Shown here: piece by piece, positions 1-50,776 of the stretch
How positions within the stretch are numbered: the first letter of the stretch is position 1
How the letters are laid out: each line of letters opens with the position of its first letter
The notes under the pieces: generated by a model
Told to the model about the DNA's origin: nothing
What the model saw: only the letters and a program-made list of their open reading frames with translations
Databases searched by the model: none
From: an uncultured Prevotellaceae bacterium
GTDB lineage: Bacteria; Bacteroidota; Bacteroidia; Bacteroidales; Bacteroidaceae
Reading direction: 5' to 3'
Assembly (NCBI GenBank): GCA_900317305.1
Contig: ONGG01000040.1
Span: 3,031-53,806 of the forward strand
Length of the DNA: 50,776 nt
Program-made: the position numbers and the translations under genes

Positions 1-174
1 GGCAGAAAAGGTGTATTCTACATTGCCCTCACTGACAACACCTTTATCATAGACCTTCTGCCAAGTCCCGACAAGGTTGTTGGCATCGAAATCTTCATCG
101 TCGCTGCTGCAAGAGGCAAGGGAGAAAGCAGCAAGCATCGCAAAGGCAAGTCTCCAAATCTTCATTGTTTTCAT
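1..174 (-). CDS. Secreted lipoprotein, N-terminal part only
   Basis: The gene runs off the left edge of the window; only the first 58 codons are visible. The start ATG lies at 172-174 on the minus strand. The product begins with a short basic stretch, a hydrophobic segment and the lipobox LASC, so the mature protein should be lipidated at that cysteine and carried to the envelope. The lipobox is followed by the acidic stretch SSDDEDFD and then LVGTW, a start typical of lipocalin-like Bacteroidetes lipoproteins. A second in-frame ATG at 163-165 is possible. The lipoprotein call is firm; the lipocalin-like fold is inferred from a few residues only. It may be co-transcribed with the receptor gene upstream of it on the same strand, 156 bases away. 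Confidence 0.75.
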   Translation of the reverse strand, partial: MKTMKIWRLAFAMLAAFSLASCSSDDEDFDANNLVGTWQKVYDKGVVSEGNVEYTFSA

Positions 175-330
175 TTCGATATTTGTTGTTAATGTTCCTG
201 TTTATATAAACGCGAATTGTCGGAAAATCCTGCATCGTCGGGCGATAAATATTCTTAATCGAACCTGTTTTGTTTGAAGCAGGCAGCGTCGGCACTTAGA
301 CCGACGGCAACCCGCCTGTCGAGAGAGATT

Positions 331-2652
331 CTATAGTCGATTCTTTATGCTATTGTCGTTCTGAATTCTGTTCTTGTTCGTCTTGGTCTTCGTGGAGAAG
401 TTATAGGTCAGGCGACACCAAACCTGTCGGGTCTGGTTTTTCAGATAGACGCTGTAGTTGAGCGTAGGCACTTTGTTCGTCACGCGAACTTTCGAGCCAT
501 TGAGCAAATCGTCCACCCCCACTTGCAGGTTAAGGGCATTGTTGCAGAAAGAGCGTTCGACAGAAAGGTCAAGAGAGGCATAGCCTTTTTGATAGGAGTT
601 GCCATTGATGGTTGGCGATGTATAGAAGAATCCCATTGAGAGGCTACCGACTTCCTGCCATGTCATTCGATTGTTCCAACTGACGAGTAATCCAAACAAT
701 TCTTTCTTGTTATAGCTTTTGGGGATTCGGGTATAAGAGCCAGCGAGATAGAAGTTGGTCTGCCACCACGCAAAAAGATTGCCGCTGTACGAGTAGTTGA
801 GCGTGGCCGACGATATGGTACCATAATTCACATTGGTATGGTATGTGATACCGTCCACAACTTCAAAAAGCTCGGTGATGGCCTTGGGCTTGTAGCGGTA
901 TTTGAGCGATGCCGAGTGTCGATCATGTGATACTGTGAAATCAAGCACATCGGTCAGTTCGGCTTGCAAGTCTGGATTGCCCTTGTCGTAGAGTACATCG
1001 GAAATGCGGTTCACATAGCCATTCATCAGCGAAAACATCGGGCGATAGATAGTGCGAGTATATGACAGGGAATAGTTGTATTTCCCGCTTGTGCTATATG
1101 AGGCGTAAAGATAAGGGAACCAGTCTGTGTAGTTCTTGGTGGTCTTGCTTCCGCCGTTTGCCTCTCCCTTTATGTCCGTGTTCTCTATGCGGAGACTGCC
1201 ATACAGATACCATCCGCCGAGTTCCTTCGAGGAGCCGAGATAGCCACCATAGGTATTCTCCTGATAGTTCCAGACGGTTGTGGACGATGTGCCATGCAGG
1301 TTGTCGTTGCCTGTGAAAAGGCTGTTCCTGTCACTGGCAAGCAGTTTGCCGCCCGCCCTGATGCTCCACCCATCGGCGAAGTTCTTCCTAAAATCAAGTG
1401 TGGATGAGATGTTGTTACCGTCGGAAAGTGTGATGTCCGATTCTCTGATGTTGTAGTCGGACGTATTAGCATAGGTCGTTTCCAGTCCATTGTCAGATTT
1501 GGAGTTCTTGTTATTGTAGTTGATGAGGAACCGGAGGAAACTCTTTCGACTGTCAATGTCCCAACGATAGGAGCCGACTATGTTGTAGAAATCTGAATAT
1601 GACTTGTATGTCTGCCAGGATATGCCATAATAGGTCTGGCCTCCAACGCTATAAGCCGTTGTGTTTTCGCTATTGTCCGTGACTGGTGCTGTGCTGATAC
1701 CGTTCATCTCAAGTCCCAGAGAGTGGCGTGGTGTGAGATTATACACGGCTCCCAAACGATAGGTGTGTTCCTTTGTATGGCCGAAGAAATCACCCTCGCT
1801 GTAGTGTCTCGTGCCATTATACAGATAATCATTTGTAGTCTCGTTATATTGCTTGCTTCTACCCTGTGTATAGGTATAGGTTCCGTAAACATTCCATTTG
1901 TCAGTACCGAAGAAAATGTTTGCGGTGGGGGTAAGTTCGTAATACCCGCTTCTTGGAGTGGCTGCATAGAGATCGGCACTGCCGATGAACCCCATCATAG
2001 TCCGTTTTGTTACAATATTGACCACTCCGCCTTGAATACTGGCATCGTATGCGCCAGCGTGATTCTGCATCACCTCTATCCGCTCAATGTCGGATGCTTT
2101 CAGACTGTTCAGATAGGTCGTCAGTTCGTCGCCCGATAAACGCCTGTCATTGACAAATACCGCAGCGTCCTTCCCTGCCACATAGATACCACCATTGGCC
2201 GTTACGACAACGCCTGGGGCGAACTTCATCACGTCCATAACCTTTAATGCCTCCACATTTGGCATGTGTTTGACGTTAAAGATAGTCTTTTCGTGTTCTT
2301 GTTTGATGATGGGACGATAGCCTTTTACTACAACTTCGCCCAGCGTCTGATTGTCGGGCTGCATCTGAATGTCGCCCACATTGCCTTGTCGCGCTTGAAT
2401 GTATTGGGTCTGATAGCCCACACTTGACACTTTCAGTAGTTCGTCGTTGCGGTCGGTCTCGATGGTGAATGTTCCATCGTCTTTCGTCACGGTTCCCATG
2501 ATGAAAGCGGAATCGGCACGGTTGAGTAGTACGACGTTGACAAACGGTATCGGCTGTGATTGTTCGTCAATCACTCGGCCTGTAATGTTACCCTGTGCTG
2601 CTACCCCCGTTGTTGTAAAAGCAAGCAGCATAGTAATGATGATCTGTTTCAT
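331..2652 (-). CDS. TonB-dependent-type outer-membrane beta-barrel receptor
   Basis: 773 residues with an N-terminal signal peptide ending near VAAQG. Residues about 20-100 look like a carboxypeptidase-regulatory-like (CarboxypepD_reg) domain, with ITGRVIDEQSQPIPFVNV. They are followed by a plug region (LGEVVVKG, then VMKFAPGVVV and GGVVNIVTKR) and a long barrel rich in alternating aromatic residues. This is the Bacteroidetes outer-membrane protein beta-barrel family (PF14905-like), related to TonB receptors but usually without a SusD partner; no susD is adjacent here. Substrate is unknown. A good -7 promoter box lies at 2677-2685. The gene is intact and of normal length for the family. It diverges from the TPR regulator gene, which could control it, but that link is only positional. 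Confidence 0.88.
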   Translation of the reverse strand: MKQIIITMLLAFTTTGVAAQGNITGRVIDEQSQPIPFVNVVLLNRADSAFIMGTVTKDDGTFTIETDRNDELLKVSSVGYQTQYIQARQGNVGDIQMQPDNQTLGEVVVKGYRPIIKQEHEKTIFNVKHMPNVEALKVMDVMKFAPGVVVTANGGIYVAGKDAAVFVNDRRLSGDELTTYLNSLKASDIERIEVMQNHAGAYDASIQGGVVNIVTKRTMMGFIGSADLYAATPRSGYYELTPTANIFFGTDKWNVYGTYTYTQGRSKQYNETTNDYLYNGTRHYSEGDFFGHTKEHTYRLGAVYNLTPRHSLGLEMNGISTAPVTDNSENTTAYSVGGQTYYGISWQTYKSYSDFYNIVGSYRWDIDSRKSFLRFLINYNNKNSKSDNGLETTYANTSDYNIRESDITLSDGNNISSTLDFRKNFADGWSIRAGGKLLASDRNSLFTGNDNLHGTSSTTVWNYQENTYGGYLGSSKELGGWYLYGSLRIENTDIKGEANGGSKTTKNYTDWFPYLYASYSTSGKYNYSLSYTRTIYRPMFSLMNGYVNRISDVLYDKGNPDLQAELTDVLDFTVSHDRHSASLKYRYKPKAITELFEVVDGITYHTNVNYGTISSATLNYSYSGNLFAWWQTNFYLAGSYTRIPKSYNKKELFGLLVSWNNRMTWQEVGSLSMGFFYTSPTINGNSYQKGYASLDLSVERSFCNNALNLQVGVDDLLNGSKVRVTNKVPTLNYSVYLKNQTRQVWCRLTYNFSTKTKTNKNRIQNDNSIKNRL

Positions 2653-2676
2653 TCCTGTTCCTATTTTAATTGAGGT

Positions 2677-2685
2677 GCAAAGGTA
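2677..2685 (-). promoter_or_regulatory. -7 promoter box for the receptor gene
   Basis: On the minus strand the bases read TACCTTTGC, a full match to the Bacteroidetes primary-sigma -7 consensus TAnnTTTGC. A TTGG lies 19 bases upstream at about the -33 position. The box is 24 bases before the receptor start codon. Confidence 0.7.
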
Positions 2686-2886
2686 CTGAAATAGCGCGAG
2701 GCATCCAACGATTTTCTCAAAATGGTGGCCTTTGGGGGCGTTTCGCGGAAAAACTGGGTTATTTTATTGAATATCAATAGTTTTGTATAACGATTGACGG
2801 ACGTTTCGACGAAAAAACAACGGTTTTGCGAGGCCGTGAAACGGTTAAAACGGGTGGCTGATGGGCCGGAAATGGCAAAATAGTTG

Positions 2887-2895
2887 TAACTTTGC
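2887..2895 (+). promoter_or_regulatory. -7 promoter box for the TPR regulator gene
   Basis: TAACTTTGC is a full match to TAnnTTTGC. It contains an in-frame TTG (2892) that extends the open reading frame. Because that TTG is inside the promoter, translation most likely starts at the ATG at 2913. Confidence 0.7.
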
Positions 2896-2912
2896 ACCCA
2901 AAACTTGACACG

Positions 2913-4511
2913 ATGACAGGAAAGAGAATAGCATGGTTGTTGCCCCTTGTGGCACTGTTTTTATGCTGTGGCGGAGAGCCGACAGCGCAAGAACTGGTAG
3001 AGGTTGACTCGCTGTTGGCGGTAGAAAAGAACGACTCGGCCTATCAAATTATTGCGGCTTACGACCCTGCTTCGTTCGAGGACGAGACTGACCGTGCGTA
3101 TTACAATCTGCTGATGACCCATGCTGCCGTCGTGTCGTACCACTGGCCCGCGTCAGACTCGCTGATTAACGAGGCCATCCGCTATTACAAACGGACGGGT
3201 GACAAGGAGCGGCTGACCGACAGTTATTACTATCTGGCCAATCAGTACATGCACCAAGAGGATTGGCAAAAGTCGATAGAGACACTGAAACTGGCTGAGG
3301 AACAGGTGGAGCAGACTGGGAGCGACTGGCTGAAATGTAAGGTGTACGATGCCTTGGCGCTCGTGAACGAGCGGACGGCTAACTATCAATTGACGCTGGA
3401 CTACGAAAAGAGAGCCCTCGGCTATGCCCTGCGGGTAGGCAGAAGGAGTACGATAGGCTATGCATATTCGGAAATAGCCCAGGCATTTGCCTTTATGGGA
3501 CAGGCGGACAGTGCCGCTTACTATACAGACATGCAGATTCCCTATCTGGATGACCTCATCAAATCGGATGGCGAGAACTTTAGCCCCATCTTCCTATCGA
3601 ACATCGGCTACAACTATATGTCCGTGGGGCGTTATGAGGAAGCCGAGAATTATCTGGCACAGTCGCTGAAGATAAGGGAGACCGCTGCCGCTTACGAGGA
3701 CTTGGCATGGATTTATCATAAGAAAGGTGACGAGGAGTATGCTAATTTGCTCAGATTGAAAGCGAACGCGATAAACGACAACTGGCCGAAGCATAAAATC
3801 CTGTATCATCTGCTGCAGTACGACATTGAGCATCAGAACCTGGAGGGAGCCGAGCAGAAACTGTATCGCATGATGGCCATTTCTGACAGCTTACACAAGG
3901 CCCAGATGGATCGTACAATACTGGAGTATCAACGACAGTTTGACGAGCAGATAGCGCAGGAGGCTCACCACCAGCAACTGCTAAAGGTGATTATATTGGC
4001 GGGCGGTCTGCTTTTTGTCATTCTGCTATTGGTTTTATATATCCGTTATCGCCATGCAAAAGAACGGTTGGTGCTCACCGAACAGCAGATGCTCATTAGT
4101 GGCTATGTGAATGAGATTGCCCAACTGAAGAACCAGCAAGCCGATGACGATACGACGCAACAGATAGAGGAACTGAACAGCAGGATTCGGGAACTGGTGG
4201 AACAGGAATCGCCGCGACTGGTTAAGGGCAAGATGCTCTACGACGAAATAAAGCGAGACGGCACGACATCGGGCTGGTCGAATGATGACTACAAATGCTT
4301 TATCGACTACTACAAGGCTTTCGACTTCGCCGCCTTCTGTCGCATCCAAAAGAGATACTCACCCAAGACCGCCCACAACACATTCTTTCTCATCCTCTAC
4401 GAGATGGGCCTGGAAGATAAGGATGTCCGCCGCATCATGGGTGTCACTCAAGAGGCCATCCGCTCAACAAGGTACAGGATTCAGCAGGGAGATAAGCGGA
4501 AAAAGAAATAA
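2913..4511 (+). CDS. TPR / transmembrane / helix-turn-helix signalling lipoprotein
   Basis: 532 residues from the ATG at 2913. The N-terminus is a lipoprotein-like signal (LFLCCGG around residues 16-22). Residues about 60-340 form tetratricopeptide-like helical repeats, including ADSAAYYTDM and GRYEEAENYLAQSL, expected to sit outside the cytoplasmic membrane. A single membrane helix (VIILAGGLLFVILLLVLYI) follows, then a coiled coil, and a C-terminal LuxR/sigma-region-4-like helix-turn-helix (DKDVRRIMGVTQEAIRSTRYR). Proteins of this plan are common in Bacteroidales and are thought to couple periplasmic sensing to transcription. The target genes are not known; the divergent receptor gene is one candidate. 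An alternative is a TPR protein with a non-DNA-binding tail, but the HTH pattern is convincing. Confidence 0.8.
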   Translation: MTGKRIAWLLPLVALFLCCGGEPTAQELVEVDSLLAVEKNDSAYQIIAAYDPASFEDETDRAYYNLLMTHAAVVSYHWPASDSLINEAIRYYKRTGDKERLTDSYYYLANQYMHQEDWQKSIETLKLAEEQVEQTGSDWLKCKVYDALALVNERTANYQLTLDYEKRALGYALRVGRRSTIGYAYSEIAQAFAFMGQADSAAYYTDMQIPYLDDLIKSDGENFSPIFLSNIGYNYMSVGRYEEAENYLAQSLKIRETAAAYEDLAWIYHKKGDEEYANLLRLKANAINDNWPKHKILYHLLQYDIEHQNLEGAEQKLYRMMAISDSLHKAQMDRTILEYQRQFDEQIAQEAHHQQLLKVIILAGGLLFVILLLVLYIRYRHAKERLVLTEQQMLISGYVNEIAQLKNQQADDDTTQQIEELNSRIRELVEQESPRLVKGKMLYDEIKRDGTTSGWSNDDYKCFIDYYKAFDFAAFCRIQKRYSPKTAHNTFFLILYEMGLEDKDVRRIMGVTQEAIRSTRYRIQQGDKRKKK

Positions 4512-4514
4512 GTC

Positions 4515-4585
4515 GTTAAGTACCTAATGGTCTACGAAGCAAATTATACGACCGAGCGATTTTAAATTATTTAACGAGTTTTTTT
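4515..4585 (+). terminator. Weak terminator-like structure after the TPR regulator
   Basis: A six-base inverted repeat (CGTTAA at 4515-4520 and TTAACG at 4571-4576) is followed by a run of seven T at 4579-4585. The loop is long (50 bases), so this is a poor intrinsic terminator by shape, but it lies between the regulator gene and the retron promoter. Confidence 0.3.
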
Positions 4586-4607
4586 AGCAAATACAAGAAA
4601 AAAGAAT

Positions 4608-4616
4608 TACTTTTGC
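4608..4616 (+). promoter_or_regulatory. -7 promoter box of the retron unit
   Basis: TACTTTTGC matches TAnnTTTGC in full. Transcription should begin at about 4622, roughly 20 bases before the candidate a1 arm of the non-coding RNA. No clear TTTG box is visible at -33; a T-rich stretch is there instead. Confidence 0.6.
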
Positions 4617-4621
4617 AACCT

Positions 4622-4940
4622 CGCTCTTTGAAATGATAAATAGTCACGCTATGCTTAGTTCATGAAGTGAATTTAGTTTCACAACCGAATAGGTCTTTGG
4701 CCCATTAGGACTGCCTTAATTGCTTACGTTCGAGACTACGCTCTTGTTCATAGCACTTCGGCAGAAAAGTTGATTTGACAGAAACGACGAGTTATTTATT
4801 GTCATTAATCGATTTGTTGTGTCTTTTTGCTCTAAGTTTAAAGGACACGGAATAAGGGGGATGGAACAGGAACAGCGCATATAGGACATTGCGTGACGTT
4901 GCAAATAGGACACGGGCCACGTCGCCTTAATTTAAACTTA
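4622..4940 (+). ncRNA. Candidate retron msr-msd non-coding RNA
   Basis: This 437-base gap (4512-4948) has no convincing ORF but has structure, and it lies upstream of a retron-like reverse transcriptase, where msr-msd RNA is expected. Hand folding gives: a candidate a1 arm at 4643-4653 pairing 10 of 11 bases with a2 at 4887-4897; directly after a1, the bases TTAG at 4655-4658, the usual setting of the branching guanosine; a hairpin at 4667-4682 (GTGAA/TTCAC, 6-base loop); a second at 4693-4711 (GTCTT/AGGAC with one wobble); and a pairing of CTGCC (4711-4715) with GGCAG (4760-4764). A further 10-bp inverted repeat encloses 4833-4940. Ends are estimates: the 5' end comes from the promoter box, the 3' end from the outer repeat. 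I did not find one long clean msd hairpin, so the msd limits are open. Confidence 0.6.
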
Positions 4941-4948
4941 AAATTTAA

Positions 4949-5209
4949 ATGTGTACTATTATGCGCAGATTTATTTTTTATCATGAGGAGCAGAGACAAG
5001 GTTTCTGGTTCCTTGGCTCAAAGAGCCGTTGTTCCATCTCCAGCAGGAGAGTCGTTCTTTTAAATAATGGTAAAAAGAGAGGTCGAAAAAGACTCGGTCC
5101 AATCTTTAAAGGTTTGTGGAAAATGTTTCGTAAGTGTGTTGAGTTTATACTCGCCCTTGGTTTCATCGCAAAACTTGCATTGTTAATTTTGAGTTGGCTT
5201 GGCTGGTAA
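4949..5209 (+). CDS. Small basic single-membrane-span protein, putative retron partner
   Basis: 86 residues, lying between the candidate non-coding RNA and the reverse transcriptase gene, 18 bases before the latter. The N-terminal half is aromatic and basic (MRRFIFYHEEQ), the middle is strongly positive (GKKRGRKRLG), and residues about 64-83 form one hydrophobic helix (FILALGFIAKLALLILSW) that ends near the C-terminus, a layout expected for an inner-membrane protein. I do not recognise the family. Position suggests it is the effector or toxin arm of the retron; retrons with membrane-protein effectors are known (Ec48 type), but those have two membrane helices. The start at 4949 follows an AT-rich leader; internal ATGs at 4961 and at the residue before FRKCVEF could give shorter forms. 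It could be an untranslated part of the RNA, but the clear topology argues otherwise. Confidence 0.6.
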   Translation: MCTIMRRFIFYHEEQRQGFWFLGSKSRCSISSRRVVLLNNGKKRGRKRLGPIFKGLWKMFRKCVEFILALGFIAKLALLILSWLGW

Positions 5210-5227
5210 CATCCCTACTTATTTTTT

Positions 5228-6097
5228 ATGCTCATACAGAAAAACGATATATTATGTTCTTACGTTCTGCACAAGAGTGTAGAACGTGTGAATTATATTG
5301 CTAAGCATACAAAAGAGTTTTATACGGAGTTTCATCGCTATAAAACAGACAAATTTGGAAACAAAAGGCGAAACAAGCCGCAGTATAAAGAGACATATGG
5401 AGAATTTTGGACAAGGGTTATAAACCCGCCAAAAGATGAACTGAAGGAAATTCAAAAGCGAATCAACAAATACTTGGTTGATAATATTCGGATGCCAGAG
5501 TATGCATTTGGAGGTATCAAATCTCGTGATAATATCCGAAATGCACGTTTCCACAAAGGGCAGAAATATGTATTTCAGACTGATCTGAAAGATTTCTTTC
5601 CATTTATTACAAATAAAAAAGTGTATGAAATGTTTGTGAGAGTAGGGTTTTCGCGTGACGTTTCATCCATGCTAACAAAGCTGACAACCTATAATGGACA
5701 TCTCCCTCAAGGGGCGCCCACATCAACAACAATTGCCAATTTGGTGTTTATACCAACAGGTGTGGCTTTACAAACCATAGCAAAACGTGAAGGACTGAGA
5801 TTCACAACATTTGTGGATGACGTGACCATGTCATCGCAGACAGATTTTAAGCACGTAGTGCCGAAAATAATAGAAACAATAACTTCTTATGGATTTAAGA
5901 TTTCCCAAGGGAAGACGACATACAAATCTGGAATTACAGATGTGACAGGCGTAAGAATGTTGAATAACTCTTTGACAGTTACTGATAAATTTGTTGTTGC
6001 CATCGAAAAGGAGGTTGATAAATCTTCACCGAGGGCAAAAGGATTACTAAATTATAAAGAGCGAATAAGGATACTGTCAAAAACAAAGAACAAGTAA
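5228..6097 (+). CDS. Retron-type reverse transcriptase
   Basis: 289 residues. Visible retron and RT landmarks in order: NAxxH as NARFH at 105-109; RT motif 3 with the first catalytic aspartate in TDLKDFF at 118-124; LPQGAPTS at 159-166 (motif 4); the catalytic FVDD box at 195-198 in place of the commoner YADD; and the retron hallmark VTG at 239-241. The tail (SPRAKGLLNY, basic end) fits the retron region that binds its own RNA. NAxxH plus VTG distinguishes retrons from group II intron and DGR enzymes, and no maturase domain or template repeat is seen. The enzyme should make msDNA from the upstream RNA. It is short for the family but appears complete. The gene is AT-rich compared with flanking genes, which suggests horizontal transfer. 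Anti-phage function is inferred from other retrons. Confidence 0.85.
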   Translation: MLIQKNDILCSYVLHKSVERVNYIAKHTKEFYTEFHRYKTDKFGNKRRNKPQYKETYGEFWTRVINPPKDELKEIQKRINKYLVDNIRMPEYAFGGIKSRDNIRNARFHKGQKYVFQTDLKDFFPFITNKKVYEMFVRVGFSRDVSSMLTKLTTYNGHLPQGAPTSTTIANLVFIPTGVALQTIAKREGLRFTTFVDDVTMSSQTDFKHVVPKIIETITSYGFKISQGKTTYKSGITDVTGVRMLNNSLTVTDKFVVAIEKEVDKSSPRAKGLLNYKERIRILSKTKNK

Positions 6098-6300
6098 TCT
6101 TCGTGGGTAAAAATGCTTGTTGACGGTTGAAATCCCATATGAATTTTCAACTTGTCAACGTTAGAACCTGACAACGCTCTGCATAGATTATCTTTTGCAG
6201 AATTTTTTGTGAGAATTCTGCAAAGTTGTGGGCGCAGATGGGCGCATCGTTCAAAAAAGGGTGCAAATTGGGTGCAATTTTGAAATGTGAGAAAAAGAAA

Positions 6301-6329
6301 AGTCCCGTAAGTCATTGACCTACAGGACT
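6301..6329 (-). terminator. Intrinsic terminator of tRNA-Asn
   Basis: On the minus strand a 14-bp arm pair (with two G-T wobbles and a one-base centre) is followed by TTTTCTTTTTC. It lies 10 bases after the tRNA 3' end, so it ends the tRNA transcript. It also separates the retron from the tRNA. Confidence 0.75.
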
Positions 6330-6339
6330 CTTTCTAAGG

Positions 6340-6413
6340 CGCTTCAGGATGGGCTTGAACCAACGACCCCCTGATTAACAGTCAGGTGCTCTAACCAACT
6401 GAGCTACTGAAGC
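6340..6413 (-). tRNA. tRNA-Asn (anticodon GTT)
   Basis: The minus strand folds as a cloverleaf: acceptor GCTTCAG/CTGAAGC (7 bp), D stem GCTC/GAGC, anticodon stem CCTGA/TCAGG with loop CTGTTAA (anticodon GTT), T arm with loop TTCAAGC, and discriminator base G at 6340. The T stem GTTGG/CCATC has one T-T mismatch. The CCA end is not encoded. The gene marks the right edge of the AT-rich retron island; tRNA genes are common integration points, but I see no repeated fragment of this tRNA on the other side. Confidence 0.93.
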
Positions 6414-6525
6414 AGAAGTAGTTCCTTTTTTTTATTCCACCAAACTTTTTCGGGAAAAAATATGCTGAATTTGAAAAATAAACTAAATTTTCATCGTTTT
6501 ATGGAAGAATAACACCATAATAATG

Positions 6526-6534
6526 TATTTTTGC
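6526..6534 (+). promoter_or_regulatory. -7 promoter box of the S41 protease gene
   Basis: TATTTTTGC matches TAnnTTTGC. The in-frame ATG at 6523 overlaps this box, so the ATG at 6556 is taken as the start codon, giving a short leader of about 15 bases. Confidence 0.65.
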
Positions 6535-6555
6535 ACCACCAAAATAGCACCGCTC

Positions 6556-8235
6556 ATGAAAACAAAGCTTACCCTGCTGTGCATGATAGCCCTTGCCGTC
6601 TGCAACATGGCAGTGGCACAAACCGATAGCGACCGCAACTTCGAGGTGAAGAAACAACTCGATGTGTTCAACAGCATCTACAAGAACCTCGACATGATGT
6701 ATGTCGACACGCTCGACGCCAAGGAGGTGATCGGCACCGGCATCAAAGCCATGCTCCGCAGTCTGGACCCCTATACCGAATACTATCCCGAGGAGAACAT
6801 GAAAGAACTCAAGGAGATGTATACGGGCAAGTTCGCTGGTATCGGAGCCATCATCCGCTATAATTCCCAAATCAAGCGGGTGGTGATCGACGAGCCCTAC
6901 AAGGACATGCCCGCCGACAAGGCCGGACTGAAAAAGGGCGACATCATCCTGGCTATCGACGACTCGTCGATGGTCGACAAGAACGTGACCTACGTGAGCA
7001 ACCACCTCAGAGGCGACCCAGGCACTAGCTTCATCCTCAAGATACAGCGTCCCACCACAGGGAAGAAGATGCAGTTCAAGATCACACGCCAGACGGTGCA
7101 GACCCCATCGGTGCCCTACTACGGCATACAGAAAGGCAATGTGGGCTACATCAACCTGAAACAGTTTACTGAAGACTGCTCAAAGGAGGTGCGCAAAGCC
7201 TTCATCGAGATGAAGGAGAAGGGCATCAGCGGACTGGTGCTCGACCTGCGCGGCAATGGTGGAGGCTCGGAGGCAGAGGCCGTGAATATCGTCAACATGT
7301 TCGTGCCCAAAGACTTGCTCATCGTGTCGAACCGCGGCAAGATGAAACGCTCCAATATCGACTACAAGACCAAGGTGGAGCCTATCGACACGGTAATGCC
7401 CGTGGTGGTGCTCGTGAGCGACATGACCGCCAGTGCCAGCGAGATTACCAGCGGAGCACTTCAAGACCTCGACCGCGCCGTGGTTCTCGGCACACGCACC
7501 TATGGCAAAGGACTCGTTCAAATCAGTGTCGACCTGCCCTACAACGGGTCGCTCAAGCTCACCAGCGACAAATACTATATCCCCAGCGGGCGCTGCATAC
7601 AAGCCATCAACTACCGGCACGCACAGGGTGGATACACCGAGCACATCCCCGACTCGCTCACCAAAATATTCTATACCACGCACGGACGCGAGGTGCGCGA
7701 TGGCGGCGGCATCACCCCCGATGTGGTGGTGGAAGCCGACTCGCTGCCCAACATCGGCTATTATCTAGCCACGTCGGGGGCCGACTCCACCGAGGTGCTG
7801 CTCAACTACGAGGTGGAATATATCGCCAAGCACCCCACCATCGCCAAGCCATCGGTGTTTGAAATCTCCGACACCGACTACGAGGAGTTCAAGCGCCAAG
7901 TCATCGCCAGCGGCTTCACTTACGACCACGAGACCGAGAAATATCTCCAGAACCTGGTGAAACTCGCCAAGTTTGAGGGCTACTACGATGATGCCAAGGA
8001 AGACTTCGACAACCTGGAGCGGAAACTCAAGCACAACATCGAGAAAGACCTCGACTACAACAAGGCACAACTCAAGCGAATCCTCGCCGACGACATCGTG
8101 GCCGCCTACTACTACCAGGCCGGTGCCATCGAGAACAGCCTGAGAGGAGACAAGCAGATGGAAGAGGCGGTGAGAATCATCAACAATCCACAGGAATATT
8201 GGAAAATCCTAGGCCGCGAGATGCCCAAACCATGA
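6556..8235 (+). CDS. S41-family C-terminal processing peptidase
   Basis: 559 residues from the ATG at 6556; the signal peptide ends near AVAQ (residue 22). Order of parts: an N-terminal helical segment, a PDZ domain at about 85-180 (GIGAIIRY, PADKAGLKKGD), and the S41 protease core with LVLDLRGNGGG (227-237), the catalytic serine motif TASASE (291-296) and the catalytic lysine K318 in TYGKG. A long C-terminal helical extension follows (about 400-559). Enzymes of this CtpA/Prc type cut periplasmic or envelope proteins near their C-termini. The serine-lysine pair is intact, so activity is expected. The gene stands alone with its own promoter and is followed by the rimP promoter. Substrate cannot be told from context. 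Confidence 0.92.
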   Translation: MKTKLTLLCMIALAVCNMAVAQTDSDRNFEVKKQLDVFNSIYKNLDMMYVDTLDAKEVIGTGIKAMLRSLDPYTEYYPEENMKELKEMYTGKFAGIGAIIRYNSQIKRVVIDEPYKDMPADKAGLKKGDIILAIDDSSMVDKNVTYVSNHLRGDPGTSFILKIQRPTTGKKMQFKITRQTVQTPSVPYYGIQKGNVGYINLKQFTEDCSKEVRKAFIEMKEKGISGLVLDLRGNGGGSEAEAVNIVNMFVPKDLLIVSNRGKMKRSNIDYKTKVEPIDTVMPVVVLVSDMTASASEITSGALQDLDRAVVLGTRTYGKGLVQISVDLPYNGSLKLTSDKYYIPSGRCIQAINYRHAQGGYTEHIPDSLTKIFYTTHGREVRDGGGITPDVVVEADSLPNIGYYLATSGADSTEVLLNYEVEYIAKHPTIAKPSVFEISDTDYEEFKRQVIASGFTYDHETEKYLQNLVKLAKFEGYYDDAKEDFDNLERKLKHNIEKDLDYNKAQLKRILADDIVAAYYYQAGAIENSLRGDKQMEEAVRIINNPQEYWKILGREMPKP

Positions 8236-8306
8236 CAAAAATCAAGAAAACCATACCATTTCGAACAAAAAACGACGAAATATTTTGCCACACGAGCATT
8301 TTTTCC

Positions 8307-8315
8307 TAACTTTGC
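8307..8315 (+). promoter_or_regulatory. -7 promoter box of the rimP-nusA-infB operon
   Basis: TAACTTTGC is a full match to TAnnTTTGC, and TTTG at 8284-8287 sits 19 bases upstream at the -33 position. This is one of the best-spaced promoters in the window. Confidence 0.75.
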
Positions 8316-8330
8316 ATCGTTCAGTGGAAT

Positions 8331-8353
8331 GAGGGGCTTGCAGAAAGCCCCTC
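8331..8353 (+). promoter_or_regulatory. Leader hairpin upstream of rimP, attenuator-like
   Basis: A perfect 9-bp stem (GAGGGGCTT at 8331-8339, AAGCCCCTC at 8345-8353) with a 5-base loop lies about 10 bases into the predicted transcript and 25 bases before the rimP start. It is followed by ATTTTCATT, so it resembles a weak intrinsic terminator. It could attenuate the operon or protect the 5' end; which one cannot be read from sequence. Confidence 0.55.
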
Positions 8354-8378
8354 ATTTTCATTATTAAACATTTGAAGC

Positions 8379-8846
8379 ATGATAGAGAAAAGTATCGTAA
8401 AAAGTTTAGTGGAGACATGGCTTGAGGGAAAAGACTACTTCCTCGTAGATATCGAAATCAGCCAAGACAACAAAATCGTTGTGGAAATCGACCACGCCGA
8501 CGGCGTATGGATTGAAGACTGCGTAGAACTGAGCAAATTCATCGAAGACCACCTCGACCGCGACAAGGAGGACTTTGAACTGGAGGTAGGCTCCGCAGGA
8601 TTAGGCCAGCCTTTCAAAGTGCCCCAGCAATACCTCAACTTCATCGGAAAAGAGGTGGAGGTGCTCAGCGCCGACGGCAAGAAGACCAAAGGGGTGCTCA
8701 AATCGGTTGACGGAAGAGACTTCATCGTCACCACACAAGAGAAGATCAAGCCCGAGGGCAAGAAAAGGCCTGTGCTCACCGATGTGGACAAAGCCTTCAA
8801 TATGGACGAAGTAAAATACACAAAATATATAATTAGTTTCAAATAA
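8379..8846 (+). CDS. rimP: Ribosome maturation factor RimP
   Basis: 155 residues, the normal length. RimP binds the 30S subunit precursor in the cytoplasm and helps its maturation. Family features visible: an N-terminal domain with LVDIEISQDNKIVVEIDHADGVWIEDCVELS, and LEVGSAGLGQPFK, the counterpart of the conserved EVSSPGLDRPL stretch, followed by a C-terminal small beta-barrel (VEVLSADGKKTKGVLKS). It is the first gene of the conserved rimP-nusA-infB operon, with nusA only 4 bases downstream. Expression probably starts at the promoter box at 8307-8315 and passes the hairpin at 8331-8353. Confidence 0.93.
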   Translation: MIEKSIVKSLVETWLEGKDYFLVDIEISQDNKIVVEIDHADGVWIEDCVELSKFIEDHLDRDKEDFELEVGSAGLGQPFKVPQQYLNFIGKEVEVLSADGKKTKGVLKSVDGRDFIVTTQEKIKPEGKKRPVLTDVDKAFNMDEVKYTKYIISFK

Positions 8847-8850
8847 AGCT

Positions 8851-10116
8851 ATGGCAGCAAAGAAAGCAACAGAAGCGACCCCCAACATGATCGAGACCTT
8901 CAGGGAGTTCAAGGAAAACAAGAACATCGACCGTACTACCCTTGTCAGCGTGCTCGAGGAAAGTTTCCGAAACGTCATCGCTAAGATTTTCGGCAGCGAC
9001 GAGAACTTCGACGTCATCGTCAACCCCGACAAAGGCGACTTCGAAATCTACCGCAACCGCGTGGTGGTGGCTGACACCGACGTGGAAGACCAAAACAAGC
9101 AGATCTCGCTCTCCGAGGCCCAGAAAATCGATCCCGACTACGAGATTGGTGAGGATGTGAGCGAGACCATCGAGTTTGCCAAATTCGGACGCAGGGCCAT
9201 CCTCAACCTGCGCCAGACCTTGGCCTCGAAAATCCTGGAGCTCGAGCACGACTCCCTCTACAACAAATACAAGGACCGCGTCGGACAAATCATCAGCGGC
9301 GAGGTATACCAGACCTGGAAGCGCGAAGTGCTCATCGTCGACGACGAGAACAACGAGCTCATCCTGCCCAAGTCGGAGCAGATTCCCAACGACCAGTACC
9401 GCAAGGGCGAGACCATCCGTGCCGTCATCCTCAGGGTTGACAATGAGAACAACAATCCCAAAATCATCCTCTCGCGCACCAGTCCCATGTTCCTCGAGAG
9501 ACTGCTCGAGGGCGAGGTGCCCGAAATCAACGACGGACTCATCTCTATCAAAAACATCGCACGCATGCCGGGCGAGAGAGCCAAAGTGGCCGTGGAAAGC
9601 TACGACGAGCGCATCGACCCTGTGGGCGCCTGCGTAGGCGTGAAAGGAAGCCGTGTGCACGGCATCGTGAGAGAACTCGGCAACGAGAACATCGACGTCA
9701 TCAACTACACCTCGAACATCAAGCTCTACATCCAGCGCTCGCTCAGTCCGGCAAAGGTGTCGAGCATCAACATCGACGAGGAGAACCACAAGGCCGAGGT
9801 CTACCTGCAGCCCGAGGAGGTATCGCTCGCCATCGGCCGTGGTGGTCTGAACATCAAACTGGCCTCCATGCTCACCGGCTACACCATCGACGTGTTCCGC
9901 GAGATTGAGGACAACGAGGCCGAGGAAGACATCTACCTCGACGAGTTCGCCGACGAGATCGACCAGTGGGTTATCGACTCCATCAAGCGCATCGGGCTCG
10001 ACACCGCCAAGGCTGTCATCAACGCCCCGAGAGACATGCTTGTAGAGAAAGCCGACCTGGAGGAGGAGACCGTAGATAACGTGCTCAACATCCTCAAAGC
10101 AGAGTTCGAGAACTAA
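8851..10116 (+). CDS. nusA: Transcription termination/antitermination factor NusA
   Basis: 421 residues: an N-terminal RNA-polymerase-binding domain (about 1-130), an S1 domain (about 135-200, [13 protein letters not shown]), then two KH domains. The first KH carries [14 protein letters not shown] (about 252-265) and the second contains [12 protein letters not shown] (about 329-340). The acidic C-terminal repeats of proteobacterial NusA are replaced by a short segment, as usual outside that group. NusA binds RNA polymerase and nascent RNA to modulate pausing, termination and rRNA antitermination. It sits between rimP and infB in the standard order. In other bacteria NusA controls its own operon; the hairpins at 8331-8353 and 10128-10217 would be places for this here, by inference. 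Confidence 0.95.
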
Positions 10117-10127
10117 GCGGCATACGC

Positions 10128-10217
10128 TCACCCTGAAAACATCTACCGACAGGCTGGCCCCATCCGGGCCACGACTGCCCGAAAACGACACCTCTGGCCA
10201 GCATGTACCCAGGGTGA
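10128..10217 (+). promoter_or_regulatory. Nested inverted repeats in the nusA-infB spacer
   Basis: The 139-base spacer before infB holds two nested arms: TCACCCTG (10128-10135) with CAGGGTGA (10210-10217), and inside it GCTGGCC (10153-10159) with GGCCAGC (10196-10202). A local alternative, GGCCC/GGGCC around 10156-10169, would compete with the inner arm. No T-run follows, so a terminator is unlikely; an RNA element acting on infB translation or on processing is more plausible. Confidence 0.5.
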
Positions 10218-10255
10218 CATCATCAAAAAAAACGAAACAGAACAGTAGAAACAGA

Positions 10256-13165
10256 ATGGCTATTAGATTAAGCAAAGCAATTAAAGAACTGAACATAGGA
10301 CTCCAGACGGCAGTGGAGTTCCTCACGAAGAAATTCGACCTTGGTGACACGAAGATCGACCAGAACTTCAAACTCAACGACGACCATTACGAGTCGCTGA
10401 AAGAGGAGTTCAAGAGCGACAAGGAAGTGCGCACACAGGCCGAGAAGATATTCCCCAAAAAGCCAAAGGAGAAGAAGCGGCCTGAGCCTGAGAGCCACAG
10501 TGCCGAGACTTTGCTCCAACAGAACAGGCCCCAATTCAAGCCGGTTGGTAAGATCGACCTCAACACGCTCAACAAGCGTCCGGCTGCTCCCGCCGCTGAG
10601 CCCGTGAAAGAGAAGGCCGCCGAGGCTCCTGCCGTAGCCCCGGAAGAGAAGGCCGCACCCCAACCCGCAGCAGTGGCTGCGCAACCCGAGGAGAAGAAAG
10701 CCGAGCCTGCGAAAGCAGAGGCCGCTCCCGTGGTGAAAGAACCTGCCGAGAAGCCCGCCGAGGCCGTCAAGCCCGCCGAGGTCAAACAGCCTGAACCCGA
10801 GGAGAAGAAGCCCGAGGTGGCCGAGCAGCCGAAGGTGGAGCCTGTCGTTGAGAAGACGCCCGAGCCAGAAAGCCAGCCCGCACCGGAAGAGCCAAAGGCC
10901 CCCGTTACCGAAAACAAGATTTTCACCCTCGACAGCGAGCAGAAGAACGCGCCCAAAGTGAACGTGCTGGGCAAGATCGACCTCGACTCCATCAACCAAA
11001 GCACCCGTCCGAAGAAAAAATCGAAGGAAGAGCGGCGCAAGGAGCGCGAGGAGAAATCGCAGCATGGCACTGCCCAGAATGGTGAGAAGAAGAAGCGCGT
11101 ACGCATCAACAAAGAGCGCGTGGACATCAATGCCGCAAGCCAGAACGTGCCTGGAGGCAACAACCAGGGCGGTGGCGGAAACCAAGGAGGCGCAGCCCAG
11201 GGCAACAAGAACAAGAACAAGAAAGACAAGAACCGCAAGCGCAACCAGCGCCCGCTCGAGGTGAACGAGGAGGATGTGGCAAGACAGGTAAAGGAAACCC
11301 TTGCCCGACTCACCAACAAGAACCAGAACAAGAAGGGTGCCAAATACCGCAAGGAGAAACGTGAGGCCATCCAGGAGCGTCTGCAAGAGGAGCGTGCCGA
11401 GCAGAAGGCAGAGAGCAAGGTACTCAAACTCACCGAGTTTGTAACCGTGAGCGAGTTGGCCACTATGATGAATGTGGGTGTGAACCAAGTCATCGGTACC
11501 TGTATGAGTATCGGCATCATGGTGAGTATCAACCAGCGTCTCGACGCCGAGACCATCAACATCGTGGCCGACGAGTTCGGCTTCACCACCGAGTATGTAA
11601 GTGCTGAGGTACAGAATGCCATCACCGAGGAAGAGGACGACGAGAACGACCTCGTGCCCCGCGCACCCATCGTCACCGTGATGGGCCATGTGGACCATGG
11701 TAAGACCTCGCTCCTCGACCATATCCGCAACACCAACGTCATTGCCGGTGAGGCCGGAGGTATCACCCAGCATATCGGTGCCTACAACGTGGAGCTGCCC
11801 GACGGACGGCAGATCACCTTCCTCGATACCCCTGGTCACGAGGCCTTCACGGCCATGCGTGCCCGTGGCGCACAGGTCACCGACATCGCCATCATCATCG
11901 TGGCTGCCGACGACTCGGTGATGCCCACCACCAAGGAGGCCATCGCCCACGCACAGGCAGCCAACGTGCCCATGGTGTTTGCCATCAACAAGATCGACAA
12001 GCCCGGTGCCAACCCCGACAAGATCCGCGAGGACCTGGCCAATATGAACCTGCTCGTGGAAGACTGGGGCGGCAAGTACCAATGCCAGGAAATCTCGGCA
12101 AAGAAAGGCATCGGCGTGGACGACCTGCTCGAGAAGGTGCTGCTTGAGGCCGAGATGCTCGACCTGAAAGCCAACCCCAACCGCAAGGCCACCGGCTCGA
12201 TCATCGAGTCGTCGCTCGACAAAGGCCGTGGATACGTATCCACCGTACTCGTTTCGAATGGTACGCTGAAGGTGGGCGACATCGTTGTGGCCGGCACTAG
12301 CTACGGCCGTATCAAGGCCATGTTCAACGAGCGCAACCAGCGCATACAGGAAGCCGGACCATCGGAGCCCGCCATCATCCTCGGTCTCAACGGTGCTCCT
12401 ACCGCTGGCGACTCCTTCCATGTGATGCCCACCGAGCAAGAGGCCCGCGAGATCACCAACAAGCGTATGCAGTTGCAGCGTGAGCAGGGACTGCGCACCA
12501 CGAAGACGCTGGGTCTCGACGAACTCTCCCACCGTTTTGCTCTGGGCGAGTTCCACGAGCTCAACATCATCGTCAAGGGCGACACCGACGGTTCGATAGA
12601 GGCCCTCTCCGACTCGTTCATCAAACTCTCTACCGAGAAGGTGCAGGTGAACGTCATCAACAAGGCCGTGGGACAGATTTCCGAGAACGACGTGATGCTC
12701 GCCTCGGCATCGAGCGCCATCATCGTGGGCTTCCAGGTACGTCCGTCGGCCGACGCCCGCAAACTTGCCGAGCGCGAGGGTGTGGAAATCAACACCTACT
12801 CCATCATCTACGACGCCATCGACGAGGTGAGGTCGACGATGCAGGGTATGCTCGACAAGGTGAAGAAGGAAATCGTGACCGCCGAGATAGAAGTGAAGCA
12901 AGTGTTCAAGATATCGAAAGTGGGCACCGTGGCCGGTGGTCTGGTGACCGATGGCAAGGTGCACAACAAGGACAAGGCCCGTGTGGTGCGCGACGGCATC
13001 GTGGTGCACACCGCCAATATCGACGCCCTGAAGCGCTACAAGGACGACGCCAAGGAAGTGGCCACCGGCCTTGAGTGCGGCATCTCGCTTGTCAACTTCA
13101 ACGACATCCAAGTGGGCGACATCATCGAGACCTTCATGGAAATCGAGGTGGAGCAGAAACTCTGA
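10256..13165 (+). CDS. infB: Translation initiation factor IF-2
   Basis: 969 residues. The start at 10256 ([15 protein letters not shown]) is chosen because that opening is the conserved IF-2 N-domain; an upstream in-frame start at 10214 would add 14 residues and fall inside the hairpin arm. A long Ala/Pro/Glu/Lys-rich linker spans about residues 90-380 with a Gly/Asn/Gln stretch. The second N-domain follows, then the GTPase core from about 475: GHVDHGKTS (G1), GGITQHIGA (G2), DTPGHEAF (G3), NKIDKPGA (G4). Domains II, III and C2 complete the protein; C2 binds initiator tRNA. IF-2 brings fMet-tRNA to the 30S subunit. It is the third gene of the rimP operon. The linker is unusually long, which is common in Bacteroidetes. 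Confidence 0.96.
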
Positions 13166-13201
13166 GGCGACTGCCGGCCACTTGAAACATTGACACGCTT
13201 G

Positions 13202-15265
13202 ATGGGAAAGAAAGAGAAGAAGATGCGGTCGTTTGCCGGGCGCCTGACAAGGCGCATCGTGCTCCTGATGCTCATCATCATGGGGTTGGTGGCATGGCTG
13301 CTCTACAATGCCACCACCGAATATGCCATCGGCTCAGAGGGGATGCGACAGGAGGTGCTTCTCGATGCCTCCGTCAATGAGGTGCACCGTGTGGCCTCGA
13401 ATGTCTTCACGGGCGCCTCCAACCATGTGCCTGAGATCGAGGAATGCCTCGGACAGCCCGACAGGTTGCCGCTTCTCATGGAGCGTGTGGTGAGGCTCAA
13501 TGCCCACATCCGCAGCTGTGGCCTCTTCTTCCGGGATGGCTACTATCCGCAGAAAGGCCGATGGTATTGTCCCTATGCGGTGCGCACCGACAGCATCCAC
13601 ATCGAGACGAAGGAACTCGGCGGCCCCTCTCACGACTACCTCGGCGCCGAGTGGTTCGATAAGGCCATGAAGGCGACGGAGAGCCATTGGTCGAGACCGT
13701 TCTTCGAGGGCAACGACTCCGTGCCGTTGGTCGCTTGTCTCTTCCCCATCCACGACCCATCGGGCCAGACAGTGGCGGTGCTCAGTGCCGACCTGTCGCT
13801 CGAATGGCTCAGCAAGAGGATGCAGCAACTCGACTGGGACATTTTCTCCCAGGAATGGGTGTCACCGTCAGAAGAGACGGTCGAGAAGTTCAAGGAAAAG
13901 GACCCCATTTTCAATAAGGAGGAAAAATTCAGCAAGTGGAAACCCTACAGCTTTCTCATCACAAGCGAAGGCACCTTTCTCGTGCATCCCGACCGGCAGC
14001 GCATCATCCACAAGAAGATCAGCGACTACACCAAGACGACTCCCGACACGCTCGACGACTATGTAGTCAGCCAGATGCTCTCGGGCAAGAAAGGTTTTCT
14101 GTTCGACCAGATCGACGAGCTGCCTGAGGCCGTGAAACTCGACGGGCGCAAGATGTATGTCTTCTACGCACCGGTCAAGCACACCGACTGGTCGATGGTC
14201 CTCGCCATCCCCAAGATCAGTGTCGACCTGATCGGCATCTTCCTGGGCCTGCTGATGCTGCTGCTCATCGCTGTCGGCCTCGTCGTCGCCTTCATCGTCA
14301 GCCGGGTTGTCATCCGTCGTGCCGTCAAGCCGCTCAAGCAACTCTCCGCTTCGGCCGGTGAGGTGGCCAAGGGCCATTTCAGCACCGCACTGCCCGTCAT
14401 CAAGCACAACGACGAGGTGGGGGTGCTGCGCAACTCCTTCGACGACATGCAGAAGTCGCTGACGAAGTATGTCGAGGAACTGAAGGCCACCACGGCCTCG
14501 AAGGCTGCCATCGAAAACGAACTGGAGGTGGCACACAACATCCAGATGGGCATGCTGCCCAAGATCTTCCCACCCTACCCCGACCGCGACGACATCGACA
14601 TCTACGGCTCGCTCAACCCGGCAAAGGAGGTGGGAGGCGACCTCTTCGACTTCTACATACGCGACGACATGTTGTTCTTCTGCATCGGCGACGTGTCGGG
14701 CAAGGGTGTGCCGGCATCACTGGTGATGGCCGTCACCCGGACGCTCTTCCGCAACATCTCCGCACACACGGCACAGCCTGGGCAAATCGCCACCGCTCTC
14801 AACAACACCCTGTCGGAGGGCAACGACACCTGCATGTTTGTCACCCTCTTCGTGGGCATCCTCCATCTCTCCGACGGCACCCTCTCCTATTGCAACGCCG
14901 GACACGACCAACCGATACTCATCGGACAGGAGGTGCGCATGCTGCCCTGCGACTCAAATGTGCCTCTCGGCGTTGTCGCCGGATGGACATTCAGCGCACA
15001 GACGGCACACATCACCCCGCAGACCACCATCTTCCTCTATACCGACGGCCTCACCGAGGCCGAGGATGTCGGCCATGCGCAGTTTGGCATCACACGGGTG
15101 CAGCAGACGGCCAAGACGATGGTGGCACACGACGACAACCAGCCCAAGAAACTCATCGAGAGCATGGCCGCTGCAGTGAAAGACTTCGTGCGCGAGGCCG
15201 CACAGAGCGACGACCTGACAATGCTTGCCCTCAAATACTTGAAAACCAATGGACAACAAAGATAA
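13202..15265 (+). CDS. Membrane-bound SpoIIE/RsbU-like serine phosphatase with sensor and HAMP domains
   Basis: 687 residues from the ATG at 13202 (an upstream TTG at 13190 is less likely). Layout: membrane helix at about 15-35; an extracytoplasmic Cache-like sensor (about 40-335) with tryptophans and [17 protein letters not shown] at its end; second membrane helix ([21 protein letters not shown]); HAMP domain; coiled coil with the entry motif [10 protein letters not shown]; then a PPM/SpoIIE phosphatase with [39 protein letters not shown] and SDDLTMLAL, all metal-binding aspartates present. Such proteins dephosphorylate anti-sigma-factor antagonists in partner-switching pathways; no antagonist or kinase gene is adjacent. 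The last 17 bases overlap sufB, so the two are probably co-transcribed. Confidence 0.9.
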
Positions 15266-16751
15266 GGAAAAAGACCCCGACAAGAAACAGCGCAACGATA
15301 ACGAGGAGCCTGTAGACGACAACGAGTTGGTGCGACGCATAGCCGAGCAGAAATACGAATTCGGCTTCACCACCGACGTACATACCGAGATCATCGAGAA
15401 AGGCTTGAACGAGGAAATCGTACGACTCATATCGCAGAAGAAGGGTGAGCCCGAATGGCTCCTCGAATTCCGCCTCAAGGCTTTCAGACACTGGCTTACG
15501 CTCAAGGAACCGACTTGGGGACATGTCCATCTGCCCAAGATCGACTATCAGGCCATCTCCTACTACGCCGACCCTATGGCCAAGAAGCCCAAAGGCGACG
15601 GGAAGATAGACCCCGAACTGGAGAAGACCTTCGACAAACTCGGTATTCCTCTCGAGGAACGCCTCGCACTGAGTGGCACGGCCGTCGACGCCATCATGGA
15701 CTCGGTGTCGGTGAAGACCACCTTCAAGGAGAAGCTGGCCGAGAAAGGCATTATCTTCTGCTCCATCGGCGACGCCGTGAAGCAACACCCCGACTTGGTG
15801 AGACAATACCTGGGCACGGTGGTTCCCTACCGCGACAATTTCTTCGCCGCACTCAACAGCGCCGTGTTCAGCGACGGGTCGTTCGTCTACATTCCCAAAG
15901 GTGTTCGCTGCCCCATGGAACTCAGTTCCTATTTCCGTATCAACGCCCGAAACACCGGACAGTTTGAGCGCACGCTCATCGTGGCCGACGACGACTCGTA
16001 TGTGAGTTACCTTGAAGGCTGCACTGCTCCCATGCGCGACGAGAACCAACTCCATGCCGCCATTGTCGAGATCATCGTCAACGACAGGGCCGAGGTGAAA
16101 TACTCCACCGTGCAGAACTGGTATCCTGGCGACGAGAACGGCCGCGGCGGTGTGCTCAATCTCGTGACCAAGCGCGGCGAACTGCGCGGCGACCACTCCA
16201 AACTGTCGTGGACACAGGTGGAGACGGGTAGCGCCATCACCTGGAAATATCCCTCGTGCGTGCTCAGGGGCAACCACTCACAGGCCGAGTTCTACAGCGT
16301 GGCCGTGACCAACAACTACCAAGAGGCCGACACCGGAACGAAGATGATACACATCGGCCACGACACCAAGTCGACCATCATCTCGAAAGGCATCTCCGCC
16401 GGACACTCACAGAATTCATACCGCGGACTCGTGCGCGCCACCTCGACGGCCCACAACGCCCGCAACTACTCCAGCTGCGACTCCCTGCTGCTGGGCAGCA
16501 ACTGTGGCGCCCACACCTTCCCCTACATGGACATCCACAACGACACCGCCATCGTGGAACACGAGGCCACCACATCGAAAATCAGCGAGGACCAACTTTT
16601 CTACTGCAACCAGCGCGGCATCCCCACCGAGCAGGCCGTAGGCCTCATCGTCAACGGATATGCCAAGGAGGTGCTCAACAAATTACCCATGGAGTTTGCC
16701 GTAGAGGCACAGAAACTGCTCTCCGTATCGCTCGAGGGCACCGTGGGATAA
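15249..16751 (+). CDS. sufB: Fe-S cluster assembly protein SufB
   Basis: 500 residues, typical of SufB. It is the scaffold core of the SufBC2D complex that builds iron-sulfur clusters in the cytoplasm. Conserved parts are visible: YKFGFTTDV-like opening ([12 protein letters not shown]), [37 protein letters not shown], the beta-helix core, SSCDSLL and the end segment with [20 protein letters not shown]. The gene begins inside the last codons of the phosphatase gene and is followed by sufC 33 bases later. The intact sufBCDS set lacks sufE/sufU in this window. Confidence is high from length, order and motifs. Confidence 0.95.
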
Positions 16752-16784
16752 ACCGATCATTCACGACAAACATCACATACCGCA

Positions 16785-17537
16785 ATGCTTATAGTGAAAA
16801 ACCTGCATGCCACCATCGGTGGCAAGGAAATACTCAAAGGCATCAACCTTGAGGTGAACGATGGCGAAACCCATGCCATCATGGGGCCCAACGGTTCGGG
16901 CAAATCCACCCTCTCGGCCGTGCTCGTAGGCAACCCTCTCTATGAGGTGACCGAGGGCGAGGCTTGGTTCAACGGCAAGAACCTGCTCGAGATGAAGCCT
17001 GAAGACCGCGCCCACGAGGGGCTGTTCCTCTCATTCCAATATCCCGTCGAGATTCCTGGCGTGTCGATGACCAACTTCATGAAGGCTGCCATCAACGCCA
17101 AGCGCGAATACCTGGGACTCGACCCGCTCAACGCGTCGGAATTTCTCAAGCTCATGCGTGAGAAGCGCCAGATTGTGGAACTCGACAGCAAACTCGCCCA
17201 CCGGTCGGTGAACGAGGGATTCAGTGGCGGCGAGAAGAAACGCAACGAAATCTTCCAGATGGCCATGCTCGAGCCCAAACTTGCCATCCTCGACGAGACC
17301 GACTCCGGCCTCGACGTCGACGCCATGCGCATCGTTGCCGGTGGCGTGAACAAGATGCGCACCCCCGAGACGTCGACCATCGTCATCACCCACTACGAGC
17401 GCCTGCTCGACATGATACGCCCCGATGTGGTACATGTGCTCTATCAGGGCCGCATCGTCAAGACCGCAGGTCCTGAACTGGCCAAGGAGATAGAGATGAG
17501 AGGCTACGACTGGATAAAGAGCGAGATCGATGAGTAG
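16785..17537 (+). CDS. sufC: Fe-S cluster assembly ATPase SufC
   Basis: 250 residues. An ABC-type ATPase without membrane domain; it powers conformational change in SufBC2D. Walker A is GPNGSGKST (about residues 34-42), the signature motif is FSGGEKKR, and Walker B is LAILDETDSGLDVDA, with the SufC-specific ending. The usual SufC start MLIVKNLHA is present. It overlaps sufD by 8 bases, consistent with translational coupling. Confidence 0.96.
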   Translation: MLIVKNLHATIGGKEILKGINLEVNDGETHAIMGPNGSGKSTLSAVLVGNPLYEVTEGEAWFNGKNLLEMKPEDRAHEGLFLSFQYPVEIPGVSMTNFMKAAINAKREYLGLDPLNASEFLKLMREKRQIVELDSKLAHRSVNEGFSGGEKKRNEIFQMAMLEPKLAILDETDSGLDVDAMRIVAGGVNKMRTPETSTIVITHYERLLDMIRPDVVHVLYQGRIVKTAGPELAKEIEMRGYDWIKSEIDE

Positions 17538-18873
17538 TGAGCAACAATACATCAGCCTCTATGAGCAATGCCGTGGAATGATAGCGCGGCACTCGGCCGG
17601 CGTGCTCAACCAGGTGCGCGAGCAGGCCTTCGACGACTTCAGGCGCCTTGGCTTCGCCTCACGCAAGGTGGAGCGATACCGCTATACCGACCTGCAGGAC
17701 CTCTTCGCCCCCGACCTTGGACTTAACCTCAACCGTCTCGACATTCCCGTCAACCCCTACGACAGTTTCCGCTGCGACGTGCCCAACCTGAGCACATCGC
17801 TCTACTTCGTGGTCAACGATGGCTTCCACACCAAGATGCTGCCCAAGAGCCACCTGCCCGAAGGGGTGGTGGTAGGGTCGCTGGCCGAGGCAGCCACCAC
17901 CCATCCCGAACTCGTGTCAAGATACTATGCCCAAATTGCGCTGACCGGTGAAGACGGCGTGACCGCCCTCAACACCATGCTCGCACAAGACGGGCTCCTT
18001 GTCTACGTGCCCAAGGGCGTGAAGGTGGAGCGCACCATTCAGGTCATCAACATCCTGCGCTCCGACGTCGACCTGATGGTGAACCGCAGGGTGCTTATCG
18101 TAGTAGAAGAGGGTGCCGAGGCCAAGTTGCTATTCTGCGACCATGCCGCCGACGACCGCCACTTCCTGGCCACACAGGTGACAGAGGCATTTGTGGGAAA
18201 AGGGGCATCGCTCGAACTCTACTGTCTGGAAGAAACCCACAACAAGAACACCCGGGTGAGCAACCTCTACGTGGAGCAGCAGGCCGACAGCCAATTCCAC
18301 CACAACATCATCACCCTGCACAATGGCGTGACACGCAACCGCACCGACGTGGTGCTGAAGGGCGAGGGCGCCGAATGCTGGCTCAACGGCTGTGCCGTGG
18401 CCGACAAGTCGCAGCATGTGGACAACAACACGCTCATCGACCACCAGGCGCCCCATGGCACCAGCCATGAACTCTACAAATACGTGCTCGACGACAAGGC
18501 CGTGGGAGCATTCGCCGGAAAAGTGCTCGTGCGCCATGGCGCACAGCAGACGGAGTCGGCCATGACCAACCAGAACCTCTGCACCACCAAGGAGGCACGC
18601 ATGTATACCCAGCCCATGCTCGAGATCTACGCCGACGACGTGAAGTGTGCCCACGGCAGCACGGTGGGCCAGCTCAACGATGCCGCCCTCTTCTATATGC
18701 AGCAGAGGGGCATCAGCAAGAAGGAGGCACTCCACTTGCTACAGGCCGCCTTCGTCAACGAGGTCATCGACAAGATGTCGCTCGGTGCCCTGCGCGACCG
18801 TCTCCGCTATCTTGTTGACAAGCGCTTCAGGGGCGAACTCAACAAGTGCGAGGGGTGCAAACTGTGCCATTGA
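17530..18873 (+). CDS. sufD: Fe-S cluster assembly protein SufD
   Basis: 447 residues, homologous to SufB in the beta-helix half and completing the SufBC2D complex. Signs: FVPKGVKVE-like segment VYVPKGVKVERTI, the VEEGAEAKLLF strand, DHQAPHGTSHELYK, and the conserved CAHGSTVGQLNDAALFYMQQRGI with the GISKKEALHLL helix. It ends in CEGCKLCH, a small cysteine cluster not needed for assignment. The start overlaps sufC by 8 bases; sufS follows after 46 bases. Confidence 0.93.
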   Translation: MSSEQQYISLYEQCRGMIARHSAGVLNQVREQAFDDFRRLGFASRKVERYRYTDLQDLFAPDLGLNLNRLDIPVNPYDSFRCDVPNLSTSLYFVVNDGFHTKMLPKSHLPEGVVVGSLAEAATTHPELVSRYYAQIALTGEDGVTALNTMLAQDGLLVYVPKGVKVERTIQVINILRSDVDLMVNRRVLIVVEEGAEAKLLFCDHAADDRHFLATQVTEAFVGKGASLELYCLEETHNKNTRVSNLYVEQQADSQFHHNIITLHNGVTRNRTDVVLKGEGAECWLNGCAVADKSQHVDNNTLIDHQAPHGTSHELYKYVLDDKAVGAFAGKVLVRHGAQQTESAMTNQNLCTTKEARMYTQPMLEIYADDVKCAHGSTVGQLNDAALFYMQQRGISKKEALHLLQAAFVNEVIDKMSLGALRDRLRYLVDKRFRGELNKCEGCKLCH

Positions 18874-18919
18874 CCCCGCAAGCAAACCGCTTTCCTAACA
18901 CCAAAGGTCCTTAACCATC

Positions 18920-20143
18920 ATGCAATATACTTACGACATCGACAAGATACGCCACGACTTCCCCATTCTGGGCCGGACAGTCTACAACAAACCATTGGTC
19001 TACCTCGATAATGCCGCCACCACGCAGAAACCCCTCTGTGTGCTCGATGCCATGCGCGACGAATACCTCAACGTGAACGCCAACGTGCACCGTGGCGTGC
19101 ACTATCTTTCGCAGCAGGCCACCGACCTGCATGAGGCTGCCCGCGAGCGGGTGAGACAGTTCATCGGTGCTGCCAAGACCGAGGAGATTGTGTTCACACG
19201 TGGCACCACTGAGGCCATCAACCTGGTGGCCAGTTCCTTTGCCGAGGCTATGATGAAGGAGGGCGACGAGGTCATCGTGAGCGTCATGGAGCACCATTCC
19301 AACATTGTGCCATGGCAGCTGCAGGCTGCGAGGCGGGGCATCGTGGTCAAGGTGATTCCCATCAACGACAAGGGCGAGTTGTGCATGGACGAGTATGAGC
19401 GCCTCTTCACCCAGCGCACCCGGCTGGTGAGCGTCGCCCATGTGAGCAACGTGTTGGGCACCATCAATCCCGTCGACCGCATCATCGCCATTGCCCACCA
19501 GCATGGCGTGCCCGTACTGGTAGACGGTGCGCAGAGCACACCCCACATGAAAATCGACGTGAGGCAGATGGACTGCGACTTCTTTGCCTTCAGCGGCCAC
19601 AAAATGTATGGCCCCACGGGCATCGGCGTGCTCTATGGCAAAGAGGAATGGCTCGACCGCCTGCCACCCTACCAAGGCGGAGGAGAGATGATCGAGAGCG
19701 TGAGTTTCGGGAAAACCACGTTCGAAAGGCCACCATTGAAATTCGAGGCCGGCACGCCCGACTACATCGCCTCACACGGGTTGGCTGTGGCCATCGACTA
19801 TATCGAGCGCATCGGACTCGACAACATCGCCGCCCATGAACGTGCCCTCACTGAGTATTGCATGGGCCAGTTGGCCAACATCGATGGCATGAGGCTCATC
19901 GGCGAAGCCAAGGAGAAGGACGCCGTGGTAAGTTTCCTCGTGGGCAATATCCACCATCTTGACATGGGCACCCTGCTCGACCGTCTGGGCATAGCCGTGC
20001 GCACTGGCCACCACTGCGCCCAGCCCCTTATGGAGCGGTTGGGCGTGCTGGGAACCGTGAGGGCTTCGTTCGCGCTCTACAACACGCGCGATGAAGTGGA
20101 CGTGCTGTTGGCTGGCATCAAGAGGGTGAGCAGTATGTTCTGA
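18920..20143 (+). CDS. sufS: Cysteine desulfurase SufS (class II)
   Basis: 407 residues. A PLP enzyme that takes sulfur from L-cysteine and supplies it to SufBCD. The PLP lysine is in FSGHKMYGPTG (about 208-218), AATTQKP near the N-terminus marks the fold, and the catalytic cysteine lies in RTGHHCAQP (about 360-368), the class II (SufS/CsdA) form of the loop. It is the last gene of the suf cluster. No SufE or SufU partner is visible nearby, so the sulfur acceptor must be encoded elsewhere. An alternative assignment as selenocysteine lyase is less likely because of the operon. Confidence 0.95.
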   Translation: MQYTYDIDKIRHDFPILGRTVYNKPLVYLDNAATTQKPLCVLDAMRDEYLNVNANVHRGVHYLSQQATDLHEAARERVRQFIGAAKTEEIVFTRGTTEAINLVASSFAEAMMKEGDEVIVSVMEHHSNIVPWQLQAARRGIVVKVIPINDKGELCMDEYERLFTQRTRLVSVAHVSNVLGTINPVDRIIAIAHQHGVPVLVDGAQSTPHMKIDVRQMDCDFFAFSGHKMYGPTGIGVLYGKEEWLDRLPPYQGGGEMIESVSFGKTTFERPPLKFEAGTPDYIASHGLAVAIDYIERIGLDNIAAHERALTEYCMGQLANIDGMRLIGEAKEKDAVVSFLVGNIHHLDMGTLLDRLGIAVRTGHHCAQPLMERLGVLGTVRASFALYNTRDEVDVLLAGIKRVSSMF

Positions 20144-20160
20144 GCAAAATAAAACGACTC

Positions 20161-20769
20161 ATGCTGAAGAAATTCTTCTATCCAGGATGTATCGAGGCAG
20201 GCTGCGACGAGGCCGGCCGGGGATGTCTGGCGGGTAGCGTGTATGCCGCGGCCGTCATCTTGCCCCCCGACTATGAGAACGAGCAACTCAACGACTCTAA
20301 AAAACTCACCGAGCGGCAACGCTATGCTCTGCGCGAGGTCATCGTCCGCGATGCCACGGCCTGGGCCGTGGGCGTGGTCACTCCCGAGGAAATCGACAAG
20401 ATCAACATCCTCAACGCCTCCATCCTGGCCATGCACCGTGCCCTCGACCAACTGAGCGTGCGGCCCGAGGCCATCATCGTCGACGGCAACCGTTTCAAGC
20501 CCTATGGCGACGTGCCTTTCACCACCATCGTGAAAGGCGATGGCAAATACTTGTCGATAGCCGCTGCCAGCATTCTGGCCAAGACCTTCCGCGACGACTA
20601 CATGAACCAATTGGCAGAGGAATATCCCATGTACGATTGGCACGGCAACAAAGGATACCCCACCCGCAAGCACCGCGAGGCCATCCGACAGTATGGCATC
20701 ACTCCCTATCACCGCCGCAGCTACAACTTGTTGGGCGACGGACAACTCATGTTGGAATTCAAAGACTGA
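20161..20769 (+). CDS. rnhB: Ribonuclease HII
   Basis: 202 residues. It cuts RNA in RNA-DNA hybrids and single ribonucleotides in DNA. The catalytic DEAGRG motif appears at residues about 16-21 (CDEAGRGCLAGSV), with further acidic residues in VDGNRF and the region SIAAASILAKTFRD; the C-terminal YPTRKHREAI is also characteristic. The gene is 17 bases after sufS and may share its transcript. It converges with the fusion-protein gene, with only 23 bases between stop codons. Confidence 0.95.
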   Translation: MLKKFFYPGCIEAGCDEAGRGCLAGSVYAAAVILPPDYENEQLNDSKKLTERQRYALREVIVRDATAWAVGVVTPEEIDKINILNASILAMHRALDQLSVRPEAIIVDGNRFKPYGDVPFTTIVKGDGKYLSIAAASILAKTFRDDYMNQLAEEYPMYDWHGNKGYPTRKHREAIRQYGITPYHRRSYNLLGDGQLMLEFKD

Positions 20770-20792
20770 CGCTCCCTTACCTTATTTTTTTA

Positions 20793-21959
20793 TTAGGCTA
20801 TCACCTCCCAGAATTCACGTGGCAGGAAAATGTTCTCCACATCCTTTGCCATGCGAAATAGTGGGGCTATCTCCTCAGGCGTGAAACCCGCGATGCCACA
20901 ACCAACTGGCGTGACAAGGAACACCTGCTGGGGATGGGCCGACGCATAATGGATGAATTCTTGCACATAAGGCATGATGTTTGCCAGACCACCCACAATC
21001 GTAGGTATGGCATAGCTACGGCCCTGTGGTCCTACGCCTTGTCCCAACACGGCACCATAACTGCGGAGAGCCAGATAAGCCGTTCCACCACAGTGCAAGC
21101 CGCGCAAATCGCTGCCGAAGACAAATACCTCGTTGCTGTTCAAGTTGCTTATCTCGTGTGGCGTGACGCGGTTGAGCCAATAGGGCACGGAAATATGCCT
21201 CTCTTGCTCCTTCGCCTCGGACTTTCTGAAGCCAAACCACTTTCTTGGTTTTCTTGATTCCATAACTTGCGTCTCCTCGGCCTTGTAGCTTTTAGGCAAA
21301 GACGGCATTACGGTTGCATCCGACATTGACGGCATCTCGGCCATATCCGACAACGCGCCAGATGACTCGAATTGGTAATACTTGATGAAATAAGGCCGCA
21401 CCACCTTGTCCATCATCGCATGGTAGCGCTGACTCACAGCGGCGGGGGTGACACCCATCATTGCTGCCACCTCCTTGCCTTTCATGCCCATCACCAGGAT
21501 CATACGCAGGATGCTCTGCGACATGCGGTCGGAGTGATAATACACATGGCATATCTCCTCTACCATTTCCCTCACTTCCTTCTGTGTATCATCCACAGGG
21601 GCGTCGAAAACCACCTTTCCCTTGGAGGCACGCTCCTCGATGCTCTCCTCAAGATGGCCCTTGGAATAGGTCTTGAGACGCTCTCGCACAAGAAAGTGAA
21701 ATCCGTTCATGGTCCAGTTGGCCAACGGGACGCCTGGCTTGCAATTCTCAAGTTGATGCCAACCGTTGTTGCACAGGCGCAGGTAATACTCATGGGCAAG
21801 TGAATAGAAATCCATACCCGTCTTGTAGCGAAGGCCATATTTCTTGTCGTCAATGCAATAAGCCACATGGCAAATATCGTAGAAGAACTCGCGGGTGACT
21901 TTCTCGTCGTAAAGGCGCAAACGCTCAATAATTTCCTTGTCAGAAAGATTCTCTATCAT
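20793..21959 (-). CDS. Fusion of a sigma-factor-like N-domain and an A1S_2505/macro-like C-domain
   Basis: 388 residues from the ATG at 21957-21959. An open frame continues upstream to 22064, but a -7 promoter box at 21969-21977 lies inside that extension, so it is probably untranslated. Residues about 1-105 resemble sigma-70 region 2 (SDKEIIERLRLYDEKVTREFFYDICHVAY is the kind of opening seen in Bacteroidetes sigma-like proteins). About 140-195 hold a region-4-like helix-turn-helix (KGKEVAAMMGVTPAAVSQRY). After a variable basic linker, about 275-388 carry VFVFGSDLRGLHCGG, GPQGRSYAIPT and VTPVGCGIAGFTPEEIAPLF, the pattern of the phage-associated A1S_2505 family, which resembles a nucleotide- or ADP-ribose-binding macro fold. 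Domain names are recognition by eye. The gene is divergent from the vWA gene. Confidence 0.7.
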   Translation of the reverse strand: MIENLSDKEIIERLRLYDEKVTREFFYDICHVAYCIDDKKYGLRYKTGMDFYSLAHEYYLRLCNNGWHQLENCKPGVPLANWTMNGFHFLVRERLKTYSKGHLEESIEERASKGKVVFDAPVDDTQKEVREMVEEICHVYYHSDRMSQSILRMILVMGMKGKEVAAMMGVTPAAVSQRYHAMMDKVVRPYFIKYYQFESSGALSDMAEMPSMSDATVMPSLPKSYKAEETQVMESRKPRKWFGFRKSEAKEQERHISVPYWLNRVTPHEISNLNSNEVFVFGSDLRGLHCGGTAYLALRSYGAVLGQGVGPQGRSYAIPTIVGGLANIMPYVQEFIHYASAHPQQVFLVTPVGCGIAGFTPEEIAPLFRMAKDVENIFLPREFWEVIA

Positions 21960-21968
21960 CTTTTTTTT

Positions 21969-21977
21969 GCAAAAATA
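21969..21977 (-). promoter_or_regulatory. -7 promoter box of the fusion-protein gene
   Basis: The minus strand reads TATTTTTGC, a full match to TAnnTTTGC. With a start of transcription about 6 bases downstream, only a few bases would precede the ATG at 21959, so the mRNA may be nearly leaderless. Confidence 0.55.
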
Positions 21978-22080
21978 AAAAAATTTTTGGGGGACGCTTA
22001 ATTTTTTCCCATTATTTGCCTTATCCTTATTAGAAGCATGCTCAAACATATTTTCATTAATCAATCAAAACAAAAAGAAA

Positions 22081-22737
22081 ATGAAGACAAAAGTATTCAA
22101 CCTGATTATCGTTGACGAGAGTGGCAGCATGAGCATTATCCGCGACCAGGCCTTCGCCGGCATGAACGAGACGCTGCAAACCATCAAGAATTTTGCCCAG
22201 CAGAAGCCCGAGATAGAACAACGTGTCGTACTGCTTACGTTCGACTCCTCACACACCCGGTTCCACTACGACAATGCCGAAGGCTCGGCCATCGTCCCAC
22301 TGCGACCAAACGACTACAACCCTGGTGGGGGCACCCCACTCTACGATGCCATCGGCACAGGTATAGCCAAGGTGAACGCCCTGGTGCGCGAAGGCGACAC
22401 CGTGTTGGTGACCATCATTACCGACGGCGAGGAGAACTGCTCGCGCGAATATAACCTCAAGATGGTGAAAAACCTCATTGAGAAACTGAAGAAACAGGAG
22501 TGGACATTCACCCTGATTGGTACCGACGACCTCGACGTGGAGGGCATGGCACTTTCGATGGGCATCCGCCACAATATGAGCTTCGGGCGCAATGGAGAGC
22601 AGGCCAGCATGATGTTCAAGGAAGAGAACGCTCAACGCATGCGCTACTTCAGCAGGGTGCACGCGTCGAAGATGGCCAATCCCACATCGAGGATTCTCGA
22701 CGACGACGAGGATTTCTTCACCAAGAGCCACGTATAA
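22081..22737 (+). CDS. von Willebrand factor A domain protein
   Basis: 218 residues forming one vWA domain. The metal-ion-dependent adhesion site is intact: DESGSMS (11-17), the threonine in GGGTPLYDA, and the aspartate in IITDGEEN. No signal peptide, so it should be cytoplasmic. The form is close to the TerY/YfbK-like free vWA proteins. It has an acidic tail (DDDEDFF). It is divergent from the sigma-like fusion gene with 121 bases between start codons, so both may be controlled from the same spacer and act together; that is inference. A strong terminator follows at 22760-22792. Confidence 0.85.
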   Translation: MKTKVFNLIIVDESGSMSIIRDQAFAGMNETLQTIKNFAQQKPEIEQRVVLLTFDSSHTRFHYDNAEGSAIVPLRPNDYNPGGGTPLYDAIGTGIAKVNALVREGDTVLVTIITDGEENCSREYNLKMVKNLIEKLKKQEWTFTLIGTDDLDVEGMALSMGIRHNMSFGRNGEQASMMFKEENAQRMRYFSRVHASKMANPTSRILDDDEDFFTKSHV

Positions 22738-22759
22738 CTTACTATCAAAATAATTCACC

Positions 22760-22792
22760 AAGGAGGGGGAGCCAGAAAGGTTCCCTCTTTTT
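22760..22792 (+). terminator. Intrinsic terminator after the vWA gene
   Basis: A stem of 14 pairs (22760-22773 with 22779-22792, four of them G-T) closes a 5-base loop AGAAA and runs into a T stretch. Confidence 0.8.
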
Positions 22793-22906
22793 GTCCTCAC
22801 ATCCTTGACAGTTCGTACTTATCGTTCGTCGTGAGGAAGATGCGGGAATAAAAAAGAAATGAGAATGAAAAAAAGGAAAAACGGCCTATTATTATAAAAA
22901 AAAATA

Positions 22907-22915
22907 TAACTTTGC
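22907..22915 (+). promoter_or_regulatory. -7 promoter box of the sugar transferase gene
   Basis: TAACTTTGC matches TAnnTTTGC in full; the start codon chosen (22959) is 44 bases downstream. Confidence 0.65.
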
Positions 22916-22958
22916 ACCGAACAATTATCTAAACGGGCTGGATTTGCATTTCGTCCCT

Positions 22959-24431
22959 ATGGCTACAAAAAAATACTCCACGGGAAATGGACTGATAAAA
23001 ACCGCTGTTATCCTGGCCGATTTTATCATCATGAATTTGTTGCTCTATTGGGCATCAAAGTATCTCCACGTGGTGCATATCAAATACCCACCCTACTTCG
23101 CCGCACAACCAAAGGCCACTTTCCTCATGGCCAATTTCTCCATGATTGTTGGCCAATTCCTCATCAGTTCGCTCATCCATCATCGGCGAACCAGTTTTGA
23201 GGAGGTGTTTGTGAGCGTGATGAAACTGTGCGTACTGCAAGTGTCGCTCATGTTCATCAGTCTGAGAATCTTGGGCGAGAGCGGAGGCATGTTCCAATTC
23301 ATGGGACTTTTCCTCATGACGGAGTTTGCACTCATTCTCTTCAGCCGTTTGATAGAGGTTCTTTTAATAAAATTTTTCCGACAATCTGGGCGTAACACCA
23401 GAAGCGTGGTCTTCGTGGGCAACGACCCTGCCTTGCTGATGCTCTATCGCAATCTCATCAGTGATTCCTCTACTGGATACAAGATAGCAGGCTACTATGC
23501 CAACCAGGATATGGAGAATTGCCCAGATGCCATTGTAAAGCTGGGAGATATCAAGGATTTGAACCATCAAATCGAACTATCGGCAAACGATGAGAATAAC
23601 GAGAATGGCATCAAAGGCAATCACTCGAAATGGGATATCACATCCATCGATGAGTTGTTTTGCTGCCTTTCTCACGACGAACATGAGGAGATTGTAAAAC
23701 TTATGAAATTTTGCGACAAAAATATTATCCATTTCTTCTATGTTCCGAGAATGTCGGGCAACTTTCTCCTCAACCTTCAACCCGAGCAATTGGGCGAGAC
23801 AATGGTGTTCACCAACCATTATGAGCCTTTGTCCCAACCATTCAACCAATTCATCAAGCGCACCTTCGACATCGTGGTGAGTCTTGCCGTGTGCATCATC
23901 CTCCTGCCTTTCATCCCCATCATTGCATGGTGCATCAAGCGCCAAAGCCCAGGACCCGTCTTCTTCAAGCAAGACCGCACCGGCCATAATGGAAAAACGT
24001 TCACCTGTCTGAAGTTCAGGTCGATGCATGTCAACTCAGAAGCCGACAGCCTTCAGGCCACCAAAGACGATCCACGGAAATTCCCTTTTGGCAACTTCAT
24101 CCGGAAGACCAACATCGACGAGTTCCCACAATTCTTCAATGTGCTTAAAGGTGACATGAGCATCGTTGGGCCGCGACCACACATGCTTGCCCACACCGAA
24201 CAGTATGGCAACATCATCGACAAATATATGGTGCGCCACTTCAGCCGTCCTGGAATTACCGGATATGCACAGGTTAACGGATGCCGGGGCGAGACCAAAG
24301 AGTTGTGGCAAATGGAAGAGCGCATACAAAAAGACGTGTGGTATATAGAGAACTGGACTTTCTGGCTTGATATCAAGATTATTTTCAAGACAGCCATCAC
24401 TCTTTTCGTCCCCGACAAGCAGGCCTATTAG
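22959..24431 (+). CDS. Undecaprenyl-phosphate sugar phosphotransferase (exopolysaccharide initiation)
   Basis: 490 residues from the ATG at 22959 (a TTG at 22944 would add five). Four or five hydrophobic segments occupy about 10-140, followed by a Rossmann-like CoA-binding-type region (VVFVGNDPALLMLY), another membrane helix (VVSLAVCIILLPFIPIIAW), and the C-terminal catalytic domain of the bacterial sugar transferase family: KRQSPGPVFFKQDRTGHNGK, FKCLKFRSM-like TCLKFRSMHV, DEFPQFFNVLKGDMSIVGPRP and the end RPGITGYAQVNG. It is of the WcaJ/WbaP polyisoprenyl-phosphate hexose-1-phosphate transferase kind and would attach the first sugar to undecaprenyl phosphate at the inner membrane. No other glycan genes are adjacent, so it stands outside a capsule cluster. 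Sugar specificity is unknown. Confidence 0.92.
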   Translation: MATKKYSTGNGLIKTAVILADFIIMNLLLYWASKYLHVVHIKYPPYFAAQPKATFLMANFSMIVGQFLISSLIHHRRTSFEEVFVSVMKLCVLQVSLMFISLRILGESGGMFQFMGLFLMTEFALILFSRLIEVLLIKFFRQSGRNTRSVVFVGNDPALLMLYRNLISDSSTGYKIAGYYANQDMENCPDAIVKLGDIKDLNHQIELSANDENNENGIKGNHSKWDITSIDELFCCLSHDEHEEIVKLMKFCDKNIIHFFYVPRMSGNFLLNLQPEQLGETMVFTNHYEPLSQPFNQFIKRTFDIVVSLAVCIILLPFIPIIAWCIKRQSPGPVFFKQDRTGHNGKTFTCLKFRSMHVNSEADSLQATKDDPRKFPFGNFIRKTNIDEFPQFFNVLKGDMSIVGPRPHMLAHTEQYGNIIDKYMVRHFSRPGITGYAQVNGCRGETKELWQMEERIQKDVWYIENWTFWLDIKIIFKTAITLFVPDKQAY

Positions 24432-24553
24432 CACCCTCTACCCAATCGCTTATTGCCTCATTCCAAGACGCCCCTCTTTGTTAACAAAGCAAAAAAAAGA
24501 TTAATTTCCGTTGTTGACATTGTATTATAATATTATTATTTAATAATAAATTG

Positions 24554-24562
24554 TAATTTTGC
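24554..24562 (+). promoter_or_regulatory. -7 promoter box of the C10 protease gene
   Basis: TAATTTTGC matches TAnnTTTGC. The leader to the ATG at 24709 would be about 140 bases, long compared with other genes in this window; no convincing strong hairpin is seen in it. Confidence 0.6.
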
Positions 24563-24708
24563 ACGACAATACCAATATGTGTCGTCTTCGGTAAATGTAA
24601 GACCGCTAGAATTTAAGGATAATTCTCATATTACTTTATCTTCACTATCACTTAAGAATCCAGTTGCACTCTGGTCACAATTCATTATTAACAGATTATC
24701 AAATCGTT

Positions 24709-27700
24709 ATGTCAAATAGAATTACAAGTTTGATTTTTTGTCTTTTGTCTTTTACCATTGCCTTTGCCAATCCCATCGACCAACAAGATGCTTTGGCGAA
24801 AGCTAAGGCATTTGTGCAAGAAAGAGGCATAAACATGAGTCTCAACGGCCGTCATACAATCAAAGCCCCGTCCTCAAACGGGGAAGACGACAACGTGGGT
24901 TACTATATATTCAATTCTGCCAACGATCAAGGATTTGTGATTGTTTCTGGATACGATTGTGTATATCCCATCCTGGGCTATTCAGACAAAGGGCATATCG
25001 ATACTGACAACATGCCCGATGCATTGAAGGCGATGTTGGATGATTATGCTTTCAAGGGCGACTCCATCTATCAGATTGAAAAGCGTTTAATGGAAACAGG
25101 CGAGCAGCCCTCAGGAATCAAGAGAGTGTTCTCGCCCGCCAGATATCCTGTGAAACCATTTCTCAGGCGCAACTGGTCATACAACGCCCCCTACAACAAG
25201 AAACTCCCTACCATCAATGATACAACTTGCAATGTGGGATGTACATCTGTTGCCGTATCTACAATCATTGGCCATTACAGTTATCCCGCCTCAAGCAAAG
25301 CCATCGATGGATACACCACTACAACCCGGAAAATTGTTGTAGAGCCACTGCCTGTTATCAACTTCGATTGGGACAACATTCTCGACAATTATGGTCTGGA
25401 GCCTGGCACCACGCAACAACAAAATGCCGTAGCCCAATTGGTGAGGTACGTAAGCCAGTCGCTCAGGGCCGATTACTTGCCTTCTGGCACTCCAGCCTTT
25501 TTCTCATATGTGCCGTCAGCTCTCCGCTTCTTCAATTATCATTGCAACGAAGTACAAATATTCAACAGGCGTTCGATAAGCGAGAATGAAGACGTGTTCT
25601 ACAACGAGGTTTCCTATGGTCACCCTGTTCTTGTGGCTGGTTGGGGTGTGCCCAGAGGCAACTCCGGACACGTCTTTATCGTCGATGGTTATGATCCCGA
25701 CGACTATTTCCATATCGACTGGGGGTGGAACGGAGATTCCAACGGCTTTTTCAGACTGACGAACATGAGCCCATACCACAACTATATGAGTTGGTCGTAT
25801 GGTCTGAGAATCATGTATCTTACTGGCATTTATCCGAATACAGAAGATTTTGAGGCACCCTCCACAGAAATGATGCCATACGAAAACCTACAAGTCAACA
25901 AATTGACACCCAACTCAAATGGTACGATTTCCGTAACGGTATACAATCCTACCACCAAGCGTAACACATTCTGGTACGGCCTTGGCATATACGACGAAAA
26001 TCATCGTATGGTGAGAGCGGTTGCCAATGATACCGTTTCGATTGACTCGAAGAAAAGTCTGACGAAAGCATGGACCATCGATGTCACCGATGTGGAAGAT
26101 GGCGACTACCGCATCTATCCTATCAGCAAGTTGTATGAGGGCGGCGATGACATCTGGCATTTCGACAGATGCAACAGTGCGAACGCATTTGTGGCTGCCA
26201 CGGTAAATGGTGGTGTTGCTAGTTTGTCGGCAGGCAAGGCTATCGAATACGAACCCATGTCGATAGAGAAAATCGATGACCTCTATGAGGGTGCCACCAG
26301 AAGGGTGACCTTGCCCGTTACCAACAATATGATGCAGAAGCTCAACAAGTTCTATTACCTGTTTGAAGATAATAACAGGCTTGAATCTGGTGGAGCTCGT
26401 GTGCCTCTGTGCAGCAAGGGAGAGGTAACCTTCTACTACTATCCCACCAAGGGCAGTCACAAGATTTATATTGCCACCGACACCATGATGACCAAAACCA
26501 ACACGATTGACTCCTTGGAAATCAATGTGAAGAGTGCTGTCGACTATAGCCTGAAAGCCACATATTCTATCGAAAACCGCTCGGGCTCTACTTTGTATGG
26601 CAATTCCCTCCGGGTGAAATTCACCGTTACCAACACAGGAGAGAAACGCTACACAGACTTCATCCAGGCAATGGTATCAAGATTCACTTGGTATGATCTT
26701 ACGAAATACTGTGCCGACATTGCTCCCGGTGAGTCACAAGATTTCTACTTTGAGACCAACGATTTGGCCTACAACAAAGCACATAAGCTCCACATTTTAT
26801 ATAAGTCGAACAGCAACGACAACAAAGAGACGTTCAACTCACCAGCCTGTTCGTCGGTTTCTTTCACTCCAACGCATGCCATTTGCATGTGGAAGAGTGA
26901 TGGAAAGCTCTATGCCATAAAAGCGACGGATTCCAAGTTCACCATGCCTGAAGATGCGTTGGCCCTCGACCTCACAGGTCTTGACGTCGTACCTCCTGAC
27001 ATCGTGCCCAACAGCAATCCCAATACCATTTACTATGTCACTAAGCCGTACACCAGTCTCAAAGATTACAACCAGGTGGTGAATGGTGTAGCTGAAAACA
27101 TTGTCCTTACAGACGGTTATCCCTGCTACATCATGAATGATTTCACTGCACAGGAAATCAGTTATACACGTACCTTCGAAAAAGGTTTCACTGGCAAGAG
27201 AAGTGAGAACAACTGGTCTACATTGGTTCTTCCTTTCAAAGTAGAGAAGGTTTACAATACTGTAGACGATAAATATATCGACTGGTATAGAGGCAACGAA
27301 CAAGCACCCGACATCGAAGACACCTCCGGCGATGACACTGGCGGTGGAGACGACACTGGCGGTGGAGACGACACAGGCGGTGGAGACGACACAGGCGGTG
27401 GAGACGACACAGGTGGTGGCGATGACACAGGTGGTGGAGACGACACCGGAAGTGGAGACAATACCGGAAGTGGCGACGACACAGGTAGTGGAGACGACAC
27501 CGGAAGTGGAGACAATACCGGAAGTGGAGATGACACGGGTAGTGGAGATGACACGGGTAGTGGAGACGATACCGGAAGTGGAGATGACACCGGAAGTGGA
27601 GATGACACGGGTAGTGGAGATGACACGGGTAGTGGAGACGATACCGGAAGTGGCGATGACACCGGAAGTGGAGATGACACAGGAAGTGGCGATGACACGG

Positions 27701-28632
27701 GAAGTGGCGACAACACCGGAAGTGGAGACAATACCGGAAGTGGCGACGACACAGGTGGTGGCGACGACACAGGAAGTGGAGACGACACAGGAAGTGGAGA
27801 TGACACGGGTAGTGGCGACGACACGGGAAGTGGCGACAACACGGGAAGTGGCGACAACACGGGAAGTGGCGACAACACGGGAAGTGGCGATGACACAGGA
27901 AGTGGCGACGACGTCAACCCATCTCCTGCCCCAAGACGCATCGTGCTTGGCGATTCTGACGACTCTGGGGATTCCGGAGAATCAGGCGAATCTGGCGAAG
28001 GCGAAGAGACCCAAACGAAAAAGGATTTCTGGGTAAGGAAATTCTATGCCGAGGAAGGTTTCTATACCTATTTTAATAATGCGGATGAAATATTGCCCAA
28101 CATACCCTACATCATCACGGTGCCCAGCGATTACGATGGTGAGGAACGCAGTCTGATAGGCAAGCCTCTCGTCTTCAGTGCTTCCAATACCTCCGTGAAG
28201 AGTGGAAAGATTGTGGCCGACTCCGAAAACTACAACTTTGTCGGCTCCTACTATGGGACAGACATCGAGAGCAGCTATGTATACAAACTCGACGAAGAAG
28301 AAAAGGGCAACAACTTCGTTTATCTGGGCAGCACTGCTACAATCGAACCGTTCAGGGCATACTTCACCTCAGAGGCTGAACCAGTGGAGCACTTCATCTT
28401 ATATGTTGCCTCATATATCGATGTACCCACTGCTACCGGCATCAACGACCTGCCTAAAGTGGACAATGCTGAAGAAGGCAACCTCGACGGCATGACCTCC
28501 AACCATCTGCTCAAGGTTTACTCCATCACCGGTTCGCTGGTGAAAACCGAGAAGAGTGCCAACATTGCCGACGTGCTTCGCACGCTGCCAAAGGGCATAT
28601 ATATTATCAATGGTAAGAAATACATGAGATAA
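24709..28632 (+). CDS. Secreted C10-family (streptopain-like) cysteine protease with Asp/Thr/Gly/Ser repeats
   Basis: 1307 residues from the ATG at 24709; an upstream in-frame ATG at 24664 lacks the signal-peptide context. Layout: signal peptide (cut near FAN, residue 21); Spi-like propeptide (about 23-130); C10 protease domain with the catalytic cysteine in CNVGCTSVA (C178) and the histidine in SGHVFIVDGYD (H321), then IDWGWNG; several beta-rich domains (about 400-870); 32 six-residue acidic repeats (876-1067); further beta domains; and a C-terminal ending (VYSITGSLVKTEK ... GIYIINGKKYMR) that resembles a type IX secretion sorting signal. The catalytic pair is intact. Streptopain and interpain A are well-known relatives that cut host proteins; a host-related role here is inference. 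Confidence 0.88.
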   Translation: MSNRITSLIFCLLSFTIAFANPIDQQDALAKAKAFVQERGINMSLNGRHTIKAPSSNGEDDNVGYYIFNSANDQGFVIVSGYDCVYPILGYSDKGHIDTDNMPDALKAMLDDYAFKGDSIYQIEKRLMETGEQPSGIKRVFSPARYPVKPFLRRNWSYNAPYNKKLPTINDTTCNVGCTSVAVSTIIGHYSYPASSKAIDGYTTTTRKIVVEPLPVINFDWDNILDNYGLEPGTTQQQNAVAQLVRYVSQSLRADYLPSGTPAFFSYVPSALRFFNYHCNEVQIFNRRSISENEDVFYNEVSYGHPVLVAGWGVPRGNSGHVFIVDGYDPDDYFHIDWGWNGDSNGFFRLTNMSPYHNYMSWSYGLRIMYLTGIYPNTEDFEAPSTEMMPYENLQVNKLTPNSNGTISVTVYNPTTKRNTFWYGLGIYDENHRMVRAVANDTVSIDSKKSLTKAWTIDVTDVEDGDYRIYPISKLYEGGDDIWHFDRCNSANAFVAATVNGGVASLSAGKAIEYEPMSIEKIDDLYEGATRRVTLPVTNNMMQKLNKFYYLFEDNNRLESGGARVPLCSKGEVTFYYYPTKGSHKIYIATDTMMTKTNTIDSLEINVKSAVDYSLKATYSIENRSGSTLYGNSLRVKFTVTNTGEKRYTDFIQAMVSRFTWYDLTKYCADIAPGESQDFYFETNDLAYNKAHKLHILYKSNSNDNKETFNSPACSSVSFTPTHAICMWKSDGKLYAIKATDSKFTMPEDALALDLTGLDVVPPDIVPNSNPNTIYYVTKPYTSLKDYNQVVNGVAENIVLTDGYPCYIMNDFTAQEISYTRTFEKGFTGKRSENNWSTLVLPFKVEKVYNTVDDKYIDWYRGNEQAPDIEDTSGDDTGGGDDTGGGDDTGGGDDTGGGDDTGGGDDTGGGDDTGSGDNTGSGDDTGSGDDTGSGDNTGSGDDTGSGDDTGSGDDTGSGDDTGSGDDTGSGDDTGSGDDTGSGDDTGSGDDTGSGDDTGSGDNTGSGDNTGSGDDTGGGDDTGSGDDTGSGDDTGSGDDTGSGDNTGSGDNTGSGDNTGSGDDTGSGDDVNPSPAPRRIVLGDSDDSGDSGESGESGEGEETQTKKDFWVRKFYAEEGFYTYFNNADEILPNIPYIITVPSDYDGEERSLIGKPLVFSASNTSVKSGKIVADSENYNFVGSYYGTDIESSYVYKLDEEEKGNNFVYLGSTATIEPFRAYFTSEAEPVEHFILYVASYIDVPTATGINDLPKVDNAEEGNLDGMTSNHLLKVYSITGSLVKTEKSANIADVLRTLPKGIYIINGKKYMR
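27334..27909 (+). repeat. 32 tandem 18-bp repeats coding DTG[GS]GD
   Basis: The stretch is exactly 576 bases, 32 x 18, and every unit stays in frame. Units read DTGGGD (the first six and one later) or DTGSGD, with NTGSGD variants at several places. Codons vary between units (GGA/GGC/GGT, GAC/GAT, ACC/ACA/ACG), so units are not identical copies. A higher-order duplication is visible: 27529-27600 and 27601-27672 differ at one base only (27582 against 27654). The unit number is expected to vary between strains. Confidence 0.97.
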
Positions 28633-28651
28633 CCATCTCTACCAAATACCA

Positions 28652-28691
28652 AAAATTGCCGCTCCTGGATTGATCCGGGAGCGGCAATTTT
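28652..28691 (+). terminator. Strong bidirectional terminator
   Basis: An 18-bp stem with one G-T wobble (28652-28669 with 28674-28691) and loop TTGA. It begins with AAAA and ends with TTTT followed by GTTGT, so it can end transcription of the protease on the plus strand and of genes read from the right on the minus strand. Confidence 0.88.
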
Positions 28692-28744
28692 GTTGTATAG
28701 CAGCAAGAAGAATGCAGTTTCTTCATCCCAGCAAAGCGAAAGCC

Positions 28745-29395
28745 CTAACTCTCAAGGCGGAAGACAAACCGCTCGCCGCTGAGCATACATGACGCCAAAC
28801 CATATCTCACCAACCGTGCCACCACCAACACCACGCTGTGATAAGGTTCGCCCGAACGCTTGACAATCTGCTGAAGGGGCAAACCCTGTCCTTGCTCCAT
28901 CACGGCCATCACCTTGCGCTCCGTATCACCGATGCTCACGAGGTGGCCATGCACCGACGATTCCTCCTTCCACATTCTCACATGTACGGGTGAGGCCACA
29001 ATATTCTCGTCGGCCACACGGATATATGCCCGCCAGCGGCCATCGTCGCACAAGGCCCGCACAGGCCGGTTCGACGCCCGGGGCACATTGGCCACGACAA
29101 TGGTCTTGCCCTCAGAAAGGTAGGTGTCGAAATGGATGACCGCTGCCGGACGACAATAATCCTTTGCCGCCGAGGTCATCATGTAAATCTCTTCCTCTGA
29201 ACGGACACCCGAAAGATAGCCATCGTCGCGCACGCCAATAAGCAAACGCCCACCATCGGTATTGGCAAAAGCCGACACCGACTTGGATAGTTTACAGGCA
29301 TCCGTAATCTTGTATTTGAAGTCCTGTTGCTGATGCTCGCCCTCCGCTACCAAGCGCGAGAGAATGGTCTTGCTGCTTAGAAACTGTCGAGCCAC
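28745..29395 (-). CDS. AlbA_2 (Schlafen-like) domain protein with winged-helix tail
   Basis: 216 residues. Residues about 18-130 show the AlbA_2 pattern: EGEHQQQDFKYKI, KSVSAFANTDGGRLLIGVRDDG, RPVRALCDDGRWRAYIRVADEN. The C-terminal part (about 150-216, ERKVMAVMEQGQGLPLQQIVKRSGEPYHSVVLVVARLVRYG) looks like a winged helix. Such proteins bind nucleic acid and are often annotated as putative transcriptional regulators; some relatives in defence systems cleave RNA. I see no direct evidence for either function here. Its start overlaps the end of the esterase gene by 19 bases, so the two are co-transcribed. Confidence 0.82.
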   Translation of the reverse strand: MARQFLSSKTILSRLVAEGEHQQQDFKYKITDACKLSKSVSAFANTDGGRLLIGVRDDGYLSGVRSEEEIYMMTSAAKDYCRPAAVIHFDTYLSEGKTIVVANVPRASNRPVRALCDDGRWRAYIRVADENIVASPVHVRMWKEESSVHGHLVSIGDTERKVMAVMEQGQGLPLQQIVKRSGEPYHSVVLVVARLVRYGLASCMLSGERFVFRLES

Positions 29396-30192
29396 GATTT
29401 CAGTTCCATAATCATCTCAATATGATACTTGAACCCCAAACGGCTGCCCCATCCGTGTCCGCCATCGGGATAGACATGAAGAGAGGCAGGAATATCGTGT
29501 TTGTACAACTCCATATAATAATTCACACCATTGGAAGGCTGAACCACGGTGTCGTCGTCGCTCAGGGCAATCCATGCACGTGGGGTGTTGCGGTTCACCT
29601 GCTGGTCGCTGCTGTAGTTCTTCTCCTGGCGCTTGTGGTTGCCCTTGCCAAGAAAATTGTCGTGTGAACCTTGATGGGTATAGCCCAATACCATCGAAAT
29701 GACGGGATAGAAAAGAATCTGGAAATTAGGCTTGGCCGAACTTTGAGCCTGTGTGGCCACCACCGATGCCAGATGGCCACCAGCAGAAGAACCCATGATT
29801 CCCACCTCGTTCGACCTGAGGTGCCATGTCATGGCATTTCGCCGCACCATACGGATGGCCTCCTCGGCATCCTCGATAGGTATCTCGGGCTTGCCATTGG
29901 GCATGCGGTATTTCAGCACAAAGGCGGTAATACCCATATTCTGGAAAAACTTGGCCCATTCATGACCCTCGTGGTCGATAGCCAGATTGGTGTAGCCACC
30001 ACCCGGACAAATCACGATCGAACGCCCTGTCACCTTCTTTTCGGCAGGCAGATAAATCCATACCTTGGCCGTATCGTTAGGGTTGCCACGATGCGGAGCA
30101 CCCTTGGGCCATAGGTTCATCACTTTCACACTTTGGGCCGAAACGACAGCCACCATTGCCATAAAGAGCAGAAACAGAACGATCTTTTTCAT
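29377..30192 (-). CDS. Secreted alpha/beta-hydrolase, acetyl-esterase-like
   Basis: 271 residues with an N-terminal signal peptide (cut near VVSAQ, residue 20). The oxyanion-hole strand reads VICPGGGYTNLA, the nucleophile serine is in GIMGSSAGGHLAS (about 115-127), the aspartate lies near LSDDDTVV, and the histidine in YPDGGHGWG. This is the BD-FAE/Axe-like esterase set that removes acetyl or feruloyl groups from plant polysaccharides. Its neighbours on the other side (sialate O-acetylesterase, GH106-like/GH28 enzyme) support a role in breaking down acetylated plant glycan. It is probably periplasmic. Substrate is inferred. Confidence 0.87.
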   Translation of the reverse strand: MKKIVLFLLFMAMVAVVSAQSVKVMNLWPKGAPHRGNPNDTAKVWIYLPAEKKVTGRSIVICPGGGYTNLAIDHEGHEWAKFFQNMGITAFVLKYRMPNGKPEIPIEDAEEAIRMVRRNAMTWHLRSNEVGIMGSSAGGHLASVVATQAQSSAKPNFQILFYPVISMVLGYTHQGSHDNFLGKGNHKRQEKNYSSDQQVNRNTPRAWIALSDDDTVVQPSNGVNYYMELYKHDIPASLHVYPDGGHGWGSRLGFKYHIEMIMELKSWLDSF

Positions 30193-30311
30193 TTTTCCTT
30201 CAATTGGTTAAGAAAGACCCCTATAGAGTGTAAATCAAAAAGTTGAACAGTCTTCAAGGGGACTGATAACACATTATCAAAAATTTGCTTGCAAAGATAA
30301 TGTTTTTTTTG

Positions 30312-30320
30312 TAATATTGC
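30312..30320 (+). promoter_or_regulatory. -7-like box upstream of the sialate O-acetylesterase gene
   Basis: TAATATTGC differs from TAnnTTTGC at one base and lies 42 bases before the start codon. It is a plausible but imperfect match. Confidence 0.4.
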
Positions 30321-30361
30321 ATCGTCTTTCACCAATAAAGCCACATCAAACTACTATCGAT

Positions 30362-31810
30362 ATGCAAAAACATTCTTTTTTGCTCTCTGTCATGATGGTC
30401 ATGGCGCTGAGTATTCAAGCCAAAGTCAAACTACCACACCTTATAGGCGACAACATGGTTATCCAGCAAAACACCCAGGTAAGGCTATGGGGATGGGACA
30501 ACCCCGGAAAGAAAGTCGACGTCACCGTGTCGTGGAACAACAAAACCTACAGCACCAAGACCGGGAAAGACGGGCGCTGGATGGTGAAGGTAGACAGTCC
30601 TGCCGCCAGTTATACCCCCCTCTCCATCACTTTCAACGACGGCGAGACTACCACCATCAACCAAGTGCTCGCTGGCGAGGTATGGGTCTGCGCCGGACAG
30701 AGCAACATGGAGATGCCTGTCAAGGGTTTCGGCAACTGCCCGGTGGAAGGCTATGTGGACGAGGTGGTGAACGCCCGCCAATACAAAGGCATCCACTATG
30801 TGAAGATTCCAAGCGTGATGAGCATGACCCCTCTCGACGACGCCAACTGTGAGTGGCGGGAGATTGGTCCCCAGACCGTGGGCGACGCATCGGCCACCGG
30901 CTATTTCTTCGCACAAGTGATGAACAGGGCACTCGACATCCCCATCGGACTGGTGATGGCCAACAAAGGCGGCACCCGCGTGGAGAGTTGGCTTACCCGT
31001 GAGAACCTGCAGAAATACACCCAGGAACCCCTCGACACCATGGCCATCGTCAACGGACACTCATGGGACTATCACCGGCAGTTGGTATGGGGAAACGGCA
31101 CGTTCAACCCGATTCTCAACTACACCGTGAAAGGCATTATCTTCTATCAAGGTTGCTCCAACGTGGGTGACCCTGCCGACCAATACTCCCAACGCCTCAA
31201 ACTGCTCGTCGAACAATGGAGAAACCAGTTCGGGCTGGGCGAGATACCATTCTATTTTGTGGAGATAGCACCCTATTTCTACGACAATATCAACGGAGAC
31301 AATGGTGCCCGCCTGCGCGAGCAGCAGTTCAAGGCATCGACCATCATTCCCAACAGCGGTATGGTATGCACCAACGACCTGGCCTATCCCTATGAGACCA
31401 CACAGATACACCCGGCACAGAAGAAACCCGTTGGACAACGACTGGCCTACCTAGCCCTCAACCAGACCTACGGCATGGGAGATGTGTGGTGCAAGAGTCC
31501 TTCGCTCAAGGAGATGAAGATTGTGGGCGACACCATCCATATACTCCTCAACGACGACTATGGCAGCATCAGCAGGTTTGAGGATATCCAAGGATTTGAG
31601 GTGGCCGGAGCCGACAGGGTGTTCCATCCCGCCAAAGCAGAGCATTTCTGGCAGCCCGGCGGCGGAAAGTGGGACGAGACCATCCGCATCACCTGTCCGG
31701 AGGTAAGCCAGCCTGTGGCTCTTCGCTACTGTTTCAAGAATTTCCAAATCGGCAACCTGAAAAACGGTGCCGGACTTCCCCTCATCCCCTTCCGCACCGA
31801 CAATTGGTAA
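30362..31810 (+). CDS. Secreted sialate O-acetylesterase (SASA/DUF303 family)
   Basis: 482 residues from the ATG at 30362; signal peptide cut near IQAK. The N-terminal beta domain has the family opening VKLPHLIGDNMVIQQ and VRLWGW. The esterase part is SGNH-like: nucleophile serine in CAGQSNMEMPV, the glycine in ANKGGTRVESW, FYQGCSNV, and the catalytic histidine in IHPAQKKPVGQRLA. These enzymes remove O-acetyl groups from sialic acids or from plant and other glycans; in Bacteroidales many act on pectin or hemicellulose. With a GH28 enzyme nearby, pectin is a fair inference. The Nudix gene starts 5 bases after the stop, so co-transcription is likely. Confidence 0.9.
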   Translation: MQKHSFLLSVMMVMALSIQAKVKLPHLIGDNMVIQQNTQVRLWGWDNPGKKVDVTVSWNNKTYSTKTGKDGRWMVKVDSPAASYTPLSITFNDGETTTINQVLAGEVWVCAGQSNMEMPVKGFGNCPVEGYVDEVVNARQYKGIHYVKIPSVMSMTPLDDANCEWREIGPQTVGDASATGYFFAQVMNRALDIPIGLVMANKGGTRVESWLTRENLQKYTQEPLDTMAIVNGHSWDYHRQLVWGNGTFNPILNYTVKGIIFYQGCSNVGDPADQYSQRLKLLVEQWRNQFGLGEIPFYFVEIAPYFYDNINGDNGARLREQQFKASTIIPNSGMVCTNDLAYPYETTQIHPAQKKPVGQRLAYLALNQTYGMGDVWCKSPSLKEMKIVGDTIHILLNDDYGSISRFEDIQGFEVAGADRVFHPAKAEHFWQPGGGKWDETIRITCPEVSQPVALRYCFKNFQIGNLKNGAGLPLIPFRTDNW

Positions 31811-31815
31811 GCCAT

Positions 31816-32352
31816 ATGAGACATCCTCTTGATATTTTCACACACTGTCCGAAATGTGGGCACGACGGTTTCTCGGTCAACGACGAGAAAAGCCGTCGCT
31901 GTCCGCAGTGCGGCTTCGTCTACTACCTCAATCCCAGCGGCGCCACCGTGGCATTCATCTTCAACTCCCGTGGAGAACTACTGGTGGAGCGACGAAAAAA
32001 CACACCTGCACAAGGCACGCTCGACCTGCCGGGCGGTTTTGCCGACATTGGCGAGACGGCCGAGGAAGGCGTGGTCCGCGAGGTGTTAGAGGAGACGGGA
32101 CTGCATGTCACCAGCGCCCGTTATCTCTTCAGTCTGCCCAACCAATACCTCTATTCGGGCATGCACATCCCCACCCTCGACCTCTTTTTCTGCTGCAAGG
32201 TGGCCAACGACAACCATCTGCGTGCCGGCGACGATGCCGCCGACTGTTTCTGGCTGCCTCTTACAATGATAGACCCCCAACTCTTCGGACTGCATTCCAT
32301 CTCGCAAGGTGTCAAACGCTTCATTGAGATGCAACCGATACCAATGCCATAA
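31816..32352 (+). CDS. Nudix hydrolase with N-terminal zinc ribbon
   Basis: 178 residues from the ATG at 31816, five bases after the esterase stop. Two CxxC pairs (CPKCG at about 11-15 and CPQCG at about 30-34) form a zinc ribbon like that of NADH pyrophosphatase NudC. The Nudix box is complete: GGFADIGETAEEGVVREVLEETGL (positions about 74-97), with G, E, REx2EE in register. Such enzymes hydrolyse nucleoside-diphosphate-linked compounds. The NudC SQPWPFPxS signature downstream of the box is not seen, so an exact substrate should not be given. Confidence 0.9.
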   Translation: MRHPLDIFTHCPKCGHDGFSVNDEKSRRCPQCGFVYYLNPSGATVAFIFNSRGELLVERRKNTPAQGTLDLPGGFADIGETAEEGVVREVLEETGLHVTSARYLFSLPNQYLYSGMHIPTLDLFFCCKVANDNHLRAGDDAADCFWLPLTMIDPQLFGLHSISQGVKRFIEMQPIPMP

Positions 32353-32452
32353 GCCACCACTTGCCTTTACGATATCTGTATAGACCCGATTCCCAACAGG
32401 GCACCACTGCGATTACAAAACTACTAAAACAAATCATCAACTGGCTACAAAC

Positions 32453-35400
32453 ATGAAAACCATCCTTGCCTTTCTTTTGGGCTTATTTGCCACCACTGCT
32501 GTCGCCCAGAACGAAACAGAATTCAAAAAACCACCCGCTGAAATGTGCAACCATGTGATACTGGGATGGGATGGTGAAATCACTCCGGAAGTCATCGAGC
32601 GCGACCTCGACCAGATACAGGCCAAAGGATTCCGCAACGTCATCATCGAACCGGGCTACAACATGGGCTCACCCTACCTGAGCGAGCAATGGTTTGCCAA
32701 CGTCCGACTCATGGCCGACGCCGTGGAGCGGCGTGGCATGCGCATGTGGATCATCGACGAGGGGAAATATCCCAGTGGCATGGCAGGAGGAAAGTTCTCG
32801 AAAGAGCGGCCCGACCTCTGCATGCAGGCACTCATCGCCGAGGGTGACTCGGCCGTGGCTGTAAGGCGCTCATCGCAGACACGTTGCGTGAATAATCCCA
32901 CAGGTGGGAAAGACGAGAACAACTCGCTCTGCGACTATCTCGACACTGTGGCTGTAAACCAGTTCATTGACTGGACACATGAGCAATACCGGCGCACGCT
33001 GGGGCACCACCTGGGCACCACTGTCCTGGGGTTCAGGGGCGACGAACCGGCTTTCCAAAGGGTGCCCTGGACCAACGATATCGCACAGACTTTTGAACAG
33101 GAGAAAGGCTACAGCCTCATGCCCTATCTCAAGGCATTGCTGAAAAGCGACCGCACTTCGGTGCACAGCAACCTGCTCTCCGACGAGGAGCGCCGGGCCA
33201 AGGCCGACTTCTGGGACGTGTGGAGCCGTCTCTTCGCCGACCGATACTTCAAGACCCAGGCCGACTGGTGCGAAGCCCATGGCGTAAGCCACATCACCCA
33301 TCTCGACAAAGACGACGAACTGCCCTGGTGCGTGAAGATGGAGGGTGACCCCTTCCGCTGCCTCAGCCGGGTGCAAGTGCCGGGCATCGATGTCATCTGG
33401 ACCCAGATATGGTATGGCAGCCAGACCGAATTTCCCCGTCTGGCCTCCTCCACTGCCCATGTATACGGCCGGCAGAGAGCCTTCAGCGAGAGTTTCGCCG
33501 CCTACCGCCGGCAACTCGACATCCCCTCGGTGAAATACATCGTCGACTACCAGATGGCACGGGGCATCAACTTCTTCGAGTTCATGTTCTGGATGAGTAA
33601 GAAAGGGCCTAGCAGTTATATGGCAGAGCCTGGAATGGAAGGCCTCAACGCTTATGTCAACCGCGCTGCCTACATGATGTCGCAAGGCCGCCCGTCGGCA
33701 CAGACAGCCATTTATGTGCCTATGCCCACACTATGGTTGGGCAACAACCGCGCCGATGCATTCATGAAGGCCGCCGCACACCTGCTCACCAGCCATCAAT
33801 ACGACTTCGACTTCATCACCGACGATGGACTCGTCGAGGCCACCGAGGCAGTGAACGGCACACTGCGCAACAAGAGCGGACAGGCCTACTCGTCGCTCAT
33901 CATCCCCTCGAGCGAGATGGTGAGCGCGGCAGCATGGCAGCGCATCACAGACTTTGCGGCACGGGGAGGGAAAGTGGTGTTCATCGGCGACAAGCCCACC
34001 GCCATCTATGCAAAATCCATGATGCAACCCCAACCCATCACCCCCATCAATGGCGCACTGCACCTTACCGACAGCCTTTGGCATCCCGAAATCACAGCAT
34101 TCCTGCCACGGCAGGAACTCACCGTGGTGAGCGGCCATGCCGACAGCATCGCCTACTGCGCCCGAAAGACTGACCGGGGCATGATTTTCTTTATCCTCAA
34201 CCAACAGGCTGCAGGACAGACACTGACCCTCGACCTCGACTGCATGGGAGAAGCACAACGATGGGACGCCATGACCGGCACCATACGCCCCTTAAGCAGC
34301 AGCGTGGTCGACAACAAGACACGCCTGTCGCTGCCGCTCGAAGCCTGGGGCTCGGCCATCGTGGTGGTGACCAAACGCACTGCCGAATACAACGTCAGGA
34401 AATACAAGTCGATACAGGCAGCCATCGACCAGGCACATGCCGACGGCGGCGGCACAGTAGTGATCCCCCCGGGGAAACACCGCACGGGCGCCCTCTTCTT
34501 CACCCGGGGAGTAGACCTCAGGCTTGAGAAAGGCTCACGACTCATCAGTATCACCGACACCACGCTCTACCCCATTGTCGACACCCGATGGGAGGGCACC
34601 ATGCTGAAAGGCCGTGCCGCCTTGCTCAATTTCTGCCATAACGATGGTTGCCGCATCAGCGGCGAGGGCCTCATCGATGCCCAAGGCTTGAAGTGGAAGA
34701 AAAAGAAAATCGGCTTTACCGATAGGCCCAGGACAATCTGCCTCGACCATTGTGATGGCGGACAAATCAGTGGCGTGAGCATCCTCAACCAAGCCTTCTG
34801 GTGCCTCCACATCCTTTTCACCAACCACTTCACCGTCGATGGCATCAGCATCTGCGCCGAGGACTACATCCCAAGCAGCGACGGCATCGACATCGACTCC
34901 TCCACCGACATCACCGTTCGCAACACCCATATCAAGGCACACGACGACTGCATCTCCATCAAAAGTGGGAAAGACATGGATGGCCGTCGGGTGAACAAGG
35001 CATCTGAGCATACCGTGGTGGAAGACTGTTTCTTCGACTACGGACATGGCGGAGTGGCCATTGGGAGCGAGGTAAGCGGCGACGTGCGTCATGTGGTGGT
35101 AAGAAGATGCCAGATGGATGGCGAAAACTGGAACCCCATACGCTTCAAGAGCCAGCCTTCAAGGGGCGGCGTGGTAGAGGATATATGCTTCGAGGACATC
35201 CACATCGGCAATGCACGCAACGTGTTCGAAATCAACATGACCTGGCGCATGAAAGGGGCCACCCAACCACCCTATCACCCTCTCACCACACTCCACAACA
35301 TCACCTTCCGCAATATTTTTGCCAATGCCCAGCATGCAGGCCACATCAAAGGTTTTGACGAACAGCCTTTCGGCCGCGACGTGTTCACCTTCGACAACTG

Positions 35401-35473
35401 CCATCTCAAAGTAGGCACACCCCTGCATGTGGAAGATGCCGACATCGACCAGAGTGGCATCGTATATGAGTAG
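32453..35473 (+). CDS. Two-domain secreted glycosidase: GH106-like N-part fused to GH28
   Basis: 1006 residues with a signal peptide (cut near AVAQ). Residues about 22-640 resemble the catalytic part of GH106-type alpha-L-rhamnosidases: VILGWDGEITPEVI, MWIIDEGKYPSGMAGG, GFRGDEPAF, and a beta-rich end. From about 646 on there is a parallel beta-helix of family GH28: KYKSIQAAIDQAHADGGGTVVIPPG, then the catalytic set SSDGIDID (about 806-813), HDDCISIKSG (about 828-837) and GHGGVAIGSE (about 863-872). GH28 cuts galacturonan or rhamnogalacturonan; GH106 removes rhamnose. The pair in one chain would attack rhamnogalacturonan from two sides. GH28 is clear; the GH106 link is by motif resemblance only. 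No SusC/SusD or regulator is adjacent. Confidence 0.85.
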   Translation: MKTILAFLLGLFATTAVAQNETEFKKPPAEMCNHVILGWDGEITPEVIERDLDQIQAKGFRNVIIEPGYNMGSPYLSEQWFANVRLMADAVERRGMRMWIIDEGKYPSGMAGGKFSKERPDLCMQALIAEGDSAVAVRRSSQTRCVNNPTGGKDENNSLCDYLDTVAVNQFIDWTHEQYRRTLGHHLGTTVLGFRGDEPAFQRVPWTNDIAQTFEQEKGYSLMPYLKALLKSDRTSVHSNLLSDEERRAKADFWDVWSRLFADRYFKTQADWCEAHGVSHITHLDKDDELPWCVKMEGDPFRCLSRVQVPGIDVIWTQIWYGSQTEFPRLASSTAHVYGRQRAFSESFAAYRRQLDIPSVKYIVDYQMARGINFFEFMFWMSKKGPSSYMAEPGMEGLNAYVNRAAYMMSQGRPSAQTAIYVPMPTLWLGNNRADAFMKAAAHLLTSHQYDFDFITDDGLVEATEAVNGTLRNKSGQAYSSLIIPSSEMVSAAAWQRITDFAARGGKVVFIGDKPTAIYAKSMMQPQPITPINGALHLTDSLWHPEITAFLPRQELTVVSGHADSIAYCARKTDRGMIFFILNQQAAGQTLTLDLDCMGEAQRWDAMTGTIRPLSSSVVDNKTRLSLPLEAWGSAIVVVTKRTAEYNVRKYKSIQAAIDQAHADGGGTVVIPPGKHRTGALFFTRGVDLRLEKGSRLISITDTTLYPIVDTRWEGTMLKGRAALLNFCHNDGCRISGEGLIDAQGLKWKKKKIGFTDRPRTICLDHCDGGQISGVSILNQAFWCLHILFTNHFTVDGISICAEDYIPSSDGIDIDSSTDITVRNTHIKAHDDCISIKSGKDMDGRRVNKASEHTVVEDCFFDYGHGGVAIGSEVSGDVRHVVVRRCQMDGENWNPIRFKSQPSRGGVVEDICFEDIHIGNARNVFEINMTWRMKGATQPPYHPLTTLHNITFRNIFANAQHAGHIKGFDEQPFGRDVFTFDNCHLKVGTPLHVEDADIDQSGIVYE

Positions 35474-35615
35474 AAACACCGGAGAGGCGGGATTTTGTAA
35501 AGCCCACGTTACAAATCAATTATACTGCGATTTGTATTTAAAAAACTTTAACCTAAAAAGAATTGCACGCATCATTTTTTGTGTGCAATCACTTGGGCAA
35601 TCCGTGCTTTTTTGC

Positions 35616-35624
35616 TAACTTTGC
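35616..35624 (+). promoter_or_regulatory. -7 promoter box of pckA
   Basis: TAACTTTGC matches TAnnTTTGC, with CTTG at 35592-35595 about 20 bases upstream. The leader to the ATG at 35694 is about 65 bases. Confidence 0.7.
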
Positions 35625-35693
35625 CGTCGGTTTGAAAAAGGATAATACTTTTTATAGTACGCTATTACTTACATTTTAAATAATAATAATTCA

Positions 35694-37307
35694 ATGGCAA
35701 AGTTTGACAAGTCAGTTTTGGAGAAGTACGGTATCACTGGTGCTACCGAGGTTCTCTACAATCCAAGTTACGAAGTGATGTTCAACGAGGAGACCAAGGA
35801 AGGCCTCACTGGTTTTGACAAAGGCCAGGAGACAGAACTTGGCGCCATCAACGTGATGACTGGCATCTACACCGGTCGCTCGCCTAAAGACAAGTTCATT
35901 GTGATGGACGAGAACTCAAAGGACACCGTATGGTGGACCAGCGAGGGATACAAGAACGACAACCACCCTGCCTCGAAAGAGACCTGGGAGGCCGTGAAGG
36001 AACTTGCCAAGAAAGAGTTGTCGAACAAGAAGCTCTACGTGGTAGACGGTTTCTGTGGCACACACAAGGACACCCGCATGAAGGTGCGCTTCATCATGGA
36101 GGTGGCATGGCAGGCTCACTTCGTGACCAACATGTTCATCCGTCCTCAGAACGAGGCCGACTTCGAGCAGGAGCCCGACTTCATTGTCTACAACGCCTCG
36201 AAAGCCAAGGTAGAGAACTACAAGGAACTGGGTCTGAACAGCGAGACCGCCGTGGTGTTCAACGTCACATCCAAAGAGCAAGTGATCCTCAACACCTGGT
36301 ATGGTGGTGAGATGAAGAAAGGTCTCTTCTCGATGATGAACTACTTCCTCCCCTTGAAAGGCATCGCTGCCATGCACTGCTCTGCCAATACCGATATGAA
36401 CGGTGAGAACACCGCCATCTTCTTCGGCCTTTCCGGAACCGGCAAGACCACTCTCTCCACCGACCCGAAGCGTAAGCTCATCGGCGACGACGAGCACGGA
36501 TGGGACGACGAGGGCGTGTTCAACTTCGAAGGTGGCTGCTATGCCAAGGTCATCAACCTCGACAAAGAGTCGGAGCCCGACATCTACAATGCCATCCGCC
36601 GCGACGCACTGCTCGAGAACGTGACCGTCGACGAGAACGGCAAAATCGACTTCGCCGACAAGAGCGTCACCGAGAACACCCGCGTGAGCTACCCCATCTA
36701 CCACATCAAGAACATCCAGCGCCCTGCCAGCGAGGGTCCTGCCGCCAAGCAGGTTATCTTCCTGAGCGCCGACGCTTTCGGTGTGCTTCCTCCTGTGAGC
36801 ATCCTCGACAGCGAGCAGACCAAATACTACTTCCTCAGCGGTTTCACCGCCAAGTTGGCCGGAACAGAGCGTGGCATCACTGAGCCCACTCCCACCTTCT
36901 CGGCTTGCTTCGGACAGGCTTTCCTTGAGCTGCATCCCACAAAATATGCCGAGGAACTGGTGAAGCGCATGGAGAAGAGCGGTGCCAAGGCTTATCTCGT
37001 GAACACGGGTTGGAATGGCACAGGCAAGCGTATCTCCATCAAGGATACCCGTGGCATCATCGACGCCATCCTCAACCACTCCATCGACAAGGCTCCAACC
37101 AAGACCATTCCTTTCTTCAACTTCACCGTGCCCACACAGCTTGAGGGCGTTGATCCCAACATCCTCGACCCACGCGACACTTATGCCGACGCTGCTGTTT
37201 GGGAGGAGAAAGCAAAAGACCTGGCAGGCCGCTTCATCAAGAACTTCGTGAAGTACGAGTCGAACGAGGCTGGTAAGGCTCTCGTTGCCGCTGGTCCACA
37301 ACTCTAA
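35694..37307 (+). CDS. pckA: Phosphoenolpyruvate carboxykinase (ATP)
   Basis: 537 residues, standard length. It interconverts oxaloacetate and PEP with ATP/ADP; in fermentative Bacteroidales it mainly fixes CO2 on PEP toward succinate while making ATP. Visible motifs: [15 protein letters not shown] (about 60-74), [15 protein letters not shown], the P-loop [11 protein letters not shown] (about 243-253), the metal-binding [22 protein letters not shown], and the adenine-contact region NTRVSYPI. Codon use is strongly biased and the gene has its own promoter and terminator, which fits high expression. Confidence 0.97.
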
Positions 37308-37349
37308 ATCCACAACAGGTGGCACACCACCTACCGGATACAACATCAC

Positions 37350-37383
37350 TGCGCCCTGGCCATGAGGCCGGGGCGCATTTTTT
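37350..37383 (+). terminator. Intrinsic terminator of pckA
   Basis: A 12-bp GC-rich stem with one wobble (37350-37361 with 37366-37377), loop ATGA, then six T. Confidence 0.9.
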
Positions 37384-37432
37384 GACCTATATCAAAAAAG
37401 CAGTAACAAACCCCAAAAAGTAGAGGAAAAAG

Positions 37433-37450
37433 TTGTGTGCACGCACACAA
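37433..37450 (+). promoter_or_regulatory. Perfect 8-bp palindrome upstream of a promoter, operator-like
   Basis: TTGTGTGC (37433-37440) and GCACACAA (37443-37450) are exact reverse complements around AC. The palindrome ends 5 bases before the -7 box at 37456, so a protein bound there would block or alter the promoter. No cognate regulator can be named. Confidence 0.55.
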
Positions 37451-37455
37451 TTCGG

Positions 37456-37464
37456 TAATTTTGC
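37456..37464 (+). promoter_or_regulatory. -7 promoter box of the 26-residue peptide unit
   Basis: TAATTTTGC matches TAnnTTTGC. The region between pckA's terminator and the next gene (37384-37874) has no large gene; this promoter, the peptide ORF and a terminator make up its first half. Confidence 0.6.
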
Positions 37465-37527
37465 ATCGTGTTCGTGAGAATACTTTTTCATTAGGTTAGT
37501 AGTTTGATAGATTTTAAGGTAAAGATT

Positions 37528-37608
37528 ATGTTATTAGATTTCGAGACAACGGTCGTCATTGCGACCATGCTGAGTGTCATCACTTTGGTTAAGACCAACA
37601 TCCGTTGA
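37528..37608 (+). CDS. Small hydrophobic peptide of 26 residues
   Basis: The ORF reads M-LLDFE, then a hydrophobic helix (TTVVIATMLSVITLV), then a short basic tail (KTNIR). AAGG lies 9 bases before the ATG. It is flanked by its own promoter box (37456-37464), with a palindrome over the -33 area, and by a terminator (37617-37658). Size and layout, a short acidic head, one membrane helix and a basic end, recall the small holin-like or type I toxin peptides and other single-span regulators, but I do not recognise a family and similarity is only in shape. It may instead be a leader ORF in a small RNA. Confidence 0.5.
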   Translation: MLLDFETTVVIATMLSVITLVKTNIR

Positions 37609-37616
37609 ATTGTTTT

Positions 37617-37658
37617 CAGGAGGCCGGTATGAGTGATTCATGTCGTCCTCTTTTTTTG
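37617..37658 (+). terminator. Terminator of the small peptide unit
   Basis: AGGAGG (37619-37624) pairs with CCTCTT with one wobble, and ATGA/TCAT pairs near the tip; a run of seven or more T follows. Pairing in the middle is imperfect. Confidence 0.6.
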
Positions 37659-37764
37659 TCGCAAAAGTTGAGTAAAAATCTAAACAGACCTTAAAAAACA
37701 CCCATTTAATCCATAAATTACATAATAAACTGACGAAAAGACGTTTTATTTGCAGAATTCTGAT

Positions 37765-37773
37765 TAAATTTGC
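37765..37773 (+). promoter_or_regulatory. -7 promoter box of the DUF6242 lipoprotein gene
   Basis: TAAATTTGC matches TAnnTTTGC. An in-frame TTG at 37770 lies inside this box and is not taken as start; the ATG at 37875 is. Confidence 0.6.
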
Positions 37774-37874
37774 AACCAAAAATTGCGAGACCTGGCATAT
37801 CTTTCCGCTTGTTGCCGCTATTTCAGGACAAGTGGGAGGGTGTGACGTGTAATCGACATTCAAGAATAATTGAC

Positions 37875-39290
37875 ATGAGAAGGAACCGTATATCTTTCTA
37901 TATTTTGCTGTCTTTCGTGTTGGTCTTCACCTCCTGCCTGAAGGATGACGACACGACTACCGTGTACCCCAGCGATGCTGCCATCACCTCGTTCGTGCTT
38001 GGCTCCCTGAAGCAATATGTCACCACCAAGGCGAAGAATGGCTCCGACAGCACCTACACCAAAACCCTGACAGGAAGCAAATACAAGTTCTATATCGACC
38101 AGGTGAACCGTACGATATACAACCCCGACTCTCTTCCCTATGGCACCGACGTGAAACGAGTGCTGTGCACCATAACCGCCAAGAACTCGGGCACCATCGC
38201 CATCAAGAAAGTCACCAGCGACACGCTGCTCTACTATAACAGCAACGACTCCATCGACTTCTCCACACCACGCACGCTCAAGGTGTTCTCACTCGATGGG
38301 ACAAATGTCGTCGACTATACCGTAAATGTGAACGTTCGCAAGGAGATTCCCGACACTTTCATCTGGAACAACGTCAGTTCTCAGCCCTTCGTCGCCGAGG
38401 CTGCCGCCATGAAAGCGCTGTCGTGTGGCACCCAAATGTTCGTCATGGTGAGCAATGGCACTTCATCGACACTGTATGGCACCGACGAGACCAACGGCGT
38501 GGAATGGACCCCCATGGGATGGAACATCAACATGCCCATACCCGCCAACGCCTATGAGAACATTGTGAGCAAGAACAACACCCTCTATCTCTATTGCGGC
38601 AACACCATACTCAAGTCGACCGACGGCAACTACTGGGAAAAGACCGCCAACGCTTATCTTTCGCGCCTGGTGGCCGCCTATGGCAACTGCATCTATGCCC
38701 TCGACCTTCAGGGAAAACTTGTAGCATCGGCCGATGAGGGTGCCACATGGCTGCCCGAAACCCTCGACAACGATGCCTCGCTGCTGCCCACACAAGACCT
38801 GTCGTATTGTATCATACCGTCGGCTATCAACCCCGACACCAAGACACTCCTGCTCGTTGGCAACCGCAACGCAAGTCATTATCCCGACGACAACCAGGCA
38901 CACGTTTGGTCGAAGGTCATCGAAGGTGACGACACCGACGAGCCATGGATGTATGTCAGTACCAACGACCTCTATTACCTCATACTGCCCCGACTCACTT
39001 CACTCAACGCCGTGTCGATGGGCAAAGACATACTGGCCACTGGTGGCGACGGCTTCGGAGCCTCCACCGTCAAAGGTTTCAGCCAGATCTTCTACAGCTT
39101 CGATGGTGGCATCTACTGGCGCCCCGTCAGCACCTATAGCCTGCCGGCCAACTTCGAGAGCAACAATGCTTTCACCATGGCTACCGACAGCCACGACAAT
39201 GTGTGGATGTTCTGCGGAGGAAATGGCAGTGTATGGAAAGGACACTCCACCAATACGTCGGAGAGCAACCCCTCTGCCATCACCAGGTAA
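37875..39290 (+). CDS. DUF6242-type lipoprotein with beta-propeller-like repeats
   Basis: 471 residues from the ATG at 37875. The N-terminus is a lipoprotein signal (VLVFTSCLKDDD, cysteine at residue 21). The first part (about 30-170: SDAAITSFVLGSL, YKFYIDQVNRTIYNPDSLPYGTDVKRV) is the N-terminal pattern I associate with DUF6242. The rest holds repeated units such as STDGNYWEK, SADEGATWLP and SFDGGIYWRP, which look like the Asp-box/exo-alpha-sialidase-type blades of a propeller. The protein should be anchored in the outer membrane or periplasm. Function is unknown. It precedes the DUF6089-uppS-bamA genes by only 14 bases and is probably in the same operon. Confidence 0.82.
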   Translation: MRRNRISFYILLSFVLVFTSCLKDDDTTTVYPSDAAITSFVLGSLKQYVTTKAKNGSDSTYTKTLTGSKYKFYIDQVNRTIYNPDSLPYGTDVKRVLCTITAKNSGTIAIKKVTSDTLLYYNSNDSIDFSTPRTLKVFSLDGTNVVDYTVNVNVRKEIPDTFIWNNVSSQPFVAEAAAMKALSCGTQMFVMVSNGTSSTLYGTDETNGVEWTPMGWNINMPIPANAYENIVSKNNTLYLYCGNTILKSTDGNYWEKTANAYLSRLVAAYGNCIYALDLQGKLVASADEGATWLPETLDNDASLLPTQDLSYCIIPSAINPDTKTLLLVGNRNASHYPDDNQAHVWSKVIEGDDTDEPWMYVSTNDLYYLILPRLTSLNAVSMGKDILATGGDGFGASTVKGFSQIFYSFDGGIYWRPVSTYSLPANFESNNAFTMATDSHDNVWMFCGGNGSVWKGHSTNTSESNPSAITR

Positions 39291-39304
39291 TAATACCCCC
39301 CAAT

Positions 39305-39985
39305 ATGAGAGAGGCACTGATACTCCTGATGATGTTGCTTCCTGTAGCTGCCAACGCACAGGGCGATGTGGAATACCGCATGGAGGTAGGTGCCGGACTG
39401 GGACTGGTGGCATATGAAGGCGACTTCAACGGCAACGTGCTCAAGAATCAGCAACCCATGGCCTCGGTGCTGCTCAGGCGTATCATCAATCCCTACCATG
39501 GATTCAGGCTCGCAGCCAGCATAGGCACGCTGAAAGGCTCGTCGAAAGACGACAAGTCATACTACCCCGGGCTGGAAGAGACCGCCTACACCTTTAAAAA
39601 CACCATGGCCGACCTGTGTGCCACCTACGAGTACAACTTCTGGCCCTATGGCACAGGCCGCGACTACCGCGGGGCAAAACGACTCACCCCGTTTGTCTTC
39701 GGTGGACTCGGCGCCACGTTCGCCAAGACCGACAACAAAAATGTGTTCACTGCCAATGTGCCTATCGGCATCGGCGTGAAATACAAACTGGCCGACCGCT
39801 TGAACCTTGGTGTGGAATGGTGCGTCCATTTCTCGCTGAGCGACAAACTCGACGGTTTGACCGACCCCTACGGAATCACCAGTAGTGGAGCATTTAAGAA
39901 TACCGATTGCTACTCGGCCTTGCAGGTGACACTCACCTATAGTTTCATGGCCAAATGCAGAACATGTCATAATGAAGATGAATAA
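39305..39985 (+). CDS. DUF6089-type outer-membrane beta-barrel protein
   Basis: 226 residues from the ATG at 39305; signal peptide cut near ANAQ. The mature part has repeated amphipathic strands and glycine turns ([45 protein letters not shown]), typical of an 8-strand outer-membrane barrel, and the [25 protein letters not shown] end common to this Bacteroidetes family next to uppS. It ends with CRTCHNEDE, a short cysteine-containing tail. The last 14 bases overlap uppS. Function unknown; context points to envelope assembly. Confidence 0.85.
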
Positions 39986-40715
39986 CTTAGATCCCAACCG
40001 CATACCCAAGCACATTGCCATCATCATGGACGGCAACGGACGATGGGCACTTGAACAGGGCAAGCCCCGCAGTTTCGGTCATCAGGCTGGAGTAGACGCC
40101 GTGCGGCGCATCACTTCGGAATGCACACGCCTGGGGGTGAAATACCTCACGCTCTATACCTTCTCTACCGAGAACTGGAACAGGCCTACCGACGAGATTG
40201 CATCGCTTATGAGCCTGGTGCTCTCCTCGCTTGAAGATGAGATCTTCATGAAGAACAACGTGAGGTTCCGCGTCATCGGAGAGATAGAGCGACTGCCCGA
40301 GGACGTGCAGGCCAAACTGCGCGAGACCATGGAGCACACTGCCGCCAACAACACCATGGACATGATTGTGGCGCTGAGTTACTCCTCAAGGTGGGAAATC
40401 ACCAAGGCCACCCGCGAGATCGCCCAAGAGGTGAAGGAAGGGAAAATCAACATCGACGACATCAACGAAGAGATGCTCTCACAACATATGGTCACCAACT
40501 TCATGCCCGACCCCGAGCTGCTTATCCGCACCGGTGCCGAGGTGCGCATCTCCAACTACCTGCTCTGGCAGATAGCCTACTCGGAGTTGTATTTCTGCGA
40601 CACCTACTGGCCCGACTTCATGGAGGAAGACCTGCACAAAGCCATCGAATGCTACCAAACCCGCCAAAGAAGGTTCGGAAAGACCGAGGCACAAGTAGAA
40701 GAGAACATCTTATAA
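39972..40715 (+). CDS. uppS: Isoprenyl transferase (undecaprenyl pyrophosphate synthase)
   Basis: 247 residues. It condenses isopentenyl pyrophosphate units cis onto farnesyl pyrophosphate to make the C55 carrier lipid for peptidoglycan and glycans. Motifs: [13 protein letters not shown] with the catalytic aspartate (about 15-27), [10 protein letters not shown], and [23 protein letters not shown] with DTYWPDF. The start overlaps the DUF6089 gene by 14 bases, and bamA follows after 19 bases. It is coupled to outer-membrane assembly genes, as is usual in Bacteroidales. Confidence 0.96.
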
Positions 40716-40734
40716 CACCGACAATTCTCTGAGA

Positions 40735-43353
40735 ATGAACGATATGAGGAAAATCCTTGTACTCTGGCTGCTCGTGGTGCTCGCCACCAGTATGCAAGCC
40801 CAGGAAAAAATCATCAATCCCGACATCTCCTATGCCGGCATCCCACGTTCCTACATCGTTGGGGGGATAGCCGTATCGGGTGTCGAGGGATACGAAGACT
40901 TCGTGCTCACTGGCATCTCCGGACTCTCCGAGGGGCAGACCGTCACCATCCCCGGCAACGAGGTGACCGATGCCGTGAAAAGATACTGGCGGCACGGACT
41001 TTTCTCTACTGTCAGCATTTCCGCCGACTCCATCGTGGGCGACAAAGTCTACCTGCATATCCACTTGAGCGTCAGGCCCAGGGTCTCGACCATCAACTAC
41101 ATCGGACTTAAGAAATCGGAGCGCGAGGACATGGAGGCCAAACTTGGTATCATCAAGGGTGGCCAGATCACCCCCAACATCATCGACCGCGCCAAAATCC
41201 TGGCCAAGAAATATTTCGACGACAAAGGCTACAAGAACGCCGAGGTGACCATCCGCCAGCGCGACGACGTGGCCAACAAGAACCAGGTGATTCTCGACAT
41301 CGAAGTCGACAAGAAAGAGAAGATGAAGGTGCACGAGATTATCATCGATGGAAACGAACAACTCTCCGACAGCAAGATCAAAGGCGGTCTCTTCAGGAAG
41401 GGTGCCTTCGCCAAGACCCATGAGGCCGGCAAGATGAGCTCATTCCTCAAAGCCAAGAAATTCACTCCCGAGCGTTGGAAGGAAGACAAGCAGAAACTCA
41501 TCGAGAAATACAATGAGTATGGATACCGCGACGCCATCATCCTCGAAGACAGCGTGTGGAATTTCGACGACAAGCATGTCAATATCTACGTGAAGGTCGA
41601 CGAGGGCAAGAAATACTACCTGCGAAACATCACATGGGTGGGCAACACCGTCTACTCCACCGACTACCTGAGCAATGTGCTCGGCATGCAGAAAGGCGAT
41701 GTATACAACCAGAAACTGATGAACAAGCGCCTCTCTGAAGACGATGACGCCGTGGGCAACAACTACTGGAACAACGGTTACCTCTTCTATAACCTGCAAC
41801 CTACCGAGGTGAACATCGTGGGCGACTCCATCGACCTGGAGATGCGTATCACCGAGGGACAGCAGGCACATATCAACAGGGTGCGCATCAACGGAAACGA
41901 CCGACTCTACGAGAACGTAGTGCGACGCGAACTGCGCACCAAGCCGGGCGACCTCTTCTCGAAAGACGCCCTGCAGCGCTCGGCACGTGAGTTGGCATCC
42001 ATGGGACACTTCGACCCCGAGAAGGTGAACCCCGACGTGAAACCCAATTACGAGGACGGGTCGGTAGACATCAACTGGGATTTGGAGCAGAAATCCAACG
42101 ACCAAGTGGAGTTCTCGCTTGGATGGGGACAGACGGGTGTTATCGGACGTATCGGTCTGAAACTCAACAACTTCTCCATGCGCAACCTCTTCAACAAGAA
42201 CCGCGAGCACCGTGGTATCATGCCTATCGGTGATGGCGAGGTTCTCTCTATCGGTGCGCAGACCAACGGAACCTACTATCAGTCGTACAACGCATCCTAC
42301 TCCACCGAGTGGTTTGGCGGCAAACGACCCATACAGTTCAGTATCGGTGCCTACTACTCGAAGCAGACCGACGTGTCGAGCACCTATTACAACTCGGCCT
42401 ACCGTTATGGTTACTACAACTACCTCTATGGCGGATACGGCTCAAGCTACTACAACAACTTCGAGAACTACTACGATCCCGACAAATACGTGAAGCTCTT
42501 CGGAGCGTCGCTGGGATGGGGAAAACGCCTGCGCTGGCCCGACGACTACTTCACACTGTCGATGTCGCTCGCCTTCACACGCTATATGCTGAAGAACTGG
42601 AACTACTTCCTCATCACCACCGGAAACTCCAACAACCTCAACTTCAACATTGCGCTCAACCGTGTGTCGACCGACAACCAACTCTTCCCACGCCGTGGTT
42701 CGGAGTTCTCGGTGTCGCTCTCCATCACACCGCCATGGTCAGTGTGGGAGAACAAAGACTTCGAGCACCTGGCCACCGACTACCGCTCGGCCACCTATAC
42801 ACAGGAGCAGCAGGAGAAATACCGCTGGGTGGAATACCACAAATGGAAATTCAAGTCACGCACCTATACTGCGCTCACCGGCGGAACGAAATGCCTCGTT
42901 CTCATGACACGCGTGGAGATGGGTCTGCTTGGCTACTACAACCGCTACAAGAAATCCCCGTTCGAGACCTACTATGTGGGCGGCGACGGTATGAGCGGAT
43001 ACTCCACGGGATATGCCGAGGAAACCATCGGACTGAGGGGTTACGAGAATGGTTCGCTCACACCTAACGGTGCTGCGGGATATGCCTACGACAGGTTCAC
43101 CCTCGAGCTTCGCTACCCCTTCCTCCTGGGCAACACCACCATCTACGGACTCACCTTCCTTGAGGCTGGTAACGCCTGGACCGACCCGAAGAAGTTCAAC
43201 CCCTTCGACATGAAGCGCTCTGGTGGCGTGGGCGTGCGCATCTTCCTCCCCATGGTGGGACTGATGGGTATCGACTGGGCCTACGGTTTCGACAAGGTTT
43301 GGGGCAGCAAGGGTGGCTCGCAGTTCCACTTCATCCTCGGACAAGAATTCTGA
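40735..43353 (+). CDS. bamA: Outer-membrane protein assembly factor BamA
   Basis: 872 residues; a start three codons later (40744) is also possible. Signal peptide cut near MQAQ. Residues about 25-450 contain five POTRA-like repeats (for example VRPRVSTINYIGL, VHEIIIDGNEQLSDSKIKG, YYLRNITWVGNTVYSTD, HINRVRINGNDRLYENVVRREL). The C-terminal half is a 16-strand Omp85 barrel with the VRGYENG-like segment GLRGYENG (about 765) and a final phenylalanine. BamA inserts beta-barrel proteins in the outer membrane. It is followed by three Skp-like chaperone genes that would deliver its clients. A Tyr-rich loop occurs near residues 540-575. Confidence 0.96.
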   Translation: MNDMRKILVLWLLVVLATSMQAQEKIINPDISYAGIPRSYIVGGIAVSGVEGYEDFVLTGISGLSEGQTVTIPGNEVTDAVKRYWRHGLFSTVSISADSIVGDKVYLHIHLSVRPRVSTINYIGLKKSEREDMEAKLGIIKGGQITPNIIDRAKILAKKYFDDKGYKNAEVTIRQRDDVANKNQVILDIEVDKKEKMKVHEIIIDGNEQLSDSKIKGGLFRKGAFAKTHEAGKMSSFLKAKKFTPERWKEDKQKLIEKYNEYGYRDAIILEDSVWNFDDKHVNIYVKVDEGKKYYLRNITWVGNTVYSTDYLSNVLGMQKGDVYNQKLMNKRLSEDDDAVGNNYWNNGYLFYNLQPTEVNIVGDSIDLEMRITEGQQAHINRVRINGNDRLYENVVRRELRTKPGDLFSKDALQRSARELASMGHFDPEKVNPDVKPNYEDGSVDINWDLEQKSNDQVEFSLGWGQTGVIGRIGLKLNNFSMRNLFNKNREHRGIMPIGDGEVLSIGAQTNGTYYQSYNASYSTEWFGGKRPIQFSIGAYYSKQTDVSSTYYNSAYRYGYYNYLYGGYGSSYYNNFENYYDPDKYVKLFGASLGWGKRLRWPDDYFTLSMSLAFTRYMLKNWNYFLITTGNSNNLNFNIALNRVSTDNQLFPRRGSEFSVSLSITPPWSVWENKDFEHLATDYRSATYTQEQQEKYRWVEYHKWKFKSRTYTALTGGTKCLVLMTRVEMGLLGYYNRYKKSPFETYYVGGDGMSGYSTGYAEETIGLRGYENGSLTPNGAAGYAYDRFTLELRYPFLLGNTTIYGLTFLEAGNAWTDPKKFNPFDMKRSGGVGVRIFLPMVGLMGIDWAYGFDKVWGSKGGSQFHFILGQEF

Positions 43354-43421
43354 TCCTTACCGGCCAGCGGTGCTGCCGGCATCAGCCCAGCACGGTCACG
43401 GCCACATACAATAACCTAATA

Positions 43422-43949
43422 ATGATTCACGATATGAGAAAACTGATGATGATGAGCCTGTTGGCACTGATGTCGCTGACGGCTGGCGCACAGAAGTTCG
43501 CGCTGATCGACATGGACTATATCTTAAAAAACATACCTGCATACGAGCGTGCCAACGAGCAACTCAACCAGGTGTCGAAGAAATGGCAAGCCGAGGTGGA
43601 GGCACTCAATACCGAGGCAGCCACGATGTACAAGAACTACCAGAACGAGGTAGTGTTCCTCTCGCAGGAGCAGAAGAAAAAACGCCAGGAAGATATCATG
43701 GCCAAAGAGAAAGAGGCCAGCGACCTGAAGCGCAAGTACTTCGGTCCGGAAGGCGAGCTGTTCAAGAAACGCGAGAGTCTGATGACTCCTATCCAAGAAG
43801 AGATCTACACGGCAGTGAAAGACATCTCCGAGCTCCGTGGCTACTCGCTTATCCTCGACCGTTCGAGCAACGCAGGCATTATCTTCGGCTCACCGAAGAT
43901 TGATATCAGCAACGAGGTGCTCCAAAAACTGGGCTACTCCGTCAACTGA
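43422..43949 (+). CDS. OmpH/Skp-family periplasmic chaperone (copy 1)
   Basis: 175 residues from 43422 (a second ATG at 43434 is equally good). Signal peptide cut near AGAQ. The mature part follows the OmpH pattern: KFALIDMDYILKNIPAYERANEQLN, a long charged coiled coil (about 50-130), then ELRGYSLILDRSSNAGIIF. Skp-type trimers hold unfolded outer-membrane proteins in the periplasm. It lies 68 bases after bamA. A hairpin-forming stretch without a T-run (about 43978-44018) separates it from copy 2. Confidence 0.92.
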   Translation: MIHDMRKLMMMSLLALMSLTAGAQKFALIDMDYILKNIPAYERANEQLNQVSKKWQAEVEALNTEAATMYKNYQNEVVFLSQEQKKKRQEDIMAKEKEASDLKRKYFGPEGELFKKRESLMTPIQEEIYTAVKDISELRGYSLILDRSSNAGIIFGSPKIDISNEVLQKLGYSVN

Positions 43950-44062
43950 TACCGCTGTTCACGCTACTCCCACACCTATAACCCGTGCTTGCCCACAAGG
44001 CTACCGGGCACGGTATAAATAATAGAAAACAAAGAAAAAATAATTAAAACCAAAACAAAAAA

Positions 44063-44566
44063 ATGAAAAGAACCATCTTAATGTTGTTGCTGTTCGCCCC
44101 CCTGGCTCTCTTTGCCCAGAAGTTCGGACATGTTGATTCTCAGTCTATCATCCAGTCACTTCCCGACTATAGCAGGGCTATGGGCGAGGTAGAGGCTCTT
44201 GGCAAGCAATACGAGAACGAGCTCCAGGCTTCTCAGACCGAGCTCCAGCGCCTGGTAGAAGACTATGAGAAGAAGAAGGACACCATGAACGCCACCCAGC
44301 AGCAGGAGACCGAGACCAGTCTGCAGGAGAAATACCAGCGCATCCAGCAGCAAGCCCAGCAGAACCAGCAGGACTTCCAGAAAGCTCAGCAAGACAAACT
44401 GCAGCCCATCTTCAACAAGGTGCGCCAGGCTATCGAGACCGTGGCCAAGGCTGGCCAGTATGTCTATGTGATGGACACCTCTGCCGGAACGGTGCTCTTC
44501 ATCAACGACGCCATCAGCAAGGATCTCACCGCTGAGGTAAAGGCTCAACTCACCAAGATGAAATAA
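44063..44566 (+). CDS. OmpH/Skp-family periplasmic chaperone (copy 2)
   Basis: 167 residues; signal peptide cut near LFAQ. OmpH pattern: KFGHVDSQSIIQSLPDYSRAMGEVE, a glutamine-rich coiled coil (about 45-115, with QQQAQQNQQDFQKAQ), and the C-terminal AGQYVYVMDTSAGTVLF. The high Gln content of the coil sets it apart from copies 1 and 3, so the copies are diverged paralogues, not recent duplicates. The leader is A-rich, as is common for highly translated Bacteroidetes genes. A terminator follows at 44618-44649. Confidence 0.92.
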   Translation: MKRTILMLLLFAPLALFAQKFGHVDSQSIIQSLPDYSRAMGEVEALGKQYENELQASQTELQRLVEDYEKKKDTMNATQQQETETSLQEKYQRIQQQAQQNQQDFQKAQQDKLQPIFNKVRQAIETVAKAGQYVYVMDTSAGTVLFINDAISKDLTAEVKAQLTKMK

Positions 44567-44617
44567 CGACCACGGAGTGGCAATCTTGCCCTGCTCCACG
44601 TCATAACCAAACATCAT

Positions 44618-44649
44618 CAGGGCAGGCAATCGATGTCTGCCCTTTTTTT
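44618..44649 (+). terminator. Intrinsic terminator after ompH copy 2
   Basis: GGGCAGGC (44620-44627) pairs with G-TCTGCCC up to 44642 (one wobble), followed by seven T (44643-44649). It lies inside the envelope cluster, so copy 3 and murI would get less readthrough transcript. Confidence 0.8.
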
Positions 44650-44663
44650 AACCATACCCCAAG

Positions 44664-45167
44664 ATGACGAGAAGAATTGTATTGATACTCTTGCCTCTGC
44701 TTTTCCCCATCATGGCGGGGGCACAAGTGAAATTCGGCTATTTCAGTTACGACCAGGTCCTCACCTCGATGCCCGAATACAAGGTTGTGATGGAGAACAT
44801 GACCGACCTGAAAACAAAATATGATGCCGAGACCAAGCGCGTGGAAGAGGAGTTCAACAAGAAATACGAGGAGTTCCTGGATGGCCAGCGCGACTTCGCG
44901 CCCACCATTCTCCAGAAGCGCCAGTCGGAGTTGCAGGAACTGCTCAAGCGCAATGTCGCCTTCAAGGCCGAGGCCGAGCGGTTGCTGGCCAAAGCCGAGA
45001 AAGAAGCCTTTGCTCCCTTGCATCAGAAAATCAGCACTGCGCTCCAGACCATCGGCACAGAGCAGGGCTATGCCTTCATTCTCAACACCGATGGCAATGC
45101 CTGTCCCTATATCAACCCCACGATGGGTGAGAATGTGACGGATTTGCTAAAAAATGCCTTGAAATGA
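44664..45167 (+). CDS. OmpH/Skp-family periplasmic chaperone (copy 3)
   Basis: 167 residues; signal peptide cut near AGAQ. OmpH pattern: VKFGYFSYDQVLTSMPEYKVVMENM, a charged coiled coil with FLDGQRDFAPTILQKRQSELQEL, and the end TEQGYAFILNTDGNACPYINP. Its stop codon overlaps the murI start (ATGA, 45164-45167), which suggests translational coupling to murI. It starts only 15 bases after the terminator T-run, so its expression depends on readthrough or on a promoter I cannot see. Confidence 0.92.
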   Translation: MTRRIVLILLPLLFPIMAGAQVKFGYFSYDQVLTSMPEYKVVMENMTDLKTKYDAETKRVEEEFNKKYEEFLDGQRDFAPTILQKRQSELQELLKRNVAFKAEAERLLAKAEKEAFAPLHQKISTALQTIGTEQGYAFILNTDGNACPYINPTMGENVTDLLKNALK

Positions 45168-46000
45168 AACCTCTATCCCAAGAACCTGGTCCCATAGGCG
45201 TCTTCGACTCGGGCTATGGCGGACTCACCATCCTGAATGCCATCAGGCAACTCATGCCCCAATACGACTTCATCTATTTGGGCGATAATGCGCGGGCACC
45301 TTATGGCACCCGCTCCTTCGATGTGGTCTATGAGTTCACCCGCCAGGCCGTGATACGGCTCTTCGAGATGGGATGCCACCTGGTCATCCTGGGATGCAAT
45401 ACGGCCTCTGCCAAGGCGCTGCGAACCATCCAGCAAACCGACCTGCCCGTCATCGATCCTCAACGCCGTGTGCTGGGCATCATCCGTCCCACCGCCGAGG
45501 TCATCGGACAGCTCACCAACAGCCGTCATGTGGGGGTTCTGGCCACTGAGGGAACAATCAGGAGCCGCAGTTACAATCTGGAGATTGCCAAGCAGCACCC
45601 CGATATCATGGTCACAGGCCTTGCCTGTCCGATGTGGGTTCCCTTGGTAGAGAACAAGGAGGCCGACAGTCCGGGAGCCGACTATTTCGTCAAGAAACGA
45701 CTCGACCAACTCATGATGCTCGACCCGCAAATCGATGCCGTTATTCTCGGATGCACCCACTATCCCCTGCTTATGGAGAAGATTGTGCGGCATATCCACC
45801 CTGGCGTGCGCATCGTGCCACAGGGCGAGTATGTGGCCGAGAGTCTGAGAGACTATCTCGAGCGCCATCCCGAGATGGAACGGAAATGCCACCAAGGCGG
45901 TAGGGTGCATTACCTTACCACAGAGAGCACGGAGCGGTTTGAGGAGGGTGCCTGGGTGTTCCTGCGCGAGAAGGTGCAGGTAGAACACATTGATTTATAA
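45164..46000 (+). CDS. murI: Glutamate racemase
   Basis: 278 residues. It converts L- to D-glutamate for peptidoglycan. Both catalytic cysteines are present: GCNTASAKAL (about 83-92) and GCTHYPLL (about 196-203); the N-terminal IGVFDSGYGGLTI and GDNARAPYGTRS are also conserved. It overlaps ompH copy 3 by four bases, and its end overlaps the end of the convergent permease gene by six bases. Confidence 0.96.
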   Translation: MKPLSQEPGPIGVFDSGYGGLTILNAIRQLMPQYDFIYLGDNARAPYGTRSFDVVYEFTRQAVIRLFEMGCHLVILGCNTASAKALRTIQQTDLPVIDPQRRVLGIIRPTAEVIGQLTNSRHVGVLATEGTIRSRSYNLEIAKQHPDIMVTGLACPMWVPLVENKEADSPGADYFVKKRLDQLMMLDPQIDAVILGCTHYPLLMEKIVRHIHPGVRIVPQGEYVAESLRDYLERHPEMERKCHQGGRVHYLTTESTERFEEGAWVFLREKVQVEHIDL

Positions 46001-47236
46001 TTCTTCTAAAAGGCGGCGGCTCAAGTGGCGCACAGGATACCACACGGCCACCCATCCCACGGCAATTACCGTGAAGAATATCACCACGATATCCCAGAAA
46101 TGCACGCTCACGGGGTAGGCATCGACCACGAACGAGCCACTGCTACTGCCTAACGACACCAATCCAAAAGTCTGTTGGAGCCAACAAAGGAGCAACCCGA
46201 GCAAAATGCCCAGGATGGCACCGGCAGTGGCTATCATCCTACCCTCAAACATGAAGATGCTGGATATCTGCCGGTTCGACGCACCCAGGTTGCGCAGAGT
46301 GGCCACATCCTCTTTCTTGTCGATAATCAGCATGGAGAGGGAGCCGATGATGTTGAAGCAGGCCACCATCAGGATAAACGTGAGAAACACATAAGCCAGG
46401 AATTTCTCTATACTCATGATTTTGAACGTGTCGGCCTGCTGCTCATAGCGGTCGAGCACTTGGTATTTGTCGCCGGCGATGGAGCGCATCTGGCGTTTCA
46501 CGGCATCGAAGTCGCTGCCTGGCTTCAGCCTCAGTTCCAACGACGTGAGCATTCCCTGTTGTCCGAAGAGACTACGGGCGAAAGCTATTGAGGTGATGAT
46601 GTAGCTGCGGTCGTATTTCGACTGGCTCACATTGAACACCTCGCCTGTAGAAAGCAGCGAGTCTTCCACAAAAGCCCCCTCGGGGTTGGTCATGTCGAGC
46701 TGTCCCTCGCGTTGCGGGGCATAGACGTGCAGATACCCTCTCCAGAGCGCACCCATTCCCAAAATCTGGGCCAGACGTATGCCAGGAATGCCATATTCCA
46801 AATTGGCGGCATGCAGGTCTACTTCAAAACCCTTGTCGGGATAGAGAATCTCAGAGATATGGGTGAGTTGGCTGAAGTTGTCCTCCACCCCTTTCACCAT
46901 CACCATGGCCTGCCGGTCGCCATAAATGGCCAAAGCCTGGTCTTCCACACATTCCGTCACCACGTCGACCTGTGGCAACTGGCGTATCTTGTCGAGTACC
47001 GGGTCGTCGGAAGGAGCGCTCTTCCCTTTCACGGGCACCACCTTCAACTGGGGGTCGAACGAGGTGAAAAAAGAGGCCACGAGGTCGTGGAAACCATTAA
47101 ACACGCTCAGCGTCACCACAAGGGCCATCGTAGCCACCGCCACCCCCAATACGGAGATGGCGCTGATGAGGTTGATGGCATGGGTGCTCTTCTTCGAGAA
47201 GAGGTAGCGCCTGGCGATGTAGAATGGAAAATTCAT
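45995..47236 (-). CDS. LolC/LolE-type ABC transporter permease (FtsX family)
   Basis: 413 residues. A first membrane helix (about 20-45, NLISAISVLGVAVATMALVVTLSVFNG) is followed by a large periplasmic domain (about 50-275) and three C-terminal helices: YVFLTFILMVACFNIIGSLSMLIIDKKEDVATLRNLGASNRQI, then two more; this is the FtsX/MacB-type plan. In Bacteroidales such proteins are annotated as lipoprotein-releasing (LolC/E-like) permeases. No ATPase gene is adjacent. It lies 34 bases downstream of rbfA on the same strand and is likely co-transcribed. Confidence 0.88.
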   Translation of the reverse strand: MNFPFYIARRYLFSKKSTHAINLISAISVLGVAVATMALVVTLSVFNGFHDLVASFFTSFDPQLKVVPVKGKSAPSDDPVLDKIRQLPQVDVVTECVEDQALAIYGDRQAMVMVKGVEDNFSQLTHISEILYPDKGFEVDLHAANLEYGIPGIRLAQILGMGALWRGYLHVYAPQREGQLDMTNPEGAFVEDSLLSTGEVFNVSQSKYDRSYIITSIAFARSLFGQQGMLTSLELRLKPGSDFDAVKRQMRSIAGDKYQVLDRYEQQADTFKIMSIEKFLAYVFLTFILMVACFNIIGSLSMLIIDKKEDVATLRNLGASNRQISSIFMFEGRMIATAGAILGILLGLLLCWLQQTFGLVSLGSSSGSFVVDAYPVSVHFWDIVVIFFTVIAVGWVAVWYPVRHLSRRLLEEL

Positions 47237-47270
47237 CTTCTTGTCAATGCCTTCTGTTAGCGTAGGGATT

Positions 47271-47606
47271 CTATTTCTTCAGCAACTCGTCGATATGGTC
47301 GATATAGTCAAGCGAGTCGTCGATGAAGAAACGCAACTCGGGAATGATACGCAACTGGTTGCGGACCCTCGTGCCCAACTCATACCTGATGGTCTTTGCG
47401 TTGGCGTTCACGTTCTCGATAATCTCCTCGCCTTTCTCCGAGGGGAACACGCTCAGATAAGCCGTGCAAATGCTCAGGTCGGGCGAGATGCGGCAGCGGG
47501 TCACGCTCACCATCACCCCGCGCATCATGCGCGTCTGCGACTGGAATATCAGGCTCAGTTCCTTTTGGAGCAGTCGGGCTATACGGTTTTGTCTTGTCTC
47601 TTGCAT
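47271..47606 (-). CDS. rbfA: Ribosome-binding factor A
   Basis: 111 residues from the ATG at 47606; an upstream in-frame start at 47648 lies inside the leader hairpin. Pattern: TRQNRIARLLQKELSLIF, a KH-like fold (VMVSVTRCRISPDLSICTAYLSVFP), and the typical end LRIIPELRFFIDDSLDYIDHIDELL. RbfA assists maturation of the 16S rRNA 5' end in the 30S subunit in the cytoplasm. A promoter box is at 47667-47675. Confidence 0.94.
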   Translation of the reverse strand: MQETRQNRIARLLQKELSLIFQSQTRMMRGVMVSVTRCRISPDLSICTAYLSVFPSEKGEEIIENVNANAKTIRYELGTRVRNQLRIIPELRFFIDDSLDYIDHIDELLKK

Positions 47607-47641
47607 TTTATTGGTTTGTTGATTTGATGTTGGGGCGATTT

Positions 47642-47655
47642 CCGGCATCTGCCGG
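47642..47655 (-). promoter_or_regulatory. Leader hairpin upstream of rbfA
   Basis: On the minus strand CCGGC and GCCGG pair around AGAT, with AAAT and GGCG/CGCC arranged symmetrically outside (47634-47665). It lies at the very 5' end of the predicted rbfA transcript, the same position as the hairpin in the rimP leader. Confidence 0.5.
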
Positions 47656-47666
47656 GATTTCCGCCT

Positions 47667-47675
47667 GCAAAGTTA
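47667..47675 (-). promoter_or_regulatory. -7 promoter box of rbfA
   Basis: The minus strand reads TAACTTTGC, a full match to TAnnTTTGC, 60 bases before the rbfA start. Confidence 0.7.
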
Positions 47676-47754
47676 CGTTTTTCTAAGAAAAGGCGGTGCT
47701 TTATATACCTAAAAAATAAGAAAACGGCATCGGTCAGGCCTTCTCACCGCCCTA

Positions 47755-48396
47755 TCAGGGAATAATCCGCATCAGGGTGAGTCCGTCGCGCAAGGGCAAT
47801 ATCACCTTCTCCACCCTGGTGTCGTGAGCCACGAAGTCGTTGAACTCGTCAATTCCACGTGTCTGCTTGTCGTTGTCGTAGGCGTGGTCCACCACATGCC
47901 CATCCCATAGGGTGTTGTCGGCCAGGATAAACCCTCCAGGCCTCACCACCCGGAGCGCCATCTCGTAGGTGGGCAGATAGGTGCGTTTGTCGCCATCGAT
48001 AAACGCCATGTCGAAAGTGATTCCCAGGCGTGGGGCCTCGCTGATGGCGTCGCCGATGATGAACGTGATTTTGTCGGCCACGTCCGAACCCTCTATCCAT
48101 GGGCGGGTGAAGTCCTCTTGCTCGTCGTTGATCTCGAAGGTATACACCATTCCTCCTTCCTCCAGTCCCTCGGCCATGCAGATGGCGCTGTAGCCACTGA
48201 AGGTGCCCACCTCGAGGATGTTCTTGGGGCGTATCATCCTCACGAGCATCTTGAGCAGACGGCCTTGCAGGTGTCCGCTCGCCATCCTGCCGGCCAGCAG
48301 ATGGACGTTGGTGGCACGATAGAGCCGGTGCAGGTAGTCGCCCTCTGGGTCGATGTGGCGGAGGATATAGTCGTCGAGCTCTGCCGCGTTGTTCAT
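47755..48396 (-). CDS. Class I SAM-dependent O-methyltransferase
   Basis: 213 residues from the ATG at 48394-48396. Motifs of the catechol-O-methyltransferase-like (Methyltransf_3) family: LEVGTFSGYSAICMAEGL (SAM site, about 62-79), TFEINDEQED, the metal site DMAFIDGDKRTY, and GGFILADNTLWDGHV. The start codon overlaps the aroQ stop by four bases, indicating coupling. The methyl acceptor is not known. A frame extension upstream to 48456 runs inside aroQ and lacks family similarity, so it is not used. Confidence 0.92.
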   Translation of the reverse strand: MNNAAELDDYILRHIDPEGDYLHRLYRATNVHLLAGRMASGHLQGRLLKMLVRMIRPKNILEVGTFSGYSAICMAEGLEEGGMVYTFEINDEQEDFTRPWIEGSDVADKITFIIGDAISEAPRLGITFDMAFIDGDKRTYLPTYEMALRVVRPGGFILADNTLWDGHVVDHAYDNDKQTRGIDEFNDFVAHDTRVEKVILPLRDGLTLMRIIP

Positions 48397-48818
48397 CTGG
48401 GAAGGGCTTTCAGGGCTTCCACGGCCAGTCGGTAGGAGTCGAGTCCGAACCCGCAAATCACGCCCACGCAGGCGCTGCTGATCATCGACTTGTGGCGGAA
48501 AGGCTCACGTTGGTGCACATTCGAGATATGCACCTCAACCACGGGACTGCGCATGGCTCTGATGCAGTCGTGCAAGGCCACGCTGGTATGGGTGTAGGCA
48601 CCGGCGTTGAGCACCACGCCATCACAGTCGAACCCCACTTCCTGCATCTTGTCAATCAGCTCACCTTCCACATTGCTCTGGTAGTATTCGATTTCCACGT
48701 CGGGAAACATGGCCTTGAGCTGGGGCAGGTAGGTATCGAACGACTCACTGCCATAGATCCCGGGTTCCCTCACACCGAGCAGGTTCAGGTTGGGACCATT
48801 GATAATCTGTATTCTCAT
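48393..48818 (-). CDS. aroQ: 3-Dehydroquinate dehydratase, type II
   Basis: 141 residues. Third step of the shikimate pathway (3-dehydroquinate to 3-dehydroshikimate). Motifs: NGPNLNLLGVREPGIYG with the catalytic tyrosine (about 8-24), NAGAYTHTSVAL, and the active-site histidine in VEVHISNVHQREPFRHKS. The start MRIQIINGPN is standard; the frame upstream to 48863 overlaps the promoter box at 48850-48858 and is not used. Confidence 0.95.
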   Translation of the reverse strand: MRIQIINGPNLNLLGVREPGIYGSESFDTYLPQLKAMFPDVEIEYYQSNVEGELIDKMQEVGFDCDGVVLNAGAYTHTSVALHDCIRAMRSPVVEVHISNVHQREPFRHKSMISSACVGVICGFGLDSYRLAVEALKALPR

Positions 48819-48849
48819 ATCTTGATGTCTTGTTGTTTCGCTATAATGA

Positions 48850-48858
48850 GCAAAAGTA
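48850..48858 (-). promoter_or_regulatory. -7 promoter box of aroQ
   Basis: The minus strand reads TACTTTTGC, matching TAnnTTTGC, 31 bases before the aroQ start. Confidence 0.65.
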
Positions 48859-48895
48859 AGCATTTTTGTCCAATCTCACAAGATTTGGCAAATTA

Positions 48896-48928
48896 TTTGG
48901 CGATGAACGCAAAAAACACTATCTTCGC
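48896..48928 (+). promoter_or_regulatory. Promoter of xerD
   Basis: TTTG at 48896-48899 and, 20 bases on, TATCTTCGC at 48920-48928. The spacing is right and the -7 box differs from TAnnTTTGC at one base. The ATG is 20 bases downstream. Confidence 0.5.
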
Positions 48929-48948
48929 TGTCAGAAAAACCATCTGCG

Positions 48949-49860
48949 ATGAACGACCCTTCCTCACTGCTAGTCGCTTACCGGCGCTATTTGCGGCTCC
49001 AACTCAACCTCTCTCCCAACACGGTAGAGGCATACCTCAACGACTTGCAGAAACTGCTGTCCTATCTGGGTGATGCCGACATTCTTCCCGAAGCCGCCAC
49101 CCTTGACGACCTGCGCCATTTCGCCGCCGGCCTACACGACATCGGCATTGGTCCACGGTCGCAATGCCGTATTCTCAGTGGCATACGGTCGTTCTACCGG
49201 TTCATGCTGCTCGACGGAAGAATAGACAATGACCCTACACAATTGCTGGAGTCGCCGCAATTGGGCGAGCACCTGCCCGAGGTGCTCACCACCGACGAGG
49301 TGGACCGCATGGAGGCGGCCGTCGACCTATCGAAATGGGAGGGACACCGCAACAGGGCCATCATCGAGACGCTCTTCAGTTGCGGCCTTCGGGTGTCGGA
49401 ATTGGTCAACTTGCGCCTGTCGTCGCTCTATCTCGACGATGGGTTCATCCGGGTGACGGGAAAGGGCAGTAAGGAGCGGCTGGTGCCCATCTCGCAACGC
49501 GCCATCACCGAACTGGGGTTCTGGTTCGACGACCGCTGCCACATGGACATCAAGCGCGGCGAGGAAGACTATGTGTTTCTCAACCGACGGGGAAGCCACC
49601 TCACACGCACCATGATTCTCATCATCATCAAGCAGTTGGCTGCCGAGGCGGGCATCACCAAGACCGTCAGTCCGCATACGTTGCGCCATTCCTTCGCCAC
49701 CGTATTGCTCGAGGGAGGCGCCGACCTGAGGGCCATCCAGGCCATGCTGGGCCATGAGAGCATCGGCACCACCGAGATTTACACCCATATCGACATGACC
49801 ACCCTGCGCCAGCAGATTCTTGAGCACCATCCCCGGAACATCAAGACACCCCACAAATGA
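48949..49860 (+). CDS. xerD: Tyrosine recombinase XerD
   Basis: 303 residues. The N-terminal SAM-like core-binding domain (about 5-90, YRRYLRLQLNLSPNTVEAYLNDLQKLL) and the catalytic domain are complete: arginine in CGLRVSELVNL, lysine in VTGKGSKERLVPI, HTLRHSFAT, the second histidine in LGHESIGTTEIYTHI and its nucleophile tyrosine. It resolves chromosome dimers with a partner recombinase at dif. Length and lack of mobile-element neighbours support housekeeping XerD over an integrase. It diverges from aroQ, and a bidirectional terminator follows. Confidence 0.9.
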   Translation: MNDPSSLLVAYRRYLRLQLNLSPNTVEAYLNDLQKLLSYLGDADILPEAATLDDLRHFAAGLHDIGIGPRSQCRILSGIRSFYRFMLLDGRIDNDPTQLLESPQLGEHLPEVLTTDEVDRMEAAVDLSKWEGHRNRAIIETLFSCGLRVSELVNLRLSSLYLDDGFIRVTGKGSKERLVPISQRAITELGFWFDDRCHMDIKRGEEDYVFLNRRGSHLTRTMILIIIKQLAAEAGITKTVSPHTLRHSFATVLLEGGADLRAIQAMLGHESIGTTEIYTHIDMTTLRQQILEHHPRNIKTPHK

Positions 49861-49891
49861 AAATGGGCAGACCACAAGGTCCACCCATTTC
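49860..49891. terminator. Bidirectional terminator between xerD and the convergent gene
   Basis: AAATGGG pairs with CCCATTT and GACC with GGTC inside it, separated by a 2 x 2 internal loop, with tip loop ACAA. A/T-rich ends flank both sides. Confidence 0.65.
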
Positions 49892-49915
49892 CATCTATTC
49901 TTAGCGATTGGTTGA

Positions 49916-50437
49916 TTACTCGTAATACTCAATTTTACGGGTCTGCTCCATCTCCTGGCCCATCATCGAGGTCTTGCGGCTGATCCAGTTGCCCTTGTCG
50001 TCGAACTTGTAGTCAGTATAGGGCGACTCCATGTTCTGGCCACCAAAGTCCATCATGGTCTTCACGAGCACACCTTTGTCATCGTATACATTCTTGGTTG
50101 CGAACGAACCCATAGAGGTTCCCATCTCCTGGCTGGCCACTCTTCCATTCTCCCAAGTATACTTAACGGTGATCTCCATACCTTGAGCCTCCATCTTGTA
50201 CGACTGCAGGTAACCGTCGGCATCGTAAACAGCATTCGACATGCCGTCTTGAATCATTTTGCCCTCAACGGTGAAGTTGATGGTCTGGGCCTGGCCCATC
50301 ACAGAGCTGGAAATCGATTTGACAGGACCTTTGGCATCGTTGGCCTCTACGTCATGGAACTTGGTTTGTGCCTGCAGGGCGAATGGCACGACCAACAGTG
50401 CGAGCATCAAAAATGCTTTTTTCATTGTCTTTTTCAT
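49916..50437 (-). CDS. Small secreted protein with YD-like repeats
   Basis: 173 residues; a second ATG at 50425 would drop four. Signal peptide cut near LQAQ. The mature part has repeats such as VYDADGYLQSYKM, KYTWENGRVASQEM, VYDDKGVLVKTMM and YKFDDKGNWISRKT, which resemble the YD/RHS-type beta units in small Bacteroidetes periplasmic proteins. It ends with TRKIEYYE. Methionine is unusually common. Function unknown. The gene has an AT-rich leader with repeated TTAGTT. Confidence 0.75.
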   Translation of the reverse strand: MKKTMKKAFLMLALLVVPFALQAQTKFHDVEANDAKGPVKSISSSVMGQAQTINFTVEGKMIQDGMSNAVYDADGYLQSYKMEAQGMEITVKYTWENGRVASQEMGTSMGSFATKNVYDDKGVLVKTMMDFGGQNMESPYTDYKFDDKGNWISRKTSMMGQEMEQTRKIEYYE

Positions 50438-50650
50438 TTAAATTAGTTAAAAAATCAGTTAGTTGAAATTAGTTAGATGCGCAGGCTTTTCTACCGAATT
50501 TTTACAGTTTTGCATTTGCCTGCTTGATGTTTGACGTTTTTTTCCTTTTATGGTTTAAAACCATAACGAATTATTTACTGAAAAATTGTGTCGGTGGAAG
50601 ACATCAAGCAAAAACTTCGCATTTTGTTTCGCTTTCCGCTCGGTTTGCAG

Positions 50651-50659
50651 TAACTTTGA
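50651..50659 (+). promoter_or_regulatory. Possible -7 promoter box near the right end
   Basis: TAACTTTGA differs from TAnnTTTGC at the last base only. The 300 bases from 50438 to 50738 hold no convincing gene on either strand; this box is the only signal I can support there. Any gene it drives starts beyond the window or is an RNA. Confidence 0.35.
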
Positions 50660-50738
50660 CATCGGTCGAAGGTCCTCACGCTATCATATAACAAAGGTAG
50701 CGGCGGGCTGACACCCAGGCGTTTGCCGGCATTGCATA

Positions 50739-50776
50739 CTATCCTGCTTTTGCCAGTCTCTCATTGAGTTTTTGCA
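50739..50776 (-). CDS. Possible C-terminal end of a gene beyond the window
   Basis: Reading inward on the minus strand from the right edge, one frame gives QKLNERLAKAG and then TAG at 50739-50741. The composition is protein-like, but 12 codons are too few to be sure or to name a family. Confidence 0.3.
   Translation of the reverse strand, partial: QKLNERLAKAG

Follow-up and report, generated by a model that had tools for sequence, protein, structure and literature searches.

A clade VI retron variant without an HTH gene, with an upstream RNA complementary to the coding sequence of its small protein

As reportedly defined by Mestre et al. in 2020, a type VI retron consists of a reverse transcriptase (RT), an HTH protein and a small protein. 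Eco1/Ec86 is a type II retron with an a1/a2 layout and with other effector and partner proteins, and in canonical retrons such as Eco1 the synthesis of msDNA starts beside a2, just 5' of this repeat. In type I toxin-antitoxin systems, the mRNA for a small membrane peptide is silenced by a separately transcribed antisense RNA. In the DRT2 system a new gene is made from the RNA; its defence RT copies an adjacent ncRNA with a bearing on a toxic product (PMC12039810). The literature searched, which was covered by titles and the opening of abstracts and included few subscription papers, yielded no account of how retrons with tiny partner proteins work, and nothing on the mechanism of type VI retrons or on a pairing between a retron RNA and a small-protein mRNA. 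The mechanism of type VI is not described in the available passages of PMC12548924, PMC13405049, PMC9252829, PMC8987985 and PMC8934634, and PMC8541194 and PMC13249269 name the type once each.

The locus studied here shares with the type VI retrons the RT clade, the gene order apart from the HTH gene, an a1/a2 RNA upstream and a small protein (SP) with a hydrophobic C-terminal half, but it has no HTH gene and its SP is strongly basic and barely matches the SP_VI profile. A pairing between the RNA and the SP mRNA is common to the window (the whole 50,776-nt stretch of DNA that was analysed) and to most of the type VI loci fetched. With Eco1/Ec86 it shares the a1/a2 layout, and Ec86 is the closest solved relative of its RT. 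The likeness to type I toxin-antitoxin systems is one of form, in that the window encodes a small, basic and hydrophobic peptide with a hydrophobic helix, the mRNA of which is complementary to a candidate regulatory RNA; it differs from them in that this RNA is the ncRNA of a retron, lies upstream on the same strand and comes together with an RT. As in DRT2, an RT stands beside an ncRNA that may bear on a putative toxic product, whereas the peptide gene of the window is an ordinary DNA-encoded one.

The retron unit and its placement

The unit covers about 1.5 kb, all on the + strand. As in an earlier reading made from the sequence only, a promoter is followed by the upstream RNA, the small ORF and, last, the retron-type RT. 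Its features are as follows.

4608..4615, + strand: putative -7 promoter element TACTTTTG, read directly
4623..4897, + strand: retron ncRNA (E0, a1, msr, msd, E1, a2), from a1:a2 covariation, with inferred ends
4643..4653, + strand: a1 repeat, 11 nt, 91% complementary to a2
4819..4848, + strand: msd hairpin GTGTC...GACAC, read directly
4887..4897, + strand: a2 repeat, from an inverted-repeat search and best-helix comparison
4961..5209, + strand: SP, a putative small and basic membrane protein with a length of 82 aa if begun at the conserved ATG and of 86 aa if begun at 4949, from the start shared by relatives and hydrophobicity
5228..6097, + strand: retron reverse transcriptase, 289 aa, clade VI by profile score, from profile scores, alignment and a PDB match

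Promoters of the Bacteroidota have the -7 consensus TAnnTTTG, and the element at 4608-4615 fits it. Between it and the small ORF lie about 330 nt without an evident gene, described in the sequence-only reading as a structured non-coding region. Covarying repeats indicate that the RNA is real, whereas its folding energy alone is ordinary (z-score -0.75). The RNA is bounded by a1/a2 inverted repeats, as is characteristic of retrons; cognate a1:a2 helices in 17 loci average -10.26, compared to -5.17 for permuted partners (0/50,000), with a compensated change in L012 and different a1/a2 sequences in distant loci. In a comparison of relatives, the msd hairpin was kept in L012 and L015 and was not seen in L014 or L016. 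Rfam models at the gathering threshold identified only a tRNA in the window. A 10-nt match between 4833-4842 and 4931-4940, considered as a possible masking of the leader, was dropped; its second arm is missing in L012, L013, L015 and L016.

The RT carries NAxxH at residues 105-109 and VTG at residues 239-241, as had been read from the sequence, and in an alignment of 17 sequences including the window N105, H109, D197, D198 and T240 were invariant and A106 and G241 nearly so. The PADLOC model RT_VI gave 236.2 bits (1e-70) and the next model 170.3 bits, and the assignment to clade VI is by profile scores alone. The best solved relatives in the PDB are retron RTs, with Ec86 first (1.1e-44), and together with the a1/a2 repeats these matches support the suspected retron identity. 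The earlier reading had been unable to place the locus in a known retron type. We find that it can be placed beside type VI, since RT_VI is the best model and the nearest relatives fetched from outside its own clade, L003 and L026 (64% and 60% RT identity), keep both an SP and an HTH gene, the latter between the SP and the RT.

For a broader comparison we used two sets of loci: set A, with 29 loci of the Bacteroidota type (L079 and L081 from IMG/VR), and set B, with 14 mostly proteobacterial loci from Proteobacteria, Scytonema and Staphylococcus. In 20 of the 29 A loci an HTH-like motif was found in an SP-RT gap of 310-374 nt, giving the order RNA - SP - HTH - RT. No such motif was present in any frame of the 18-nt gap of the window (5209-5228), nor in the short gaps (18-66 nt) of the HTH-less loci, which are nine of the 29 with the window included (the window, L012, L014, L015, L016, L056, L062, L063 and L067). 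Because the HTH gene is absent, we call the window a variant of type VI (clade VI) without this gene, and not a plain member. Its SP matches the SP_VI profile over residues 22-44 only (E 0.0067, 14.8 bits), compared to E-values of 2.9e-14 for L003, 1.3e-14 for L026 and 5.1e-16 for L005.

The 86-residue ORF of the earlier reading is present at 4949-5209, but the ATG at 4961 is the start that L012, L014, L015 and L016 have in common with the window, and the protein is therefore probably 82 aa long. It has a net charge of +15 and a hydrophobic peak at residues 66-82 (mean KD 2.48). In 28/29 A SPs and in all 14 B SPs, the 17-residue segment of highest hydrophobicity has its centre in the C-terminal half. 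The threshold used for a membrane span, a mean KD of 1.6 over such a segment, is reached by only 11/29 A and 6/14 B SPs, and many of these proteins may thus be amphipathic rather than membrane-spanning; those of the window clade are among the most hydrophobic (2.14-2.48). Within set A, the nine HTH-less SPs, five of which represent one clade, have net charges of +1 to +15 (+7 or more in eight), compared to -6 to +5 in the twenty with an HTH gene. In set B the SPs are basic too, at +5 to +14, although an HTH gene accompanies them where this was looked at, so the link between a basic SP and the absence of HTH holds within A only.

The closest assemblies found outside the genome of the window, L010 and L011, are named uncultured Prevotellaceae; L010 has the entire neighbourhood in common with the window and the contig of L011 begins within the retron RNA. 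Other relatives carry the unit at other sites, and their DNA similarity to the window covers 4568-6091 in L014, 4598-6066 in L015 and 4625-6067 in L016, and then ends. From the stop of the similarity at the unit edges it follows that the promoter, the RNA, the small ORF and the RT move as one package, which contains no further gene that might serve as effector, in line with the earlier view of the small membrane protein as the sole candidate. RNA, ORF and RT are kept together in L010 and L012-L016, the conservation on which that reading depended. Overall, its interpretation is partly supported.

The retron unit is situated behind the 3' end of related TPR regulator genes in the window (4377-4511), L012, L013 and L014, and this is perhaps a preferred place of insertion; outside the unit, L014 matches the window over 77 nt at the end of the TPR gene that lies upstream. 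A second RT, with 34% identity, lies within an 819-aa frame in the genome of the window (G000, contig C17, 73530-74162, L002).

Predicted pairing of the upstream RNA with the small-protein gene

The sequence-only reading missed that the RNA is complementary to the coding sequence of the small ORF that follows it. The elements involved are as follows.

4623..4631, + strand: E0, GCTCTTTGA, pairing partner of E2a and predicted to form the 5' end of the RNA, from a flush-helix scan
4857..4877, + strand: E1 (E1a 4857-4869, E1b 4869-4877), antisense to the SP coding sequence, from helix scans
5018..5026, + strand: E2a, TCAAAGAGC, in the SP coding sequence, pairs with E0, from a flush-helix scan
5027..5041, + strand: E2b, CGTTGTTCCATCTCC, the Arg-Cys-Ser-Ile-Ser codons of SP, pairs with E1, from helix scans

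An inverted-repeat search matched 4857-4868 with 5030-5041 inside the small ORF, and in L017, a relative from Rikenella, the corresponding position is occupied by another sequence, which can pair with the small ORF of L017 itself. The pairing was scored as the best ungapped RNA helix, with G-U allowed. In a scan of 250 nt upstream against 150 nt of coding sequence, the best helix in 23/29 A loci joins positions -104..-63 upstream to nt 53-93 of the coding sequence. Over 24 nonredundant A loci, cognate E1:E2 helices average -13.03 kcal/mol and permuted partners -7.75 (sd 0.56; 0/20,000), and the cognate partner is the single best in 14/24 rows. A helix at -10 or below is found in 20 of the 24 (all except L052, L056, L069 and L071), as against 1-4/24 for seven other pairs of windows. 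After synonymous recoding of the SP stretch in 24 A loci the mean was -7.28, compared to -12.99 observed (0/200 sets), and the pairing is therefore not explained by conservation of the protein. In most of the loci compared the complementarity persists, though the sequences themselves differ.

We also considered the possibility that the RCS codons are kept for the sake of the protein and match E1 by accident. Arg and Cys/Ser residues do recur in A-type SPs, and some unrelated ORFs reach -10. A control covered 34 other RT loci, of which 11 had no candidate ORF, and its 39 ORFs averaged -7.99, with eight at -10 or below. It contained clade VI loci, as eight of its viral-contig RTs (partial sequences) score best with RT_VI; without L080-L097, two of 14 ORFs, counted by eye and not typed individually, are at -10 or below. 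Such an accident is contradicted by both the permutation and the recoding tests. Furthermore, the residues encoded by E2b vary (RCS, RSS, RCP, RDL, RDT, RTT, QCS, HCS and others), and for most of RDL, RDT, RTT, QCS and HCS, E1 changes along with the residues. The idea is refuted for the whole set and we give it almost no credence, although single weak loci may be due to chance.

The counts leave out near-identical or duplicate loci of set A (L010, L011, L013, L018, L023, L054, L065, L068, L070 and others) and L004, in which the SP frame looks interrupted in that assembly. They also leave out weaker RT_VI matches with longer RTs (most of L027-L047 and L073-L078) and loci for which no SP was accepted or which were not taken further (L060, L080, L082, L092, L095, L096 and L098). 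L012, L014, L015, L016 and L053 are absent from the comparison of 24.

In the window clade E1 is doubled, as GATGGAACA and GGAACAGCG, each of which matches an overlapping part of E2b; by eye, E1 in L017 and L004 looks doubled too.

A second pairing adjoins the first. In the A loci the E0 motif, G(U/C)UCUUUGA, is the complement of the part of SP that directly adjoins E2b, and this exact motif is used by the best E2b-flush helix in 20/28 loci. With E2b boundaries set by hand and L071 left out, the flush score for E0:E2a over 28 loci is 16.9, compared to a mean of 11.7 and a maximum of 15.3 (at shift -1) for shifted boundaries. E0 is plausibly the transcript start, because TAnnTTTG is located 4-9 nt before the motif in 18/29 A loci. 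At the other end, the best a2 helix starts 4-13 nt after E1 in 16/19 loci (exceptions L015, L024 and L051), and since canonical retron synthesis starts beside a2, E1 would be the first stretch copied.

Since E2a pairs with E0 and E2b with E1, the two together could act as a splint for the 5' end of the RNA and the stretch that adjoins a2. In a plain cis fold of 4623-5120, E1:E2b reached a maximum pair probability of 1.000 and neither a1:a2 nor E0:E2a was formed. In two-strand folds of 18 loci, the dimer used E1:E2b in eight, E0:E2a in eight and neither in two, by the position classes of the script. The two were formed together in 0/18 of these plain folds, a method that cannot hold a pseudoknot. 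Because E1:E2b crosses both a1:a2 and E0:E2a, the full arrangement would take the form of a cis pseudoknot, or else of two RNA pieces paired in trans.

The splint geometry opens for the possibility that the pairing serves the RT, with the SP mRNA joining the 5' end of the RNA to the start of the template, the translation of SP or its arrest timing the synthesis of msDNA, and SP itself being secondary. It would account for E2 reaching both the presumed 5' end of the RNA and the sequence next to a2, and the crossing of a1:a2 by E1:E2b could gate priming. However, a mere splint needs no gene, and in set B, too, E2 is found inside the SPs, which are different ones. In addition, E2b is bounded by the first position of a codon in 21/21 tabulated A loci, where boundaries were set by hand and the table omits L071, L072r and L081, the helix of L072r starting from nt 53, off that frame. 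We consider this explanation unlikely.

According to another view, E1 and E2 are the half-sites of a DNA operator that co-evolve with an HTH regulator. The frequent HTH-like motif in the SP-RT gap of the A loci would be expected, and the HTH-less L056 has only a weak helix (-9.0). Yet most HTH-less loci keep the helix (-19.4 in the window, -14.8 in L062r, -15.6 in L063r and -15.7 in L067), which disfavours an operator, and on the E2 strand the partners of E0 and E1 meet without a gap, a joint for which operators have no need. G-U pairs make up 19/216 pairs in the strong helices, which is weak evidence against an operator as G-U was allowed in the scan. We regard the operator idea as very improbable.

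Over 10 pairs of loci, pN/pS was only moderate in SP (0.33-0.83), and 0.11-0.21 in RT. In all 10 pairs pS was lower in SP than in RT, which is consistent with a constraint at the RNA level on the synonymous sites.

Set B and loci from viral contigs

Set B has the layout of set A in a weaker form. No PADLOC SP model matched two B-type SPs (L061 and L101). The helix lies at -115..-55 upstream and at nt 19-37 of the coding sequence, and over 12 nonredundant B loci its mean is -10.68, compared to -8.02 for permuted partners (36/50,000), in windows that were narrowed after the helices had been looked at; a first permutation with wide windows on 10 loci gave a weak signal (607/20,000). After synonymous recoding of the 12 loci, 0/200 sets reached the observed mean. 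L107 and L110 were left out of the 12, and L111 (a near copy of L106), L112 and L113 were dropped before counting. Six B loci score between -7.1 and -8.1 (L059, L090, L091, L100, L104 and L105), and the helix is individually weak in the cyanobacterial L101 (7 bp) and the staphylococcal L105 and L110 (-7.2). Two Acinetobacter plasmids, L059 and L107, provide a compensated pair, UGCUGAU/AUCAGCA compared to UGCUGAAC/GUUCAGCA.

Seven clade VI loci from IMG/VR viral contigs gave 314/50,000 with the same window as in the 12-locus test and 52/50,000 with the window widened for L097; these were recognised as clade VI loci with an SP at a later stage, their helices were viewed beforehand, and for L090 an ATG further inside was taken as the start of SP. 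In the helix scan of these loci, a helix was found in L083, L085, L093, L094 and L097, and none in L090 or L091. With the widened window, the combined B set of 19 loci gave 0/50,000. L086, L087 and L089 were left out as near-identical or duplicate beside L085.

A candidate mechanism

The patterns of pairing suggest that the retron RNA probably controls SP. The best explanation, to which we attach slightly more belief than doubt, is that the window contains a clade VI retron variant without HTH, in which the ncRNA would act as an antisense RNA and hold the transcript of a toxin-like SP, and reverse transcription would compete for the same RNA. E1, just 5' of a2, would pair with the SP codons of E2b while the predicted 5' end, E0, pairs with the flush E2a. 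This pairing, as a pseudoknot in cis with the a1:a2 stem or in trans with the processed ncRNA, would keep SP poorly translated. SP itself is a putative toxin-like, membrane-active peptide, the release of which might stop the cell, as in abortive infection. The least certain steps are the last ones: with E1 as the first template to be copied, reverse transcription and the SP mRNA would compete for E1, and copying together with RNase H might erase the antisense brake. The route of repression is not obvious, since E2 lies off the start codon and inside the coding sequence, at a depth of about 52-93 nt in A and 18-37 nt in B. msDNA made from E1 would have the sense sequence of SP and could therefore not silence the SP mRNA at the E2 site.

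Known retrons sequester the effector in a complex with RT, ncRNA and RT-DNA (PMC12548924). By analogy, the complex of RT and msDNA could hold the SP protein inactive and free it upon phage attack, with the RNA pairing as fine tuning. Two flush and conserved pairings would represent much selection for fine tuning, and we find this explanation rather unlikely. Returning to the preferred explanation of an antisense RNA in competition with reverse transcription, a more general hypothesis, which we put forward tentatively, is that clade VI retrons are toxin switches gated by reverse transcription. The first template stretch would be the antisense lock, and the synthesis of msDNA would destroy this lock and hence serve as the trigger and not as the antitoxin. 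Such a rule might extend from the Bacteroidota to the Proteobacteria, and perhaps to the Cyanobacteria and Staphylococcus, with different peptides.

A covarying pairing between RNA and mRNA that includes the expected start of reverse transcription points to a concrete mechanism, in which a retron RNA would control its effector at the level of the mRNA. The pairing would also account for K/E-N-R-C-S, a short motif of the small proteins that is otherwise puzzling, and offers a route to recognise retron RNAs and small proteins that are missed by profile searches. It may even reach into type V, as the RT of L081 matches RT_V best (256 bits, compared to 232 for RT_VI), yet this locus has the SP-HTH-RT order and a 15-bp E1:E2 helix.

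In two alphaproteobacterial loci, L099 (2583-3542) and L108 (2294-3259), a gene with a TIR domain directly follows the RT.
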